From contig NZ_JABBPC010000029.1 of the NCBI RefSeq assembly GCF_012927485.1, positions 124,001-188,000 on the forward strand: DNA of 64,000 nucleotides. The letters are read 5' to 3'. Positions 1-64,000 of this stretch are shown piece by piece. Made by a program: the position numbers and the translations under genes. The DNA is from Polaromonas sp. Lineage in GTDB: Bacteria > Pseudomonadota > Gammaproteobacteria > Burkholderiales > Burkholderiaceae_C. The notes under the pieces are model-generated. The model was given only the letters and a program-made list of their open reading frames with translations, did not search any database and was not told the DNA's origin. Each line of letters starts with the position of its first letter. Position 1 is the first letter of the stretch.

Positions 1-292
1 CAAGTCGGGTCGTCGCCTCTTCAATGTAAAAGTGTTGGACGTCGCCGGCCTGCAACGCGGTTGGTGTGCGCAGCGGGTGAAATGACTGCCGGGTCAGCGC
101 TGAGATGTCGGTGAATCGCCAGGCTTCGTCGCGCACCGTCGGGACGGTGAGTGCGCCGACGCGCTCGACCGCTTCAGCGCGGAGTTTGCTCAGCCATGGC
201 AACTTCGGTGCAGTGTGCGCGGTGCCCCCCTCGCTCTGGCCAGTGAGAAGCCGTTCGACAACTCCGAGGGAAACCACGTTGTCGGTGATCAT
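1..292 (-). CDS. sufD: SufD, Fe-S cluster assembly scaffold subunit (N-terminal part, cut by window edge)
   Basis: Only the first 97 codons lie in the window; the gene runs off the left edge. The frame begins MITDNVVSL and contains the early SufD/SufB-family segment [12 protein letters not shown]. SufD partners SufB and SufC in the SufBC2D scaffold that builds Fe-S clusters in the cytoplasm. The start codon overlaps the sufC stop in an ATGA arrangement, which implies translational coupling and fixes the start at 292. The cysteine desulfurase sufS and sufE are not in the window; if present they may lie beyond the left edge. Confidence 0.9.
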
Positions 293-1083
293 GACAAGCT
301 ACCTGCCTGAGTCTCGGCCTCGGCCTCGATCCAGTCGTAACCGCGCTCCTCAAGTTCCAGCGCAAGTTCTTTGCCGCCGGTGCGGACAATGCGCCCCCCG
401 CTCATCACGTGAACATAGTCGGGGATGATGTAGTTCAGCAGGCGCTGGTAGTGTGTGACCAGCACAACGGCGTTGTTGATGCTGGCGAGGTGATTGACGC
501 CCTGCGAGACGACCCGTAGCGCATCGATGTCGAGTCCGGAATCGGTTTCGTCCAGGATGGCCAGGCTCGGCTCAAGCAGCGCCATCTGCAAGATCTCGTT
601 GCGCTTTTTTTCCCCACCTGAAAAGCCTTCGTTAACGCTGCGCTCAAGAAACTCGGGGCTCATTTCGAGCAACTTCATTTTCTCGCGCACCAAGTCATCG
701 AACTCAAGCGGATCCAGCTCATCGTTCCCGTGTTCGGCTTGCACGGTGTTGTAGGCCAAACGCAGGAACTGGCTGTTGCCGACGCCGGGTATTTCGATCG
801 GGTATTGGAAGGCCAGGAAGACTCCGGCGCGGGCACGCATTTCGGGGGCCATCTCAAGCAGGTTCCGACCTTCGAACAGCACCTCGCCGCTGGTGACCTG
901 ATACGCCGTGTGACCCGCCAGTACCTTGGCGAAGGTGCTCTTGCCGGAGCCGTTGGGACCCATGATGGCATGGACTTCTCCACGCCTGACGGTCAAGTCC
1001 AGGCCTTTGAGAATCTCAGTGCCATTGACGCTTGCGCACAGGCCGCGAACTTCCAACAGCAACTCGCTGTTTTGAACAATCAT
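289..1083 (-). CDS. sufC: SufC, ATPase of the SufBCD Fe-S scaffold
   Basis: 264 residues, normal for SufC, slightly extended at the C-terminus. It is a soluble ABC-type ATPase that powers conformational change in SufBC2D. The Walker A motif GPNGSGKST is near residues 42-50, the ABC signature is the SufC form [11 protein letters not shown], and the Walker B region reads [12 protein letters not shown]. The ETDSGLD sequence is characteristic of SufC rather than of membrane transporters. The start overlaps the sufB stop by ATGA, and its own stop overlaps the sufD start in the same way. Confidence 0.96.
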
Positions 1084-2516
1084 CCGACGCTTCCTTCGAG
1101 CTTGAACCCGAGTAGTTTGGTGGCTTCAACCGCGAACTCCATCGGCAGCTGAGAGAAGACATCTTTGCAGAAACCGTTGATGATCATCGAGACCGCTTCT
1201 TCGGCACCGATGCCGCGCTGCGCGAAGTAAAACATCTGGTCTTCGCCAATCTTTGACGTGGACGCTTCATGCTCAACCGTGGCGCTTTGGTTTCGGACTT
1301 GGATGTACGGAAAGGTGTTGGCGCTGCAATGTTCACCAATGAGCATCGAGTCGCACTGCGAATAGTTCCGCGCGCCCTTGGCGGTGGGCAAGACCTTCAC
1401 CAGGCCACGGTAGCTATTGTTGGATTGACCGGCCGAAATGCCCTTGCTTACGATGGTACTTCGGGTATTTTTTCCGATGTGAATCATCTTGGTTCCGGTG
1501 TCGGCTTGCTGGTGGTGATTGGTCACCGCAACCGAATAGAACTCGCCCACCGAGTTGTCTCCGATCAGCACGCACGACGGATACTTCCAGGTAATCGCCG
1601 ACCCGGTCTCGACCTGGGTCCATGAAATGCGAGAGTTGACGCCCCGGCACAAGCCGCGCTTGGTGACGAAGTTGTAGATGCCTCCGACGCCGTCTTCGTC
1701 GCCCGCGTACCAGTTCTGCACGGTCGAATATTTGATGTCGGCGTTGTCCAGCGCAACCAACTCAACGACGGCGGCGTGGAGCTGATTGGTATCGAACTTG
1801 GGCGCGGTGCAGCCCTCCAGGTAAGACACCGTGGCGCCTTCTTCTGCAATGATCAGTGTGCGCTCGAACTGTCCGGTGTCCTGGGTGTTGATCCGGAAGT
1901 AGGTCGACAAATCCATCGGGCACTTGACACCCTTTGGGATAAAACAAAACGAGCCATCGGTGAAAACTGCGGAATTGAGCGCCGCGAAGTAGTTGTCACC
2001 AGTGGGGACCACCGTGCCGAGGTATTTCTTCACCAGTTCGGGATGGTTATGCACCGCCTCGGAGATCGAACCGAAAATGATGCCGACTTCGGCCAGCTTG
2101 GCCTTGTAGGTGGTTGCCACCGAAACGCTGTCAAAGATCACGTCGACCGCCACACCTGCCAGCGCTGCGCGTTCGTGCAGGGGCACGCCGAGCTTCTCAA
2201 ACGTACGCAGCAGTTCCGGATCGACCTCGTCCATACTGCTCAATTTTGGCTTGGGCTTGGGCGCCGAGAAATAGCTGATCGCCTGAAAATCGATTTTCGG
2301 ATGCTTGACGTTGGCCCATTCCGGCTCCGTCATCGTCAGCCAGTGGCGGAACGCCTTCAGACGGAATTCGAGTAGCCACTCCGGCTCGTTCTTCTTGGCC
2401 GAGATCATTCGAATCGTCTCTTCACTCAGCCCTTTCGCTGCGACCTCTGACTCGATGTCGGTTACGAAGCCATGCTTGTAGGGCTGGTTGACGAGGTTTT
2501 GAAGCAAAGCGCTCAT
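1080..2516 (-). CDS. sufB: SufB, Fe-S cluster scaffold core
   Basis: 478 residues, typical of SufB. It is the central scaffold subunit on which nascent clusters form. Family segments visible include [14 protein letters not shown] near the N-terminus, the [14 protein letters not shown] region, CTAPKFD (a conserved Cys region), [21 protein letters not shown] and the C-terminal [18 protein letters not shown]. It lies between the A-type carrier and sufC with ATGA overlaps on both sides, so the carrier, sufB, sufC and sufD probably form one translationally coupled operon. Confidence 0.97.
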
Positions 2517-2866
2517 AAAACACCTTTTCCGTTGGTGGAGGCCTTCAGGCTGAAGCTTTCACCACAGCCGCAGGTGTTGCCGACGTTCGGATTGTCAAAC
2601 TTGAAAAACTGTTTCAGGCCTTCGGTGACGAAGTCGAAACGCGCACCATCGAGGGCGGCGAGGTTTTGCGAAGCGACCACCAGCGCGGCGTCATGTCCTT
2701 CAAACCGTTGCTCGCCCGCGCGCAGTTCGTCGGCGACCTCATAGGTGTAGGCAAACCCTGAGCAGCCCACGCTTTTGACGCCGACGCGCAGTCCGATCCC
2801 CGCGCCGCGCTTGGCAATTTGCGAGTGAATCTGCTTTGCTGCCGCGTCAGTCAATGTAATGGTCAT
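2513..2866 (-). CDS. sufA: A-type Fe-S carrier (HesB/IscA/SufA family), first gene of the suf operon
   Basis: 117 residues with the three conserved ligand cysteines of A-type carriers: one in VGCSGFAY (about residue 35) and the C-terminal pair in NTCGCGESF. These proteins receive clusters from the scaffold and hand them to target apoproteins. The gene is first in the suf operon, and its stop overlaps the sufB start (ATGA). The SufA assignment is by position; sequence alone does not separate SufA from ErpA or IscA. No IscR-type regulator gene is seen next to it. Confidence 0.85.
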
Positions 2867-3107
2867 GGTTGAAGACCCTTCGCGCCATTGAAGGCGACCG
2901 TCTTGGGTTGTCCAAAAAGTGACGAGTAGGTTAGAAATCTCATTTTAGGAACTCCTTTGGGGCTCAAATCATAAAGATATACGGATGTTATACCTTATAG
3001 TTTGGCATGACGCCGTCGACGCCTTTCACGCTGATGGCTTCAGGGTGATTCTGAGCCGGCCTAACTTTTTTTGAGGAATTTTTGCCTCGATCCCCCTCTG
3101 ACCGGAA

Positions 3108-3140
3108 CTTAATTTGCTATTTGATAAATAGCAAATTAAG
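3108..3140. repeat. Perfect 15-bp AT-rich inverted repeat at the 3' end of the Crp/Fnr gene
   Basis: CTTAATTTGCTATTT at 3108-3122 and its exact reverse complement at 3126-3140 are separated by three bases (GAT). The element covers the stop codon of the Crp/Fnr gene at 3136-3138. It is much more AT-rich than its surroundings. It has no U-tract after the stem on the minus strand, so it is not a classical intrinsic terminator, although it may still end or protect the transcript. It contains the GCTAT...ATAGC core also seen near 25660 and 62261. Confidence 0.85.
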
Positions 3141-3786
3141 CAGGTAGGGCGGCGGCTATGGCGCGCAGCGCAGCGCTGTCGCGGATGTGGATGTGCTCGC
3201 GCGCCAACTCGACCCATCCTTCCCGTTCGAATCGACGCAGCAGCCGCGAAACGATTTCGCGCACCGTACCCAATTCGTCCGCCAGCACCTGGTGGGTGAG
3301 CGCCAGGTCCTGCCCACGACCCAGCAAGCAGGCTGCCAGCCGCTGGTCCAGCTTCTGAAAGGCGACGGCATCGATCAAACCTGTCAGATCCGCCATACGT
3401 TCGGCGAACAGCCCCAATACGTCGTTGCGGAAAGCGGGGGTCTCGAGCCACTGAATGAACATCGGCGGCGGTATCAGCAGCAAGGTGGTGGGTTTGGTGG
3501 TAACGCCGTGGGCCAGCAGTCGTTGGCTGCGAAACAGGCTGGCACTGGAAACCAGGCAGAGCTCACCGGGGACAACCCGATACAGCTCAAGCGACCGCCC
3601 GTCGCTGGAATGGCGCGACACTTTCACCTCGCCTTCCAGCACCATCGGAAAACCCCGACAAATCGCGTTTTCGTCAAAAAGCACACCGCCCACCGCCACC
3701 GTTAAGGGGCCGACAGATGGACCCAGGTCGGCCAGCGTGGGAACAACGTGCGCAAGCGCGGGATAAAGCGCGACGGGGTCGATCAT
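3136..3786 (-). CDS. Crp/Fnr family transcriptional regulator
   Basis: 216 residues. The N-terminal half is a cyclic-nucleotide-binding-type beta roll (segments FPMVLEGEVKVSRHSSDGRSLELYRVVPGELC), followed by a dimerisation helix and a C-terminal winged helix. The HTH_Crp helix is seen in LTHQVLADELGTVREIVSRLL. There is no N-terminal CxxC cluster of the Fnr type, so an oxygen-labile 4Fe-4S centre is unlikely; isolated cysteines occur near residues 43 and 76. The ligand is unknown. It lies just upstream of the suf operon in the same orientation, separated by about 270 bp that holds the 3108-3140 palindrome. Confidence 0.88.
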   Translation of the reverse strand: MIDPVALYPALAHVVPTLADLGPSVGPLTVAVGGVLFDENAICRGFPMVLEGEVKVSRHSSDGRSLELYRVVPGELCLVSSASLFRSQRLLAHGVTTKPTTLLLIPPPMFIQWLETPAFRNDVLGLFAERMADLTGLIDAVAFQKLDQRLAACLLGRGQDLALTHQVLADELGTVREIVSRLLRRFEREGWVELAREHIHIRDSAALRAIAAALPA

Positions 3787-3949
3787 TCAGGCAGTGTACC
3801 GGCCCGTTCGATAGCTCCTGCAGCGCACCCCGAAAAAAGCGTGACCAGATCGCCGCGTCTGGTAGCACTTAACTGGGGTGAGGGTTGGTTCCCGGCACTT
3901 CGCCGCTATGAATCAACTGGCCTCCTACCCAAGCTTGCTACGCTTGGCT

Positions 3950-4024
3950 TCAGCGTAAGCCGAAATAAGACAGGACTACGCCGATGATGACAACAAGTCC
4001 GACGATGTAGATGATGGTGTTCAT
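3950..4024 (-). CDS. 24-residue single-span membrane peptide
   Basis: The reading frame MNTIIYIVGLVVIIGVVLSYFGLR is preceded by GAAGAG eight or so bases before the ATG, a plausible ribosome site. Nearly the whole peptide is one hydrophobic helix ending in a positively charged residue. A longer in-frame extension exists upstream but has no ribosome site and looks random. I recall near-identical tiny open frames in other proteobacteria, but no function is known to me. It stands alone between recJ and the Crp/Fnr gene. Confidence 0.6.
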   Translation of the reverse strand: MNTIIYIVGLVVIIGVVLSYFGLR

Positions 4025-4159
4025 AAGGTGCTCTTCGGGGTGTTGTTTAACGCAAGTTGATGAAATTTTCGAAACTTGATCGTTAACGCCCTGACTTCGC
4101 CCGGCTGTAGGCAGACACGCCCAAAAGTCGTCGGACTCTTGCGATGTCCCCATTCAGGC

Positions 4160-5884
4160 CTAAAGTTCCGCGCCTTCCACCAAAAAGCGCACCCGCTTGA
4201 CGCCTTGCCACTCATCGGCATCTAGCCGAAAGGCCAGTTTTACGCGAGCCGGTAAAGATTCGGTGTGGCCAAACCAGATCCCGTCCACCGGTTGGCCTTG
4301 GTGTTTGAGTTTGAGTGCCAGGTGTTTTTCGCCCACCAGCCGCTGCGAGACTATCTCAACTACTTCGCTAAAGGTGGGTGCCGCAAAACCTTGTCCCCAG
4401 ACTTCTTGGTGCAGTGCGTCGACGAGATCGACGCGCCGGTATTCTGGCGCCAGTGGGCCATCGGTGTCCAGGCGCCGCGTCAGGGTCGCGGCGTCCAACC
4501 ATTCGCTGGCGACTTGTTGCAGCGCCTGCTCAAATGCCCCGAAGTTTTCTTCGGCGATCGTACAGCCGGCGGCCATGGCGTGGCCGCCAAAGCGCAGCAA
4601 CACGCCGGGCTGTCGTTTGGCCAACAGGTCCAGCGCATCGCGGAGGTGAAAGCCGGGAATCGAACGGCCCGAGCCTTTGAGTTCATGCCCCTTGCCCGGC
4701 GCCTGGCTGGCGGCAAAAACAAAAGTTGGCCGATGCAGCTTGTCCTTGATACGCGAGGCCACGATACCCACCACACCTTCATGAAACTCGGGATTGAAAA
4801 TCGCGATGGCTGGCGGGGGCTCCTCATCCTCGTCAATCATCGCGTCGGCAGCCAGTTGGGCTTGCTCGCGCATGCCCGACTCAATGTCTCGGCGTTCGCG
4901 GTTAATGCCGTCGAGCAGGGCGGCCAGTTCGCTAGCACGCGCCCCGTCATCGGTGAGTAGGCATTCAATGCCCAGTGTCATGTCGCTGAGACGGCCCGCT
5001 GCATTAATGCGTGGTCCGAGCGCGAAACCGAAGTCAAACGTCGTTGCCATAGGTGCATGGCGTCCTGCGGCCGCGAACAAGCTGGCAATGCCAGCGGGCA
5101 GGGCCCCGGCCCGGATGCGCTTGAGCCCCTGCGCGACCAGGCGGCGGTTGTTGGCGTCTAGCTTGACCACGTCGGCCACGGTGCCGAGCGCCACCAACGG
5201 AAGCAGGGTATCGAGTTTGGGCTGCGAACTGGCATCAAATAGTCCGCGCGCTCGCAACTCGGCGCGCAGCGCAAGCAGCACATAGAAAATTACACCGACC
5301 CCGGCGATTGATTTACTCTCGAAGCGGCACGCTGGTTGGTTGGGATTGACGATGACATCGGCGGACGGCAGTACCACTTGCCCGTCTTTAAGCGCGGGCA
5401 GGTGGTGGTCAGTGACTAAAACCTGCATGCCCAGCGCTTTAGCCCGAGCCACGCCGTCGACGCTGGCGATGCCGTTGTCTACGGTTACCAGCACGTCGGC
5501 GCCGCTGGCGCTGACGCGCTCGGCAATTGGCGGTGTCAGGCCGTAGCCGTCAAGCACCCGGTCCGGTACCAGGTAGCTGACCTGTTTGGCACCCAGCAGT
5601 TTTAAGCCCCGCAGCGCCACGGCGCAGGCGGTGGCGCCATCGCAGTCGTAGTCGGCCACCACACAGATTTTTTTATCAGCGGCCATGGCGTCGGCGAGTA
5701 GCTGGGCAGCTTCCCGGCTTCCCTGCAAAGAGGCGGGCGGCAGCAGTTTGGCCAGCCCATCGTCGAGTTCGTCCATTGAACGGACGCCGCGCGCAGCATA
5801 GAGCTGTGCCAGCAGCGGGTGAATGCCTCCCTGCTGCAGGGCCCAGACGCTGCGCGGTGGCACGTCGCGTACCTGTATTTTCAT
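4160..5884 (-). CDS. recJ: RecJ, single-stranded-DNA-specific 5'-3' exonuclease
   Basis: 574 residues from the chosen ATG at 5884 (MKIQVRDVPPRSV), the usual RecJ length; an in-frame extension to 6004 has no family similarity and overlaps the next gene. DHH-family motifs are present: VVADYDCDGATA (motif I), VTVDNGIA (motif II), VTDHHLP (the DHH motif) and NPNQPAC, followed by the DHHA1 region with GSGRSIPGFHLRDAL and RFGGHAMAAG. RecJ acts in RecF-pathway recombination, base excision and mismatch repair. The start lies 34 bases downstream of the RpfE-like gene, in the same direction. Confidence 0.96.
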   Translation of the reverse strand: MKIQVRDVPPRSVWALQQGGIHPLLAQLYAARGVRSMDELDDGLAKLLPPASLQGSREAAQLLADAMAADKKICVVADYDCDGATACAVALRGLKLLGAKQVSYLVPDRVLDGYGLTPPIAERVSASGADVLVTVDNGIASVDGVARAKALGMQVLVTDHHLPALKDGQVVLPSADVIVNPNQPACRFESKSIAGVGVIFYVLLALRAELRARGLFDASSQPKLDTLLPLVALGTVADVVKLDANNRRLVAQGLKRIRAGALPAGIASLFAAAGRHAPMATTFDFGFALGPRINAAGRLSDMTLGIECLLTDDGARASELAALLDGINRERRDIESGMREQAQLAADAMIDEDEEPPPAIAIFNPEFHEGVVGIVASRIKDKLHRPTFVFAASQAPGKGHELKGSGRSIPGFHLRDALDLLAKRQPGVLLRFGGHAMAAGCTIAEENFGAFEQALQQVASEWLDAATLTRRLDTDGPLAPEYRRVDLVDALHQEVWGQGFAAPTFSEVVEIVSQRLVGEKHLALKLKHQGQPVDGIWFGHTESLPARVKLAFRLDADEWQGVKRVRFLVEGAEL

Positions 5885-5918
5885 GGGGGCTAGTTTAAAA
5901 CTTCGTTTGCCAAGATTT

Positions 5919-6962
5919 TTATAGCTGCCGCAGCAGGTCCAGTGTGCGTACGGGGGATAAGCGACTTGAAATTCTCGCGAAGAAGCCACGCTGTATGGTT
6001 TCAAAGGTATGGGCGCTGCGCTCCCCGCACAGCGTCAGTCGCACGAACTCGCCCCGACGCTGTCGAGCCAGTAGCGGAGCGACCTCGGCGGCATCCAATG
6101 CCTTCCAGGCCTGCGCATAAGCGGTCCAGTCATCGCAAAAAGCCGCCTGCGCCAGCGTGCGGGGCACACGGACGGGCTCTCTTTCCCTTTGGGAGCGGCT
6201 TTGGCTGAGCGTACCTGTGCCGCTAAGCCAGAAGGAATTGACCGGCAACTGCCGAAGATCTGCCCGTGCATCGTTCACGGGGTGGGTGTAAAGCAGCATC
6301 TGCATTTCGTTTTGCAGCCGGCGCATTGTTCTGGCGCCGCCCTCAAACGGGGTAGCACTTGCCAGGGGCGGATTGGCTTTACCTTCGGCAGCGCCGGCGC
6401 CGGGCAGCCAGGCATCCACGCTGCGGCCAAGCACCCGGTCAAGCGACGCCGTGGGCAGGTTGCGGAACAGTTCGCCTTCTGCCAGCCAGCGTTCGGGCGC
6501 AAGGTAGTGAAGCCTGATGCCATCGGTTTCAAAATAAGGCTGCATCGCCATGAGCAGGGCGCGGGACTCATTTTCAGTTAAAGCCAGCGCTGCCGGATCG
6601 GTCAGAATCGCGTGTTCGCGGCCCATCGCCCAGTGGCAGAGAGTGACCCAGGCCCAGGCTTTGTTCTCGCGGGCCTGCAGGCGCTCAGGCAGGTCCCCGG
6701 CTGCCCACGGAATCAGTCCATCTGGCACGCCTTCGACCGCCAGCCCTTCCGCACGGGCCAATGCCCGCTCGTGAGGGGGCGACAAGGTGTGGGCGTCTGC
6801 CTCATCAATGTGCACGCGCTTCATGCCCCGCAGCAGTTCCGTTAAGTGCTGAAAGCTTTCAGGCGGTTGCGCCTGCAGGGTGGGCAGCCAGCTTTCTGCG
6901 CTGCAGGCCGCAAAGGGAATCAACAGGTGTTCGGACGGGCGAGTCGATGAAATGGCGGACAT
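5919..6962 (-). CDS. RpfE-like / phosphoglycerate-mutase-annotated conserved protein
   Basis: 347 residues from MSAISSTRPSEHLLIPFA. The segment LSPPHERALARAEGL and the WVTLCHWAMG region are typical of a conserved family found beside recJ in beta- and gammaproteobacteria. It is variously named RpfE or cofactor-independent phosphoglycerate mutase. I see no metal-binding phosphomutase motifs, so the enzymatic label is doubtful. No signal peptide or membrane span is visible. The pairing with recJ (34 bp gap, same strand) matches the rpfE-recJ order in Xanthomonas. A far longer frame reading through to 8453 is antisense to lolC and is not real. Confidence 0.7.
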   Translation of the reverse strand: MSAISSTRPSEHLLIPFAACSAESWLPTLQAQPPESFQHLTELLRGMKRVHIDEADAHTLSPPHERALARAEGLAVEGVPDGLIPWAAGDLPERLQARENKAWAWVTLCHWAMGREHAILTDPAALALTENESRALLMAMQPYFETDGIRLHYLAPERWLAEGELFRNLPTASLDRVLGRSVDAWLPGAGAAEGKANPPLASATPFEGGARTMRRLQNEMQMLLYTHPVNDARADLRQLPVNSFWLSGTGTLSQSRSQREREPVRVPRTLAQAAFCDDWTAYAQAWKALDAAEVAPLLARQRRGEFVRLTLCGERSAHTFETIQRGFFARISSRLSPVRTLDLLRQL

Positions 6963-7004
6963 GGCGCTTATTGTCAAGCAGTCGGGGATGCCACAATCGG
7001 CGCT

Positions 7005-8261
7005 ATGCAAATTCCCTACGAGCTGATTTTGGGCTGGCGCTATACCCGCGCTGGCCGCACCACCCGGCGCAACGGCTTTATTTCCTTTATTTCGGGCGTG
7101 TCCATGTTGGGCATTGGGCTCGGTGTGGCGGCGCTGATCATTGTCTTGAGCGTGATGAACGGATTTCAGAAAGAAGTTCGTGACCGCATGCTGGGCGTGA
7201 TCTCGCACATCGAGGTGTTCGCCCCCAACGGTGGCGCATTGCCCGACCCGCAAAAGACCCTGGCCGAGATCAAGGCCAATCCGCAAGTCGTGGGCGCCGC
7301 TACTTTTATTGGCGCGCAGGCGCTGCTGGCACGCGGCGAAGACATGAAAGGCACCATGGTGCGCGGCATCGACCCCGCGCTTGAAGGGCAAGTAACCGAC
7401 CTTGCCGTGCAACTGAAAAATACGGCCTTTCCCAAGCTCGTCAGTGGTGGATTTGGCGTGATCCTGGGCGGCGAGCTGGCTCGATCGCTGGGTGTGCGCG
7501 AGGGCGATACCGTCACGCTGATTGCGCCTAGCGGCCAGATTACCCCGGCGGGTGTGCTGCCGCGCCTCAAGCAGATGACCGTGGTGGGCACCTTTGATTC
7601 GGGCCACTTTGAATATGACTCGGCGCTGGTCATGATGCATCAGGATGACGCCGCCAAAATTTTTCGGCTCGAAGGACCGACCGGCATCCGAATCAAGCTC
7701 AAGGACCTGCACCAGGCGCGGGAAGTCGCCCTTGAGTTGTCCAAAAGTCTGAGCGGCGACTTGCTTATTCGCGACTGGACGCGGCAGAACAAAAACTGGT
7801 TTACCGCAGTGGAGCTTGAAAAACGCATGATGTTCATCATTCTCACGCTGATCGTCGCGGTGGCCGCCTTCAACCTGGTCAGTACGCTGGTCATGACGGT
7901 GACCGACAAGCGCGCCGACATTGCGATTCTGCGCACCTTGGGCGCCAGTCCCAAAAGCATCATGGGAATTTTCATGGTGCAGGGCGCCATGGTCGGCGTG
8001 ATTGGAACCTTCTCCGGTCTGTTGCTGGGACTGGGTATCGCGGTCAATATTGACGTGATCGTGCCCGCGCTGGAGCATTTGCTCAATGCCAGCTTTCTGC
8101 CCAAAGACATCTACCTCATCAGCCGCATGCCGAGTGACCCGCAATACGCAGACATCATGCCGATCGTCGTCATCTCCCTTGTGCTGGCATTTTTGGCAAC
8201 GATTTATCCGAGCTGGCGCGCCAGTCGAGTGAACCCGGCGGAGGCCCTGCGTTATGAGTGA
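7005..8261 (+). CDS. lolC: LolC/E-type permease of the lipoprotein-releasing ABC transporter
   Basis: 418 residues. An N-terminal transmembrane helix ([25 protein letters not shown]) is followed by a large periplasmic domain and three C-terminal helices forming an FtsX-type domain ([37 protein letters not shown]). It releases outer-membrane lipoproteins from the inner membrane to LolA. Only one permease gene is present here, as in many betaproteobacteria. The stop overlaps the lolD start by 8 bp. It is divergent from the RpfE-like gene with a 42 bp gap. Confidence 0.94.
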
Positions 8262-8973
8262 GCTGATGAATAACGCTGTCAATGCAGCGCAAGCTGAAGT
8301 GGTGCTTCGGGCCACCGGCCTTACCAAACGCTTCACCGAAGGCCGCCTTAATGTGACCGTGCTGCAAGGTGTCGACTTGCAGGTGCATCGCGGTGAAACG
8401 CTGGCCATCGTCGGGGCGTCAGGCTCAGGCAAGAGCACCTTGCTGCACCTCATGGGCGGGCTTGATGCGCCGACCAGCGGCCAGGTCGAGCTGAAAGGGC
8501 GAACGCTTTCAACGCTGTCAGCCGCGCAGCAAGGCCAGTTGCGTAACCAGCATCTCGGTTTTGTTTACCAGTTTCACCACCTGTTGCCGGAGTTCAGCGC
8601 GCTTGACAACGTTGCAATGCCGCTATGGATTCGACGTCAAGACCGCGTGCAAGCTGGGCAAGTCGCCGCAAAGATGCTGGCGGATGTGGGGCTTCAAGAT
8701 CGCCTCCATCATCGTCCTTCCGAACTTTCGGGCGGCGAGCGCCAGCGCGTTGCGATTGCCCGTGCGCTAGTTACCAGGCCCGCTTGCGTGCTGGCAGATG
8801 AGCCGACCGGCAATCTCGATCGTTCCACTGCCGACGGTGTCTTTGCATTGATGTTGCAACTCGCCCACGAGCATGGCACGGCGTTTGTGCTGGTCACGCA
8901 CGATGAAGCGTTGGCCGCGCGCTGCGGGCGCCAGTGCAGGCTGGTGTTGGGGCGGTTGTCGGAGGGGGGCTAG
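8254..8973 (+). CDS. lolD: LolD, ATPase of the lipoprotein-releasing transporter
   Basis: 239 residues. Walker [11 protein letters not shown]-loop [18 protein letters not shown], signature LSGGERQR and Walker [12 protein letters not shown] are all present; the [10 protein letters not shown]-type segment is characteristic of LolD within the MacB/LolD group. It energises the LolC-type permease encoded immediately upstream, whose 3' end it overlaps. Nothing downstream for 540 bp appears to belong to the operon. Confidence 0.95.
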
Positions 8974-9513
8974 GGGCACTGCGAGGTTCGGCGTGAAGGG
9001 TCTGTCCTGATTGGGTCGGGGGCAGCCGCCAAGCCCTTTCCCAGTCTCCTGAATCGGAGGGCAAGGGACAGATCTTTAGGAGCAGTCCACGCAGCAATCG
9101 CCTACTTTCGGCTTCAGCAACGCATGGCATTGATCGCATTCGCTGAACCACTGGCAAGCGTCGGTCGGCATCGTTTCAGTCTCGACGTGACCGCAGTGGG
9201 GGCGCATCGCTTTGAGGCGTATCTAGTCGACTCTCGGTCAACTCTTCTCAGCTTGCGGGCCGCAGGTGGTTCTGTAAAGTGCCGGTTGATTTCCTCGCCG
9301 CAGCAGGCTTGAGAAGCCCAGTTTTGGAGTTCCTGTTGCGCGATGGGCTGGCGAGTGGCCAAATTCGCTTGGCAGTTGTCCGCCGGCGCCCTGCGGTGCA
9401 AAGATCTGTGACTGATTCGGGGTAGGATATTGCACGCGATCGCTAGTGGCGGGCATTGACTGGGCAACGGTTCATGCCTGAGAACCTTTTCATGGCTTTA
9501 AGGAGTTTTCATC
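8974..9513. other. 540-bp region without a supportable gene
   Basis: Several short open frames occur on both strands, but none has a ribosome site or a recognisable family. The ten bases ACAGATCTTT at 9068-9077 recur inverted as AAAGATCTGT at 9400-9409, bracketing about 320 bp. This could be chance or the edge of a decayed element. The last 40 bp hold the leader of the universal stress gene, with AAGGAG at 9500-9505. Confidence 0.5.
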
Positions 9514-9951
9514 ATGTTCAAGCACCTTCTGGTTCCTGTAGATGGCTCATCTACCTCAAGCCAGGCCATCGGAAAAGCGATCGCCATCGCTGAGGCGTTC
9601 AAGAGCACGGTAACCGTCATCTATGTGATCGACCCTTACGCTTTTACCGGGGTCGGAACGGATTTCTCCTACGGTCAGGCCGAATACCTCAGTGCGGCCA
9701 CCGCCGAAGCCGAGGAAGCGATCAAGGCCGCGAAGCAATCTTTTGAGGAACATGGCATTGCCGTGACTGGATCGATCGTTGAAGGACATGCGATCTATCG
9801 TGGCATCCTTGAAACTGCGGAAGCCGTGAAAGCGGATCTGGTCGTCATGGGCTCTCATGGACGCCACGGACTGGAAAGACTCGTGCTGGGCAGCGTCACG
9901 GCCCAAGTGCTGTCGCATGCACATTTTTCGGTGTTGGTCGTTCGCGAATAA
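9514..9951 (+). CDS. Universal stress protein, UspA family
   Basis: 145 residues, one Usp domain. It begins MFKHLLVPVDGSSTS and ends with the ATP-binding signature GSHGRHGLERLVLGSVT, matching the G-x2-G-x9-G-S/T pattern of ATP-binding Usps. Start supported by AAGGAG nine bases upstream. Such proteins respond to starvation or oxidative and respiratory stress, but the exact role cannot be read from sequence. It lies 14 bp ahead of a polyphosphate kinase 2 remnant, a pairing suggesting an older stress module. Confidence 0.92.
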   Translation: MFKHLLVPVDGSSTSSQAIGKAIAIAEAFKSTVTVIYVIDPYAFTGVGTDFSYGQAEYLSAATAEAEEAIKAAKQSFEEHGIAVTGSIVEGHAIYRGILETAEAVKADLVVMGSHGRHGLERLVLGSVTAQVLSHAHFSVLVVRE

Positions 9952-9965
9952 GCCGGGCGCGCTCG

Positions 9966-10343
9966 TTGATGCGGCGCATCCGCCGCGATCTGATCGACAG
10001 CTACGACGAAGAGCAAAATCTCCGTTTTCCAAGCGGCATCCACGACCCGCTCGAGCAGTGGAAACTCAGCCCCATGAGCCTAAAGTCCCGCCGGCGTTGG
10101 GAAGAGCACACCCGGGCCAAGGAAAGCATGCTGGAGCGTACCCACATTCCGGAGGCGCGTTGGTGGGTTGTGCAGGCGGTTGACAAGAAGAAAGCCCGGC
10201 TGAACTGCATTCACCATCTCCTGCAACAAATGCCGTGCCAGGAAACCGAGCATTTGCAGCTTGTGCTTCCGGAGCGGATTCGCCATGAAGACTATGGGCG
10301 GCATCCGGTTTCGAAAAATTTCGTGGTGCCTCAAGTTTACTGA
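9966..10343 (+). pseudogene. C-terminal remnant of polyphosphate kinase 2 (PPK2)
   Basis: The frame carries the PPK2 C-terminal signature: DPLEQWKLSPMSLKSRRRWEEH, then WWVVQAVDKKKARLNCIHHLL, matching the family pattern KxWKLSPMD...RW...A...M...T...W.VV..DDKKRARLN.I.HLL. The N-terminal half with the Walker A and B motifs needed for nucleotide binding is absent. The frame starts only 14 bp after the usp stop, on a TTG/ATG pair. About 125 codons remain of a family usually 270-300 long, so it should be inactive as a kinase. Confidence 0.75.
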
Positions 10344-10407
10344 GTGGCCTCGGCTGTCCTGGTTTCGGAAACTGCTGCTGGTACCAATACAGGGCGTATA
10401 AACAGTC

Positions 10408-11163
10408 CTAATCCCTGATGTCCGCAACCGGATGCGATCCAAAGTCGGGCCGCGCTAGATAACTCAACACGCGGCGTGCGGCTTCTTCAGGCGATGTTAG
10501 CTGCCCGCCGCTTTTGAGTTGCAAAAAATTATCCCGGTCGGGGAAAGCCGACCCGTCTGCGCCGCGCAACTGCGCCTGCATGTCGGTGTCAATCACGCCC
10601 GGCGCCAACGAGCAGACTTTGGCGCCCGTCGACTTCTGCGCTTCGTCCAGGGCCAGACAACGGGTGAAATGATCGATACCGGCTTTGACCGCACAATAGG
10701 CGGCTTGGGAAGCCATGGCTCGGCGCCCCAAACCTGACGAGATGTTAAGCACCTTGCGTTCGGCCCGCCAGCTTTCGGTGGCACGCAAAAACACGGCCGT
10801 GAGTTGCATCGGGGCCTCCAGCCCGACGCGCAAAGTCCTTGCGAGGTCGGCAGCGTCGGCTTCGCTAAGGGGGCCGATACGCGGAATGACGCCAGCGTTG
10901 TTGATGAGGGTCGCGCTGGTCCAGGCGTCGTCGCCTTGCTCGTTCAGCCAGTTTTCCAACCGCACGCTGAGTGCAGCACCTTCGGCCAAATCGTGGGTCC
11001 ATTGCAGCACGGTAGAACCAGCGCGCTCAGCGTGCTGCGCCAGCGCATCCGAAACGCTGCGCGAAATGCAAAGCACCGTGTGGCCTTGGCTGAGTAATTG
11101 GCGGGCAATTGCAAGACCCATGCCGCGCGAGGCGCCGGTAAGTAGAGTGAGATGCTGCGTCAT
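10408..11163 (-). CDS. Short-chain dehydrogenase/reductase (SDR)
   Basis: 251 residues from MTQHLTLLTGASRGMG. The Rossmann cofactor motif TGASRGMG, the NNAG motif (INNAGVIPRIG), the catalytic Ser in NISSGLGRRA and the YCAVKAG form of YxxxK are all present, so it should be a functional NAD(P)-dependent oxidoreductase. Substrate is unknown. An upstream in-frame extension to 11535 overlaps the neighbouring pseudouridine synthase antisense and has no SDR character, so I reject it. Possible co-transcription with the rluA-type gene 55 bp upstream. Confidence 0.9.
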   Translation of the reverse strand: MTQHLTLLTGASRGMGLAIARQLLSQGHTVLCISRSVSDALAQHAERAGSTVLQWTHDLAEGAALSVRLENWLNEQGDDAWTSATLINNAGVIPRIGPLSEADAADLARTLRVGLEAPMQLTAVFLRATESWRAERKVLNISSGLGRRAMASQAAYCAVKAGIDHFTRCLALDEAQKSTGAKVCSLAPGVIDTDMQAQLRGADGSAFPDRDNFLQLKSGGQLTSPEEAARRVLSYLARPDFGSHPVADIRD

Positions 11164-11218
11164 GCCTTGCATGTTAGCGGCAGGGTGGCCAGCCTGCAAT
11201 CGATAACGCCGCGCCCAA

Positions 11219-11917
11219 CTAAAAGTCGGGTGCACTTTGAAAAGACAGCAGCCTGCCGCTGCCTGGATGCGTAAGCCGCAAGGCAGCGGCATGGAGCAGC
11301 AGGCGGGGCGCCTTGGCCTGCACGTTTTCAGGGGCATACAGGGTGTCCCCCAGTATCGGATGACCGAGCGCCTGCAAATGCACGCGCAACTGATGCGAAC
11401 GGCCTGTGACCGGCTCCAGTTCGACGCGGGTGCTGTTCGTGATCCCGTCATACTCCATCGCCCGCCACCGGGTCTGGCTCGGTTTGCCGTGGGTCCTGTC
11501 AACAATTCGCAGGGGCCGATGCGGCCAGTCCACAACGATGGGCAGATCGATCAGCCCCCAACCGTCGGGGCTTTGCAGGCGGGGCAGGCAGTCATTCACG
11601 ACCGCTATGTAGCGTTTATGGACTTCCCGGTTTTCAAATAATCTACCCAGCGCGCGCTGGGTGGCTAGGTCCCGCGCCATCAGCATCAGGCCCGAGGTGG
11701 CCATGTCCAAGCGGTGCACGATCAAGGCGTCGGAGTAGCGCCGTTGCACGCGACTACTCAAGCAGTCTTGCTTGTCTTCGCCGCGCCCGGGCACCGATAG
11801 CAGTCCTGCCGGCTTGTTGAACACCAGCAAGCACTCGTCGCCGTAAATGACTTCGACCTCTTCCATTGCGGCGCCAGGACGTGTCGGGTTACTGCGTTGC
11901 AGCTGATTGTGCATCAT
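11219..11917 (-). CDS. RluA-family pseudouridine synthase
   Basis: 232 residues. The catalytic motif HRLDMATSGLML contains the nucleophilic Asp of the RluA family. Flanking conserved segments are NKPAGLLSVPG and ELEPVTGRSHQLRVHLQALGHPILGDTLYA. There is no N-terminal S4 domain, so it resembles RluA (23S rRNA U746 / tRNA U32) more than RluC or RluD. The start may be any of three Met codons; MEEVEVIYGDE at about 11866 also fits. Transcribed toward the SDR gene. Confidence 0.9.
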   Translation of the reverse strand: MMHNQLQRSNPTRPGAAMEEVEVIYGDECLLVFNKPAGLLSVPGRGEDKQDCLSSRVQRRYSDALIVHRLDMATSGLMLMARDLATQRALGRLFENREVHKRYIAVVNDCLPRLQSPDGWGLIDLPIVVDWPHRPLRIVDRTHGKPSQTRWRAMEYDGITNSTRVELEPVTGRSHQLRVHLQALGHPILGDTLYAPENVQAKAPRLLLHAAALRLTHPGSGRLLSFQSAPDF

Positions 11918-11956
11918 GATGGCCGCCGCCGACGCTTTGGCTTCACCGGGGCACGC

Positions 11957-12262
11957 TTAGGATCGGGGCGGTGGAAAGTTGTGAACCGGGGGGCTGTCAC
12001 GCTTGATTTCGCGCAGCATAAACAGATACAGGCTCTCTACTTTTTCACGTGCCCAGGGCGTCTTGCGTAAAAACTTCAGGCTCGATGCCAGGCTGGGGTC
12101 GCTGGTAAAGCAACGAATGGCGATACGCTGCCCCAAGTTCTCCCAACCATAGTGATCCGCCAAAACCGTGACGATGGTTTCCAGGGTGACGCCGTGCAGC
12201 GGGTTGTCCGGCTGCCGTGCGGCATCTGGATGCGCAGCAGATGAGTCAGACATCACAGCCAC
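11957..12262 (-). CDS. VF530-family small DNA-binding protein
   Basis: 101 residues. The core [60 protein letters not shown] is diagnostic of VF530 (DUF2132), small helical proteins with a putative DNA-binding surface. The N-terminus is variable; ATG at 12253 (MSDSSAAH) is an alternative start. It sits 39 bp upstream of the pseudouridine synthase on the same strand and 7 bp downstream of the 47-residue basic protein gene, so the small genes probably share a transcript. Confidence 0.85.
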
Positions 12263-12269
12263 GAACCGC

Positions 12270-12413
12270 CTACTTGTTTTTCAGCTTGCCCCGTAACGGC
12301 ACTTGCGTCACCACCGTCGGGCGGACAGCATCGGGCGACACGGTTTTGGGCGGTGACGTGTCCTTCTTGGGCTTCTTGACCATTTTGCTGGTGTTTTGCT
12401 GACCTTTTGCCAT
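12270..12413 (-). CDS. 47-residue basic protein, conserved in Burkholderiales
   Basis: The product starts [18 protein letters not shown] and ends RGKLKNK; it is lysine-rich, has no hydrophobic segment and is probably disordered. The ATG is preceded by GGAG seven bases upstream. I recall very similar MAKGQ...KKPKK proteins as short hypotheticals in related genomes. Function unknown; the charge suggests nucleic-acid association. It lies directly upstream of the VF530 gene. Confidence 0.7.
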
Positions 12414-12623
12414 GGTTTTCTCCATTAGTTTATGGACCGATTATCGGTGCAAGCAACGGCTTGACGGCTATGTTCGGACAATCATTCCCAAAAATCTGAG
12501 CAGAAGCGTTGTCCTGAAGCTGCCAGGTATCAGCGACGGGTGGGCAAGGGCCCCTACACCCGTGTGGGCCGGTGGCGGTGCGTGACTTCAGCGCTTCCTG
12601 GGCCAATACTGCAACGCGTCTGT

Positions 12624-13925
12624 TCATGGCGCCCGGTTCGCTCGGATTCGGTTCACTTCCAGGGCGGTGATTTCGCTGGCCTGGTTGCCCCAGGAATTGC
12701 GGATGTGCGTGAGCACAGCCGACAGTTCATTGTCCCCGAGCACCAAGACAAAGGGCGGCATGCCGAAAGGCCGTGGATTGCCTTCGGTGGCGGGCGAGAA
12801 GCCACCGTTGAGCACAATCTGCACCAGATTTACGGTCGATTTCATGACCACGGCACGATTTCCGGCGAGCGCGGGGTAAGCATTGGCCACGCCCTGGCCG
12901 GCATCGCCGTGGCATTGCGCGCAATAGTGTTCGTAAAGCTTGGTACCTTTTGCTGCAGTGGCGGACGACGTGGTGGGGGCGGCAGCGGTAGGCGCGTCAA
13001 GTGCGTCGGATCGCGTGAGCGGCTTCGGGAGCTCTTTTAAAAACTGGGCCATCGCGCCCAGGTCTTCGAGGCTCAGGTACTGTGTGCTGCGAAGTACCAC
13101 TTCGGTCATTGGACCGGCCACTGAGGCGCGTGCCGACACGCCGTTTTTGAGCAAGCTCACGATGTGCGCCCGATCCCAATCGCCCACGCCCACTTCGTGC
13201 GGGGAAGTCAGTGACGGCGCGTACCAGTTCTGCATCGGGATCAAGCCACCGGCCAAATCCAGCCCTTCGCTGGTCGCACCCAGCGCGTTGCGTGCGGTGT
13301 GGCAGGCGCTGCAGTGACCCAAACCCTTGATCAGGTAAGCGCCTCGATTCCATTCAGCGTTGCGGCTGGCATCCGGTTGGTACACGCCGGGACTGAAATA
13401 CAGGGCACGCCAAACTGCCAGTGCGGCCTGCGATTGATAAGGAAAGCGCAGCGTGTTGTGCTGGTTGGGCTGCGCTACCGCAGGCAGACTGCCAAGGTAG
13501 GCGAAGAGTGCATCCGAATCTTCCCGCGTCACCTGGGTGTAGTTGGAGTACGGGAAGGCGGGGTAGAGCAATCGACCGCTTTTTGAGCGTCCGTTGTGCA
13601 TGGCCCGCCAGAAGTGTGCGGATGACCAGCTTCCCAAACCAGTTTTCTCATCGGGCGTGAGGTTGGAAGTGAACACGGTTCCAAAAGGCGTTTCGATACC
13701 GCGACCCCCTGCATAGCTCTGACCGCCCCGTGCGGTGTGACAGCTCGCGCAATTGCCGGCACGTGCCAGATAAGCGCCCCGGGCAATCAGGTCGGAACTG
13801 AGCCCAGCGGCGGCTCTTGGCGCATTCAGATCACTTTCGTCACGTACATTCAAGGTCCATATCAGCGCTGCTGCGCCAGCGATCAGCAAGCTCAACCCAA
13901 ACACGACCTTGACCATTTTGTTCAT
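12624..13925 (-). CDS. Membrane-anchored tri-heme c-type cytochrome (dehydrogenase cytochrome-subunit type)
   Basis: 433 residues. One N-terminal membrane helix (about residues 5-25) is followed by three c-heme sites: CASCH at 59-63, CSACH at 205-209 and CAQCH at 335-339. The layout and segments such as GRGIETPFGTVFTSNLTPD match cytochrome subunits of membrane-bound alcohol, aldehyde or gluconate dehydrogenases, which pass electrons to ubiquinone or an oxidase. No dehydrogenase catalytic subunit is adjacent. The start overlaps the stop of the upstream cytochrome gene (ATGA). Confidence 0.9.
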   Translation of the reverse strand: MNKMVKVVFGLSLLIAGAAALIWTLNVRDESDLNAPRAAAGLSSDLIARGAYLARAGNCASCHTARGGQSYAGGRGIETPFGTVFTSNLTPDEKTGLGSWSSAHFWRAMHNGRSKSGRLLYPAFPYSNYTQVTREDSDALFAYLGSLPAVAQPNQHNTLRFPYQSQAALAVWRALYFSPGVYQPDASRNAEWNRGAYLIKGLGHCSACHTARNALGATSEGLDLAGGLIPMQNWYAPSLTSPHEVGVGDWDRAHIVSLLKNGVSARASVAGPMTEVVLRSTQYLSLEDLGAMAQFLKELPKPLTRSDALDAPTAAAPTTSSATAAKGTKLYEHYCAQCHGDAGQGVANAYPALAGNRAVVMKSTVNLVQIVLNGGFSPATEGNPRPFGMPPFVLVLGDNELSAVLTHIRNSWGNQASEITALEVNRIRANRAP

Positions 13926-14710
13926 TTCGGATCTTTCCGTTGAGCGGTGACGGGCGCGCTTCCGCAGGTCATCGCCGTGGCGCCTGGCGCAAGTGCCGGA
14001 AGGGCCGGAAGGGCCGCTGCGGGCTTGGTGCTGGTAGGCAAGGGTTGTGCGGCCACCCAGCTAGATACTGCATTGATGTCATCCAGAGTAAGGCGAGACA
14101 CGACTTCTTTCATGCAGTCGGGCGCTTGGGCACCACGCTGACCGGTCTTCCAGGCGCCTAACTGTGCGTTGAGGTAATCGTGCGGTAGCCCCAACAGGCC
14201 CGGAATGTCCGGTGCAACGCCCGTCATCGCCGGACCATGGCATTGCACGCAGGCCGGGATACGCCGCTCGGCGTCGCCCTGGGTCACCAGGCGCTGGCCT
14301 CGACGCAATACATCCGCCGAAGCCGTCGCGGGCAGCGGGGCGGGGTAGGGTACCTCCAGGCGGGAAAAATACTGCGCAATTTCCAGTAGGTAGGCGTCGC
14401 CTACCGGCCCATCCAGCGGTTCCAGCAATTGCGTCATGAGGCCGTAGTGGCGACGCCCGTCGCGGAAATTAAGAAGCTGGTGGTAGAGATAGCCCGCCGG
14501 TTTACCGGCCAGACGTGGGTAATAGCCATCCGGTGCCGCGCGGCCCAGCGTGCCATGGCAGGCGGTACAGGCCATGGCACGCTGGGCAATAGTGTCTTCA
14601 AAAGATGCGGCGGCCATTACCGGGTCTGTCATGGCGCCTGCCAGGCTGCAGGCGATTAAGAAAAACGCGGCAAGCCTGCGCGTCAGGGAATCTAGCGGGG
14701 TCGTTGTCAT
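13922..14710 (-). CDS. Periplasmic di-heme cytochrome c (c4-like)
   Basis: 262 residues from MTTTPLDS at 14710, giving a Sec signal peptide (LAAFFLIACSLAGAM). Two heme c sites, CTACH and CVQCH, sit in tandem domains with spacing like cytochrome c4; segments PDGYYPRLAGKPAGYLYHQLLNFRDGRR and IPGLLGLPHDYLNAQLGAWKTGQR support this. Residues 1-34 of the longer frame to 14812 have no signal character. It is first in a two-gene operon with the tri-heme protein (ATGA overlap), suggesting one periplasmic electron-transfer chain. Confidence 0.88.
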   Translation of the reverse strand: MTTTPLDSLTRRLAAFFLIACSLAGAMTDPVMAAASFEDTIAQRAMACTACHGTLGRAAPDGYYPRLAGKPAGYLYHQLLNFRDGRRHYGLMTQLLEPLDGPVGDAYLLEIAQYFSRLEVPYPAPLPATASADVLRRGQRLVTQGDAERRIPACVQCHGPAMTGVAPDIPGLLGLPHDYLNAQLGAWKTGQRGAQAPDCMKEVVSRLTLDDINAVSSWVAAQPLPTSTKPAAALPALPALAPGATAMTCGSAPVTAQRKDPK

Positions 14711-15166
14711 GAGGGAATCATGCCTCACAAAGTCTGCTTTCACAGTGGCGGGCTGGGTGCAACTTGAGTGGCAAAAGTGAAAGTGATCTATTTTTGAACA
14801 ACACCTCATCAAACCGCGTAGCTGGCGAGCGCATGGGATTCTGGAACGTAAAGCAGTTCACGCCCGGCTGGTTCGGATCGCAGTGGCGCATAAGCTGGGT
14901 GAGAGAACCGACTAGCGCGAATCCGCAAACCGTGCCATAATCATGGGCTTGCAGTTGCACGGTGTGTGCTGCATTTGTACATCTACCTCACACTTTTTGA
15001 CTCTCTTGAAAGAGTCAATGCTTCAGGCTCTTTTTTCGCCTAAAGCGCATATTCGTTTGATGGTTGATGTTTTATTAACCATGAACGAAGCCTTCTGCAT
15101 CGCGGGAGGTGGAGTTTCCTGTCCTTCGCCAAAAGCGTTGCGTGCAGGTGATTAGTGAGAATAAAC
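14711..15166. other. 456-bp divergent leader region with hairpin upstream of the DEAD-box helicase gene
   Basis: No gene is supported here. A CATAAT hexamer at 14935-14940 could be a -10 box for the helicase gene, which would give a leader of about 220 nt. Within it, GACTCT at 14999-15004 pairs with AGAGTC at 15011-15016, followed some 15 bases later by CTCTTTTTT. Long structured leaders are common for cold-induced RNA helicases; that reading is inference. Confidence 0.35.
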
Positions 15167-17020
15167 ATGACTGACTCTTTTGAGGCTCGCGGCGACTTTT
15201 TGCCTGAAGCCATTGCCGACACGGCGCCCGATGCCGATTTCAACGTGATTCCTGACTTTTCCGACGCCCCGGTTGCTGAAGCAACGTCGCTGGAAGCGAT
15301 TGCTCCTCAGCCCAACGGCTTTGTGAAGCTGGGTCTCGCCAAGGAACTGCTCCAAGCCGTGGCGGATATGGGTTTTACCCAGCCGACTGCAGTGCAGCTG
15401 GCTACCATCCCCAAAGCCATGCAGGCGCTGGACGCTGACCCCAAAGCGGCCAAATTCACCGACCTGCAGGTTTCCAGCCAGACCGGTAGTGGCAAAACCG
15501 CGGCCTTTTTGCTGCCTGTGTTGCACACCCTGCTCATGCAACAAGTAGAAGCCGAGCGCAATGAACGTGCTGAATTTGAACGCCACAGTGCGGAAGCCAT
15601 CGCCAGGGGCGAAGCGCCTCCGAAAAAACCGAAGCGCAAAGACCCGACGAACGCCCGCAACTTCAAAGCGGCCACACCCGGTGCGCTGATTCTTTGCCCA
15701 ACCCGCGAGTTGGCCCAACAGGTTTGCGCCGACGCGATTGATCTGGTTCGACATTGCCGTGGCCTGCGCATTGCCAACGTGGTTGGCGGCATTCCTTACC
15801 AGCTGCAAATTGCCAAGTTGCAAAATGCCGACCTGGTGGTAGCCACGCCTGGCCGTTTGCTGGATCTGCAGCGTAGTATGCAGATCAAACTGGATCAGGT
15901 GCAGTTCCTCGTGGTCGACGAAGCTGACCGCATGCTTGACCTCGGCTTTGCCGACGATCTGACCGAAGTCAACCAGCTGACGATTGAGCGCAAGCAAACC
16001 ATGATGTTCAGTGCCACCTTTGCGCCGCGCATCATGCAACTCGCCACCCGCGTGATGCGTCAGCCGCAGCGCGTGGAGATCGACTCCCCACACGAAAAAC
16101 ACGCTTCGATCACGCAATCCTTGCTGTGGGCCGACAACATGACCCACAAGCGCAAGCTGCTGGATCACTCGCTGCGCGACACCACCATCAACCAGTCCAT
16201 CGTGTTCGCCTGTACGCAGGTCGAATGTGATGGCTTGGCCAACGATTTGGTGCAAGACGGCTTTAGCGCTGTGGCGCTGCATGGCGCTTTGGGCCAGGGT
16301 CTTCGCAACCGCCGCTTGATGGCTTTCCGTGACGGCCGCGTCCAGATTCTGGTGGCAACCGATGTGGCTGCCCGCGGCCTGGACGTGCCGACCATCACCC
16401 ACGTGATCAACTACGGCCTGCCAATGAAAGCGGAAGACTATGTGCACCGGATTGGCCGTACCGGCCGTGCCGGGCGCGCTGGTCAGGCAATCACTATTGC
16501 CGAGTTTCGCGACCGTCGCAAGATTCAGGATATCGAACATTACACGCAGCAAAACCTCAAACCCAGCGTGATTGCCGGGTTGGAGCCACAGCAGCGCTTC
16601 GCACCAACCTCCGAGCGCCCCCGCGGTAATTTTGGCAATGGTCCTGACCGTGGCGGCCGTAGTTTTGGCGGCGGTGGTGGCGGTTTCGCTGGCAGAAGGC
16701 CTGCCGGCGGCGGCTTCGGCGGCAACCGTGATGACCGTGGCGGCTCCTTCCAGGGTCGGCCCGCGCCTCAGGGCAATGGTTTCGGCGACCGCAACTTTGC
16801 AGATCGTGCGCCTCGCCGGGAAGATGATCGCGGCTTTGGCGGCGGCAATAGCTTTGCGCCACGCGAAGACCGTCACTTTGGCGCTCGCAACGAAGGCTTC
16901 GCACCACGTCCTGATTTTGCAAATCGTAAACCCGGTTTTGCCAAACCAGCTGGAAAAGTGTTTGTGCCCCGCGATGCAGCCAAGAAGGCTGGCAAGTTTT
17001 CAAAGCCGGTACGTGACTGA
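15167..17020 (+). CDS. DEAD-box ATP-dependent RNA helicase (RhlE-like) with glycine/arginine-rich tail
   Basis: 617 residues from ATG 15167; a GTG four codons upstream is possible. Motifs in order: Q motif GFTQPTAVQ, I SSQTGSGKT, Ia PTRELAQQ, TPGRLL, II VDEADRML, III SAT, V VATDVAARGLDVP, VI HRIGRTGRAGR. The last 150 residues are a low-complexity GG/RGG-type tail (RGGRSFGGGGGGFAG), which in such helicases binds RNA unspecifically. An insertion between motifs I and Ia holds a charged stretch (EAEVERNERAEFERHS-like). Likely role in ribosome assembly or RNA decay. Confidence 0.93.
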   Translation: MTDSFEARGDFLPEAIADTAPDADFNVIPDFSDAPVAEATSLEAIAPQPNGFVKLGLAKELLQAVADMGFTQPTAVQLATIPKAMQALDADPKAAKFTDLQVSSQTGSGKTAAFLLPVLHTLLMQQVEAERNERAEFERHSAEAIARGEAPPKKPKRKDPTNARNFKAATPGALILCPTRELAQQVCADAIDLVRHCRGLRIANVVGGIPYQLQIAKLQNADLVVATPGRLLDLQRSMQIKLDQVQFLVVDEADRMLDLGFADDLTEVNQLTIERKQTMMFSATFAPRIMQLATRVMRQPQRVEIDSPHEKHASITQSLLWADNMTHKRKLLDHSLRDTTINQSIVFACTQVECDGLANDLVQDGFSAVALHGALGQGLRNRRLMAFRDGRVQILVATDVAARGLDVPTITHVINYGLPMKAEDYVHRIGRTGRAGRAGQAITIAEFRDRRKIQDIEHYTQQNLKPSVIAGLEPQQRFAPTSERPRGNFGNGPDRGGRSFGGGGGGFAGRRPAGGGFGGNRDDRGGSFQGRPAPQGNGFGDRNFADRAPRREDDRGFGGGNSFAPREDRHFGARNEGFAPRPDFANRKPGFAKPAGKVFVPRDAAKKAGKFSKPVRD

Positions 17021-17045
17021 TCAGTTTTAATTAGCCTCGGCGCTA

Positions 17046-17086
17046 AAAGGCCGGTACAGACCGCAAGGTTTGTACCGGCCTTTTTT
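17046..17086 (+). terminator. Rho-independent terminator of the DEAD-box helicase gene
   Basis: AAAGGCCGGTACA at 17046-17058 pairs with TGTACCGGCC at 17071-17080, followed by TTTTTT at 17081-17086. Strong GC stem and T-run, 26 bp after the helicase stop codon. Confidence 0.93.
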
Positions 17087-17191
17087 CATGGGTCGGACAA
17101 ATACCCACGGAGGTCGGGTCGGTTTTTTTATTCCGGAAGAAGCCAGCTGTGCCAAGATGCAACTCCGGACCAAAATTTTGAAAGAGCTCCC

Positions 17192-18097
17192 ATGAAAAGC
17201 ACCGAGCCCGTTTGGGATACTCAATGGCTAGACCGTATGTACAACAACCGGGCTTTGGTACCCGACTATGCGGAGCACTTCACGCGCTGGACCAGAGAGT
17301 CCGAAAGTGAGCGCAAGGGCTTGCCTTGTCATCTGGACGTCCCCTACGGCCACAACGTCGGTGAGACCCTGGATATTTTTCCGCCCAACGGATTCAGTGC
17401 TGGCGCCGCCGCTCCGGTGAAGCCTGGTGCGCCGGTGCTGGTGTTTATCCACGGCGGATACTGGCGTTCTCTGGGCAAGGTTGATCATTCTTTCTTGGCG
17501 CCGCATTTGACACAGGCCGGTGCCTGTGTGGTGATGCCCGACTACGCGTTGTGCCCGGCAGTGACCATTCCTGAAATTGTCTTGCAGATGGTCGAAGCAT
17601 TGGTGTGGACCTGGCGTCACATTGCTGACTATGGGGGTGACCCGCAGCGCATCACGGTCGCGGGCCACTCCGCCGGCGGGCACTTGGCGGCCATGCTGCT
17701 GGCCTGCGACTGGAAAGAGCATGCGCCTGATCTGCCGCCAGACCTTGTCAAGAAGGCGCTCTCCATTTCAGGCTTGTACGATCTGGAGCCGCTTCGCCAC
17801 ACACCCTTTCTTCAGAATTTGAAGTTGACGCCCGAACATGTCCAGCAAGCGAGCCCGGCTTCGCTGTCGCGTCCTGGCCAGGGCACGCTTCACAGCGTGG
17901 TGGGGGCCGACGAAAGCGACGAATTTTTGCGGCAGAACTTATTGATACGGCAGGCGTGGGGAAGCAAGACCGTGCCAGTGTGCGAATCTCTGCCGGGGCT
18001 CAACCATTTCAGCGTGCTGGAAGCGCTGACCGAGCCCTCCCATCGTCTGAACCAGTTGACGCTCGAGTTGCTCGGCCTTGGCCCGCAGCCGCGCTAG
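17192..18097 (+). CDS. Alpha/beta hydrolase (carboxylesterase / kynurenine-formamidase-like)
   Basis: 301 residues. The oxyanion-hole motif HGGYWRSL and nucleophile elbow GHSAGGHLAA are those of the hormone-sensitive-lipase / formamidase group; a catalytic His is likely in LPGLNHFSVLEAL near the C-terminus. No signal peptide, so cytoplasmic. Start supported by AAAGAG before the ATG. No tryptophan-degradation genes are adjacent, so kynurenine formamidase activity is only a possibility. It converges on guaC with 16 bp between the stops. Confidence 0.85.
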   Translation: MKSTEPVWDTQWLDRMYNNRALVPDYAEHFTRWTRESESERKGLPCHLDVPYGHNVGETLDIFPPNGFSAGAAAPVKPGAPVLVFIHGGYWRSLGKVDHSFLAPHLTQAGACVVMPDYALCPAVTIPEIVLQMVEALVWTWRHIADYGGDPQRITVAGHSAGGHLAAMLLACDWKEHAPDLPPDLVKKALSISGLYDLEPLRHTPFLQNLKLTPEHVQQASPASLSRPGQGTLHSVVGADESDEFLRQNLLIRQAWGSKTVPVCESLPGLNHFSVLEALTEPSHRLNQLTLELLGLGPQPR

Positions 18098-18113
18098 CCT
18101 TCACCGGTCTGAA

Positions 18114-19091
18114 TTACATCCGCAGATGTTCACCCGCGTTGTCGCCGCCCAAGATCACGTAGTTGACCTTTCGGATGTCCATGAGCCTTACCCCCCCCGC
18201 ATAGCTGATGGCGCTCTGAATATCTTCCTCCATCTCGCGCAGCGTGTCTTCAAGGCTGCCCTTGACCGGCTCCAGAATGCGCTTGCCCTCGACGTGCTTG
18301 TACTCACCCTTATTGAAGTCCGAGGCGCTCCCGTAATATTCTTTGAAGAGCTTGCCGTCGACCTCCACCGGTTTCCCAGGGCTTTCTTCGAGGCCTGCCA
18401 GCATGGAGCCGATCATCACCATGGTGGCCCCAAAACGCACTGATTTGGCGATGTCGCCGTGCTCGCGTATGCCGCCATCGGCAATGATGGGCTTGGTCGC
18501 CACGCGCGCGCACCACTTGAGCGCCGACAGCTGCCAGCCGCCCGTGCCAAAGCCAGTCTTCATTTTGGTGATGCAGACCTTGCCGGGGCCAATGCCCACC
18601 TTGGTGGCGTCAGCGCCCCAGTTTTCGAGGTCAATCACGGCTTCTGGCGTGCCCACGTTGCCCGCAATAACGAACGCGGCGGGCAGCTTCTTCTTCAGAT
18701 AGCGGATCATTTTCTGCACCGTATCGGCATGGCCGTGCGCCACATCAATCGTGATGTACTCGGGCACCAGATCCAGCTCTGCCAACTGGTCTACCGTGTC
18801 GTAGTCGAGCTTTTTAACACCCAGCGAAATGGATGCGTACAAGCCTTGTGCTTTCATCGATTTGGTGAATTGAAGGTTGTCCAGGTCAAAACGGTGCATC
18901 ACGTAAAAATACCCGTTCCGGGCCATCCAGGCGCAGATGTCTTCGTTGACCACCGTTTTCATGTTGGCCGGTACCACCGGTATGCGAAAGCTGCGCCCTC
19001 CAAGTTCTACAGAGGCGTCACATTCGGAACGACTTTCCACGCGGCACTTGCGCGGCAGCAGCAGAATGTTGTCGTAGTCGAAAATTTCCAT
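18114..19091 (-). CDS. guaC: GMP reductase
   Basis: 325 residues, an IMPDH/GMPR-fold enzyme converting GMP to IMP with NADPH. It has the catalytic-loop segment [18 protein letters not shown] with its active-site Cys, plus [31 protein letters not shown]. No CBS domain pair, which separates it from IMP dehydrogenase. Family size (325) matches the GuaC2-type group. The start [10 protein letters not shown] is standard for the family. Confidence 0.95.
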
Positions 19092-19191
19092 GATGTCCCA
19101 AGCTCCTAAAAAACTGTTGATAAACAGAAGGCGCTTGGATTGGACCGGCTATTGTTTGCAAGCCATCACCCCTAAGGGCAATGCTTGAAAC

Positions 19192-19221
19192 AAAAAACCG
19201 GGCGCAATTGCTTGGGCCCGG
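19192..19221 (-). terminator. Rho-independent terminator (minus strand)
   Basis: On the minus strand CCGGGC (19221-19216) and GCCCGG (19203-19198) form a stem followed by TTTTTTG (19197-19191). It lies about 80 bp beyond the stop of the periplasmic protein gene at 19304 and before guaC, so it insulates guaC from that gene. Confidence 0.85.
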
Positions 19222-19303
19222 TGGCCGATTCTAGGCGTTCAGGCGGCCCGGCGCGATGGTGATCCTGATATACCCGTTATAGGCGAGCCGGATTTGCTGC
19301 AAT

Positions 19304-20035
19304 TCAGGTCGGTTTGCAGCGCGACTGCGCGGCCGCCAAGATATGGCCCCTTTCGTCTTCCACCCAACCAATCACGCGCAGGCGGTTTGGGTCGGTGCCC
19401 GATGGAATGCTCATGGAGCGCGCTTCAAAAAAACGACTCTGATCTGTTTTTAGGCGCTGGTTGCGCACGCCCCATGAGGTCTGAATGACGTTGCGGACCA
19501 GATTTCTCTCCACAGGCGAACCTTCGGTGCCCGCTGGCAGGGTCTCGACCAGGGCGAGCCAAGCGTTTAAGCGCTGACGCTTCGCCAGCACCGGAATGGG
19601 GCTGAGTTCGATGGACGTTCCGAGATAGTCATTTAACGGCAAACCGTGTGAAACACGTAGCGTGGTGCCCCGGAGTTCCTTCACCGAATGGAGGCTGGTT
19701 TTGACCTCCGCCGGACGGCTTTCGCCCAAGGCTTCCAGCCGGGCCAGCGCGTCGCGGCTGGCTACTGCGGACAGTGGGGCATCGTCCCCTTTGCTACCGG
19801 GAACGACCCAGTCCAAGGCGATTTGGCCGACACTCGGTTGAGGCGTGGCCGGGTCGGACCAGCAGTGCTCGCAATCTGCGTTCATAAAGCGCTCCAGGAG
19901 CTGCACCGACCGGGGCTGGCCGTCGCTGGCGCAAAACGACTGAGCCTGTGCGCTGCGCAGCGGTGCCAGCCCTGCCAAGGCCGTGAGCAGGCAGGTCATA
20001 ACGAGGGCTGAAGCATAAGGAGGAAACGGTTTCAT
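19304..20035 (-). CDS. Predicted periplasmic protein of unknown function with a CEHC motif
   Basis: 243 residues. An N-terminal Sec signal peptide (ALVMTCLLTALAGLAPLRSAQA) ends near residue 31. The mature part starts with VQLLERFMNADCEHCWSDP, whose two cysteines in a CxxC spacing after a beta-strand-like segment recall thioredoxin-fold or DUF1223 proteins. The rest is not recognisable. The start codon is only 21 bp from the divergently oriented uvrD-type gene, so either the true start is internal or the promoters overlap coding sequence. Confidence 0.7.
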   Translation of the reverse strand: MKPFPPYASALVMTCLLTALAGLAPLRSAQAQSFCASDGQPRSVQLLERFMNADCEHCWSDPATPQPSVGQIALDWVVPGSKGDDAPLSAVASRDALARLEALGESRPAEVKTSLHSVKELRGTTLRVSHGLPLNDYLGTSIELSPIPVLAKRQRLNAWLALVETLPAGTEGSPVERNLVRNVIQTSWGVRNQRLKTDQSRFFEARSMSIPSGTDPNRLRVIGWVEDERGHILAAAQSRCKPT

Positions 20036-20056
20036 CGGGGCTTTCTACAATGAGGG

Positions 20057-22507
20057 ATGTTCTCAGAAGTCGCGCCAACATCTCCCCTCTTACAAAATCT
20101 TAATCCAGAGCAGCTGGCCGCGGTGACCTTGCCCGCCACCCATGCTCTGATTCTCGCCGGGGCGGGCTCTGGCAAGACCCGGGTGCTCACTACCCGCATC
20201 GCCTGGTTGCTGCAAACAGGCCAGGTTTCGCCCGGCGGTATTCTAGCCGTGACATTCACCAACAAGGCGGCCAAGGAGATGCTGGTGCGTCTATCCGCCA
20301 TGTTACCGGTCAATGTACGCGGTATGTGGATTGGTACTTTTCATGGCCTTTGCAATCGCTTTTTGCGGGCGCATTACAAGCTGGCCAATTTGCCACAGAG
20401 CTTCCAGATCTTGGACACCCAAGACCAGCTGTCTGCCATCAAGCGGCTGTGCAAGCAGTTCAACTTGGATGATGAGCGCTTTCCACCGAAGCAGCTCATG
20501 CGCTTTATTGCTGCTTGCAAGGAAGACGGCCAGCGGGCCAAAGACGTGCCGGTTCGCGACGAAGAGGGGCGAAAAAAGGTCGAGATTTATGCGCTTTACG
20601 AAGAGCAATGCCAGCGTGAAGGCGTGGTGGATTTTGGCGAACTGATGCTGCGAAGCTATGAGTTGCTACGCGACAATGTCTCGGTGCGCGAGCATTACCA
20701 GCGGCGCTTTCGCCACATTCTCATCGATGAATTTCAAGACACGAACAAGCTGCAATACGCCTGGATCAAGATGTTGGCGGGGCAGGGCGCAGAGTCGCCA
20801 CAAGGGGATCAAATGGTTCCCGCTATGCCGGGCGGTTCGGTGATTGCAGTCGGTGACGACGACCAAAGTATCTACGCCTTTCGGGGCGCTCGCGTGGGCA
20901 ACATGGCCGACTTTGTGCGCGAGTTTCACGTTACCCACCAGATCAAACTTGAACGCAACTACCGCAGCTTCGGCAACATTCTGGATTCTGCGAACGAGTT
21001 GATCAGCCATAACAGCAAGCGACTGGGTAAAAACCTCCGGACCGAGGCTGGCCCTGGCGAGCCGGTTCGGGTGTACGAATCCACCAGTGACTTCGCCGAA
21101 GCGCAATGGTTTGTCGAGGAAGTACGCCAGTTGGTACGTGACGGCACCGAGCGCAAGGAAATTGCGCTGCTGTACCGTAGCAATGCGCAAAGCCGGGTGA
21201 TGGAAACGGCGCTTTTTAATGCGGGCGTGCCGTATCGGGTATACGGCGGCCTGCGCTTTTTCGAGCGTGCCGAAATCAAGCATGCGCTGGCCTATTTGCG
21301 CCTGCTGGAGAATCCGCACGACGACACCAGCTTCATGCGCGTGGTCAACTTTCCGCCACGCGGCATCGGTGCGCGCAGTATCGAACAGCTGCAGGACATT
21401 GCGCGGGGTGCTGGCTGCTCGCTGCATGATGGGGTCAGCGCCGTGGCGGGCAAGGCGGGCGCCAATTTGGGGGCTTTTGTCGCCAAGCTGGATGTTTTGC
21501 GAGAGCAGACCAGCGGCCTCACGTTGCGCGAGATCATCGAACTGGTGCTGCAACACAGTGGGCTTGAAGAACATTACAAGACCGAAAAGGAAGGCCAGGA
21601 CCGGCTGGAGAATTTGTCCGAGCTTGTGAACGCCGCCGAGTCGTTCGTCAGCCAGGAAGGTTTTGGCCGCGACGCCGTGGCTTTGCCGGTGGACGAGTTG
21701 GGCGGGCGCCTCACCCAGTCGCCCGCCAGTCAGGGGCTGGATCCGTCCGCGCCTTCAGGCATCGAGCTTCCTCCGGAATTTTTGGCACCCGACACCGACA
21801 CCGGTGAGACGCTGTCGCCACTGGCGGCTTTCCTCACGCACGCTGCGCTGGAATCCGGAGACAACCAGGCCCAGGCGGGTCAGGACGCGGTGCAGCTGAT
21901 GACTGTGCATTCGTCCAAGGGCCTGGAATTCGACTGCGTATTCATCAGCGGGCTGGAAGAGGGCCTGTTTCCGCACGAAAACTCAATCAGTGACCACGAC
22001 GGTCTGGAGGAAGAACGCCGACTGATGTACGTGGCCATCACCCGCGCTCGCAAGCGCTTGTACCTCAGCCACTCGCAGACCCGCATGTTGCACGGGCAGA
22101 CGCGTTATAACCTCAAAAGCCGGTTTTTTGAAGAGTTGCCGGAAGCCGCGCTGAAATGGATCACACCGAAGAATCAGGGCTTTGCTTCTGGTTTGGGGCT
22201 GGCGGGAAGTGGCTGGCAGGGCGCTGGTAATGCAGCGGCGGGCGCTGGCCGCTCAGACTGGGCCAGCAGTGTTTTTTCTTCAAAATCAGCCAGTTCGGAT
22301 CGGTTTGCAAGTCCACCGGTTCCGCCGCAGCGCAATCCGCCCGCGCATGGACTGAAATCCGGTATGGCAGTGTTTCACGCCAAGTTTGGTGAGGGCAAGG
22401 TGCTGATGCTCGAAGGCAGCGGTGACGACGCACGCGCACAAATCAATTTCACGCGACACGGCGTGAAATGGCTGGCTTTGACTGTGGCCAAACTGACGGT
22501 GGTTTAG
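20057..22507 (+). CDS. uvrD: UvrD/Rep/PcrA-type superfamily 1A DNA helicase
   Basis: 816 residues. Motifs: Q and I LNPEQLAAVTLP...AGAGSGKT, Ia TFTNKAAKEM, II DEFQDTN, III VGDDDQSIYAFRGA, IV LERNYRS, V TVHSSKGLEFD, VI YVAITRARKRL. The C-terminus has a PcrA/UvrD tudor-like segment (FHAKFGEGKVLMLEGSG). It works in nucleotide excision and mismatch repair and in clearing replication obstacles. Symbol uvrD is used by length and tail; Rep cannot be fully excluded. Confidence 0.93.
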   Translation: MFSEVAPTSPLLQNLNPEQLAAVTLPATHALILAGAGSGKTRVLTTRIAWLLQTGQVSPGGILAVTFTNKAAKEMLVRLSAMLPVNVRGMWIGTFHGLCNRFLRAHYKLANLPQSFQILDTQDQLSAIKRLCKQFNLDDERFPPKQLMRFIAACKEDGQRAKDVPVRDEEGRKKVEIYALYEEQCQREGVVDFGELMLRSYELLRDNVSVREHYQRRFRHILIDEFQDTNKLQYAWIKMLAGQGAESPQGDQMVPAMPGGSVIAVGDDDQSIYAFRGARVGNMADFVREFHVTHQIKLERNYRSFGNILDSANELISHNSKRLGKNLRTEAGPGEPVRVYESTSDFAEAQWFVEEVRQLVRDGTERKEIALLYRSNAQSRVMETALFNAGVPYRVYGGLRFFERAEIKHALAYLRLLENPHDDTSFMRVVNFPPRGIGARSIEQLQDIARGAGCSLHDGVSAVAGKAGANLGAFVAKLDVLREQTSGLTLREIIELVLQHSGLEEHYKTEKEGQDRLENLSELVNAAESFVSQEGFGRDAVALPVDELGGRLTQSPASQGLDPSAPSGIELPPEFLAPDTDTGETLSPLAAFLTHAALESGDNQAQAGQDAVQLMTVHSSKGLEFDCVFISGLEEGLFPHENSISDHDGLEEERRLMYVAITRARKRLYLSHSQTRMLHGQTRYNLKSRFFEELPEAALKWITPKNQGFASGLGLAGSGWQGAGNAAAGAGRSDWASSVFSSKSASSDRFASPPVPPQRNPPAHGLKSGMAVFHAKFGEGKVLMLEGSGDDARAQINFTRHGVKWLALTVAKLTVV

Positions 22508-22534
22508 GCCCTCGGTGACATGATGATGGGGCAC

Positions 22535-23341
22535 TTACGGGATATTGGTAGCCGGGTCAAGAGGTAACTCGTCGGAATGGGGCGGTACAAAACTGTCGCG
22601 AAACGTGAAATAAATCGACGTAAAAAACATCGCCACAATCACCAGGCCGATCGGAAACATCGCCGCGGTCGCTACAGCAGGGTTGCCGACCAGACTGGCA
22701 ATCAGCGACACCAGGACGACGGCGAGGACAAAGACCCCGGTCCAGGCCAGCCCGAACACGGTGAACGCCGCAAAGTTTTTGTAGCAGGCCATAAAGCTGA
22801 AAAACAGGCTCTTGACCGGCGATACACCGTGCCAGTGCACGAGCGCAGGGGCATGCCAGAACAGCAGGGACAGGGGCAGGTAAAGTCCCATCGCCACCCA
22901 CATCGCCATTTGAAAGCCGCTTTGCAATACCAGCTCTTCGGTGATGGCGCCACCCACAAGATAGAGCTTGGCAAACTGGCCCCCGTCAAACAGCGCTGAC
23001 ACCCCCATTAGGCTTAAAAAGCCAGCAGCATAGAGCGCGCCCAGCACCATCATGGCCCGCATCCGCTGTCGGCCGGCACGAAACGCACTGATCAAAATAG
23101 AAGGCATTGGAAAGTTGCCTTTGGTGGTTTCCTGCGTGGCGGCCATTAGTCCCAGCGTGGCAGCCGGCAACAGGCCCAGTGCCAGCGCCGCGCCTACAAA
23201 CGGCACCAGCGATGCGACCGAGAGCAGCGCCATGAACATAAAGAACAGGCCCGACATGGCCAGCGGCTGCTTTATGAAAGTGGTGATGCCAAGCTTGACC
23301 CATGTCAGGCCGGTGCGCGCGGGAACGATATTTAGTTTCAT
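22535..23341 (-). CDS. BPSS1780-family integral membrane protein
   Basis: 268 residues from MKLNIVPARTGLTWVKLG at 23341. Several transmembrane segments (about six), starting with GLFFMFMALLSVASLVPFVGAALALGLLPAATLGLMAA, and a soluble C-terminal tail with PPHSDELPLDPA. The N-terminal signature followed by IKQPLA is typical of the family called BPSS1780 in Burkholderiales. Function unknown. Located just downstream of thrB in the same orientation (37 bp), so probably co-transcribed. Confidence 0.85.
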   Translation of the reverse strand: MKLNIVPARTGLTWVKLGITTFIKQPLAMSGLFFMFMALLSVASLVPFVGAALALGLLPAATLGLMAATQETTKGNFPMPSILISAFRAGRQRMRAMMVLGALYAAGFLSLMGVSALFDGGQFAKLYLVGGAITEELVLQSGFQMAMWVAMGLYLPLSLLFWHAPALVHWHGVSPVKSLFFSFMACYKNFAAFTVFGLAWTGVFVLAVVLVSLIASLVGNPAVATAAMFPIGLVIVAMFFTSIYFTFRDSFVPPHSDELPLDPATNIP

Positions 23342-23378
23342 GAGACAACGCCGGGAAATGGCCCGGATTTTCAGTAAG

Positions 23379-24329
23379 TTATAGGCGGTAAGGGTGAAGC
23401 AGCAACTCGCGCAACACACGTTCAAAATGGCCCGGATCGTGCGCTTTCAGCACCGCCGCCTCGCGCGGCAATTGAAAATCCCACAGCCGCGAAATCCAGA
23501 AGCGGAGTGCTCCTGCGCGTTGCAACGCCGGCAGCAAGGTGCGTTCTTGCGCCGTCAAAGGGCGCACGCTCTGGTAGGCGGCCATGAAAGCGTCGGCACG
23601 CGCCGCGTCTTGAACACCAGTAGCCACATCGATGCACCAGTCATTCAGACAGACACCGATGTCAAACAAAAGAGTATCGCAGCCGGCAAAGTAAAAATCA
23701 AAAAAACCGGTGAGTTTGCCGTGTTCGAACATCACGTTATCGCGAAACAAATCCGCATGAACAACGCCTCGTGGCAGACTGCGGTAGGCAGAGGATGCCG
23801 CGATATGGTTCTGGTAGGCCAGCTCCCCGAGAATCAGGCTGCGCTGGTCTTGAGTCATGAGCGGTAGTACCACGGGCACGGTGTCATTCCACCAGTTCAA
23901 ACCGCGCAGGTTGGGCTGCTGCCGGGGGTAGTCCTGCCCAGCCAGATGCATGCGAGCCAGCATCTCACCAACGCCAGAACAATGCGCGGGTTTGGGGGCT
24001 AGTTCACTGTGGCCGCGCAGTTTGTTGACCACGGCGGCAGGCTTGGTTTTGAGCTGGTGCAGGATGGCACCTTTGGCATCCGCGACCGGGTCCGGCACTG
24101 GAATACCCCGCATGGCTAAATGCTTCATGAGGTGCAGATAAAACGGCAACTGCTCAGCGGACAGGCGCTCAAACAGTGTCAGCACGTACGAACCGTCGGT
24201 CGTGTCTATGAAGTAGTTGGTGTTTTCGATCCCGCCTGCAGCGCCCTGGATGCATTGCAGTTCCCCTAAATTCAAGGGGCGCAAGAAATCAGCAGCCTCG
24301 TCAAACGAGACTTCGGTAAATACGGCCAT
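23379..24329 (-). CDS. thrB: Homoserine kinase (APH-fold ThrB)
   Basis: 316 residues of the aminoglycoside-phosphotransferase-like homoserine kinase type used by beta- and alphaproteobacteria. Features: MAVFTEVSFDEAADFL start, GGIENTNYFI, the catalytic loop VVHADLFRDNVMFE and the metal-binding FFDFYFAGCD (DFG-like). It phosphorylates L-homoserine in threonine synthesis. The genes on either side are the DUF2782-type gene (upstream) and BPSS1780 (downstream), an order I associate with betaproteobacteria. Confidence 0.95.
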   Translation of the reverse strand: MAVFTEVSFDEAADFLRPLNLGELQCIQGAAGGIENTNYFIDTTDGSYVLTLFERLSAEQLPFYLHLMKHLAMRGIPVPDPVADAKGAILHQLKTKPAAVVNKLRGHSELAPKPAHCSGVGEMLARMHLAGQDYPRQQPNLRGLNWWNDTVPVVLPLMTQDQRSLILGELAYQNHIAASSAYRSLPRGVVHADLFRDNVMFEHGKLTGFFDFYFAGCDTLLFDIGVCLNDWCIDVATGVQDAARADAFMAAYQSVRPLTAQERTLLPALQRAGALRFWISRLWDFQLPREAAVLKAHDPGHFERVLRELLLHPYRL

Positions 24330-24365
24330 GCCTGAGATGGAACCCTGTGACTAACGACTAAAAAT

Positions 24366-24719
24366 TTAAAACTTCAGAACGTTCCAGACCCGCGAGCCGT
24401 TCGTGTCACCGCTCGCTGCAGCCGGTGCATTGCCTCGGGCACCTTCTGCGGGCTTCACTTCGTAAGCGGGAACGTCGGTTTTGGGTTGGACCGTGATTTT
24501 CTCGGTCTCGCCGCCTACCCGCAACTCGTCAATGCGGGAGCCAGCATCCTCGGTTCGGATGTGCTGAATGGCGCGATCCGGACGCGTCGCATTGGTTGGC
24601 GCTTTGGCCCCCTTAGGTGTCTCGGCGTTTTCCGCCGGCACCTGTGTTTGCGCCACTGCGGCGGCCATGGGCAAAATGGCAAAAGCAGCGAAAAAGAGGG
24701 GGAGAAGAGCGTTTTTCAT
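24366..24719 (-). CDS. DUF2782-like secreted protein
   Basis: 117 residues with a Sec signal peptide (MKNALLPLFFAAFAILPMAAAVAQ). The core IQHIRTEDAGSRIDELRVGGETEKITVQPK...PAYEV resembles the DUF2782 pattern. Typically a small periplasmic protein encoded next to polA and thrB. Function unknown. Divergent from polA with 153 bp between the starts; 36 bp ahead of thrB on the same strand. Confidence 0.75.
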   Translation of the reverse strand: MKNALLPLFFAAFAILPMAAAVAQTQVPAENAETPKGAKAPTNATRPDRAIQHIRTEDAGSRIDELRVGGETEKITVQPKTDVPAYEVKPAEGARGNAPAAASGDTNGSRVWNVLKF

Positions 24720-24872
24720 GTTTCTATTGTAGGCTGGCCAAGCCTCGCTGACAAAGGGTTTGGCAAGGCGGGCGCCGTCTTTTGAGCGCTTTCAAGGTGT
24801 TGCCAAAGAGGGTCACAGCGGCCTCCTGGCGGGTCTGGAGCAGTTGGCCGATATCCCCGACAATCTGGCCTT

Positions 24873-27713
24873 ATGAGTTCTGACAACAAAACACTTCTGC
24901 TGGTAGACGGCTCCAGCTACCTCTACCGGGCTTTTCATGCCATGCCTGACTTGCGCGTCAGTCCGGGCGACCCTGACAGCCCGGCCACGGGAGCCATCCG
25001 CGGCATGATCAACATGATGCAAAAGCTGCGAAAGGATGTACGCGCCGATTACGCCGTCTGTGTGTTCGACGCGAAGGGCCCGACATTTCGCGATGCGCTG
25101 TACCCCGAGTACAAGGCCCAGCGCTCGGCGATGCCGGATGACTTGCGCAGCCAGGTCGAGCCGATTCACGAAGTGGTGCGCCTTTTGGGTTGGAAAGTGC
25201 TGGCCGTGCCTGGCGTAGAGGCCGACGATGTGATTGGGACGCTCGCCTGCATGGCGTCGCGGCAGGGGATCGCTGTCATTATTTCCAGCGGCGACAAGGA
25301 CTTGAGCCAGCTGGTCGATGAGCACATCACTGTCATTGACACCATGAACGACCGCCGCCGCGACTTGGCCGGCGTAGAGGCCGAATTTGGCGTGCCGCCG
25401 CGTTTGATGGTGGACTATCAGACCCTGGTTGGCGACGCTGTGGACAACGTTCCCGGCGTTCCAAAGGTGGGACCCAAAACCGCCGTGAAGTGGTTGCTGG
25501 AGTACGGCTCGCTGGATGCGTTGGTGGCACGTGCCAGCGAGATCAAAGGCGTGGTCGGCGACAACCTGCGCCAGTCGCTGGACTGGCTGCCCAAAGGACG
25601 TGCCTTGTTAACCATCAAGAAAGATTGCGATCTGATGGATTACATCGATGGCCTGCCTGCTATGGAATCAATAGCTATAGGTGGCCAGCAGACGGATGCA
25701 CTGAAAGTTTTTTACGACAAATATGGATTTAAGGGGCTGGTTCGTCAAATCGACAGCGAAAGTACCTCCCCTGAAATGATTGGCGGACCCGACGGGCGCC
25801 ATGCAGCGGCGCGCTCAACGACTTCTACGACCGCTTTGGTGTCTTCGAACGAACCCGGCCTGTTTGACGGACCTGTTTTTCTACAGACGCCGCTAGCGGA
25901 TCGCGCCACCAACCTCCAGTACGACACTATTGTTACGTGGCAGGATTTTGACAAGTGGTTGGCGAAAATTGAAGCTGCCGAACTGGTCGCTGTTGACACA
26001 GAAACCACTTCTTTGGACGAAATGCGCGCCCAGATTGTGGGGTTGAGCTTCAGTGTCACGCCCGGGGAAGCCGCTTATATCCCGCTGACGCACGACTACC
26101 CTGATGCCCCGGTTCAATTGCCGCGTGATGAGGTGCTCGCAAGGCTTAAACCCTGGCTTGAAAATCGTAGCAAGCCCAAGTTGGGCCAGCACGTCAAGTA
26201 CGACCGGCACGTGTTTGCCAACTTCGGCATCGAAGTGCAGGGCTATGTCCACGACACCATGCTGGAGAGTTATGTGCTGGAAGCGCACAAACCACACGGC
26301 TTGGCGAGCTTGGCCGAGCGACACCTAGGGCGCAGCGGAATCAACTATGAAGACCTTTGCGGCAAAGGTGTCAACCAAATCAAGTTCAACCAGGTTGATA
26401 TTGCGAAGGCTGCCGAGTATTCGTGCGAAGACTCCGACCAGACGCTGGACGTGCACCGCGTGTTGTGGCCCCAAATTGAGGCCAGCGAGAAACTGCGTTT
26501 TATTTATGAGCTGGAAATTAAAAGCAGCGAGACCCTGTACCGCATCGAGCGCAATGGCGTGCTGATTGACGCACCCACGTTGGCCAAACAAAGCGGCGAG
26601 CTCGGCGTGCGCATTTTGCAGTTGGAGGCTGACGCGCACGAACTGGCGGGCCAGCTATTCAATCTCGGTTCGCCCAAGCAGATTGGTGAAATATTTTTCG
26701 CCAAACTTGGCCTGCCGATTGTCAAAAAAACCCCGAGCGGCGCGCCAAGCACCGATGAGGAGGTACTTGAAAAACTGGCAGAAGATTACCCGCTGCCCGC
26801 CAAAATCCTCGAGCATCGGGGCCTCTCAAAACTTAAAGGCACCTACACCGACAAGTTGGCCCAGCTCGCTAACCCCAAAACGGGTCGGGTGCACACTCAC
26901 TACGCGCAGGCGGTCGCCATTACGGGCCGATTGTCCAGCAACGACCCGAACCTGCAGAACATTCCGGTGAAAACTGCCGAGGGCCGGCGGGTGCGTGAGG
27001 CCTTTGTGGCCCCGCCGGGCTGTGTGATCGCCAGTGCCGACTATTCCCAAATCGAGTTGCGCATCATGGCCCACATCAGCGGAGATACCACTTTATCGCT
27101 GGCGTTTCACGATCGCATGGATGTGCATCGCGCGACCGCTGCAGAGGTGTTTGGCGTCGCCACCGATCAAGTTTCCAGTGAGCAGCGCCGTTACGCCAAG
27201 GTCATTAACTTCGGTTTGATTTACGGCATGAGCAGCTTCGGCCTGGCGCGCAATCTGGGCATTGACACCAAGGCCGCAGCGGCTTACATCGACAAGTATT
27301 TTCAACGCTACCCCGGTGTCAAACGCTACATGGATGCCACCCGGCAACTGGCCAAGAGCCAAGGCTACGTCGAAACCGTGTTTGGCCGCCGCCTGTATTT
27401 GCCCGAGATTAATTCGCCGAACGGTCCTCGTCGTGGCGCTGCCGAACGCGCTGCCATCAACGCGCCTATGCAGGGCACGGCCGCCGATTTGATCAAGCTC
27501 AGCATGAACAAGGTGCAGCAAGTGCTTGATAGCGAACATCGTGGCACCAAAATGATCATGCAGGTGCACGACGAACTGGTATTTGAAGTGCCCGAGGCTG
27601 AAGTCGAATGGGTCAGAACCGAAATTCCGCGACTCATGGCCGGGGTGGCCGACCTGAAGGTGCCGCTTTTGGCTGAGATCGGCTTTGGACCTAATTGGGA
27701 AAAGGCGCACTGA
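24873..27713 (+). CDS. polA: DNA polymerase I
   Basis: 946 residues with all three domains. The 5'-3' exonuclease is at the N-terminus (LLLVDGSSYLYRAFHA, GVEADDVIGTLA). The 3'-5' proofreading domain has ExoI VAVDTETTSLD, ExoII KYDRHVFANFGI and ExoIII YSCEDSDQTL, so it appears active. The polymerase domain shows SADYSQIELRIMAHIS, KVINFGLIYGMSSFGLA and QVHDELVFEV. It fills gaps in repair and removes Okazaki primers. Residues around 262-270 are encoded by an ATAGC-type palindrome, in frame, in the linker after the 5' nuclease. Confidence 0.97.
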   Translation: MSSDNKTLLLVDGSSYLYRAFHAMPDLRVSPGDPDSPATGAIRGMINMMQKLRKDVRADYAVCVFDAKGPTFRDALYPEYKAQRSAMPDDLRSQVEPIHEVVRLLGWKVLAVPGVEADDVIGTLACMASRQGIAVIISSGDKDLSQLVDEHITVIDTMNDRRRDLAGVEAEFGVPPRLMVDYQTLVGDAVDNVPGVPKVGPKTAVKWLLEYGSLDALVARASEIKGVVGDNLRQSLDWLPKGRALLTIKKDCDLMDYIDGLPAMESIAIGGQQTDALKVFYDKYGFKGLVRQIDSESTSPEMIGGPDGRHAAARSTTSTTALVSSNEPGLFDGPVFLQTPLADRATNLQYDTIVTWQDFDKWLAKIEAAELVAVDTETTSLDEMRAQIVGLSFSVTPGEAAYIPLTHDYPDAPVQLPRDEVLARLKPWLENRSKPKLGQHVKYDRHVFANFGIEVQGYVHDTMLESYVLEAHKPHGLASLAERHLGRSGINYEDLCGKGVNQIKFNQVDIAKAAEYSCEDSDQTLDVHRVLWPQIEASEKLRFIYELEIKSSETLYRIERNGVLIDAPTLAKQSGELGVRILQLEADAHELAGQLFNLGSPKQIGEIFFAKLGLPIVKKTPSGAPSTDEEVLEKLAEDYPLPAKILEHRGLSKLKGTYTDKLAQLANPKTGRVHTHYAQAVAITGRLSSNDPNLQNIPVKTAEGRRVREAFVAPPGCVIASADYSQIELRIMAHISGDTTLSLAFHDRMDVHRATAAEVFGVATDQVSSEQRRYAKVINFGLIYGMSSFGLARNLGIDTKAAAAYIDKYFQRYPGVKRYMDATRQLAKSQGYVETVFGRRLYLPEINSPNGPRRGAAERAAINAPMQGTAADLIKLSMNKVQQVLDSEHRGTKMIMQVHDELVFEVPEAEVEWVRTEIPRLMAGVADLKVPLLAEIGFGPNWEKAH
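25660..25676. repeat. ATAGC-type short palindrome inside polA
   Basis: GCTAT at 25660-25664 and ATAGC at 25672-25676 flank seven AT-rich bases. The wider context TGCTATGGAATCAATAGCTA matches the short AT-rich repeat I associate with Comamonadaceae genomes. It lies within the linker between the 5' nuclease and proofreading domains of polA and keeps the frame open. Confidence 0.6.
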
Positions 27714-27725
27714 AGCGTTGCGGTC

Positions 27726-27760
27726 AAGGACACTGATGCGCGAGTGTCCCTTCTTGTCTT
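27726..27760 (+). terminator. Probable terminator of polA
   Basis: GGACACT at 27728-27734 pairs with AGTGTCC at 27743-27749, followed by the pyrimidine-rich run CTTCTTGTCTT. The stem is good and the T-run is interrupted. It lies 13 bp after the polA stop. Confidence 0.65.
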
Positions 27761-27822
27761 CGTTCCCTAAAAACTGCAGCCACTCAGGGTGGCAAGGTCA
27801 GCGGTCCAACGGACGGCGCGGC

Positions 27823-28830
27823 TTATTCGAACGGATGAGGCCGTTTGGTTTTGTCGCTTGAAGGCGGCAAGGCGGGCAAAGTCAGTTTGGGTTGATCGCC
27901 GGTCAAGGTCTTCAAAAAAGCCACGATCTCAGTATTTTCTGTATCTGTGAATTTGCGGCCCAATTGCAGGCGACCCATGGTGTCCACTGCTTCGCCCAAG
28001 GTGTTGGCCGAGCCGTCATGAAAGTACGGGTAGGTCAACTCCACATTGCGCAAAGTAGGCACCTTGAAGTTGAAGCGGTCCGCATCCTTACCCGTGATCG
28101 CCGAACGACCTTCCGCGGTATTGGTGGTCTTGAACGCTTCTACAACGCCCATTTTTTGGTAGGAGTTACCGCCGAGGTTGGGCCCGTTGTGGCAGCCCAC
28201 GCAACCGCTCGCCTTGAATAGCTTGTAACCCGCCAGCTCCTGGCTCTTCAAGGCTTTGTGGTCCCCTTTCAGCCATTTGTCGAAGCGTGAATTCGGCGTG
28301 ACCAGGGTTTCTTCAAACGCTGCGATGGCGGCAGTTACTTCATCAATCGTCAGTTTGTCGTTGCCAAACACTTTTTTAAATTCGCTCACGTATTGGGGAA
28401 TAGAGCGCAGCATGTCCACGGCAAGTTCGTGCGTGAACGCCATTTCACCCGGGTTCGCAATCGGGCCGCCGGCCTGCTCTTTCAGGTCCTTCGCGCGGCC
28501 GTCCCAAAACTGGGCAATATTGCCGCTGGAATTCAGCACCGTGGGAGAGTTGATCGGACCTTTTTGCCATTTGTCACCGATGGAGGTCTTCAGGTTGTCA
28601 GAGCCGCCCATGCTCAGGTTATGGCATGAGTTGCAAGAAATGGAGCCTGACTTGGACAGGCGTGGGTCAAAAAAGAGTTTTTTCCCCAACTCGACCTTTG
28701 CCGGCGCCGTAACTTTGGCGGCTTGAATCGGACGAATAGGTTCTTGGCCCTGAGCCATCACACTCCCGGCCGCCATCAGGGCGGCACAAGCGACGACCGC
28801 AAAGGTTAATGGAATCGATTTAGTAAGCAC
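27823..28830 (-). CDS. Di-heme cytochrome c peroxidase (CcpA/MauG family)
   Basis: 335 residues with a signal peptide (IPLTFAVVACAALMAAGSVMAQ). Two c-heme motifs, CNSCH (residues about 71-75) and CVGCH (about 216-220), and the family segments LGKKLFFDPRLSKSGSISC, PINSPTVLNS, FWDGRAKDLKEQAGGPI and PTLRNVELTYPYFHDGS. It reduces periplasmic H2O2 using electrons from small cytochromes. Stand-alone gene convergent with polA. The full pair of heme sites and helper segments is consistent with a working enzyme. Confidence 0.93.
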   Translation of the reverse strand: MLTKSIPLTFAVVACAALMAAGSVMAQGQEPIRPIQAAKVTAPAKVELGKKLFFDPRLSKSGSISCNSCHNLSMGGSDNLKTSIGDKWQKGPINSPTVLNSSGNIAQFWDGRAKDLKEQAGGPIANPGEMAFTHELAVDMLRSIPQYVSEFKKVFGNDKLTIDEVTAAIAAFEETLVTPNSRFDKWLKGDHKALKSQELAGYKLFKASGCVGCHNGPNLGGNSYQKMGVVEAFKTTNTAEGRSAITGKDADRFNFKVPTLRNVELTYPYFHDGSANTLGEAVDTMGRLQLGRKFTDTENTEIVAFLKTLTGDQPKLTLPALPPSSDKTKRPHPFE

Positions 28831-29136
28831 GATTTACCTTTAAAGCACTGGATTTGTGTGATTTTAATCATATTTAATGTCAACTCTATGACTTTTGACA
28901 ATTAGAGCCAGCCTCCAGCGTGTCCGCTTCGCGGCGTTCAGCAGCACGGGAAAATGAGTGAGATTTATGGCGTGGTGTCTGCTACAGGCGTAGGACTGGC
29001 GCGGGAGTTCGTAATTAGAGAATCTCCATCCCTGATCACCCCACCGCGCCAGGGTTTTCCAAAGGGGAGAAGCTAGCAATATTTCTCTGGCCGCCTAAAC
29101 TCCAAAGTCTTTCATGTTCAACCCTTGGAGAGTTTT
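28831..29136. other. 306-bp divergent intergenic region, no gene
   Basis: It separates the cytochrome c peroxidase and dienelactone hydrolase genes. The part next to the peroxidase start (28857-28900) is AT-rich and likely holds its promoter. The short open frame at 28864-29079 on the minus strand has no family features. GGAG at 29127-29130 is the ribosome site of the hydrolase. Confidence 0.5.
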
Positions 29137-30048
29137 ATGCTTCCTGCCGATCAGATGAATGAGTTCAACGCGCTGCTGCCCGGTCAAAGCACCGATGGTG
29201 GCGTTAGCCGGCGCACGGCTTTGAAGGCTGCGCTGGGTGCAGGCTACGCAGCGGCTGCCATGCCCATCATGGCGCAGACCGCCATCAAAACCTCGGCAGA
29301 AGGCCTTCAGGCGGGTGAGACCATGTTTGAAGTCAACGGCTTCCAGGTGCCGGCCTATTTCGCCGCCCCCGCCGGCAAGACGAATTTGCCGGTAATTCTG
29401 GTTGTCCAGGAAATATTTGGCGTGCATGAATACATAGCGGATACCGTTCGCCGCTTTGCTAAAGCGGGCTACCTCGCCATTGCGCCCGAGCTCTACGCCC
29501 GCCAAGGCGACCCCAGCAAATACGGCGAGATTTCCAAACTTATCTCTGATGTGGTCTCCAGAGTGCCTGACGAGCAAGTCATGGCCGACCTGGATGGGGC
29601 GGTGAAATGGGCGGGCGCCCACGGCGGTAATACTCAAAAAGTCGGCATTAACGGCTTTTGCTGGGGCGGTCGCATTGTCTGGTTGTATGCCGAGCAGCGG
29701 AAAACCGTCAAGGCGGGAGTGGCCTGGTACGGTTCCCTGGCAGGAAAATCTTCTGAGCTGACGCCCCAACAACCGATGGACTTGGCCGCCGACATCAAGG
29801 CGCCTGTGCTGGGCCTTTACGGTGGGCAGGACGGCGGCATTCCTCTGACCACCATTAACCAGATGAAAGATGCTTTGGCTGAAGCGGGCAAGAATGGCAA
29901 CGCCGCTGCAAAAGCTTCTCAATTTGTGGTCTACCCCGAAGCTGGCCACGCTTTTCACGCAGACTACCGTCCCAGCTATCGCAAGCCGGCGGCAGAAGAT
30001 GGCTGGAAGCGTGCGTTGGAGTGGTTCAAAACCCATGGCGTCGCCTGA
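29137..30048 (+). CDS. Dienelactone hydrolase family protein with Tat signal
   Basis: 303 residues from ATG 29137, preceded by GGAG. The N-terminus carries a twin-arginine signal (SRRTALKAALGAGYAAAAM), so export folded to the periplasm is likely. Catalytic features of the DLH family: EIFGVH with its Glu, the nucleophile motif GFCWGGR with Cys, and the late His in PEAGHAFHADY. Catechol-pathway genes are absent, so the substrate is unclear; many family members are general hydrolases. Confidence 0.88.
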   Translation: MLPADQMNEFNALLPGQSTDGGVSRRTALKAALGAGYAAAAMPIMAQTAIKTSAEGLQAGETMFEVNGFQVPAYFAAPAGKTNLPVILVVQEIFGVHEYIADTVRRFAKAGYLAIAPELYARQGDPSKYGEISKLISDVVSRVPDEQVMADLDGAVKWAGAHGGNTQKVGINGFCWGGRIVWLYAEQRKTVKAGVAWYGSLAGKSSELTPQQPMDLAADIKAPVLGLYGGQDGGIPLTTINQMKDALAEAGKNGNAAAKASQFVVYPEAGHAFHADYRPSYRKPAAEDGWKRALEWFKTHGVA

Positions 30049-30126
30049 CGTGCGCACAGCATTGCATTCATTTGGCATCAACTGCTTAGCGCCCGGTCAT
30101 CCCTCTTTGCCAAGCCGTCGTTATCG

Positions 30127-30456
30127 CTAAGCTGCCGCCGCATCAAATACCGCTAGCGGCCGCTCACCGGCAAGGGCTTTCAGCAAATTAGTCGTGGCCA
30201 TTACCGCCATATGATGCCGCGTCTCCAGCGTGGCTGAGCCGATGTGCGGCAATGCGCTTACTTTGGGGTGGATGCGCAAGGGCGAATCCAGCGGTAGCGG
30301 CTCGGTCGCAAACACGTCCACGCCTGCAGCGCGCAGGGTGCTGTGGTTCAAGGCATTGAGCAGGGCGTCTTCCTGCACGATGGCGCCGCGAGCACCGTTG
30401 ACGCAAGTCACCTTCCGGTGGGTGTCAGGCCCGCCTAAGCGTGCCCAATCGAAAAA
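30127..30456 (-). pseudogene. Remnant of a D-2-hydroxyacid dehydrogenase (glyoxylate/hydroxypyruvate reductase type)
   Basis: The fragment reads GGPDTHRKV, then TCVNGARGAIVQEDALLNAL, AGVDVFATEPLP, SALPHIGSATLETRHHMA and NLLKALAGERPL, matching the last third of the GhrB/HprR family, including the catalytic His in LPHIGSAT. The N-terminal catalytic and Rossmann parts are missing, a stop codon lies just upstream, and sequence between PDTH and VNGARG is shortened relative to the family. The usual start codon is lost, so this is a decayed gene. Confidence 0.75.
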
Positions 30457-30560
30457 CCCTTACAACGGCTTGAGTGGGTGTCTCATGGGGAAAACGCGGG
30501 GGTTGGTTAGAGTCAAGTTTGGCTGACATCCAGTCGATTTACGTTTTAAAGGAAACTGAC

Positions 30561-30761
30561 ATGCACGCAACTCAAATTAAATCCGCTGCGGCCAAAGGCA
30601 TCGCCGTAGCCACCGTTCTGGCTTCTGCGTTGGCGCTCGGCGCTTGTGGCAAAAAAGTGGATGACACCAGCAAATATTCTGCGCCGATGAGCAGCCCTGC
30701 CACGGGTACCGATTCGGGTACGCAAGCGCCCGCAAAGGGTGCGAGCGCCCCGGGCGGCTAA
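30561..30761 (+). CDS. Small predicted lipoprotein
   Basis: 66 residues from MHATQIKSAAAKG at ATG 30561, with AAAGGAAA as ribosome site. A hydrophobic signal (GIAVATVLASALALGAC) ends in the lipobox LGAC, giving a lipidated Cys and a short polar tail (KKVDDTSKYSAP...GASAPGG) with no domain. Function unknown. The residue after Cys is Gly, compatible with outer-membrane sorting. A longer frame from 30474 lacks signal features. Confidence 0.65.
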   Translation: MHATQIKSAAAKGIAVATVLASALALGACGKKVDDTSKYSAPMSSPATGTDSGTQAPAKGASAPGG

Positions 30762-30827
30762 TTTGTCTGGGACGGAGCGGGTTTAAAAGGGACTGAGGCG
30801 TTTCGGCGCCAGGGTCCACTCGCGAAA

Positions 30828-31739
30828 TTACCCCTGCTCGATCGGCCGTTGCGGATCGCTGCACCAGTCACTCCAGCTGCCTGCATAAAGGCCAGTGATA
30901 CCTAAGCCCGCGACCGCCATGGCGATCAGATTAGGAAGTGCGCTCACACCGCTACCACAGTAGTGCACCACTGAGCTTGGGTCGCGCTTACCCAGCAAGG
31001 CTTCAAATTCTGTCTTGAGCTGCTTTGCAGGCTTGAACTTGCCATCGGGGCCTAGGTTCTGACCGAAAGGCCGGTTGAGTGCACCTGGAATGTGGCCGGC
31101 AAACGGGTCCAGTGGTTCGATTTCGCCTCTGAAGCGGGGTGCCGCGCGCGCATCAAGGAGAGTTTGGGCGGGGTTTCCAAGCCGGGACAGCACCGTTTGG
31201 CTATCGACCAACACCGCCAGAGTAGGGGCCAGCATGAAACTGGCTTGAAAATGTGACGACTCCTCACCGCTGTTGACGATACCGCCAGCGGCTTGCCAGG
31301 CCTGCAGTCCGCCATCGAGCATGGCTACATTGGTGTGGCCCGCCCATTTGAGCATCCACCACAGGCGGCCGCAGAAGTTGGCCCCGTTGCGGTCATACAC
31401 CACTGCTTGCATCTCGTTGGAAAAGCCTACGCTCGAGAGCCATGTGGCGAATTTTTCGCGGTTCGGTAACGGGTGGCGGCCACCCGAGGCGGGGGCATCG
31501 GCACCAGCGGCCATGATGACGCTTTGGGCACCGACCTTGGCTGGATTAACACCGTGTTTGGCAGTTAGCGCAGTGTCCAGGTGGGCGTATACGGCGCCGG
31601 GAATGTGCGAGGCCAAGTATTGCTGCTCACCGGCGTGCACTTGCATCAGATCAAAGCTGCAGTCAAACACGCGCAGCGGTTCACCGCTCGTCATCAAAGA
31701 CTGAAGCTGCTCGGCAGAAATCAGGGTTGTGTAAGTCAT
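30828..31739 (-). CDS. sseA: Thiosulfate / 3-mercaptopyruvate sulfurtransferase (tandem rhodanese)
   Basis: 303 residues with two rhodanese domains. The N-terminal domain is non-catalytic; the C-terminal one has the active-site loop VVHYCGSGVSAL, whose CGSGVS resembles the mercaptopyruvate sulfurtransferase loop (CGSGVTA). Other conserved parts are RVFDCSFDL, HIPGAVYAHLD, YDRNGANFCGRLWWMLKW and DARAAPRFRGE. It transfers sulfane sulfur to thiols or cyanide. Same strand as and 18 bp downstream of the EamA gene. A selenium-related role for it is not indicated by sequence. Confidence 0.9.
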   Translation of the reverse strand: MTYTTLISAEQLQSLMTSGEPLRVFDCSFDLMQVHAGEQQYLASHIPGAVYAHLDTALTAKHGVNPAKVGAQSVIMAAGADAPASGGRHPLPNREKFATWLSSVGFSNEMQAVVYDRNGANFCGRLWWMLKWAGHTNVAMLDGGLQAWQAAGGIVNSGEESSHFQASFMLAPTLAVLVDSQTVLSRLGNPAQTLLDARAAPRFRGEIEPLDPFAGHIPGALNRPFGQNLGPDGKFKPAKQLKTEFEALLGKRDPSSVVHYCGSGVSALPNLIAMAVAGLGITGLYAGSWSDWCSDPQRPIEQG

Positions 31740-31757
31740 CTCATGCTCCTGGAGTGA

Positions 31758-32660
31758 TTAATGCTCTTCAGCGGGTGCGTCGGGCGCGGCGCGCGCCCGC
31801 AACGCTGTGGCGGCAATAGCGCTGACGATGATGAGCGCCATGCCAGCCCAGCCCATCAGGGGAATATTGTCGCCAAACAGAATCAAGCTGTACAGCGCGG
31901 CAAAGACAATACCCGCATACTGCAAATTGGCCACCATCAGGGTTCCGCCATGATTTTCGGACATGGAATAGGCCTTGGTCATGGCCAACTGGCCAAGGGA
32001 GGCCAGAATGCCCAGCGGTGGTAGCCACAGCGCATGCCGCCAGTTCCAGGGCGAAATGCCCATCACCAGCACGCCCAAAGCGCCAGCGATGGCAGTGCCC
32101 ACGGCAAAATAAAAAACGGTTCGCGTTTCGGGTTCACCCAGGCGTGAAATCGCCATGACCTGCATGTAAGCAAACGCGGCGCCCAGGCCTGACATCAACC
32201 CAATCAGGCCAGCAAAGGACTGGTTTTGGTCCATCGCAGGGCGGAGCAGCATGACCACACCCGTAAAGCTGGCCAGAATCGCCAGCACCAGCGGTCCCTG
32301 ACTGGGCCCTTTTTTGCCGGACTTCCCGAGCATGAGCGCGCCACCCACCAGAAACGTGGCAATCCAGACACTGCTCATGTAGTTGAGCGTCATGGCTGTG
32401 GCTAGCGGCAGGTGGGCAATTGCGTAAAACCAGGCTGACAGCGACATCACGCCGATGACGCTGCGCCAGGCATGCATAGCCAACACCGTGGTGCGCAAAG
32501 AGGTGCGGCGTGCGTGGGCATAGGCCGTCATAAAAAGAATGCCCAGGACGCCGCGGTAAAACACCAACTCAGCAGGGTTGAAGTGCTCGGATGCGAATTT
32601 GACGCACACCCCCATGCTGGCAAACAAGAACGAGGAAAGAATCATCCAGAAGGCTTGCAT
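31758..32660 (-). CDS. EamA/DMT superfamily transporter
   Basis: 300 residues, ten predicted membrane helices in two EamA repeats. It begins MQAFWMILSSFLFASMGVCVKFASEHF with FYRGVLGILFM, and the second repeat has FAYMQVMAISRLGEPETRTVFYF and YSLILFGDNIPLMGWAGMALIIVSAIAAT. Such transporters export metabolites (amino acids, nucleotides, drugs), with substrate not predictable. Shares orientation with sseA 18 bp downstream. Confidence 0.88.
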   Translation of the reverse strand: MQAFWMILSSFLFASMGVCVKFASEHFNPAELVFYRGVLGILFMTAYAHARRTSLRTTVLAMHAWRSVIGVMSLSAWFYAIAHLPLATAMTLNYMSSVWIATFLVGGALMLGKSGKKGPSQGPLVLAILASFTGVVMLLRPAMDQNQSFAGLIGLMSGLGAAFAYMQVMAISRLGEPETRTVFYFAVGTAIAGALGVLVMGISPWNWRHALWLPPLGILASLGQLAMTKAYSMSENHGGTLMVANLQYAGIVFAALYSLILFGDNIPLMGWAGMALIIVSAIAATALRARAAPDAPAEEH

Positions 32661-32771
32661 CGCGTAAAAAGTCTTTCTGGAGATGAATTGGCCTAAGCCA
32701 AATAGGACATGGCGCGGCTAGCGATTAAGTAGATGAAAAATGTGTCGGGTAACAAAGTGAGGGTCAGGCCC

Positions 32772-33890
32772 CTAAATCGTTTGTGTGGTTTTGCTGGCGC
32801 CCATTTCACGGCGGTACCACTCGTGAAAGTGCTGCATACCGTCTTCCATGGGGCTCTGGTAGGGGCCGAACTCGTTGTCCCCGCGCAGTAGCAGCGCTTT
32901 GCGGCCCGCATCCATGCGAAGCGCGAGTTCATCGTCTTCAATACAGGTCTCCATGTAAGCGGCTTGTTGCGCGTCCATGTACTCGCGCTCGAAGGCGTAG
33001 ATTTCTTCGGGATAGAAAAACTCCACCACGTTGAGCGTTTTGTCCGGGCCTTGCGGATGCAGCGTACTAACTACCAGCGCATGCGGGTACCACTCGACCA
33101 TCACATGCGGGTAGTAGGTAAGCCAGATGGCGCCGTGCTTGGGGGGCATGCCCTTGCGGTACTGAAGCACCACGTCGTGCCATTTTTTATAGGTTGCAGT
33201 GCCGGGCTTGCCGAGCTTGTCGGATACCCCCACGGTCTGCACCGAGTGGTGCGGACTCAGTTCCCAGCGCAAGTCGTCAGTGGTCACAAACGCTCCGAGT
33301 CCGGGGTGGAAAGGGCCGACATGGTAGTCCTCCAGGTACACCTCAATAAACGTTTTCCAGTTGTAGTTGCACTCGTGCAGCTCCACCCTGTCGAGCTGGT
33401 AACCCGAGAAATCAAGATCGGCCTTGGGGCCCAAAGACGCCATCTCCGCTGCAACGTCGCGACCGTTGTCCTCAAACACCAAGCCGTTCCAGGTGGTGGT
33501 TTTGTAACGGTTCAGGTTCAGGCAGGGATCGACCTCGAAGTGCGGCGCGCCGATCAGCTCGCCGGAGGTGTTGTAGGTCCAGCGGTGAAGCGGGCAGACG
33601 ATGTTGCTGCCCGTGTTGCCGCGGCCTTGCAGCATCGTGGACTGACGGTGGCGGCAGACATTGGAAATCAGCTCAATACCTGAAGCATTCCGAACCAGTG
33701 CTCGGCCATCGCCCTCTTGGGGAATGGTATAAAAGTCACCTAGATTAGGTACCGCCAATTCATGCCCAAGGTAACGCGGCCAGCGCGCAAATAGCCTTTG
33801 CTGCTCGCGCTCATACAGCCCCGCATCAAAGTAGCTGGAGATGGGGAGCTGGCTGGTGGCTTGCAACAGGCGAAGATTTAGATCGGACAT
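32772..33890 (-). CDS. Rieske non-heme iron oxygenase, alpha subunit type
   Basis: 372 residues from MSDLNLRLLQATSQ at 33890. The Rieske 2Fe-2S site has C79-x-H81 and C99-x2-H102 (VCRHRQ and CPLHRWTY). The catalytic iron site is visible in FIEVYLEDYHVGPFHPGL with its two His, and a later Asp. Such oxygenases act on aromatics or quaternary amines (choline monooxygenase/ carnitine oxygenase-like), and need a separate reductase, which is not adjacent. Substrate unknown. A 34-residue upstream extension to 33992 looks random. A hairpin lies in the leader at 33908-33940. Confidence 0.88.
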   Translation of the reverse strand: MSDLNLRLLQATSQLPISSYFDAGLYEREQQRLFARWPRYLGHELAVPNLGDFYTIPQEGDGRALVRNASGIELISNVCRHRQSTMLQGRGNTGSNIVCPLHRWTYNTSGELIGAPHFEVDPCLNLNRYKTTTWNGLVFEDNGRDVAAEMASLGPKADLDFSGYQLDRVELHECNYNWKTFIEVYLEDYHVGPFHPGLGAFVTTDDLRWELSPHHSVQTVGVSDKLGKPGTATYKKWHDVVLQYRKGMPPKHGAIWLTYYPHVMVEWYPHALVVSTLHPQGPDKTLNVVEFFYPEEIYAFEREYMDAQQAAYMETCIEDDELALRMDAGRKALLLRGDNEFGPYQSPMEDGMQHFHEWYRREMGASKTTQTI

Positions 33891-33907
33891 GCGAGTAATT
33901 TCAGTGA

Positions 33908-33940
33908 ACCGGCCGTCGCAGACAGGCTGCGAAGGCCGGT
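33908..33940 (-). promoter_or_regulatory. Leader hairpin upstream of the Rieske oxygenase gene
   Basis: ACCGGCC at 33908-33914 pairs with GGCCGGT at 33934-33940, and inside it CGCAG (33917-33921) pairs with CTGCG (33927-33931), leaving a five-base loop. It sits 18-50 bases before the ATG of the oxygenase, too close to be a terminator for it. There is no T-run on either side. It may tune translation or mRNA stability. Confidence 0.5.
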
Positions 33941-34184
33941 GGAAAAGCCAGATGACTTGAGAGGCCGGGCAACAGCATACAAAGGGAAACAACGCCGCAA
34001 TGTTTGGCAGGGGGCAAGTCTTAAACTGCTGCTGAGCGCTGTTGTTGAAAATAATTATTAATTCTACCTGCGGGGGACGGTTGGCAGGCCTTTGCGCGGT
34101 GCCACCTGATAATGGGGTGTCGCTCTGGTGCCAGAGCCCGAATTTCCCTGCAACGGCCTAAAATCAGGCCTTCCGTAAAATATC

Positions 34185-34466
34185 ATGGCTAAAAGCTCCG
34201 CGTCCTCCACATCGTCCAATTTGTCCGCTTCCGGAGCGCGTGCAGCCTCGCCTTCCCCATTGCCCGTCAGTTACGAGGCTGCACTGCAAGAGCTTGAGGG
34301 GTTGGTCGCCGGTCTCGAGTCAGGGCAGTTGCCGTTGGACCAGCTGCTCATCGGCTATCAGCGCGGTGCGCAGCTGCTGAAGTTTTGCAGGGACAAGCTG
34401 GAAGCGGTAGAAACCCAGATTAAAGTGCTGGAAGGCACGGAGTTGAAGCCTTGGGTGCAAGAGTAA
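34185..34466 (+). CDS. xseB: Exodeoxyribonuclease VII small subunit
   Basis: 93 residues with the XseB signature [52 protein letters not shown] serine/alanine-rich N-terminal extension of about 25 residues precedes the domain. It joins XseA to degrade single-stranded DNA. It is first in an xseB-ispA-dxs operon, the order common in proteobacteria. Confidence 0.93.
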
Positions 34467-34514
34467 CTGGCAGAGTCATCAACACACAAGCGCCTAAGCC
34501 TAAGAGATTCCCGA

Positions 34515-35435
34515 TTGAACGCCCCTGAAAAACTGCCTTTATTCACGCTGAGCGCCTGGAGTGCGGAGCAGCTTGCCAACGTCGAGCAGGCCTTGTCCTG
34601 CTGGGTGGTCAGCCCGATCGACACCCCTGCGCCTGCTGGCTTGGGCGATGCCATGCGCTATGCCGTGCTGGATGGCGGCAAACGCCTGCGTCCGCTGTTG
34701 GTGATGGCGGCCTGTGAAGCTTCGAATGGCAATGCACACGCGGCTCTGCGCGCGGCCTGCGCGGTGGAGCTGATTCATGCGTACTCGCTGGTGCATGACG
34801 ACATGCCGTGCATGGACAACGACGTGTTGCGTCGCGGCAAGCCCACGGTGCACGTCAAGTTTGGCCAGGCGCAGGCGCTACTGGCCGGTGATGCCTTGCA
34901 GGCATTGGCGTTTGAATTTCTCACGCCCGATGACGGCTCGGTAGAGGTCGCAACGCAGGCCCGTCTTTGCCGCATGCTGGCCCAGGCGGCAGGCTTTCAA
35001 GGTATGGCGGGGGGACAGGCGATCGATCTTGCGAGTGTCGGCAAGCCTTTGAGCTCCGAGCAACTGCACGCTATGCATCGACTTAAAACCGGCGCGCTTC
35101 TGCAGGCCAGCGTGATGATGGGGGCGGCCTGTGGCGCCATCCCGCTGGCCGCACAAACCGCGCTGCGCGACTATGGTGCCACCGTGGGCCTGGCATTTCA
35201 GGTGGTGGACGATATTCTGGATGTGACGGCTGACTCGGCCACGCTCGGCAAGACAGCGGGCAAGGACGCGGCGCAAGACAAGCCCACTTTCGTTTCGCTG
35301 ATGGGACTTCAGGCCTCAAAAAATTACGCCCAGCAATTGCTGGCCCAAGCCTTGGCCAGTCTGGAAGCCAGCGGGCTTCAGAATACCCATGCATTGCAGG
35401 CGCTGGCCGATATGCTGGTCAATCGCCACCACTAG
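34515..35435 (+). CDS. ispA: Geranylgeranyl/farnesyl diphosphate synthase (short-chain polyprenyl synthase)
   Basis: 306 residues from a TTG start (LNAPEKLPLF read as Met), 48 bp after xseB. The first Asp-rich motif is DDMPCMDND, preceded by YSLVHDDMP, and the second is FQVVDDILD; GKRLRPLLV and MAGGQAIDL also match IspA. It makes farnesyl diphosphate from IPP and DMAPP, feeding undecaprenyl phosphate and ubiquinone. No ATG is available near the expected N-terminus, so the TTG start is the best choice, but is not certain. Confidence 0.93.
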   Translation: MNAPEKLPLFTLSAWSAEQLANVEQALSCWVVSPIDTPAPAGLGDAMRYAVLDGGKRLRPLLVMAACEASNGNAHAALRAACAVELIHAYSLVHDDMPCMDNDVLRRGKPTVHVKFGQAQALLAGDALQALAFEFLTPDDGSVEVATQARLCRMLAQAAGFQGMAGGQAIDLASVGKPLSSEQLHAMHRLKTGALLQASVMMGAACGAIPLAAQTALRDYGATVGLAFQVVDDILDVTADSATLGKTAGKDAAQDKPTFVSLMGLQASKNYAQQLLAQALASLEASGLQNTHALQALADMLVNRHH

Positions 35436-35466
35436 GCAAGCGCTCTTGCCCTGAAAATTCACCAAG

Positions 35467-37365
35467 ATGTACCAATTGCTTGAAACCATCAACAGCCCTG
35501 CCGATTTGCGACGGCTGCCCCGTGCCCAGCTGAAGACCTTGGCCGACGAGTTGCGTGCCTATGTGATCGACAGTGTTTCCAAAACGGGCGGTCATTTAAG
35601 CTCCAACCTTGGCACGGTAGAACTGACAGTGGCGCTGCACTATGTTTTCAATACCCCCGATGACCGCCTGGTTTGGGACGTGGGTCACCAGACTTACCCG
35701 CACAAAATTCTGACCGGGCGACGCGAGCGCATGGGCAGCCTGCGCCAGTTCGGCGGCCTCTCGGGCTTTCCCCGCAGGGACGAAAGCCCGTACGACACCT
35801 TCGGCACCGCGCATTCGTCAACCTCAATTTCTGCGGCGCTCGGCATGGCGCTGGCTTCCCAGCAAAAGGGGGAAGACCGTCACGCAATAGCCGTCATTGG
35901 TGACGGGTCAATGAGTGCCGGCATGGCGTTTGAGGCCCTGAACAATGCGGGCGTTCATGACGACTGCAAGTTATTGGTCGTGCTCAACGACAACGACATG
36001 AGCATCAGCCCTCCGGTGGGCGCCTTGAATCGCTATTTGGCCCAATTGATGAGCGGGCGTTTTTACGCGTCAGCCAAAAATGTCGGCAAGCAGGTTCTCA
36101 GGGTAGCGCCACCGCTGCTGGAACTGGCCAAACGACTCGAGGCACACGCCAAGGGCATGGTGGTACCCGCGACGTTGTTTGAAAACTTTGGTTTTAACTA
36201 CATCGGTCCCATCGACGGTCATGATCTGGAGTCCCTGATCCCCACGCTGGAAAATATCAAGCACCTCAAGGGACCGCAGTTCCTGCACGTCGTTACCAAA
36301 AAGGGCCAGGGCTACAAGTTGGCCGAAGCCGACCCCATCGCCTACCACGGCCCCGGTAAGTTTGATCCGGCCATGGGCCTGCAGAAATCCAGTGCGCCGG
36401 CCAAGCAGACATTCACTCAAGTCTTCGGCCACTGGCTCTGCGATATGGCGGAGCAAGATAGCCGCTTGGTCGGCATCACCCCGGCGATGCGTGAAGGCTC
36501 GGGCATGGTCGAGTTTCACCAGCGCTTTCCCAGCCGCTACCACGACGTGGGCATTGCCGAGCAGCACGCGGTGACCTTTGCCGCTGGCATGGCCTGCGAG
36601 GGGCTGAAACCGGTGGTCGCGATCTATTCGACCTTTTTACAGCGCGGCTACGACCAGTTGATTCACGACGTGGCGTTGCAGAACCTGCCGGTTGTGTTTG
36701 CGCTTGACCGGGCGGGCCTGGTGGGCGCCGATGGTGCCACCCATGCAGGCGCGTACGACATCCCCTTTCTGCGCTGTATTCCCAACATGAGCATCGCCTG
36801 CCCGGCCGATGAGAACGAATGCCGCAAGCTCTTGACCTCAGCCTTTGAGCAGAATCATCCGGTGGCCGTGCGGTATCCGCGCGGACCGGGTGCTGGCGTC
36901 GCAACCGAGGCCGGGTTGCAGTCGCTGCCGTTTGGCAAGGGTGAGATTCGCCGGGAGGGGACCGGCATCGCCATCCTGGCCTTTGGTACCTTGCTGTATC
37001 CCGCGCTGCTAGCTGCGGAAAAGCTCGGGGCGACCGTGGTTAATATGCGTTGGGCGAAGCCGCTTGACATTGAGCTGTTGCTGAAAGTGGCCGCCAGCCA
37101 CGAAGCGTTGGTCACCGTGGAAGAAGGCGCCATCATGGGCGGAGCTGGCAGTGCTGTAGGCGAAGCGCTTCAGGCCGCAGGCGTCGTCAAACCGCTGCTT
37201 CAGTTGGGCCTGAAGGACGAATTTATCGAGCATGGCGACCCGGCCAAGTTGCTGGCTTTGCAAGGTCTGGACGCTGCTGGCATCGAGGCGTCAATCAGCG
37301 GTCGTTTTGGTGCGCTCCAGCAATCCGACAGGCCTGCCAAGCCGGCACTCAAGTCGGTGGCTTAA
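35467..37365 (+). CDS. dxs: 1-deoxy-D-xylulose-5-phosphate synthase
   Basis: 632 residues. Thiamine-diphosphate-binding region [22 protein letters not shown]...[13 protein letters not shown]-terminal [17 protein letters not shown] and [17 protein letters not shown], and C-terminal transketolase part [17 protein letters not shown] and HGDPAKLL. First enzyme of the MEP pathway, condensing pyruvate and glyceraldehyde-3-phosphate. It lies 31 bp after ispA, so the operon supplies both IPP/DMAPP precursor and its condensation. Its end converges with the selenium genes (66 bp gap). Confidence 0.97.
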
Positions 37366-37431
37366 ACTGCTTTGGCCCGCCAGGGCGCAGCATGCAAGAG
37401 TACCTGGCGAACGTGTCGACGCGTCAACGTC

Positions 37432-38496
37432 TCAGTAAACGCTGACGCCGTGTCCAGGGATGACTTCGCCGATTACCGCTGCATCGCCAAAACCTTGCGC
37501 CCGGAAAATCGCCAGCACTTCAGCGGCGCTGTTGGCGCTGCAGGAAACCAGCAAGCCGCCCGAAGTTTGCGGATCGCTGAGCAAAGCCTTGTCTACTTCC
37601 GAAAATGTGGCGGGCAAGCTGATCTCAGAGCCATAGCTGGCCCAATTCCGTCCAGAAGCTCCGGTGATGTAGCCTTGCTCCGCGAGCGCGCTTGCGCCAA
37701 CGACCAGCGGTGTGCGGGTCCAGTCGATTCGGACCTGGAGGCCCGCGCCGCGCGCCAGCTCCAAGGTGTGGCCCGCCAAGCCAAAGCCGGTGATGTCGGT
37801 CAGTGCGTGTACGCCATCGAGTTGGGCCAGTGCAATGCCGGGCTTGTTAAGCTGCGTGGTCAGAGCAATCATGCGGGTATAACCTTCAGCGCTCAGCGCA
37901 TCTTTTTTAAGCGCCGCGGAAAGTATGCCGATGCCCAGCGGCTTACCCAGTACCAGCACATCACCCACTTGGGCGCCTGAATTTTTCTTCACGCGGGACG
38001 GGTGAACCAACCCCAGCACGACGAGTCCATAAATCGGTTCTACGGAATCAATCGTGTGACCGCCCGCAATTGGAATACCGGCGTCGCGGCAAACGTCCTG
38101 GCCACCGCGCAAAATTGCGCCGATTGTCTCCAGCGGCAGCACATTGATGGGCATGCCGACCAGCCCCAGCGCCATGATGGGCGTGCCCCCCATGGCATAG
38201 ACGTCGCTGATGGCGTTGGTGGCGGCGATGCGGCCAAAGTCATACGGGTCGTCAACGATAGGCATGAAGAAGTCGGTGGTGGCGATCAGTGCCTGTTCGT
38301 CGTTGAGTTGGTATACCGCAGCGTCGTCGGCAGTCTCGATGCCCACCAGCAGCTGCGGCGGAATCGGCAGGTTGCTGGAGTTTTTAAGAATCTCGCTCAG
38401 AACGCCCGGGGCGATCTTGCAACCGCAGCCGCCTCCGTGCGACAGGCTGGTTAATCGGGGTGTGGCGCGCGTTATTGGAGTGTCAGGCGTAATCAT
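37432..38496 (-). CDS. senC: Selenophosphate synthase (SelD/SenC) of the selenoneine cluster
   Basis: 354 residues from ATG 38496 (MITPDTPITRA); a start at 38556 would overlap senB and has no advantage. The active loop reads HGGGCGCKIAP, with C24, C26 and K27 aligning with Cys17, Cys19 and Lys20 of E. coli SelD. Other SelD signatures are DDAAVYQLND, AISDVYAMGGTPIMAL, AGGHTIDS, DITGFGLAGHTLELA and LSDPQTSGGLLVSC. It makes selenophosphate from selenide and ATP. It lies 22 bp downstream of senB in the same direction. It may also serve tRNA selenation or selenocysteine if those genes exist elsewhere. Confidence 0.92.
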   Translation of the reverse strand: MITPDTPITRATPRLTSLSHGGGCGCKIAPGVLSEILKNSSNLPIPPQLLVGIETADDAAVYQLNDEQALIATTDFFMPIVDDPYDFGRIAATNAISDVYAMGGTPIMALGLVGMPINVLPLETIGAILRGGQDVCRDAGIPIAGGHTIDSVEPIYGLVVLGLVHPSRVKKNSGAQVGDVLVLGKPLGIGILSAALKKDALSAEGYTRMIALTTQLNKPGIALAQLDGVHALTDITGFGLAGHTLELARGAGLQVRIDWTRTPLVVGASALAEQGYITGASGRNWASYGSEISLPATFSEVDKALLSDPQTSGGLLVSCSANSAAEVLAIFRAQGFGDAAVIGEVIPGHGVSVY

Positions 38497-38518
38497 CAGA
38501 AAGTGTTTAGAGGTGTTT

Positions 38519-39541
38519 TTAAATACGCGCAGCGCGCTGCGCCGGACTGTCTTCATTTAATGCAGATGCAAGCAAGTTTATGACAAGGCGTTTTTCTTCT
38601 TGCGGCTCAAACAGATAGGCACGCGCTCTGCATTGCCTTTGCAGCAGGTTCAAAAAGCCAGTCTCTGCCGCACAGCGTCTGATGAGAGCTGCAAGCTGCG
38701 CATCATCACCCGGCGAAAAGTACCCGGCATAGTCCTCCCCCAACATGCCGATATTGCCGCTGATGCGTGAGGCCAACACCGGCGTTCCCGACTGCACTGC
38801 CTCCAGAATGACTTGCGCGCCGCCCTCCATGTTCGAGCAATTCACCAGTACGTGCGCCCGTTTGATGTGCTGGCGCGTCGCAGCGCGCGGCAGACCCTCC
38901 AGCCAGCGGTAGCGGGGCGCGCGCAGTCCCGTGGTGCGGGCGGCCTCTGCGAAACGCGGCTCCAGCGCCAATCCTATTTGGTCAAAGTGAATGCCCGCCG
39001 GAAAGTCGTGGGACGCCGTCCGCATATAAGTCAACGGATCTTTTTCTTCGCGCAGATGGCCGACCATCAGCACACCGAAACGGCGGCTGGATTTGCGGGC
39101 TGGCGTCAATGGGGGGGCTGACTGATAAATCACTCGCGTCTTGGCGCGCCACTCCTCCGGCAGCTCCTGAAGTCCGGCGTCCTGCAACACCACAATATGA
39201 GACGCCAGTGCCAGTGACTGCTGCGCATCGGCGTTGCTGCGGATGTCACCGTAAAGATCGGTTCCGGTGAGCACCACGATCAGCGGTTTTTCGGGGGTCG
39301 CTTGTGCCCAGGCCTGGATGGAGGCGGCCGAACGGCGGGCGTGCAAGGCAATCATCGCTTGCGGCGTGTGGCGCGTGAAGTCGTCGGAGGATTCCGGCTT
39401 TCCCGGCCACTGCTGCGCCAGCGTAATGTCACAATGACTCGATAGAAATCGTGCCCAGCGGTGCGCAGTGTGCCAGTTGCCGTTGTTGGATTCGGCCATT
39501 GACGGGCTTATCAGGACTATAGTTTTGGCTTCAGATTCCAT
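38519..39541 (-). CDS. senB: Selenosugar synthase (SenB), glycosyltransferase TIGR04348-like
   Basis: 340 residues from ATG 39541 (MESEAKTIVLISPS). A GT-B glycosyltransferase: N-terminal SNNGNWHTAHRWARFL, middle VVLTGTDLYGDI, and C-terminal MVGHLREEKDPLTYM and NMEGGAQVILEAVQSGTPVLASRISGNIGMLG (the retaining GT4 pocket). Known SenB proteins join selenophosphate with UDP-N-acetylglucosamine to form a selenosugar. Position between a SelD gene and an EgtB-like senA gives strong context. The upstream extension to 39664 runs over senA and is not used. Without activity data the substrate is inferred from the family. Confidence 0.87.
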   Translation of the reverse strand: MESEAKTIVLISPSMAESNNGNWHTAHRWARFLSSHCDITLAQQWPGKPESSDDFTRHTPQAMIALHARRSAASIQAWAQATPEKPLIVVLTGTDLYGDIRSNADAQQSLALASHIVVLQDAGLQELPEEWRAKTRVIYQSAPPLTPARKSSRRFGVLMVGHLREEKDPLTYMRTASHDFPAGIHFDQIGLALEPRFAEAARTTGLRAPRYRWLEGLPRAATRQHIKRAHVLVNCSNMEGGAQVILEAVQSGTPVLASRISGNIGMLGEDYAGYFSPGDDAQLAALIRRCAAETGFLNLLQRQCRARAYLFEPQEEKRLVINLLASALNEDSPAQRAARI

Positions 39542-39611
39542 ACCTAATGCATCACCCGCTTTGCCCGGTTCGCCTTCGACAGCGAGCCCGGACCTGATTG
39601 ATTCGACCCTC

Positions 39612-40847
39612 ATGCGTAAAGGGGGAAGAGAGCTTTTGTCGCTCGCGCTGATAGACGCGCGCAATCATACGCTGCACCTGTTCAGCCAGTTCCAGAATGC
39701 GCTGGAAGGGGTTAATTTTGAAGTGCCCCAACTCGCCACGGTAAACCCTCCGGTTTGGGAACTGGGCCACGTAGGGTGGTTTCAGGAATGGTGGATAAGC
39801 CGCAACCTGCAGCGGGCACTGGGCACGCGCTGTGAGCCCGACCATGCGCGACTGGCCTCCCTGGAACCGAACGCAGATCGTTGGTGGGACTCTGGCCAGG
39901 TGGCGCATGACACGCGCTGGTCGCTGGCCTTGCCGGACGTGGGCAGTTCCCGGGCGTATTTGCTTGACACTTTGGAAAGCACGCTGGACCTGCTGGGAAA
40001 GATCGGGAATCAGGACGAAAGTGATGACGCGCTTTACTTTTACCGCCTGTGCCTGTTTCACGAAGACATGCACGGCGAGGCCTTTGCCTACACCGCCCAA
40101 ACCTTGGGCTTGCCGCTGGACAAGCCTTTGCGAGCCGCGTTCACCCCGCCGCCAGTGGCCGTGCGCGAGCCGCTGCTGATTCCTGCCACCGTATGGCAGA
40201 TGGGTAGCGCGGCAAGCACAGGGGCCGGTTTTGTGTTCGACAACGAAAAGGCGGTGCATGCCCTCCGCGTGCCCGAGTTTGAAATCGATGCCCAGCCGGT
40301 GACTTGGGCGCAGTACGTGGAGTTTGTCGGCGATGGCGGTTACGACCGCCAAGAACTCTGGCATCCTGGAGGCTGGGAGTGGCTGCAAATTGCCGCCAGA
40401 GGGGAGGGCCGCAGAGGTCCGCGTTATGTCGAGCAGATAAGCCTGGGCAGCGGCGCCGTCCTGCAAACCCGGTTTGGTCAGCCGGTGCGCATGCAAGGCG
40501 GTCAGCCGGCGATGCACATGACTTGGTGGGAGGCCGACGCCTGGTGCCGCTGGGCCGGGCGCCGTTTGCCAGCCGAAGTAGAGTGGGAAGTCGCTGCGCA
40601 CACGGCGGCGCGGCGGGGCTTTCGCTGGGGCGATGTCTGGGAGTGGATGGGTACGACGTTCCGTCCTTACCCGGGTTTTGCAGCCGATCCCTACCTGGCT
40701 TATTCGCAGCCCTGGTTCGGGTCGCACAAGGTGTTGCGCGGTGCCTCATTTGCCACCCGCGCGCGCCTTAAGCACCCGAAATATCGCAACTTCTACCTGC
40801 CTGAGCGTGACGATATTTTCTGTGGATTCAGATCTTGTTCGCCGTAG
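39612..40847 (+). CDS. senA: Selenoneine synthase (SenA), EgtB/DinB-type sulfoxide-synthase-like iron enzyme
   Basis: 411 residues from ATG 39612; the frame stays open upstream to 39468, so the start is not certain. N-terminal DinB-like domain with iron ligands: a His in WELGHVGWFQEWW (about 53) and H150-x3-H154-x-E156 in FHEDMHGEA, as in EgtB. The C-terminal FGE-sulfatase domain has ATVWQMGS, MTWWEADAWCRWAGRRLPAEVEWE and VLRGASFATRAR. SenA couples hercynine with the selenosugar in an oxidative C-Se bond step. Divergent from senB-senC, as in a dedicated cluster. Hercynine would need EgtD, not in the window. Confidence 0.88.
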   Translation: MRKGGRELLSLALIDARNHTLHLFSQFQNALEGVNFEVPQLATVNPPVWELGHVGWFQEWWISRNLQRALGTRCEPDHARLASLEPNADRWWDSGQVAHDTRWSLALPDVGSSRAYLLDTLESTLDLLGKIGNQDESDDALYFYRLCLFHEDMHGEAFAYTAQTLGLPLDKPLRAAFTPPPVAVREPLLIPATVWQMGSAASTGAGFVFDNEKAVHALRVPEFEIDAQPVTWAQYVEFVGDGGYDRQELWHPGGWEWLQIAARGEGRRGPRYVEQISLGSGAVLQTRFGQPVRMQGGQPAMHMTWWEADAWCRWAGRRLPAEVEWEVAAHTAARRGFRWGDVWEWMGTTFRPYPGFAADPYLAYSQPWFGSHKVLRGASFATRARLKHPKYRNFYLPERDDIFCGFRSCSP

Positions 40848-40865
40848 CAGGAGCGCCGAACTAAT

Positions 40866-40898
40866 AAAGCCTCTTTGGAGGCTACCGCGGTTTTTAAT
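40866..40898. terminator. Weak bidirectional hairpin between senA and the ModE-like gene
   Basis: AGCCTC at 40868-40873 and GAGGCT at 40878-40883 form a six-bp stem with the loop TTTG. On the plus strand it is followed after nine bases by TTTTT; on the minus strand by TTTATTAG. It is located between the convergent stops of senA and the regulator, where a terminator is expected. Confidence 0.5.
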
Positions 40899-41997
40899 CA
40901 GCTTTTTTGTTGCGGTAACTCCACCACGGCAACGCCGCACGCAACGACAGCACCTGCCCGCTTTGGGCGTGATCGCCGTTATATCCCGGCAGTTTTTTCA
41001 GCGTGATTTGCCAGTCACGGCTCCGCAGTTCGTTGAGAAGCGCCTGCACCTGCGGCGCCGGCAATTCGGACTTCAGGCACACCAAGTGGTAGCGCTCCTG
41101 TATCAGAGGCACAAAGCCCAATCCTTTCTCAACCGCGGCAGCTTCTATGCCTAACCCGGCATCCGCCGAGTTGCTGGCAATGGCTTGGGCCACCGCCGTG
41201 TGGGAGGGCTCCTGGCTGGCGTAACCCTGAATATCCGACGCCAGCAGGTTGGCTTCGGCCAGTAGCTGGTCTAGCAACACACGCGTGCCGGCTCCTTCGG
41301 CGCGGTTAACGTAGCGAAGACCCGGTCGCTTCAAATCGGTGAGGCTGGCAATGCCGAGGGGGTTGTTTTTAGCCACGATGAGGCCCTGCTGGCGATGCGC
41401 GAAACCGATCAATTTATGAAGACCCGGCTTCAGAAGGCTTCGGTAGGTCTGTGCGGCCACCGAGTTGCTGCCGGGTTGTTCCAGCGTGTGAAAGCCCGCC
41501 ATCTTGCAGCGTCCCGCGTTCAACGCCGCAATCGCATCGACACTGCCCATGAACCGGATGTCGAGGTGAAGGCCATGTGCGCTGGCTTGCTCGCGCAGGG
41601 CAGACAGCGCCGCATCGTGGCTCGCGTACAGCGTGAGTACGTGGATATTCTCGTCAAACGCGGTTGAAAATGCGCGTTCAATGTCCCCCCGCAGGGCCTC
41701 AATCTGCGGCGCGAGTCGGGCCTGCGCCTGACGCTCGGCCCACAGCAATTTGTCGCCAAATTCGGTCAGTCGGGCGCGCTGGCCCTTGTCCCAGACAATC
41801 AGCGGCCGCGACAAGGTTCGTTCCCAGTCCTTGAGCGCACCCCAGACGTTCCGATAAGAAAGGTCCAGCGCTTTGGACGCCTTGGAGATGGAGCCCTGGT
41901 CGCGCACTGCCTGGAGCAGGTCCATCAAGGGATTGCGTATCAGGGCGTCTTTGCCGCGCTGTGGCGTCAAGAGGTAAGAGAGTTCGACTTTATGCAT
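40894..41997 (-). CDS. ModE-type HTH regulator with periplasmic-binding-protein-like domain
   Basis: 367 residues. The N-terminal winged helix resembles ModE/LysR DNA-binding domains: NPLMDLLQAVRDQGSISKASKALDLSYRNVWGALKDWE. It is followed by a PBP-like (type 2) domain with VNRAEGAGTRVLLDQLL and ASNSADAGLGIEAAAVE, rather than molybdate-binding TOBE repeats. Such proteins sense an oxyanion and repress its transporter. It is divergent from tupBCA (167 bp apart), so it likely regulates tungstate uptake. The ligand may be tungstate or molybdate; this is inference from position. Confidence 0.82.
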   Translation of the reverse strand: MHKVELSYLLTPQRGKDALIRNPLMDLLQAVRDQGSISKASKALDLSYRNVWGALKDWERTLSRPLIVWDKGQRARLTEFGDKLLWAERQAQARLAPQIEALRGDIERAFSTAFDENIHVLTLYASHDAALSALREQASAHGLHLDIRFMGSVDAIAALNAGRCKMAGFHTLEQPGSNSVAAQTYRSLLKPGLHKLIGFAHRQQGLIVAKNNPLGIASLTDLKRPGLRYVNRAEGAGTRVLLDQLLAEANLLASDIQGYASQEPSHTAVAQAIASNSADAGLGIEAAAVEKGLGFVPLIQERYHLVCLKSELPAPQVQALLNELRSRDWQITLKKLPGYNGDHAQSGQVLSLRAALPWWSYRNKKAD

Positions 41998-42100
41998 GGA
42001 GGGTGGAGGCGATGACGTGATTATGAGCGCGACCCCCAGTGCGAACAGACCGGCTTCAAGCCCCGGGAAGTTTGATTTTCCTATGCAAACGACTTCATAA

Positions 42101-42112
42101 CGGTGATTACCG
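42101..42112. promoter_or_regulatory. Possible operator between the ModE-like regulator and tupB
   Basis: CGGT at 42101-42104 and ACCG at 42109-42112 flank GATT, within the 167-bp space between the divergent genes. The 12-bp sequence is close to a palindrome, and ModE-like proteins bind inverted repeats. No match to the E. coli ModE consensus was seen, so the call is tentative. Confidence 0.25.
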
Positions 42113-42164
42113 ATGCGTACTCAGGGCCTTGTGTCCTAAGATAAAGTTCCGCAAAACCTCTCGC

Positions 42165-42929
42165 ATGAACACCTTTTCAGACAGCGCCGTCACGGCTTTT
42201 TCGCTCATCACCTCGTTCGATCCCATGTTGGCGAGCATCGTCCTCCGATCGCTGTCTGTGAGCGCGACCGCCTGTGTCATCGCCTGCAGTACTGGTTTGC
42301 TGCTGGGCAGTTGGCTTGGGGTGGCGCGCTTCCAGGGGCGTGGCGTGGTCTTGGCGTTGCTGAACACCGCACTGGCTTTGCCGTCCGTGGTGGTCGGACT
42401 GGTGGTGTACCTACTGCTGTCGCGCACCGGACCGTTGGGTTTTTTGGGGTGGCTGTTTTCCTTCAAGGCGATGGTGCTGGCGCAGTCGGTGCTGGTGCTA
42501 CCGGTCGTCATGGCGCTGGTAAGGCAGACCATTGAAGATGCCGACCGAAGCCATGGCGAACAGTTTCAGTCGCTCGGCGCACGCCGCTTCATGCGCAGCC
42601 TGATCCTTTTATGGGACGAGCGCTATGCGTTGCTGACGGTGCTGATTGCCGCGTTCGGCCGCGCAATTTCCGAGGTCGGCGCCGTTATGGTGGTGGGCGG
42701 CAATATTGATGGTTTCACGCGCGTCATGACGACGTCCATTGCGCTGGAAACCAGCAAGGGAGATTTGCCCCTGGCGCTGGCGCTGGGTATTTTGCTGCTC
42801 GGCATTGTGCTGGTGCTGAATGTTCTGATTGCGCTGGTGCGGCGTTGGCGCGAGCAGGCCGGAGATCCGCTGGCAGACGCGATGTCGACGCTGGCAGAGC
42901 GCCCGGTCGCCGGAGGCTTGCACGCGTGA
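42165..42929 (+). CDS. tupB: Tungstate ABC transporter, permease (TupB-like)
   Basis: 254 residues from MNTFSDSAVTAF at 42165. About five membrane helices in the BPD-transport (ModB/TupB) fold, with the EAA-type loop HGEQFQSLGARRFMRSLILLWDERY and AFGRAISEVGAVMVVGGNIDGFTRVMTTSIALETSKGDLPLALALG, a segment characteristic of TupB. Imports the oxyanion together with TupC and TupA. Its stop is overlapped by the tupC GTG start (GTGA). An in-frame extension to 42039 is probably not translated. Confidence 0.88.
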   Translation: MNTFSDSAVTAFSLITSFDPMLASIVLRSLSVSATACVIACSTGLLLGSWLGVARFQGRGVVLALLNTALALPSVVVGLVVYLLLSRTGPLGFLGWLFSFKAMVLAQSVLVLPVVMALVRQTIEDADRSHGEQFQSLGARRFMRSLILLWDERYALLTVLIAAFGRAISEVGAVMVVGGNIDGFTRVMTTSIALETSKGDLPLALALGILLLGIVLVLNVLIALVRRWREQAGDPLADAMSTLAERPVAGGLHA

Positions 42930-43615
42930 CACAACTTTTTGATCTGCAGGCCATTAACGTGCGCTTCGGACACATCAACGCGCTGACCGCCTGCACGCTG
43001 CGCGTCAAAGCCGGTGAACGGTTGGCGCTAGTGGGCGCGAACGGCAGTGGCAAGAGCACCCTGCTGCGCACACTGCATGGTCTGGTGCGGCCGGTGGCGG
43101 GGAACTTTCAGTGTGATTTGAATGCCCGCCAGGCGATGCTGTTTCAGCGTCCCTACATGTTGCGCGCCAGCGTTCTCAATAATGTGGCATTGGGACTGTG
43201 GTTAAAAGGCGTGGCCTGGAAGCCTGCCAAAGCGCAGGCATTGGAGGCGCTTGCGCGCGTGGGCCTGGAAGACCTGGCGCACCGCGGTGCCAAAGCGCTG
43301 TCGGGCGGGCAGCAGCAGCGTGTCGCACTGGCGCGGGCCTGGGCGCTCAAGCCGCAGGTCTTGCTGCTCGACGAACCTACGTCCAGCCTGGACCCCACGG
43401 CCAAGCGCGAGGTGGAGCGCCTGATGGCTGAATTCGCGGACGCCGGTATGACACTGATTTTTAGCAGTCACAACCTCGGCCAGGTCAAACGTCTGGCGAG
43501 CCGTGTCATCTATCTGGAGCAAGGGCGCCTGGTGGCTGATTTGTTGACGGAAGCTTTCTTTAACGGGCCGTTGCCTGAAGCAGCTGAAATTTTTTTAAAG
43601 GGAGAACTTGGATGA
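42926..43615 (+). CDS. tupC: Tungstate ABC transporter, ATPase (TupC-like)
   Basis: 229 residues from GTG 42926, with GGAGG ten bases upstream. Walker A GANGSGKST, signature LSGGQQQRVALARA, Walker B VLLLDEPTSSLD. Length is short, without the C-terminal molybdate-sensing MOP domain found in ModC, which favours the TupC type. Overlaps tupB at its start and tupA at its end (ATGA), so the three genes form a tightly coupled operon. Confidence 0.88.
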   Translation: MTQLFDLQAINVRFGHINALTACTLRVKAGERLALVGANGSGKSTLLRTLHGLVRPVAGNFQCDLNARQAMLFQRPYMLRASVLNNVALGLWLKGVAWKPAKAQALEALARVGLEDLAHRGAKALSGGQQQRVALARAWALKPQVLLLDEPTSSLDPTAKREVERLMAEFADAGMTLIFSSHNLGQVKRLASRVIYLEQGRLVADLLTEAFFNGPLPEAAEIFLKGELG

Positions 43616-44448
43616 ACGGTTTAAACATGAAGGGGAGCCTTGTTAGCTCTATCCGGGTCGTGGCGCTTGCATCGCTTGTGTTTGCAGCGACTGTTTCGAC
43701 AGCGCAAACACCCAGCATTGTGATGGCCTCGACCACCTCCACCGAGCAGTCCGGGCTGTTCGGTGTCCTGTTGCCTGAGTTTAAAAAAGCCTCGGGGATC
43801 GACGTGAAAGTGGTGTCGGTCGGCACGGGTCAAGCCATCGACATGGGTCGACGCGGCGACGCGGATGTGCTGTTTGTGCACGACCAGGTGGCCGAAGAGA
43901 AAGTGGTGGCTGAAGGATTTGTTCTGAAGCGTTTCGCGGTGATGTACAACGACTTCGTGCTGATTGGCCCGGCGGCGGACCCGGCGCAGGTCAAGGGCAA
44001 AGACATCGCCCTGGCGCTGCAAAAAATCAATACCACGAATGCCGGATTTATTTCGCGCGGTGACAAAAGCGGCACCCATGCCGCCGAGCTTCGCTACTGG
44101 AAAACGGCGGGGGTGACGGTGCCAGCTTTTGCCAACTACAAAGCCTGCGGGTGTGGCATGGGACCGGCGCTCAATATGGCCGCCAGCTTGGGCGCTTACG
44201 TCCTGGCAGACCGCGGTACCTGGCTGTCCTTCAAAAATCGCGCCGACCTGGCCGTGCTGGTGGAGGGTGACAGCCGCCTTTTCAATCAATATGGCGTGAT
44301 GGTGGTCAACCCCGCCAAATATCCGCAAACCAAAGTTGTTGAATCGCAAAAGTTTGTCGACTGGGTGACGTCGCCGGTCGGGCAAGCAGTGATCGCCGGC
44401 TACAAGATCAATGGCGAACAGCTGTTTTTCCCCAACGCGGCGAAATAG
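43612..44448 (+). CDS. tupA: Tungstate-binding periplasmic protein (TupA)
   Basis: 278 residues with a signal peptide (GSLVSSIRVVALASLVFAATVSTAQ). The TupA-type ligand motif MASTTSTEQSGLFGVLLPEF and VSVGTGQAIDMGRRGDADVLFVHD are diagnostic; FISRGDKSGTH also matches. TupA binds tungstate with very high selectivity. It lies third in the operon after permease and ATPase, which is unusual for binding proteins but seen in Tup loci. Tungstate could supply tungsten or molybdenum enzymes such as formate dehydrogenase or aldehyde oxidoreductase not in this window. Confidence 0.92.
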   Translation: MNGLNMKGSLVSSIRVVALASLVFAATVSTAQTPSIVMASTTSTEQSGLFGVLLPEFKKASGIDVKVVSVGTGQAIDMGRRGDADVLFVHDQVAEEKVVAEGFVLKRFAVMYNDFVLIGPAADPAQVKGKDIALALQKINTTNAGFISRGDKSGTHAAELRYWKTAGVTVPAFANYKACGCGMGPALNMAASLGAYVLADRGTWLSFKNRADLAVLVEGDSRLFNQYGVMVVNPAKYPQTKVVESQKFVDWVTSPVGQAVIAGYKINGEQLFFPNAAK

Positions 44449-44491
44449 GCAATTTTCAAGGAGCGCGCGGTGACCCTGGGTGGATAAAAAG

Positions 44492-44533
44492 AGTCTGTCC
44501 TTGACACAGACTGCGGTCCGTATAATTTATCGG
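44492..44533 (+). promoter_or_regulatory. Promoter with palindromic operator and likely leaderless start
   Basis: A perfect inverted repeat, AGTCTGT at 44492-44498 and ACAGACT at 44506-44512, overlaps a consensus -35 (TTGACA, 44501-44506). TATAAT follows at 44521-44526. The spacer is 14 bp, short for sigma-70, so an activator-twisted promoter of the MerR type or a shifted -10 (TAATTT at 44523) are options. The gene start GTG at 44533 is only six bases after TATAAT, so the mRNA would be leaderless. Confidence 0.6.
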
Positions 44534-44910
44534 TGTCCTACCGTCCAGACTCTCGTTCGCCGCTCCCGGCATGGGCTCGCCTTGCCGCCTGGTTAAGTTT
44601 TTCCGCCGTGTTGTTCGCGTTGCTGGCGCCAGCGTCCATGCTGGCCCAAGATGTGCGCAGCGGCAAGTTGAGTGGCCTATGTAGTGTCACCCTGACAGGG
44701 GGCAGTAGTTCAGACACTGGTTCGGGGGATGCACCACCGGCCGGCTCGCACTGCGATCTGTGCGGTTCCCCGAGCTTGGTGCCGCCGCCACTACTGATCT
44801 CGTCCATCCCGTGCTTTGCTGGCTACCAGGTAGCGTGTATTGATTTTCCGGCGGATTTAGACGCCGCAGTACCCGGACTCCCGTTCAGCCGCGGACCTCC
44901 GGCACTTTGA
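44533..44910 (+). CDS. DUF2946-like protein, copper-associated
   Basis: 125 residues from GTG 44533. An N-terminal hydrophobic segment (LAAWLSFSAVLFALLAPASMLA) is followed by a short exported domain with LCSVTL and HCDLCGSP, recalling DUF2946 with its Cys/His pattern. No ribosome site is visible, and no alternative ATG before 44638, which fits a leaderless start. Lies 177 bp upstream of a PCu(A)C copper chaperone gene, a frequent partner of DUF2946 genes, so a copper-related role is likely but unproven. Confidence 0.6.
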   Translation: MSYRPDSRSPLPAWARLAAWLSFSAVLFALLAPASMLAQDVRSGKLSGLCSVTLTGGSSSDTGSGDAPPAGSHCDLCGSPSLVPPPLLISSIPCFAGYQVACIDFPADLDAAVPGLPFSRGPPAL

Positions 44911-45087
44911 ACTGAACCGCCTTTGCCGAGGCTTCGCGGGTAGACCTGACGGTCTGCAGGCTTGTTTCCGTTCTGCTCGGTTCAAGGGAGAATCCTCCCA
45001 AAAAACTGCCGAGCTGGTGCCCAACCGCACTGAAGCTCTTTTTCTGTTGATCTGAATTTTTTACAACCAAACCAATCGGAGAGCCTC

Positions 45088-45585
45088 ATGAAAGTGAAAA
45101 TTATCACCGCGATTCTCGCGTTGACCTGTAGCGTCCTGTATGCCCAAACCGTCGAAGTCAAAGACGCCTGGGTCCGTTCCACCGTGGCGGGCCAGAAAGG
45201 CACCGGCGCCTTCATGAACATCACTTCAAAAGAAGGCACGAAGCTGGTGAGCGTATCGTCGCCCGCAGCCGGCGTTGTGGAAGTGCACGAAATGAAGATG
45301 GAAGGCGACATCATGAAAATGCGCGCAGTACCTTCGCTGGATTTGCCGGCTGGTCAAGTGGTTCAGCTCAGGCCAGGTAGCTACCACATCATGATGATGG
45401 ACTTGAAGCAGCCGCTGCCCAAAGACAGCACAGTCCCCCTGACACTGCGCTTCAAGGATGCCAAAGGCACTGAAAGCAAGGTCGAACTTACCGTGCCGGT
45501 CAGCACGCTGCCACCCAGTGCCAATGCTGGCGGAGGCAAGGCTGACGGCATGGACGGACAGCATCGTGGCATGCAGATGCCCTGA
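45088..45585 (+). CDS. Periplasmic copper chaperone, PCu(A)C family
   Basis: 165 residues with a signal peptide (MKVKIITAILALTCSVLYAQ). The Cu(I) motif of the family is present: HEMKMEGDIMKM followed by the later YHIMMMDL, giving the H-x-M...M...H-x-M ligands. The C-terminus adds a His/Met-rich tail (DGMDGQHRGMQMP) that may bind Cu(II). It delivers copper to the Cu-A or Cu-B centres of cytochrome oxidases. Strong ribosome site GGAGAG before ATG. Confidence 0.9.
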   Translation: MKVKIITAILALTCSVLYAQTVEVKDAWVRSTVAGQKGTGAFMNITSKEGTKLVSVSSPAAGVVEVHEMKMEGDIMKMRAVPSLDLPAGQVVQLRPGSYHIMMMDLKQPLPKDSTVPLTLRFKDAKGTESKVELTVPVSTLPPSANAGGGKADGMDGQHRGMQMP

Positions 45586-45647
45586 GACCGACAGTTTGCG
45601 ACGCGCGAGGGGCGCTCAATGAAGAGGGTCTTGGCGCGCTGGCCGTC

Positions 45648-46808
45648 TTACCTGCGTTTGCCCGGGCTCAGGCGCCGGTAAACGGTTGCGCGGCTCACAC
45701 CGAGCGCTTTGGCGGCCTGTTGAACATTCCCTAGCGCATCGCTGACTGCCTTGCGAATCAACTCGCTTTCGAGGTCTTTCAAGGGTCTTGAATTTGCGGC
45801 GGGACGGCTGATGTGCAGCGACGCCTGTGGCCTGTCTTGTCCCTGTAACAGGGGCAGGGCGCTCAGTCGCAGGCCGGTCCAGAGCGGCACCTCCATGGCG
45901 CTTTCATGGCGGCTGCCTTGACGTGCTGCATCAAACAGCATTTCAAACGGCATGGCGAACAGGTCGCGGCAGTGCATGGCCGAAGAAGTGGCCAGGCCCA
46001 GTTGCGGCACCAGCTGACGTGCCGTCTGGTTCGCCCCGGTGACGCAGCCATTCCCGTCCACGCACACCAACCCGTCCGCCTCCCCGCCCAGCGGCCGACC
46101 CGGCCAGTTGAGCCGGATGAGCAGGGCATGGGGGCGGCTGAGTGTCAGCACGTTTTCAATACTTTGCGCCGATTGGGTGACTAGATGTTTGAGTTCGGGC
46201 CGCTCTACTGTCTCGATACCCGTGAGGTCCAGCATGCCGACGCAGTTGCCGTCCGGGCCGAACAGCGGTGCGCCAGCACAGCTGTAAACGGAGGTGGCGT
46301 CAAAAAAGTGCTCGCCGCGGTGCAGCCAGACGGGTTGCAGTTCACTCAAGGTGGCGCCGATCGCGGTCGTGCCAATTTGGCGCTCGGACAAATCTGCACC
46401 GATGCGGGTGATCACGTCGGCCCGGCGATCGCGGCGGTCTATGGGCCCGTTCACATCCACCACCACGCCGTTCTGGTTGGTGAGGATGGCGAAATAACGG
46501 GTGTCGGCAATGGCGCGGCCCAGCTTTTGCAGCACCGGCCGCGCGGCCTCGGTCAACTGGCGATTGGCTTCGAGGGTGCGCCTCACTTCGGCGGCAGCCA
46601 CGGCGGCAAAAGAAGGTGCTTGCTCTGGTCTTTGGCCATGACCCAGGCAGCGCCGCCACGACCGCTCTATCCAGCCCTCAACGACAGCCAGGCAATCGCC
46701 CGCTGCGGGGTCACCGTAAAGAATCGCGAGGCGTGCGCGCCCGATGTGCGCCAAGCGATCCCGACTGGCGACTGGCAGTCCAGGATGGAACGAAGTCATT
46801 GAGGCCAT
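45648..46808 (-). CDS. GAF-PAS-Fis HTH regulator, AcoR-like without the AAA+ domain
   Basis: 386 residues from ATG 46808 (MASMTSFHPG); ATG 46799 is equally possible. N-terminal GAF-type domain (RYFAILTNQNGVVVDVNG, ERQIGTTAIGATLSELQPVWLHRGEHF, PLFGPDGNCVGMLDLTG) as in AcoR-type acetoin-catabolism activators, then a PAS-like stretch, and a C-terminal Fis helix-turn-helix (AVSDALGNVQQAAKALGVSRATVYRRL). There is no GESGTGKE or GAFTGA motif, so it cannot drive sigma-54 by itself. The target is unknown. Confidence 0.82.
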   Translation of the reverse strand: MASMTSFHPGLPVASRDRLAHIGRARLAILYGDPAAGDCLAVVEGWIERSWRRCLGHGQRPEQAPSFAAVAAAEVRRTLEANRQLTEAARPVLQKLGRAIADTRYFAILTNQNGVVVDVNGPIDRRDRRADVITRIGADLSERQIGTTAIGATLSELQPVWLHRGEHFFDATSVYSCAGAPLFGPDGNCVGMLDLTGIETVERPELKHLVTQSAQSIENVLTLSRPHALLIRLNWPGRPLGGEADGLVCVDGNGCVTGANQTARQLVPQLGLATSSAMHCRDLFAMPFEMLFDAARQGSRHESAMEVPLWTGLRLSALPLLQGQDRPQASLHISRPAANSRPLKDLESELIRKAVSDALGNVQQAAKALGVSRATVYRRLSPGKRR

Positions 46809-46917
46809 GCTGCATTGTGCCCATTTCGCCTGTGGTGCGTGGCCAGGAGCGGCACGGGCGCAAGGCATCGATAAACGCGGTCACCCAGGAGGATCACAAA
46901 AAAACACCAGAGCGAAA

Positions 46918-47304
46918 TTAGCGGGCGCTTGCAGCGATAAGAAACATGGCAGTTTTAACGCCCGCCACCGTCATCAACAGTGAGCCCACTACATGCAGCA
47001 GCGCGGTGCCCAGGGCCAGCCCGTAGCGTTCGTCCATCAGATAGATCACGACCTCCGCCGAAAAGGTGGAAAACGTCGTCAGGCCGCCCAGAAAGCCGGT
47101 CACCAGCAGCAAGCGCCAGACCGGGTCGAGTTGCGGTATGGACTGGAATACGGCAATACACAGGCCGATCAGGTAGCCACCGATCAAATTGGCTGCCAGC
47201 GTTCCCCATGGGATCACGCCTCCAGGCGTTAGCCACAAAGCCAATCCCCAGCGGGACAGTGCGCCCACAGAGGCGCCGATACAGATTGCAATCACAGGCA
47301 GCAT
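46918..47304 (-). CDS. crcB: Fluoride channel CrcB/FluC
   Basis: 128 residues from [20 protein letters not shown] at 47304. Four membrane segments. The FluC signature [14 protein letters not shown] (with the conserved Asn) and [14 protein letters not shown] (Na+/fluoride pore motif) are present, so it should form a functional dual-topology dimer exporting fluoride. The in-frame extension upstream to 47667 has no family similarity. No clear crcB-type fluoride riboswitch was found in the leader; the GGCGACAAACGCC in it does not match well enough. Confidence 0.92.
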
Positions 47305-47644
47305 GTCGATGGAGAGGTTGTTAGCAAGACAATGTAGCCATGACTTTAACCGCAGCGGGGGATCGGACTCTCCGCGCTGGCTTCGCGGTGCGGCGTTTGT
47401 CGCCAACTGCGTTGAAAGATTGAAAAAAATCTTCGGCCGTTCTGGATTGATCGGGGCGGGACTGGATCGGCCAGGTCGAGGTGCAGGCTGGTAACATTTT
47501 CGAGATTCATACGCCGGGCAGCGGAGGTTTCGGAAAGATTTGAAGTCGGCGGCGCGCGGTCTATGATCAGCCGCCCTCGGCCTATTACTGTCGGTGGGCG
47601 CGCATAGTCCACGGGTACAAACAGTTATCAATTCAGGAGTCAGA
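47305..47644. other. 340-bp divergent intergenic region, no supported gene
   Basis: It lies between the crcB start and the broken DinB gene. A small hairpin AAGATT(GAAAAA)AATCTT occurs at 47416-47433. GGAG at 47636 precedes the DinB start. The open frames on both strands are random in composition. I looked for a fluoride riboswitch here and could not support one. Confidence 0.5.
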
Positions 47645-48123
47645 ATGAGCACGGAATTTTCTGACAACTTCCGCTTTTTGGCTCACTACAACCGGTGGGT
47701 GAACCAGCGCCTGTGCGACGCCTGTGAAACGCTCTCCGACGAAGAGCGCAAGCGCGATCGCGGCGCTTTGCCCGGTGCGGTCTCGACAACGGCGTCGCGC
47801 TGGACAGCCTGAATGCGACGGTGCTGGATCTGCCGGACGGGAGTGGTCTCGACACGCTCCTTTTCGAGGACTGGCAGGCATTGCGCGCTAAGCGCGAGCA
47901 GCTCGACACTGCCATCGAGGTCTGGGTCGCGGACATGCCCGACGGCTACCCGCAGTTCATCATGCGTTACAGCAATAGCAAGGGGGTCCAGCGGGCGCAC
48001 CCGGCCTGGCATGCGATGACCCATTTTTTTAATCACCAGACGCACCATCGCGGTCAAGTCGGCACGCTGGTCACGCAAGCTGGCGGAGACATCGGCTTGA
48101 CCGATCTGATTGCGCTGGTTTGA
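47645..48123 (+). pseudogene. DinB-family protein gene broken by an internal deletion
   Basis: The first part ([41 protein letters not shown]) ends in a TGA stop at 47810-47812 after a frameshift near residue 42. The rest is open in another frame: ARCGLDNGVALDSLNATVLDLPDGSGLDTLLFEDW...AWHAMTHFFNHQTHHRGQVGTLVTQAGGDIGLTDL. Compared with the family, about 20 residues of the helix carrying the first metal-binding His are lost. The later HxxxH part (FNHQTHHRGQ) survives. A start with a good ribosome site (GGAG) remains. Confidence 0.8.
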
Positions 48124-48219
48124 GGGGAGTGAAGTTTTGCAAAGGCGGCCATAACAGTCGACGACCCGCTCGTCGCGGCTTTGCCACAAAGTCGATTTGC
48201 CTTATTTTTAATCTTGGAA

Positions 48220-48235
48220 GCTACTAAACAAATAG
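48220..48235. repeat. Degenerate ATAGC-type element between the DinB remnant and the glycosyltransferase gene
   Basis: GCTACTAAACAAATAG reads as a worn copy of the GCTAT...ATAGC short repeat class, with one changed arm base. It lies in the 143-bp gap between convergent genes. Confidence 0.3.
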
Positions 48236-48266
48236 TTTTCCGCGCTGGTATCTATGGCGCCCAAGA

Positions 48267-48905
48267 CTAATTCTTCTTGAAAAATGGACGGTGGGAAAGT
48301 TCGGCAGGCAGATGCACCAGATCACTGGGTTCGTCGATGTCGTGCAGCGTTGGTCCCTTCCACACGCACAGCTTAATCGCTGCCATGCGGCGCAGTGTTT
48401 CAGCGGCTACAGTGGAGGTGCTCCACGGCATTTTTGTAAAGACCTCAGGGCAGGGCGCCTTGAGGCCGATGAGCACGTAGCCACCGTCAGCCACGGGCAA
48501 GAGTACGGCGTCATGCCGCTCCAGCTGGCTAGCCGCCTCGGCGAGTCGTTCGGCCGTTAACGCCGGGCAGTCAGTTCCCATGAGCAGAGCCGGCTGATGC
48601 TGTGTGGTGACACGGTCGATGGCGCGTGCCATACGCTCTCCGAGGTCGCCTTCGCCCTGCGCGGTGCAGACCAACGCGGGGGGCAGGTTTACTCCGTGCC
48701 ATGCCCGGTCGTCGGGCGGTGGACTCATGCACAACTCCACGGGACCGGCTCCAGCCGCCATCGCCTGCTGCAGCGTGTGCATAAGCAGGCTGCGCGCCAG
48801 GGTCGCTGCGCCGTCAGCCCCCAGCGCGGAAATTAGCCGGGTCTTGACCGCGCCGGATTGTGGGGCTTTGGCGAAGATGATGAGCCGGGGCTTGGGTCGA
48901 TTCAT
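48267..48905 (-). CDS. TIGR04282-family arsenosugar-type glycosyltransferase
   Basis: 212 residues from MNRPKPRLIIFAKAPQSGAVKTRL at 48905. Typical segments: LIIFAKAPQSGAVKTRL at the start, ALLMGTDCPALTAERL, VLLPVADGGYVLIGL and LHDIDEPSDLVHL; the family belongs to the GT-A/DUF2064 group. Annotated in arsenosugar loci as one of two glycosyltransferases. Last gene of a four-gene minus-strand operon, 17 bp after TIGR04283. The acceptor and donor are unknown. Confidence 0.85.
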   Translation of the reverse strand: MNRPKPRLIIFAKAPQSGAVKTRLISALGADGAATLARSLLMHTLQQAMAAGAGPVELCMSPPPDDRAWHGVNLPPALVCTAQGEGDLGERMARAIDRVTTQHQPALLMGTDCPALTAERLAEAASQLERHDAVLLPVADGGYVLIGLKAPCPEVFTKMPWSTSTVAAETLRRMAAIKLCVWKGPTLHDIDEPSDLVHLPAELSHRPFFKKN

Positions 48906-48922
48906 GCGCGAGATTGTCGTCG

Positions 48923-49606
48923 TCAGCGGTACAGCGCTGCCAGCCGCTCGGGCGCAGCGCCGCGCCAATATGCAAAGCGCAGACGCCACATCAGCAGCAC
49001 GGTGCGCCATACGCCGCGGGTCTCCCAGCGCCGGCCAGAGGTCACCACCTGCGCCTGCAGGCAGGCCGGCCGCGAAAGCCTCAGCAAGCGCCTGGACATC
49101 TCGATGTCTTCCATCAGCGGCTGGTTGGGAAAGCCGCCCGCAGCGTCAAAGGCCGCGCGCGTCATGAACATGGCTTGGTCTCCAGTCGCAATACCCGTCC
49201 ACCGTGAGCGCCGGTTCATGAGCCCTGCGATCAGCCGCAACAGCAGCGGCCGGCCAGAAATGCGCACGTCAAACCGACCCCAGACTTTTGAATCTACTGC
49301 CAGCCCCCGCCTGATCAACGTGTCGGCGTCCGCTGGCAATACTGTGTCGGCGTGCAGAAACAGCAAGACCTCGCCGCTGCTCTGTTGCGCGCCGGCGTTC
49401 ATCTGCAATGCCCGTCCCAAGGGTGCGCCAATAACCTGGACACCCCAGGCCCGTGCGCGCACCACCGTGTCATCTGAACTGCCGCCATCCGCCACCACCA
49501 CGCATGCACCGCGCGCCACGAGGGGCGCGAGCATCCGCAGGGCTGCATCAATGCCGGCAGCTTCGTTCAGCACGGGCATGACGATGGTAAGACTAGATTC
49601 CTTCAT
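48923..49606 (-). CDS. TIGR04283-family arsenosugar-type glycosyltransferase (GT2)
   Basis: 227 residues. GT2 fold: IVMPVLNEAAGIDAAL, VVVADGGSSDDT, the DxD-like LFLHADTVLP, and PLMEDIEMSRRL. The GRALQMNAGAQQSSGEVLLFLHADT stretch is characteristic of TIGR04283. Lies 21 bp downstream of arsS and 17 bp upstream of TIGR04282, so all four are likely one transcript. It probably transfers a sugar during synthesis of a modified riboside; the substrate is by family context only. Confidence 0.87.
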   Translation of the reverse strand: MKESSLTIVMPVLNEAAGIDAALRMLAPLVARGACVVVADGGSSDDTVVRARAWGVQVIGAPLGRALQMNAGAQQSSGEVLLFLHADTVLPADADTLIRRGLAVDSKVWGRFDVRISGRPLLLRLIAGLMNRRSRWTGIATGDQAMFMTRAAFDAAGGFPNQPLMEDIEMSRRLLRLSRPACLQAQVVTSGRRWETRGVWRTVLLMWRLRFAYWRGAAPERLAALYR

Positions 49607-49627
49607 GGCGATTGCGCTGGTGCCCCG

Positions 49628-50590
49628 TTAGTGCTCCAGCGCCCCGCCGCAGCTGCTGCCCTGACCGGCGGTGCAGCCGTAGCAATGCCCTGCCACCCGG
49701 ATGGGCCGATTTTGAAGGCTGGTTTTGAGAAGATCGCGCAGGTGATGGCGCAGTCCGGACGTTCCCAGCGGCAGGCCAAGTTGTTGGTTGAAGTCGCAGT
49801 CAGACAGCCAGCCTTGCCAGTCCACGCTGACCAGGCTGCGACACATGACTCCGGCCAGGTTCTGCGGCTGAAAGCTGTCCTTGAGCAGGTTGAGGTAACT
49901 GTCAAACGTACCCTTGGACACCAAGGTTGAGCCAAAGCGCTGGATCGGCATGTTCGTCAGCGCGAATAGCTGGTTGAAGACGATGCCGAAATGCTGAAAC
50001 AGCTCTCGCTTGTAATCGGCTTGCAGCGTTTGCTGATCTGGCGGCAGCAACGGCCCCTGTGGGTTGTACACCAGGTCCAGGTGCAAGCCGGAGCCTGGCT
50101 GCCCGTAGCCAAGTGAATTGAGTTGTTTTAGTGCGGCAATACTCTTGTCGAAGACGCCGTCGCCGCGTTGCTGGTCCACGTTGGCGGCGGAGTAGCAGGG
50201 CAGCGAGGCCACCACCTCAACCTGCTGCGCGGCCAGAAACTGTGCCAGTCCATCCTGCCCGGGTTCAAACAGAATGGTGAGGTTGCAGCGATCAATCACC
50301 CGCACGCCTTGTTCACGCGCCGCGCACACCAGGTCGCGAAAGCCAGGGTGTAGCTCGGGGGCACCACCGGTCAAGTCCAGCGTGCCCAAGCCGCGCGCCT
50401 TGAGCACTTCTGGAATCAATGCGAGCGTTGCGTCATCCATCATTTCGGTGCGGCTCGGACCAGCGTTGACGTGACAGTGAACACAGCTCTGGTTGCACTT
50501 GTAGCCAAGGTTGACTTGCAAGATGTCCAGGCGACTGCGGCTAATGGCTGGGAAGGGGGTCCGTTCCAGCAGGGGCAGGGTGTCGTGCAT
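49628..50590 (-). CDS. arsS: ArsS-type radical SAM/Cys-rich protein (arsenosugar biosynthesis, TIGR04167 family)
   Basis: 320 residues. The radical SAM cluster motif CNQSCVHC (CxxxCxxC) lies near residue 32 in ILQVNLGYKCNQSCVHCHVNAGPSR. A C-terminal Cys-rich DUF3641-type domain includes CRSL, DCDFN and HCYGCTAGQGSSCGG. This family attaches the 5'-deoxyadenosyl group of SAM to dimethylarsenic in arsenosugar pathways; some relatives contain selenocysteine in the C-terminal Cys region, here all are Cys codons. It lies 38 bp after the MTAP-type gene. Confidence 0.88.
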   Translation of the reverse strand: MHDTLPLLERTPFPAISRSRLDILQVNLGYKCNQSCVHCHVNAGPSRTEMMDDATLALIPEVLKARGLGTLDLTGGAPELHPGFRDLVCAAREQGVRVIDRCNLTILFEPGQDGLAQFLAAQQVEVVASLPCYSAANVDQQRGDGVFDKSIAALKQLNSLGYGQPGSGLHLDLVYNPQGPLLPPDQQTLQADYKRELFQHFGIVFNQLFALTNMPIQRFGSTLVSKGTFDSYLNLLKDSFQPQNLAGVMCRSLVSVDWQGWLSDCDFNQQLGLPLGTSGLRHHLRDLLKTSLQNRPIRVAGHCYGCTAGQGSSCGGALEH

Positions 50591-50628
50591 AAATAAGGGA
50601 GGTCCGTCAAAAAAATCAGTTCGTCGAA

Positions 50629-51507
<879 letters not shown>

Positions 51508-51703
51508 CGTTATACCTTCCTTGGTTGTGTACACGGCGGATTCTGCGACCATTAGATTTTGAGCCATTTCCGCCGACGTCGCCGGTGCGTGGTGCATGCC
51601 CCTTGTCGGCGCAGCTGGGTTTTTCTTACAGTGCGAAACAAATTTTTCTGGCATAAGCCAGGTCACCGTAAGATTCGTAATAATAAGACACGAGGAAATA
51701 GTT

Positions 51704-53875
51704 GTGAACTCGCGTAAAACCATCATCGCCTTGCTCTTGCTAGCAGGCCTCATCGTTTTTTTTGGGTTCGACCTTGGCCGCTATTTCAGCCTGGCAGTCA
51801 TCAAGGACCACCAGTCCTCTTTTGCAGTGCTCTTTCATCAGAGGCCGGTCTGGGTGACGCTGATCTTCTTCGCCGTGTATGTGGCGATCACTGCGTTGTC
51901 ATTGCCGGGTGCCACCCTCCTCACCCTGGCGGCCGGTGCCATATTCGGCTTGATCTGGGGCACAGTGGTCGTATCGCTGGCCTCAACCATTGGGGCGACG
52001 CTGGCCATGCTTGCCGCGCGCTATTTGCTGCAGAGCACAATTCAACAGCGCTTCGGTCGGCGTCTCGACGAGTTGAATCGAGGCATTGAGAAGGGGGGTG
52101 CTTTTTACCTTTTTACGCTCCGCCTGATCCCGGTCGTGCCGTTTTTTGTACTCAACCTGCTGATGGGTCTTACGCGCATGAAAACTTGGACCTACTGTTG
52201 GGTCAGCCAAGTCGGGATGTTCGCCGCGACCGTGGTTTACGTGAACGCAGGTACTCAGATTGCGAAGATCGATTCCCTCAAATCTATTCTCTCGCCAGGA
52301 TTGATTGGCTCATTCGCGCTGCTGGGGCTGGCGCCGCTGGTGCTTAGTCAAGCGCTCAATTTTTTCAAGCGCCGCAAAGTGTATGCGCGGTGGAATGGGG
52401 TTCGGCCGGTCCGCTTTGACCGTAATTTGATTGTGATCGGCGCGGGCGCAGGCGGGCTGGTCACCGCGTACATTGCCGCCGCCGTCAAGGCCAAGGTAAG
52501 TTTGGTGGAGGCCCACAAGATGGGCGGCGACTGCTTGAATTACGGCTGCGTGCCGTCCAAGGCGCTGATTCGAAGCGCAAAGCTTGCCCATGAGATGGCG
52601 CGTGGCTCGAACTACGGTCTATTGGACAGTCCCGCCAAGTTCTGCTTCAAGACATTGATGCAGCGGGTGCAAGACGTTATTCGCACCATCGAGCCGCATG
52701 ACAGCGTAGAACGCTACGCGGCTTTGGGCGTGGAGGTGCTGCGGGGCCATGCCCGAATCGTCAATCCGTGGACCGTGGAGATTGCATTGAATCAGGGGGG
52801 TAGCCAAACGCTGACCACCCGCAGCATCGTGATTGCCGCAGGTGCACGGCCCCAGATACCCGAATTTCTTGCCACCGCTGCGGGGCGCGACGTGGGCTAC
52901 GTGACCAGCGACACGCTATGGGATGAGTTTGCCAAGCTGGACCAGGTGCCCCGGCGCTTGGTCGTGCTGGGCGGGGGCCCCGTCGGCTGTGAACTGGCAC
53001 AGGCCTTTGCACGGCTTGGCTCGCAGGTAACGCAGGTGGAAATGGCATTGCGCCTGATGAACCGCGAGGACGAGGACGTGTCGGCACTGGTCCAGAGTGC
53101 TTTGGAGGCGGACGGAATCGTCGTACTCACCGGACACAAAGCACTTCGTTGTGTCAAAACGGGCGATACCAAAACCTTGTGGGTGGCGCGCCAGGGCCAG
53201 GAAGTCGGTATCGAATTCGACCAACTCATCTGCGCGGTCGGTCGGGTGGCTCGACTGACCGGCTACGGACTGGAAGAGCTTGGCATTCCAACCGAGCGCA
53301 CCGTGGAAACCAACGAATACCTGCAGACGGTATACCCGAATATCTACGCCGCTGGTGACGTGGCCGGGCCGTACCAACTCACGCATGTGGCCGCGCATCA
53401 GGCTTGGTACGCCGCCGTTAACGCGTTGTTTGGCGACTTCAAGTTGTTTAAGGCGGATTACTCGGTGATCCCCTGGACCACATTCGTCGATCCTGAGATC
53501 GCACACGTGGGACTGAACGAGCAGGCGGCGAAGGAAAAAGGCGTTGCGTACGAGGTCACCCAATACCGTCTGAAGGATCTGGACCGCGCCATTGCAGACA
53601 GCGAGGCCCATGGTTTCGTGAAGGTGCTCACCGTTCCGGGCAGTGACAAAATTCTGGGTGCCACGCTGGTGGGGAGCCATGCGGGTGATCTGTTGGCTGA
53701 GTACGTGTTGGCTATGAAGCACGGGCTCGGGCTGAACAAAATTCTTTCCACCGTGCACACTTACCCGACGTTCTCTGAAGCCAACAAATATGCTGCTGGC
53801 GAATGGAAGCGCGCGCATCAGCCCGTGCGACTGCTCGAATGGGCGCGCAAATACCACGACTGGAAAAGGAGTTGA
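51704..53875 (+). CDS. Fusion of TVP38/DedA-type membrane domain with mercuric-reductase-like flavoprotein
   Basis: 723 residues from GTG 51704, with GAGGAAA as ribosome site. The first 230 residues have about five membrane helices in the TVP38/TMEM64 (SNARE-associated) fold, with LPGATLLTLAAGAIFGLIWGT and RLIPVVPFFVLNLLMGLTRM. Then a class-I pyridine-nucleotide disulfide reductase: VIGAGAGGL, redox motif GGDCLNYGCVPSK, RLVVLGGGPVGCELAQAFARLG, YAAGDVAG, and dimerisation-domain STVHTYPTFSEA. The C-terminal Cys pair of true MerA is absent. Likely reduces a metalloid- or thiol-type substrate at the membrane. Confidence 0.9.
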   Translation: MNSRKTIIALLLLAGLIVFFGFDLGRYFSLAVIKDHQSSFAVLFHQRPVWVTLIFFAVYVAITALSLPGATLLTLAAGAIFGLIWGTVVVSLASTIGATLAMLAARYLLQSTIQQRFGRRLDELNRGIEKGGAFYLFTLRLIPVVPFFVLNLLMGLTRMKTWTYCWVSQVGMFAATVVYVNAGTQIAKIDSLKSILSPGLIGSFALLGLAPLVLSQALNFFKRRKVYARWNGVRPVRFDRNLIVIGAGAGGLVTAYIAAAVKAKVSLVEAHKMGGDCLNYGCVPSKALIRSAKLAHEMARGSNYGLLDSPAKFCFKTLMQRVQDVIRTIEPHDSVERYAALGVEVLRGHARIVNPWTVEIALNQGGSQTLTTRSIVIAAGARPQIPEFLATAAGRDVGYVTSDTLWDEFAKLDQVPRRLVVLGGGPVGCELAQAFARLGSQVTQVEMALRLMNREDEDVSALVQSALEADGIVVLTGHKALRCVKTGDTKTLWVARQGQEVGIEFDQLICAVGRVARLTGYGLEELGIPTERTVETNEYLQTVYPNIYAAGDVAGPYQLTHVAAHQAWYAAVNALFGDFKLFKADYSVIPWTTFVDPEIAHVGLNEQAAKEKGVAYEVTQYRLKDLDRAIADSEAHGFVKVLTVPGSDKILGATLVGSHAGDLLAEYVLAMKHGLGLNKILSTVHTYPTFSEANKYAAGEWKRAHQPVRLLEWARKYHDWKRS

Positions 53876-53876
53876 G

Positions 53877-54668
53877 ATGAACCGGCCTCTTCGCTCAAAT
53901 TGTCGGGATGCTATTTTATTAATGGTTGCTTGCGTTCTCTGGACCTTTACTACGGCTGTTTTTAGTCAACCAGCCGCGCCATCCGACGCAGGCCTTTCCG
54001 CACCAGCCTTGACCCCTTTCTCTTCGGCCAGCGGAACCGTGCCCCCCGCACCGTGGCATGTGGTCGGCCTGCCCAACAGCCGCAAGCCGCTGACCCAGTT
54101 CGACATTACGCCGATCGATGGCCATGCCGTGTTGCGCGTGCAGACCAACCGCTCCTACGCGAATCTGGTGCATGAACTTCCGAACGTGGTGCCTGCGCCA
54201 GGCACCCAACTGCGCTGGCGCTGGAGACTTGACGAGCCGCTGCGAGAGGCCGACCTTCGCCGCCGCGAAGGCGACGACAGCCCGCTTAAAGTCTGCGCGC
54301 TGTTTGACATGCCGCTGGACAAGTTGGGATTCGTCGAACGCAACCTGCTGCGAGCGGGACGTTCGGTGAGCGGCGAAAAGCTGCCTTCCGCAACGCTGTG
54401 TTACGTGTGGGACGCCACCCTGGCACCCGGAACCTTGCTGGATAACGCCTTTACCCATCGCGTGCGCATGATGGTTCTGGATAGCGGTGAACAGCGCCTG
54501 GGCCAGTGGGTCGAGCACACGCGAGATCTGGGCGCTGATTTCCGCCGTGCCTTCGGCCATGAAAGCGCAACCGTGCCGCCGCTGGAGGCCATACTGGTCG
54601 GCGGGGATGCCGATAACACCGGCGGCCACAGCCTGGGGTATGTGGCAGATGTCACACTGTCACCATGA
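53877..54668 (+). CDS. DUF3047 family secreted protein
   Basis: 263 residues from ATG 53877, one base past the preceding stop, with AAAGGAG upstream. A signal-peptide-like N-terminus (LLMVACVLWTFTTAVFSQ) is followed by the DUF3047 core: LRVQTNRSYANLVHELP, LRWRWRLDEPLREADLRRREGDDSPLKVCALFD, ATLCYVWD, DFRRAFG and LEAILVGGDADNTGGHSLGYVADV. The fold is likely a lectin-like beta sandwich; the function is unknown. It is placed between two flavoproteins in a coupled operon (ATGA overlap with the next gene). Confidence 0.87.
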   Translation: MNRPLRSNCRDAILLMVACVLWTFTTAVFSQPAAPSDAGLSAPALTPFSSASGTVPPAPWHVVGLPNSRKPLTQFDITPIDGHAVLRVQTNRSYANLVHELPNVVPAPGTQLRWRWRLDEPLREADLRRREGDDSPLKVCALFDMPLDKLGFVERNLLRAGRSVSGEKLPSATLCYVWDATLAPGTLLDNAFTHRVRMMVLDSGEQRLGQWVEHTRDLGADFRRAFGHESATVPPLEAILVGGDADNTGGHSLGYVADVTLSP

Positions 54669-55804
54669 ATTCGACCATCACCTCATCGACGGACTCGAAA
54701 CATCTTGTGCTGCTGGGCGCGGGCCATTCCCATGTGCATGTGCTGCATGGCCTGGCGCAACACCGGGTGGCTGACTTGAACCTCACCGTAATCTCGCCTT
54801 ACCCGCAGCAGCTCTACTCAGATATGGTGCCGGGCTTTGTGGCGGGTCACTACGCGCTGGACGAGTGCGTCATTTCGCTGGAAGGATTGCTCTCGCGCTG
54901 CGGTGCGCGTTATATCCCCAGCAGCGCCGTGTCAATTGATCCCGATGCGAAAACGGTCACACTGGCCAACGGGGAAACCGTGGCCTATGACTGGCTGAGC
55001 TTAAATACCGGTTCAGTGGTGGACCGCGAGAAGATCGAGGTGGAAATGCCCGGCGCACGGGAGCATGCGTTGTTTGTGCGTCCCATAGAAATCTTTGGCC
55101 AGCTCTGGCCTCAAGTGGCTGTGATGGGCCAAGGCCGACCCATTCACCTGGCCGTGGTGGGTTCGGGCGCGGCGGGGCTCGAACTTGCCATGGCCACCGC
55201 CCACGTATTGAACGGGCCATCCTGCGCGAGCGGCAGCCGCGTGACGCTGGTGACTGGCGGTCCGGCACCAGCGCAAAATTACCCTGCGAGCGTCCAGCGC
55301 AGAGTACTCAGAGCCCTGTGGAACCAGCAGATTACCGTATTGCCAGATGCCTGCGTCGGCGTGGAGCTTGAAGAGATCATGCTTGCCAGCGGGGCGCGTC
55401 TGGCCTGTGATGCGCCGCTGCTTGCTGTAGGCGCGCAGGCGCCGACGTGGCTGGCTGACAGCGGCCTGGCACTCGATACTGCCGGGTTTTTGGCCATCAA
55501 CTGTTTTCAGCAAAGCACCAGTCACCCGCATGTGTTTGCTGCCGGCGATGTGGCTAGCCACGTTGATGCGTTGCATCCGCGAAGCGGTCTCCATGCGGTG
55601 CACGCGGGTCCGCCGTTGCTGATCAATCTGCGTGCCGCGCTGCAGGACCAGCCGCTGAAGTCATACCAACTGCCCGCGCATACGCTCAATCTCCTTTCGT
55701 GCGGCGGGCGCTACGCCATTGCCGCGTGGGGCGACATCAGCGTCGAAGGCCGTTGGGTGTGGCGCTGGAAAGACCATATCGACCGCCAATTCGTGGCCGC
55801 GTAG
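54665..55804 (+). CDS. FAD/NAD(P)-dependent oxidoreductase of the SelD-associated family (TIGR03169-like)
   Basis: 379 residues. N-terminal FAD site LVLLGAGHSHVHVLHGLAQH with the diagnostic GAGHSHV, then SPYPQQLYSDMVPGFVAGHYALDE, a second Rossmann motif VVGSGAAGLELAMA, and the C-terminal FAD binding VFAAGDVASH. This family often occurs as the N-terminal half of fusion proteins with SelD, hence the name Nterm_to_SelD, but here it is free. It may reduce a selenium or arsenic species or regenerate a quinone. Last gene of the plus-strand arm; ATGA overlap with the DUF3047 gene. Confidence 0.85.
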   Translation: MNSTITSSTDSKHLVLLGAGHSHVHVLHGLAQHRVADLNLTVISPYPQQLYSDMVPGFVAGHYALDECVISLEGLLSRCGARYIPSSAVSIDPDAKTVTLANGETVAYDWLSLNTGSVVDREKIEVEMPGAREHALFVRPIEIFGQLWPQVAVMGQGRPIHLAVVGSGAAGLELAMATAHVLNGPSCASGSRVTLVTGGPAPAQNYPASVQRRVLRALWNQQITVLPDACVGVELEEIMLASGARLACDAPLLAVGAQAPTWLADSGLALDTAGFLAINCFQQSTSHPHVFAAGDVASHVDALHPRSGLHAVHAGPPLLINLRAALQDQPLKSYQLPAHTLNLLSCGGRYAIAAWGDISVEGRWVWRWKDHIDRQFVAA

Positions 55805-55921
55805 ATCGGATGATCTGATGTGCATTCTCTCTACGATCGAAGCTTCAGGTTTCACTTTGCATTGAGGAAAGGTTGGGGTCGTGTATCGGCCCGGGATGAT
55901 CAGGCACGGCGTCAATTACTA

Positions 55922-56004
55922 TAAAAAATAATGCGGGCTGATGCCCGTTACCATCTCCCGATAGATCAATAAGGCAAGAAAAAACCCGCCAACAGACGGG
56001 TTTT
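55922..56004 (-). terminator. Two tandem hairpins downstream of the ComEA-like gene
   Basis: On the minus strand, AAAACCCG (56004-55997) pairs with CGGGTTTT (55988-55981) and continues into a T-run, 18 bp after the ComEA-like stop: a good intrinsic terminator. A second stem, CGGGC (55947-55943) with GCCCG (55938-55934), is followed by ATTATTTTTTAT. The first stem also ends the plus-strand oxidoreductase operon weakly. Confidence 0.8.
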
Positions 56005-56022
56005 GATTGGCAAAGAGCGAAT

Positions 56023-56553
56023 TTACTTTTTGGCGGCGCTGGCGACAGGTTTAGCTGCATCCACTTTGCTGTCCGATTTCGGCGTCACGGCCTTCTTGGC
56101 GTCTTGCGCGGCTTCCTTTACGGCGTCCTTGGTGTTGATTGCTGCACCCTTGACCGCGTCCTTGGTGCTGATAGCGGCACCCTTGACGGCATCCTTGGTT
56201 GCCACTGCAGCATCTTTGGCTTTTTCAGTGATTGGCTTCTCGGTTTTCTTGCTATCGGCTTTGGCCTTGGCCGGTGTTGAGGCCGGGCTTTGATAGCTTG
56301 CAGCGCCGACGGTCAGGCCCTCAGCGGAGAACTTGGCGGCATTTTTATCGCCCACACCTTTAACGCGGCTGATGAAGTCGTCCCAGTTCTTGAATTCGCT
56401 TTTTTTGCGTTCTGAAATAATCTGCTTGGTGGTGGCAGGACCGATGCCCTTGATGCCGTCGAGTTGGGCTTCAGTGGCTTTGTTAACGTCAACCGCAGCA
56501 AACGCTGCAATGAGGGACATGGCGGCAAAAAATGCCAGTAATTTCTTGAACAT
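56023..56553 (-). CDS. ComEA-like helix-hairpin-helix protein with histone-H1-like tail
   Basis: 176 residues from MFKKLLAFFAAMSLIAAFA at 56553, with GAGGAG upstream. A signal peptide leads to a ComEA-type domain: VDVNKATEAQLDGIKGIGPATTKQIISERKKSEFKNWDDFISRVKGVGDKNAAKF. The C-terminal 75 residues are Ala/Lys-rich with tandem copies of TKDAVKGAA (three to four) resembling histone H1 or LEA-type repeats. Secretion plus HhH suggests DNA binding in the periplasm, perhaps DNA uptake or matrix, but the tail is uncommon. Terminator follows at 55981-56004. Confidence 0.85.
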   Translation of the reverse strand: MFKKLLAFFAAMSLIAAFAAVDVNKATEAQLDGIKGIGPATTKQIISERKKSEFKNWDDFISRVKGVGDKNAAKFSAEGLTVGAASYQSPASTPAKAKADSKKTEKPITEKAKDAAVATKDAVKGAAISTKDAVKGAAINTKDAVKEAAQDAKKAVTPKSDSKVDAAKPVASAAKK

Positions 56554-56681
56554 GAGAAAACTCCTCAAAAATTAGATGAAACCAAATGCACAACTTATCC
56601 CTGTAGGGGAATGGGTCCTTCCCATAACGGCCCATTTTCAAGCGGGTTGACAGCCGCGCTTCGTTTTTAAGCGAAGAAGCT

Positions 56682-57689
56682 TTAGTTTTTGGCGCCGTTC
56701 AACCACTGCATGTAAGCAGACACTCCCGTTTGAACGTCGGCAAAGGTGTGTTGGCAGCCGGCTTCGCGCAAGGCGCTTAGGTCGGCTTGCGTGTAGCTCT
56801 GGTACTTGCCTACAAGAGCGGCAGGAAAGTCAATGTAGTCGATCAGGCCACCAAGTACGGCCTCCTCAACGGTCAGAAGGGCTGCGTTTTTGCTCTGCCG
56901 CAAGGTATTCACAACCGCCATAGCCACGTCATTGAAAGGTTGTGCTCTCCCGGTGCCCAGATTAAAAATGCCGGATTTTTCGGGATGGTCCAGAAACCAG
57001 AGGTTGACGCTTACGACATCGTCGATGAAGACAAAGTCGCGCATCTGACCACCCGCGCCATAGCCGCCGTATTCTCCAAAAAGTTTGACTCTGCGCTCGG
57101 TTTGAAACTGCTTGAATTGGTGAAACGCCACGCTGGCCATGCGGCCCTTGTGTTGCTCGCGCGGACCATACACATTGAAATACCTGAATCCGGCTACTTG
57201 CGTCGAAGCGTTCTCGAATTTGGCACCGAGTTCTCGCCGCAGGCGCTGGTCGAAGAGCAGCTTGGAATACCCGTAAACATTTAACGGACGCTCAAACTCA
57301 GGGGATTCGCTGAAGGTGTCGGAGCCGCCGTAAGTCGCCGCTGACGAGGCGTAGAGCAGGCGGGTGCCCTGGTCCTGACAGGCGTGGAACAATTCGCAGG
57401 ATAGCGTGTAGTTGTTGTCCATCATGAATTTGCCGTCCAGTTCCATGGTGTCGCTGCAGGCACCCTCATGAAACACGGCTTCAACCTGACCGAACGCCCC
57501 TTCGGCAAAGAGGTCGTAAAAGTCGTCGGCATCCACGTAGTCGGCAATTTTCAGGTCGGCCAGATTGCGGAATTTGTCACCGTCGGTCAGGTCATCTACA
57601 GCAATGATGTCGTCAATGCCGCGGGCGTTGAGCCCTTTGACCAGATTACTGCCAATAAAGCCGGCGGCGCCGGTCACTGCGATTTTCAT
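56682..57689 (-). CDS. hldD: ADP-L-glycero-D-manno-heptose 6-epimerase
   Basis: 335 residues. N-terminal Rossmann motif [15 protein letters not shown], the catalytic YGYSKLLFD (YxxxK) and [14 protein letters not shown] match HldD (RfaD). It inverts C-6 of ADP-heptose for the LPS inner core. It follows the heptose kinase gene by 33 bp on the same strand, forming one arm of the LPS core operon. Confidence 0.96.
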
Positions 57690-57722
57690 GGGGAAGTCCT
57701 CGTGCTCTATGCGGTACTGGTT

Positions 57723-58658
57723 TTAGGGTGCGTCAAACAGCTCGTTGTAGTTGACTGTTGCGGTTCCAAATTTGCCAACTACGATGCCGGCGGCCCGGTT
57801 GGCAATGGGGACCGCGTCGCGCAGGCTCAGGCCGCTGGCGCTCATGGCGGCAAGCGTGGCAATGACGGTGTCGCCGGCACCCGTCACGTCGAACACTTCT
57901 CTAGCCACAGCGGGCACATGCAGCTCGCCTTGCGCGTCAAACAGTGTCATCCCTTCTTCGCTGCGGGTCAGGAGGAGGGCGTCCAGGTTCAGCGTGGTCC
58001 GCAGATTATGGGCTTTGATGCGCAGATCATCTTCATCGTTCCAGTGCCCAATCACCTGCTCCAGTTCGACGCGATTGGGCGTGACGATGCTGGCATTTTT
58101 GTAGCGTCCGTAGTCAGCGCCTTTGGGATCAACCATGACTACCTTTCCTGCTGCACGCGCCTTTGCAATCATCAATAAGATGTGCGCCAAGCCACCTTTG
58201 CCATAGTCAGAAAACAGCACCACGTCATGCTGTAAGTGCAGTCGTTCGAAAGTGGCGGACTGGGACGCCAGTACTTCGTTTTTAGGTGTGTTTTCAAAAT
58301 CAAGCCGCAGTAGCTGTTGCTGACGGCCAATGACGCGCAGTTTGACGGTAGTTTTGAGTTGCGCATCGCGGCCAAAGTAAGGCGTGATGCCTGTTTTGGC
58401 CACCAATGCCTCCAGAATACGACTGTCTCCGTCATCGCCGACGACGCTCAACAGCGATGCCTGGGCACCGAGGGTGACGATGTTGTAAGCCACGTTGGCC
58501 GCAGCGCCAATACGTTCTTCAGTGTGTGTCACGCGCACGATGGGTACGGGGGCCTCGGGCGAAATACGGTCTACCGCTCCGTACCAATAGCGGTCCAGCA
58601 TGGTGTCGCCCACCACAAGAACGCGGGCCGAAGAGATTTTTTCTGGCGTCAGTTGCAT
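57723..58658 (-). CDS. hldE: D-glycero-beta-D-manno-heptose-7-phosphate kinase (HldE N-domain / HldA type)
   Basis: 311 residues, PfkB-fold kinase. It starts ARVLVVGDTMLDRYWYG, has EAPVPIVRVTHTEERIGAAANVAYN and the catalytic VTGAGDTVIATLAAM motif. The nucleotidyltransferase (adenylyltransferase) domain found fused in E. coli HldE is absent here, so it is a separate-kinase form and the other activity must be encoded elsewhere. Lies between lapB and hldD. Confidence 0.93.
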   Translation of the reverse strand: MQLTPEKISSARVLVVGDTMLDRYWYGAVDRISPEAPVPIVRVTHTEERIGAAANVAYNIVTLGAQASLLSVVGDDGDSRILEALVAKTGITPYFGRDAQLKTTVKLRVIGRQQQLLRLDFENTPKNEVLASQSATFERLHLQHDVVLFSDYGKGGLAHILLMIAKARAAGKVVMVDPKGADYGRYKNASIVTPNRVELEQVIGHWNDEDDLRIKAHNLRTTLNLDALLLTRSEEGMTLFDAQGELHVPAVAREVFDVTGAGDTVIATLAAMSASGLSLRDAVPIANRAAGIVVGKFGTATVNYNELFDAP

Positions 58659-58673
58659 AGTCGTCTTGTCGGG

Positions 58674-59819
58674 TTACAGCTCTTCAATCCGGCGTGTCGG
58701 GTAGCTGTCCCAGGCTTGGCAGCCCGGGCAGTGCCAAAAATGATGGGTGGCCTCAAAGCCGCAGGCGGCACAGCGATAGCGCATCAAGGGCTTGGTGGCT
58801 TGGTCAAGCGCGCGCATGACAAGTTCATGGGAATGTTCATCTTCGTGTTTTTCGCCGGCAATCCATTTGCCGGCAGCGATAAGAGAGGCTTGACGCTCCA
58901 GGTGTTGCACGTACCAGCGTCGGGCGGTCACCGGGTCTTTTTCAAGTTTGACGATAGCCTCAATGACATCAATCGATGGTATTTGCGCATAACTCGCCTT
59001 CAGGAGATCCAGCGCAGCCGATTGCTGACCACTGCTTAATGCGATGTTTGCCAAAAGCCCTGCGGCCAGCGGCAACCCCAGCGGTGCCGTTTTTCCCAGC
59101 TGAAGCAAGGTGTTTAACGCGTCTTGCGGCTGGCCCAGCTGGGCCAGCAGCTTCGCAAGATCAATCAGCGGTCTGGCTGATGCGGGCGCGATGGCCGAGG
59201 CTTCATGCAGGCTGCTGATGGCCTTGCTGGTATCCCCGGCGGCCGCATACGTGCTGGCTTGCTCGCACAAGTAGTGGGCCTGCCGCGTACTAAAACTGCC
59301 ATGGCTGGAACTACCGAGCCTGGCGGCGATTTCCGTCGCGTTGGACCAGTCGCGCGAGCGTTCGTAAATCGACAGCAGCGCGAGACGGGCTTCTTCCGCG
59401 AACGGCGTGCCCTCGAGTTTTCGCAGCGCCGACTCGGCCCGGTCAAGCAAACCGGCCTTGAGGAAGTCGAGCGCTAACGCATGCTGCGCCCGATCGCGTT
59501 CGGGTTGCGTCAGGTCGCCGCGTGACATCAGATGCTCATGCACCCGCACGGCACGCTCATACTCGCCGCGGCGGCGAAACAGGTTACCGAGTGCAAAGTG
59601 GAGTTCGGACGTATCGGGATCGTTTTGTACCGCTTCAATGAAAGCGTCAATGGCTTGGTCCTGCTGCTCATTCAGCAGAAAGTTCAGCCCCTTGAAATAA
59701 GCTTTGGGCGCCTGGCGGTTTTCAATACGCAGTTGTCTCAGGTCCAGCCGCGAGGCCAGCCAGCCCAGCGTGAACGCGACCGGAAAGCCAAGCAACACCC
59801 AGGTGAAATCAAATTCCAT
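58674..59819 (-). CDS. lapB: LapB, LPS assembly regulator (TPR + rubredoxin-type zinc finger)
   Basis: 381 residues. It starts with a membrane anchor (FTWVLLGFPVAFTLGWLASR), followed by several TPR repeats (e.g. ALGNLFRRRGEYERAVRVHEHLM) and a C-terminal zinc domain YRCAACGFEATHHFWHCPGCQAW with two CxxC pairs. LapB works with LapC/FtsH to control LpxC turnover. lapA overlaps its start by 11 bp, and the order lapA-lapB downstream of rpsA-ihfB is conserved in proteobacteria. Confidence 0.95.
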   Translation of the reverse strand: MEFDFTWVLLGFPVAFTLGWLASRLDLRQLRIENRQAPKAYFKGLNFLLNEQQDQAIDAFIEAVQNDPDTSELHFALGNLFRRRGEYERAVRVHEHLMSRGDLTQPERDRAQHALALDFLKAGLLDRAESALRKLEGTPFAEEARLALLSIYERSRDWSNATEIAARLGSSSHGSFSTRQAHYLCEQASTYAAAGDTSKAISSLHEASAIAPASARPLIDLAKLLAQLGQPQDALNTLLQLGKTAPLGLPLAAGLLANIALSSGQQSAALDLLKASYAQIPSIDVIEAIVKLEKDPVTARRWYVQHLERQASLIAAGKWIAGEKHEDEHSHELVMRALDQATKPLMRYRCAACGFEATHHFWHCPGCQAWDSYPTRRIEEL

Positions 59820-60105
59820 GGTGAATCGGGGAGGGGGTGTCAGTGACAGCCGGGGCGGCGCCGAAAGCCGAGGAGCCAGTCGGGTAGCGCAGCGCTGCTT
59901 TGCGTTTCTTCCACCAGCGCGGGATCATGACGAAAATGCCCAGCGCCAATCCGCAAGCGAAGGCGGCCAGCACGACCAGCACCAAAGGGGCTTGCCACAC
60001 CGTGCCAAAAAAGAAATGCACCGCAACCGTTTGCTGGTTGTTCAGGGCAAAAGCAAACAACGTAAAAAAAATGGCTGCCTTGAGCAGCCACATCAGATAT
60101 TTCAC
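59809..60105 (-). CDS. lapA: LapA, LPS assembly membrane protein
   Basis: 98 residues with two membrane helices (LMWLLKAAIFFTLFAFALNNQQTV and QAPLVLVVLAAFACGLALGIFVMIPRWWKKRK). The NNQQTVAVHFFFGTVWQAPLVLV segment matches the LapA/YciS family. It is upstream of lapB and its stop overlaps the lapB start; ihfB lies 62 bp upstream. The C-terminal tail is short and variable. Confidence 0.92.
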   Translation of the reverse strand: MKYLMWLLKAAIFFTLFAFALNNQQTVAVHFFFGTVWQAPLVLVVLAAFACGLALGIFVMIPRWWKKRKAALRYPTGSSAFGAAPAVTDTPSPIHHGI

Positions 60106-60167
60106 TTGCCAATTCTCCTTGTGGTCTAGGCGATTGTAGTCAGACCATCGCGGGGAAACCTGCGCAC

Positions 60168-60482
60168 TTATTTGATATTTGTGACCGCAAGCAGTTCTTG
60201 GGTCCGTGCATCCACCGCTTCCCGCAATGCTTTCCCCGGCTTGAAATGAGGCACCCGTTTTTCAGGGATGGCCACGCTCTCTCCAGAGCGGGGATTTCTG
60301 CCGATGCGCGGTGGCCGCCGGTTGATGGAGAAACTACCGAATCCCCTAATTTCGATCCGGTGGCCGCGCACCAGCGCGTCGCTCATGGCATCAAGAATGG
60401 TCTTGACGGCATATTCGGCATCGCGTTGCGTGAGCTGGACAAATCGGGCTGCCAGTTCTTCTACAAGATCGCTTCGGGTCAT
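60168..60482 (-). CDS. ihfB: Integration host factor beta subunit
   Basis: 104 residues, HU/IHF fold. [14 protein letters not shown] start, [53 protein letters not shown] contains the DNA-bending beta arm with the Pro tip ([10 protein letters not shown]). Bends DNA with IhfA. It follows rpsA by 64 bp with a conspicuous hairpin in the gap at 60499-60536. Confidence 0.95.
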
Positions 60483-60498
60483 GAATCAAGTGACGGAA

Positions 60499-60536
60499 CT
60501 GCGGTGTAACCCGCCTTCAGGCGCATTACACCGCAG
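60499..60536 (-). promoter_or_regulatory. Long double-stem hairpin in the rpsA-ihfB spacer
   Basis: CTGCGGTGTAA at 60499-60509 pairs with TTACACCGCAG at 60526-60536, and inside it CGCC (60512-60515) pairs with GGCG (60520-60523) around the loop TTCA. There is no T-run after it on the minus strand, so it is unlikely to be a full terminator. It begins 17 bases upstream of the ihfB start and could affect its translation, or protect the rpsA 3' end. Confidence 0.6.
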
Positions 60537-60546
60537 CGAGGCCAGT

Positions 60547-62232
60547 TTACTTGTCGCTGTTTTCGAGCTTGGCCCGCAATAGCGCGCCCAAGCTGGTCAG
60601 ACCGGCGCTCTCGCGGGACGACTGCTGACTCAGGTTCGCCATGGCTTCCTGTTGGTCCGCGTTGTCCTTGGCTTTCACTGACAGTTGGATGTTGCGGGTC
60701 TTGCGATCCACGTTCACCACCACTGCTGACACTTCGTCGCCTTCTTTCAGGACGTTGCGCGCGTCTTCAACGCGGTCGCGGCTGATTTCGCTGGCACGCA
60801 GGTAGCCAATGATGTCTTCACCCAGATCGATCTCGGCGCCTTTGGCATCAACCGTCTTGACCTTGCCGGTGACAATCGCGCCTTTGTCGTTGATCGACAC
60901 GAAGGTGGTGAACGGATCGGAATCAAGCTGCTTGATACCCAGGGAGATACGCTCGCGATCGACATCGACAGCCAGCACGATCGCTTCGACTTCCTGCCCC
61001 TTTTTGTAGTTGCGAACAGCGGCCTCACCAGGCTCGTTCCAAGACAGGTCGGACAAATGCACCAGACCGTCGATACCGGCAGCCAGGCCCACAAAAACGC
61101 CAAAGTCAGTGATCGATTTGATCGGACCCTTGACGCGGTCGCCGCGCTTGGTTTCCACTGCAAACTCTTGCCATGGGTTGGCCTTGCACTGCTTCATGCC
61201 CAGGCTGATACGGCGTTTGTCTTCGTCGATTTCAAGGACCATCACTTCGACTTCGTCACCAAGCGCTACAAGCTTGCTTGGCGCGACGTTTTTGTTCGTC
61301 CAGTCCATCTCGGACACGTGCACCAGACCTTCAATGCCCGGCTCGAGTTCCACAAACGCGCCGTAATCGGCGATGTTGGTGATCTTGCCAAACAAGCGGG
61401 TGCTTTGTGGGTAGCGGCGGTTCACGCCCATCCAAGGGTCGTCGCCCATTTGCTTCAGACCCAGGGAGACGCGGTTTTTCTCGGTGTCGAACTTCAGGAT
61501 CTTGGCGATGATTTCCTGGCCAGCAGTGACCACTTCGCTTGGGTGACGTACACGACGCCATGCCATGTCGGTGATGTGCAGAAGGCCGTCAATGCCACCC
61601 AAGTCAACGAACGCACCGTATTCGGTAATGTTCTTGACGATGCCCTTGACCGCAGAGCCTTCTTTCAAGGTTTCCATCAGCTTGGCGCGCTCTTCGCCCA
61701 TGCTGGCTTCCACGACAGCGCGGCGGCTCAACACCACGTTGTTGCGCTTGCGGTCGAGCTTGATAACCTTGAATTCCATGGTCTTGTTCTCGTACGGAGA
61801 CAAGTCCTTGATGGGGCGGGTGTCGATGAGTGAGCCAGGGAGGAAAGCGCGGATGCCATTGACCAGAACGGTCAGGCCACCCTTGACTTTGCCGCTGGTC
61901 TGTCCAGTCACAAATTCGCCGGATTCCAGGGCTTTTTCAAGGCTCATCCATGAGGCCAGACGCTTGGCCTTATCGCGGCTAAGAAGGGTGTCGCCATAGC
62001 CGTTTTCGACCGAGTCGATGGCCACGGACACAAAGTCGCCGACCTGAACTTCGAGTTCACCTTGGTCGTTTTTGAATTCTTCGAGGGGGACATAAGCCTC
62101 GGATTTGAGTCCGGCATTGACGACAACGTGGTTGTGGTCGATACGTACTACTTCAGCGGTGATGACTTCGCCAGAACGCATTTCACAGCGTTGCAGCGAT
62201 TCGTTAAATAGATCGGCAAAAGATTCAGACAT
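60547..62232 (-). CDS. rpsA: 30S ribosomal protein S1
   Basis: 561 residues from [19 protein letters not shown] at 62232, with six S1 (OB-fold) repeats, seen as recurring [18 protein letters not shown] / [19 protein letters not shown] / [19 protein letters not shown] segments. Binds mRNA and joins it to the 30S subunit. It follows the aroA-cmk fusion and precedes ihfB, as cmk-rpsA-ihfB in E. coli. A seven-residue extension to 62250 is unlikely. Confidence 0.97.
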
Positions 62233-62260
62233 TAATTTCCTAATCCACAAGACAGGATTC

Positions 62261-62280
62261 CAATAGCGAAATTGCTATTG
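62261..62280. repeat. ATAGC-type palindrome upstream of rpsA
   Basis: CAATAGC at 62261-62267 and GCTATTG at 62274-62280 form a perfect seven-bp inverted repeat around GAAATT, followed by TTTTTATAGC. It lies in the 159-bp spacer between the aroA-cmk fusion and rpsA, 28 bases before the rpsA start. On the plus strand the hairpin with T5 looks terminator-like, but there is no plus gene here. Confidence 0.65.
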
Positions 62281-62391
62281 TTTTTATAGCTGCATGCGGC
62301 GATTTTGTGCGGCCGAACGAGACGTCAGACCGCGGGTTGCGTGAGTAATCCTGGTGACCAGGCGTTTCCTGGTGAGAGTACGCGTCGGGGG

Positions 62392-64000
62392 TCAGAAGGG
62401 CCGGCTACCCTGCCACCAGTCAATCACCAAAGCTGTCGATTTCTCGATAGAAAGATTGGAGTTGTCTAGCAACCGGGCGTCATCAGCGGGTTTTAAAGGA
62501 GCGGTTTGCCGAGACATATCTCTGCGGTCACGCGCTTCTAAATCTCGCTGAATCGCGACTATTGTAGCCGGATTCCCCTTTGAAATCAATTGCTTATGTC
62601 GGCGCTCGGCCCGATGGCGTGCACTCGCCGTCAGGTAGATTTTGAGACCGGCGTCAGGGAAAACGACGGTTCCCATGTCGCGGCCATCCGCCACCAAGCC
62701 GGGCAGTTGCCGAAAGCTGTGTTGCAGGGCTAGCAAGGCGTCGCGGACCTGCCGGTGGACCGAGACTTTGGAGGCGGCCATGCCGGCCGCTTCGGTTCTA
62801 ATTGCGTCAGACACATCCTCCGCATCGAGGAAAATCCGGTCGCCCTTAAATCGAACTGGCAATGCGCGGGCAATTCGCGCCACACCGGATTCGTCGTCAA
62901 GATCCACTCCGGAACGCGCCGCGGCGTAGGCGCTTAAACGATACAAGGCGCCTGAGTCGAGATAATGGTAGCCGAGCCGATGGGCCGTCAATGCGGCCAG
63001 CGTTCCTTTTCCGGACGCGGTGGGGCCATCAATACAAATCACGGGGATATTGGCAGTGTCCGCTTCCACCAGATCAAACAGCGCTTCAAAATAATCCGGA
63101 AAGGTCTTGGCGACGCACTTTGGGTCAAGGATTCTGACGGGCAGCTGCGCCGGGTTGAATGCCGCCAGCGAAAAACACATGGCTACACGGTGGTCGTCAT
63201 AGGTGTGAATGGAGGCGTTTTTCCATTCTTTCGAGGAAGCTGGCGGCGTGATCCTGATGAAATCAGCCCCTTCCTCGACTGTGGCGCCAAGTTTTCTCAG
63301 TTCGCAGGCCATGGCGGCAATGCGGTCGGTTTCCTTGACGCGCCAACTCGCGATATTGCGCAGCGTGGTGGTGCCATCGGCATACAGCGCCATGACGGCC
63401 AATGTCATCGCCGCGTCTGGAATGTGATTGCAATCCAGATCAATCGCCTTGAGCGGCCAGGAGCCGCGCGAGATGCGTAGCGAGTTTGGTGTGCTTTCGA
63501 TCTGGGCTCCCATCAACCGGGCGGCCTCGACGAAGTGGATGTCACCCTGAATAGAGTCGGCGCCCACGCCTAGAATCTCTATACCGTTTTTACTAGGAAC
63601 GCCTTCTGCTATAGCGCCCAGTGCTATGAAATAACTGGCAGAAGAGGCGTCACTTTCAACGTAAATTTCACCGGGCGACTGATAGTGGCTGCCCGCCGGG
63701 ATGGTAAATCGCTGCCAGCCCTCGCGCTGGACCGAAATCCCAAAACGCTTGAGCAGGTTGAGCGTGATTCCGATGTAGGGCCGTGAAATCAGCTCACCCA
63801 CGACCTCAATGCAAATATCGCGACTCGCTACCAGCGGCAGCGCCAACAACAGGGCGGTCAGAAACTGGCTTGAAACGTCGCCGCGCACACGAATCGGCTT
63901 ATCCAGCGCCAAAGGGTTCAATCCCGGTCTTATTCGCAGCGGGGGGAAGCCCTCGTTGCCGGTGTATTCGATAGAACACCCCAGCAACCTCAGCGCATCG
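62392..64000 (-). CDS. aroA-cmk: Fused EPSP synthase - cytidylate kinase (AroA-Cmk), 5' end beyond window
   Basis: The visible 536 codons have no start; the N-terminal part of AroA (about 120 residues) is off the right edge. EPSP-synthase segments visible: [68 protein letters not shown] and [15 protein letters not shown]. Then, after a linker of about 20 residues, a complete CMP kinase: [15 protein letters not shown] (P-loop), [55 protein letters not shown]. Together it makes EPSP for aromatic amino acids and (d)CDP. Such fusions are known in Comamonadaceae. Confidence 0.95.

Follow-up and report, generated by a model that had tools for sequence, protein, structure and literature searches.

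The 64,000-nucleotide stretch of Polaromonas sp. DNA analysed here (the window) most probably carries a standard sen cluster for selenoneine biosynthesis, a reading to which we assign a probability of about 0.94 on the sequence evidence. As judged from the genes present, the selenoneine pathway is genetically complete and the cluster is probably working; it is genuine but ordinary for its family, a new example of a known pathway. The cluster predicts selenoneine, a selenium antioxidant, in this Polaromonas bacterium, and a literature search for Polaromonas together with selenoneine found no paper.

The primary report of the pathway is reportedly that of Kayrouz et al. in Nature in 2022. The published route runs from selenophosphate (SenC) via a selenosugar (SenB) and formation of a C-Se bond to hercynine (SenA) to a breakdown that yields selenoneine (PMC9814287), and the same pathway is described in excerpts of PMC10702425 and PMC10903977. 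In the Polaromonas strain, SenC (SelD) would thus convert selenide and ATP to selenophosphate, SenB would place the selenium onto a sugar donated by a UDP-sugar, and SenA, an O2- and iron-dependent EgtB-type enzyme, would join the selenosugar to hercynine, supplied by the EgtD encoded on another contig (C34); the selenoxide from the SenA step would then break down to selenoneine. The reactions and the expression attributed to the cluster would follow from published V. paradoxus work, and gene identity, active-site residues and context from the present analysis. The initial annotation had noticed a match to the published pathway, and this held: SenA, SenB and SelD all reached their curated cut-offs and EgtD is present.

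The three genes are adjacent within 37432-40847, with senA opposed to senB-senC as first described (Table 1). The senC ATG overlaps the end of senB, ATG 38496 being an alternative start; the likely senB start is ATG 39541; and senA has an annotation-style ATG at 39612 and a longest ORF (39468-40847) from GTG 39468. An Rfam scan of the 64-kb window gave no match at gathering score.

Table 1. Features of the sen locus, in window positions.
Feature	Position	Strand	Description
selD/senC	37432..38556	-	Selenide water dikinase (selenophosphate synthase); NCBIfam and PDB matches, loop
senB	38519..39541	-	Selenosugar synthase (GT-B Se-glycosyltransferase); longest ORF 38519-39664
senA	39525..40847	+	Selenoneine synthase (EgtB-like non-haem iron enzyme); start 39525 is proposed
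Inter-ATG stretch	39542..39611	.	70 bp, senB ATG to first senA ATG

The glycosyltransferase, initially described as GT-B of the SenB type, scored 439 bits against TIGR04348 (cut-off 300; E 7.6e-132, far beyond chance), which NCBI names 'selenoneine biosynthesis selenosugar synthase SenB'. It matched the solved structures 8k5u, 8fbx, 8jjq and 8jjn in the PDB (E about 1e-86), and the search against a characterised Variovorax protein that had been proposed aligned 328 positions with the V. paradoxus 8fbx fragment, 50.0% of them identical. N20, T23, H58, R155, K158 and E231 (V. paradoxus numbering) are all present in the window SenB as in V. paradoxus, and these positions are invariant in 111/111 relatives; for N20, T23, K158 and E231, mutation shows that they matter for SenB according to an excerpt of PMC10891094. 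The protein thus belongs to the TIGR04348 equivalog, and its catalytic K158 as well as N20, T23 and E231 are in place. At position 235 the window SenB has Q instead of the H of the published motif EGGAHV: among the 111 SenB relatives it was H in 93, N in eight, Q in six, T in three and L in one, and changes of H235 affected activity partly only, as stated in the same excerpt (PMC10891094). The nearest named SenB loci were all from Polaromonas (13/13; 70-81% identity).

SelD scored 537.7 bits against NF002098 (NCBIfam cut-off 299) and 429 bits against TIGR00476 (cut-off 125), the match to the curated models (E 1e-161) being far beyond chance, and it matched PDB 3u0o at E 8e-98. Its Cys/Lys loop, reported as intact at the outset, read SHGGGCGCK in the ORF translation; the SelD/SenC that adjoins senB therefore has the catalytic Cys and Lys in GCGCK, and we take Cys17 and Lys20 of the loop to have the catalytic roles.

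Hercynine supply was sought beyond the window, in a genome of 3.51 Mb and 37 contigs that is 99.99% complete per its record. The egtD gene, to be looked for elsewhere in the genome according to the initial annotation, was found at C34:72994-73899, its product scoring 333.4 bits against PF10017 and 355.7 against TIGR03438 (cut-off 290.9); EgtD is the enzyme that makes hercynine. The strain's own EgtB is encoded on C34 as well, and scored 547.3 against TIGR03440 (cut-off 360) and 346.6 against the SenA model, below its cut-off of 420. Since egtD lies about 6.5 kb from this separate ergothioneine-type EgtB, the strain probably draws on a single pool of hercynine for both ergothioneine and selenoneine.

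SenA scored 498.9 bits against NF041186 (selenoneine synthase SenA; E 1.2e-149, far beyond chance), matched PDB 8k5i/8ryz at E about 1e-111, with OvsA and EgtB structures much weaker, and was 48.4% identical over 409 positions to the characterised Variovorax protein (V. paradoxus 8k5i fragment). The three His and the Glu of the HxxxH-x-E pattern that had marked it as EgtB-like are present at nt 39768, 40059, 40071 and 40077, and are kept in 108, 109, 106 and 110 of 110 other aligned SenA-group sequences. A true ergothioneine-type EgtB, lying beside selD and the glycosyltransferase by chance at a locus that makes ergothioneine, would fit the homology of SenA and EgtB with their common iron-binding residues, the 230.7 bits that TIGR03440 (EgtB) still gives the window SenA, and hercynine being available for either route. 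Yet several lines of evidence make it highly improbable: i) the window protein reached the SenA cut-off of 420 and missed the EgtB cut-off of 360; ii) it carries the SenA letter at 17/17 positions separating the SenA from the EgtB groups, which were assigned by comparing BLAST scores to the window SenA with those to the own EgtB, in agreement with the tree; iii) in a FastTree phylogeny of 116 sequences with midpoint root, a split of 111 versus 5 (local support 100) placed it together with V. paradoxus SenA (VpSenA) among the 111, the EgtB group consisting of five sequences only (the own EgtB and four others also EgtB by BLAST); and iv) the genome holds the separate EgtB above its cut-off. Identity with EgtB was therefore rejected on the missed cut-off, the tree and the diagnostic positions. 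Clustering with EgtB had been named beforehand as an outcome that would count against a selenoneine cluster, as had a genome lacking EgtD; EgtD is present, and SenA fell instead on the VpSenA side, with cut-offs and residues in agreement, and is a member of the NF041186 equivalog. Tree distance was 1.90 from the window SenA to VpSenA and 4.33 to the own EgtB. The smallest clade with both the window SenA and VpSenA (67 tips) had weak support (47); the tree therefore places the protein within SenA without making it a close relative of VpSenA.

Two further explanations concern the product. That the selenosugar of SenB-SenC serves another selenium product, besides or in place of selenoneine, is a very unlikely reading of this locus: 11 relatives in which senB adjoins a selD-type gene had no SenA above cut-off and EgtD was not found in them, but here SenA, SenB, SenC and EgtD are all present, and the window SenA is of the VpSenA type in the tree. 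A decayed or silent cluster without any product is scarcely credible. What speaks for it is no more than a simple scan of 37300-41100 that found no sigma-70-like promoter (shuffles average 1.0); on the other hand, the three frames are open at full length, the catalytic residues of SenB and SenA are intact, and the 13 named Polaromonas relatives each retain SenA, SenB and SenC matches in the same layout, SenC of L157 matching in its best segment at only 37% identity.

Among known systems, the sen cluster of V. paradoxus DSM 30034 has the same SenA, SenB and SenC, and the window SenB and SenA match solved V. paradoxus-type structures; the window differs from it in being about 50% identical and in having Q, not H, at SenB position 235. 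When the V. paradoxus type cluster was sought in 399 family genomes, the nearest SenB among the matches listed was 64-68% identical to its fragment. The EgtB/EgtD ergothioneine pathway likewise takes hercynine from EgtD and uses a homologous iron enzyme, and the genome has both; that pathway uses sulfur, whereas the window cluster would use selenium and its SenA is below the EgtB cut-off. OvsA (ovoselenol, selenoxide synthase) is the next-best solved-structure relative of SenA (E 1.7e-59), a match far weaker than that of the SenA structures (E 1e-111).

Across the family, SenB was above the TIGR04348 cut-off in 110/299 genomes, own genome included, and in 3/4 genomes of the own genus in this draw. 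All places above the cut-off except the window's own gave 111 loci, leaving out a partial match below it (G291, 228.8 bits) and weak general glycosyltransferase matches. Relative to senB, senA was divergent at 77, co-directional at two and undetected in the sequence retrieved around SenB at 32; the 77/111 is a lower bound, because the 32 SenA-less loci include contigs ending near SenB. At three of the 77 (L064, L070 and L132) the script label was EgtB-like, with an EgtB in the same stretch and the SenA match in a different frame. Thus senA does face away from senB-senC as claimed, but this layout is the family's common one, and we rejected it as a peculiarity of the strain. In 34 genomes without a divergent SenA at the locus, SenA was above cut-off somewhere in the genome in 20 and nowhere in 14. 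SelD beside SenB was stand-alone at 81 of the 111 loci, fused at 22 and not found at eight. The survey therefore describes divergent senA/senB-senC as common in the family, with SelD either stand-alone or fused. At the 22 loci (e.g., L044, L065 and L077) an oxidoreductase-fused SelD replaces the stand-alone one, which suggests that a fused SelD can fill the SenC role. At ten loci (L046, L049, L052, L061, L083, L087, L114, L136, L140 and L147) egtD is the gene immediately upstream of senB, in the same orientation, and 10/10 of these genomes have SenA above cut-off elsewhere (at L114 about 3 kb downstream). One relative's SenB (G266:C132:25019-25951) was read with one in-frame TGA.

EgtD was present in 8/8 compared SenA-bearing genomes, and undetected in 11 of the 14 SenB genomes without SenA above cut-off. 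These 11 loci are L056, L097, L099, L104, L109, L123, L125, L130, L150, L151 and L152 (genomes G203, G160, G036, G137, G264, G189, G224, G191, G196, G021 and G233), of which G191 is only 73% complete and G196 has a 168-bit SenA-family match. Within the stretch, all 11 have kept a gene of SelD type: nine the stand-alone form, two the fusion. Because these relatives keep senB and a selD-type gene without SenA or EgtD, SenB may have further uses within the family; the orphan SenB-SelD possibly feeds another selenosugar-derived product, and the pattern points to unexplored uses of the selenosugar. Antisense frames confounded a clustering of the neighbours of orphan-SenB loci, in which only SenB and SelD emerged as firmly shared families. 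Beside the orphan senB of L056, a gene at 3823-4959 (-) scored 351.3 against TIGR04553 (cut-off 250), the model for a putative selenate ABC transporter binding protein.

Elsewhere in the Polaromonas genome, SelU was found (347.9 bits, cut-off 219.75), SelA had no match, and the best tRNA-Sec hit (43.4 bits) was under the gathering score of 47, so that, beyond the sen cluster, the strain's selenium route appears confined to tRNA 2-selenouridine. A second SelD-type protein, on C17, is a fusion with a pyridine-nucleotide oxidoreductase domain (TIGR03169 519, cut-off 310; TIGR00476 289.4, cut-off 125; TIGR04369 455.1, below the cut-off of 700). This fusion (L041; G000:C17:28000-42000) has a CGGC motif and faces away from a putative selenate ABC transporter (TIGR04553 368.1, cut-off 250); an excerpt of PMC2398784 describes Ndh-SelD fusions of this kind that carry CxxC.

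Between the senB and senA starts, the initial annotation had placed a shared 70-bp control region. The ATGs are indeed 70 bp apart, but it is doubtful that the interval is a control region, the stretch being probably at least partly coding. In the window and the 13 named Polaromonas loci the start spacings were 70, 37, 58, 76, 79 and 85 bp; the spacing of homologous starts was 37+3n in 14/14 sequences, none of which had a senA-frame stop across the stretch, and a peptide ending LIDSP-L or similar recurs ahead of the senA ATG. Since the senA frame is open and the length shifts only in threes, senA may start near TTG 39525 (GTG in L163), a plausible start with AGGA eight bases 5', and the 70 bp may be an N-terminal coding part of senA. 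A head-to-head overlap of senA and senB in Polaromonas, with senA starting at TTG 39525, 17 bp inside senB, thus has in our estimate an even chance. If true, no free intergenic control region would exist, each promoter would lie inside the other gene's coding sequence and the two pathway enzymes would be tied to one another. Several observations run counter to the overlap or temper it: i) the senB frame is likewise open in 13/14 sequences, with a stop only in L164; ii) in eight loci of equal length, for which the numbers are small, variable columns were 4, 3 and 7 at codon positions 1, 2 and 3 (of 12, 13 and 13); iii) the AGGA is also part of the senB coding sequence; and iv) of all 88 divergent loci examined, 66 have a senA frame that runs on open into senB, and 56 a senB frame that does so into senA.

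On its other side, senA adjoins a regulator of LysR/PBP type and an ABC transporter of the tungstate type (window 40894-44448), whose TupA- and TupB-like genes score below equivalog cut-offs. The same regulator and transporter types lie beside senA again in many Polaromonas loci.
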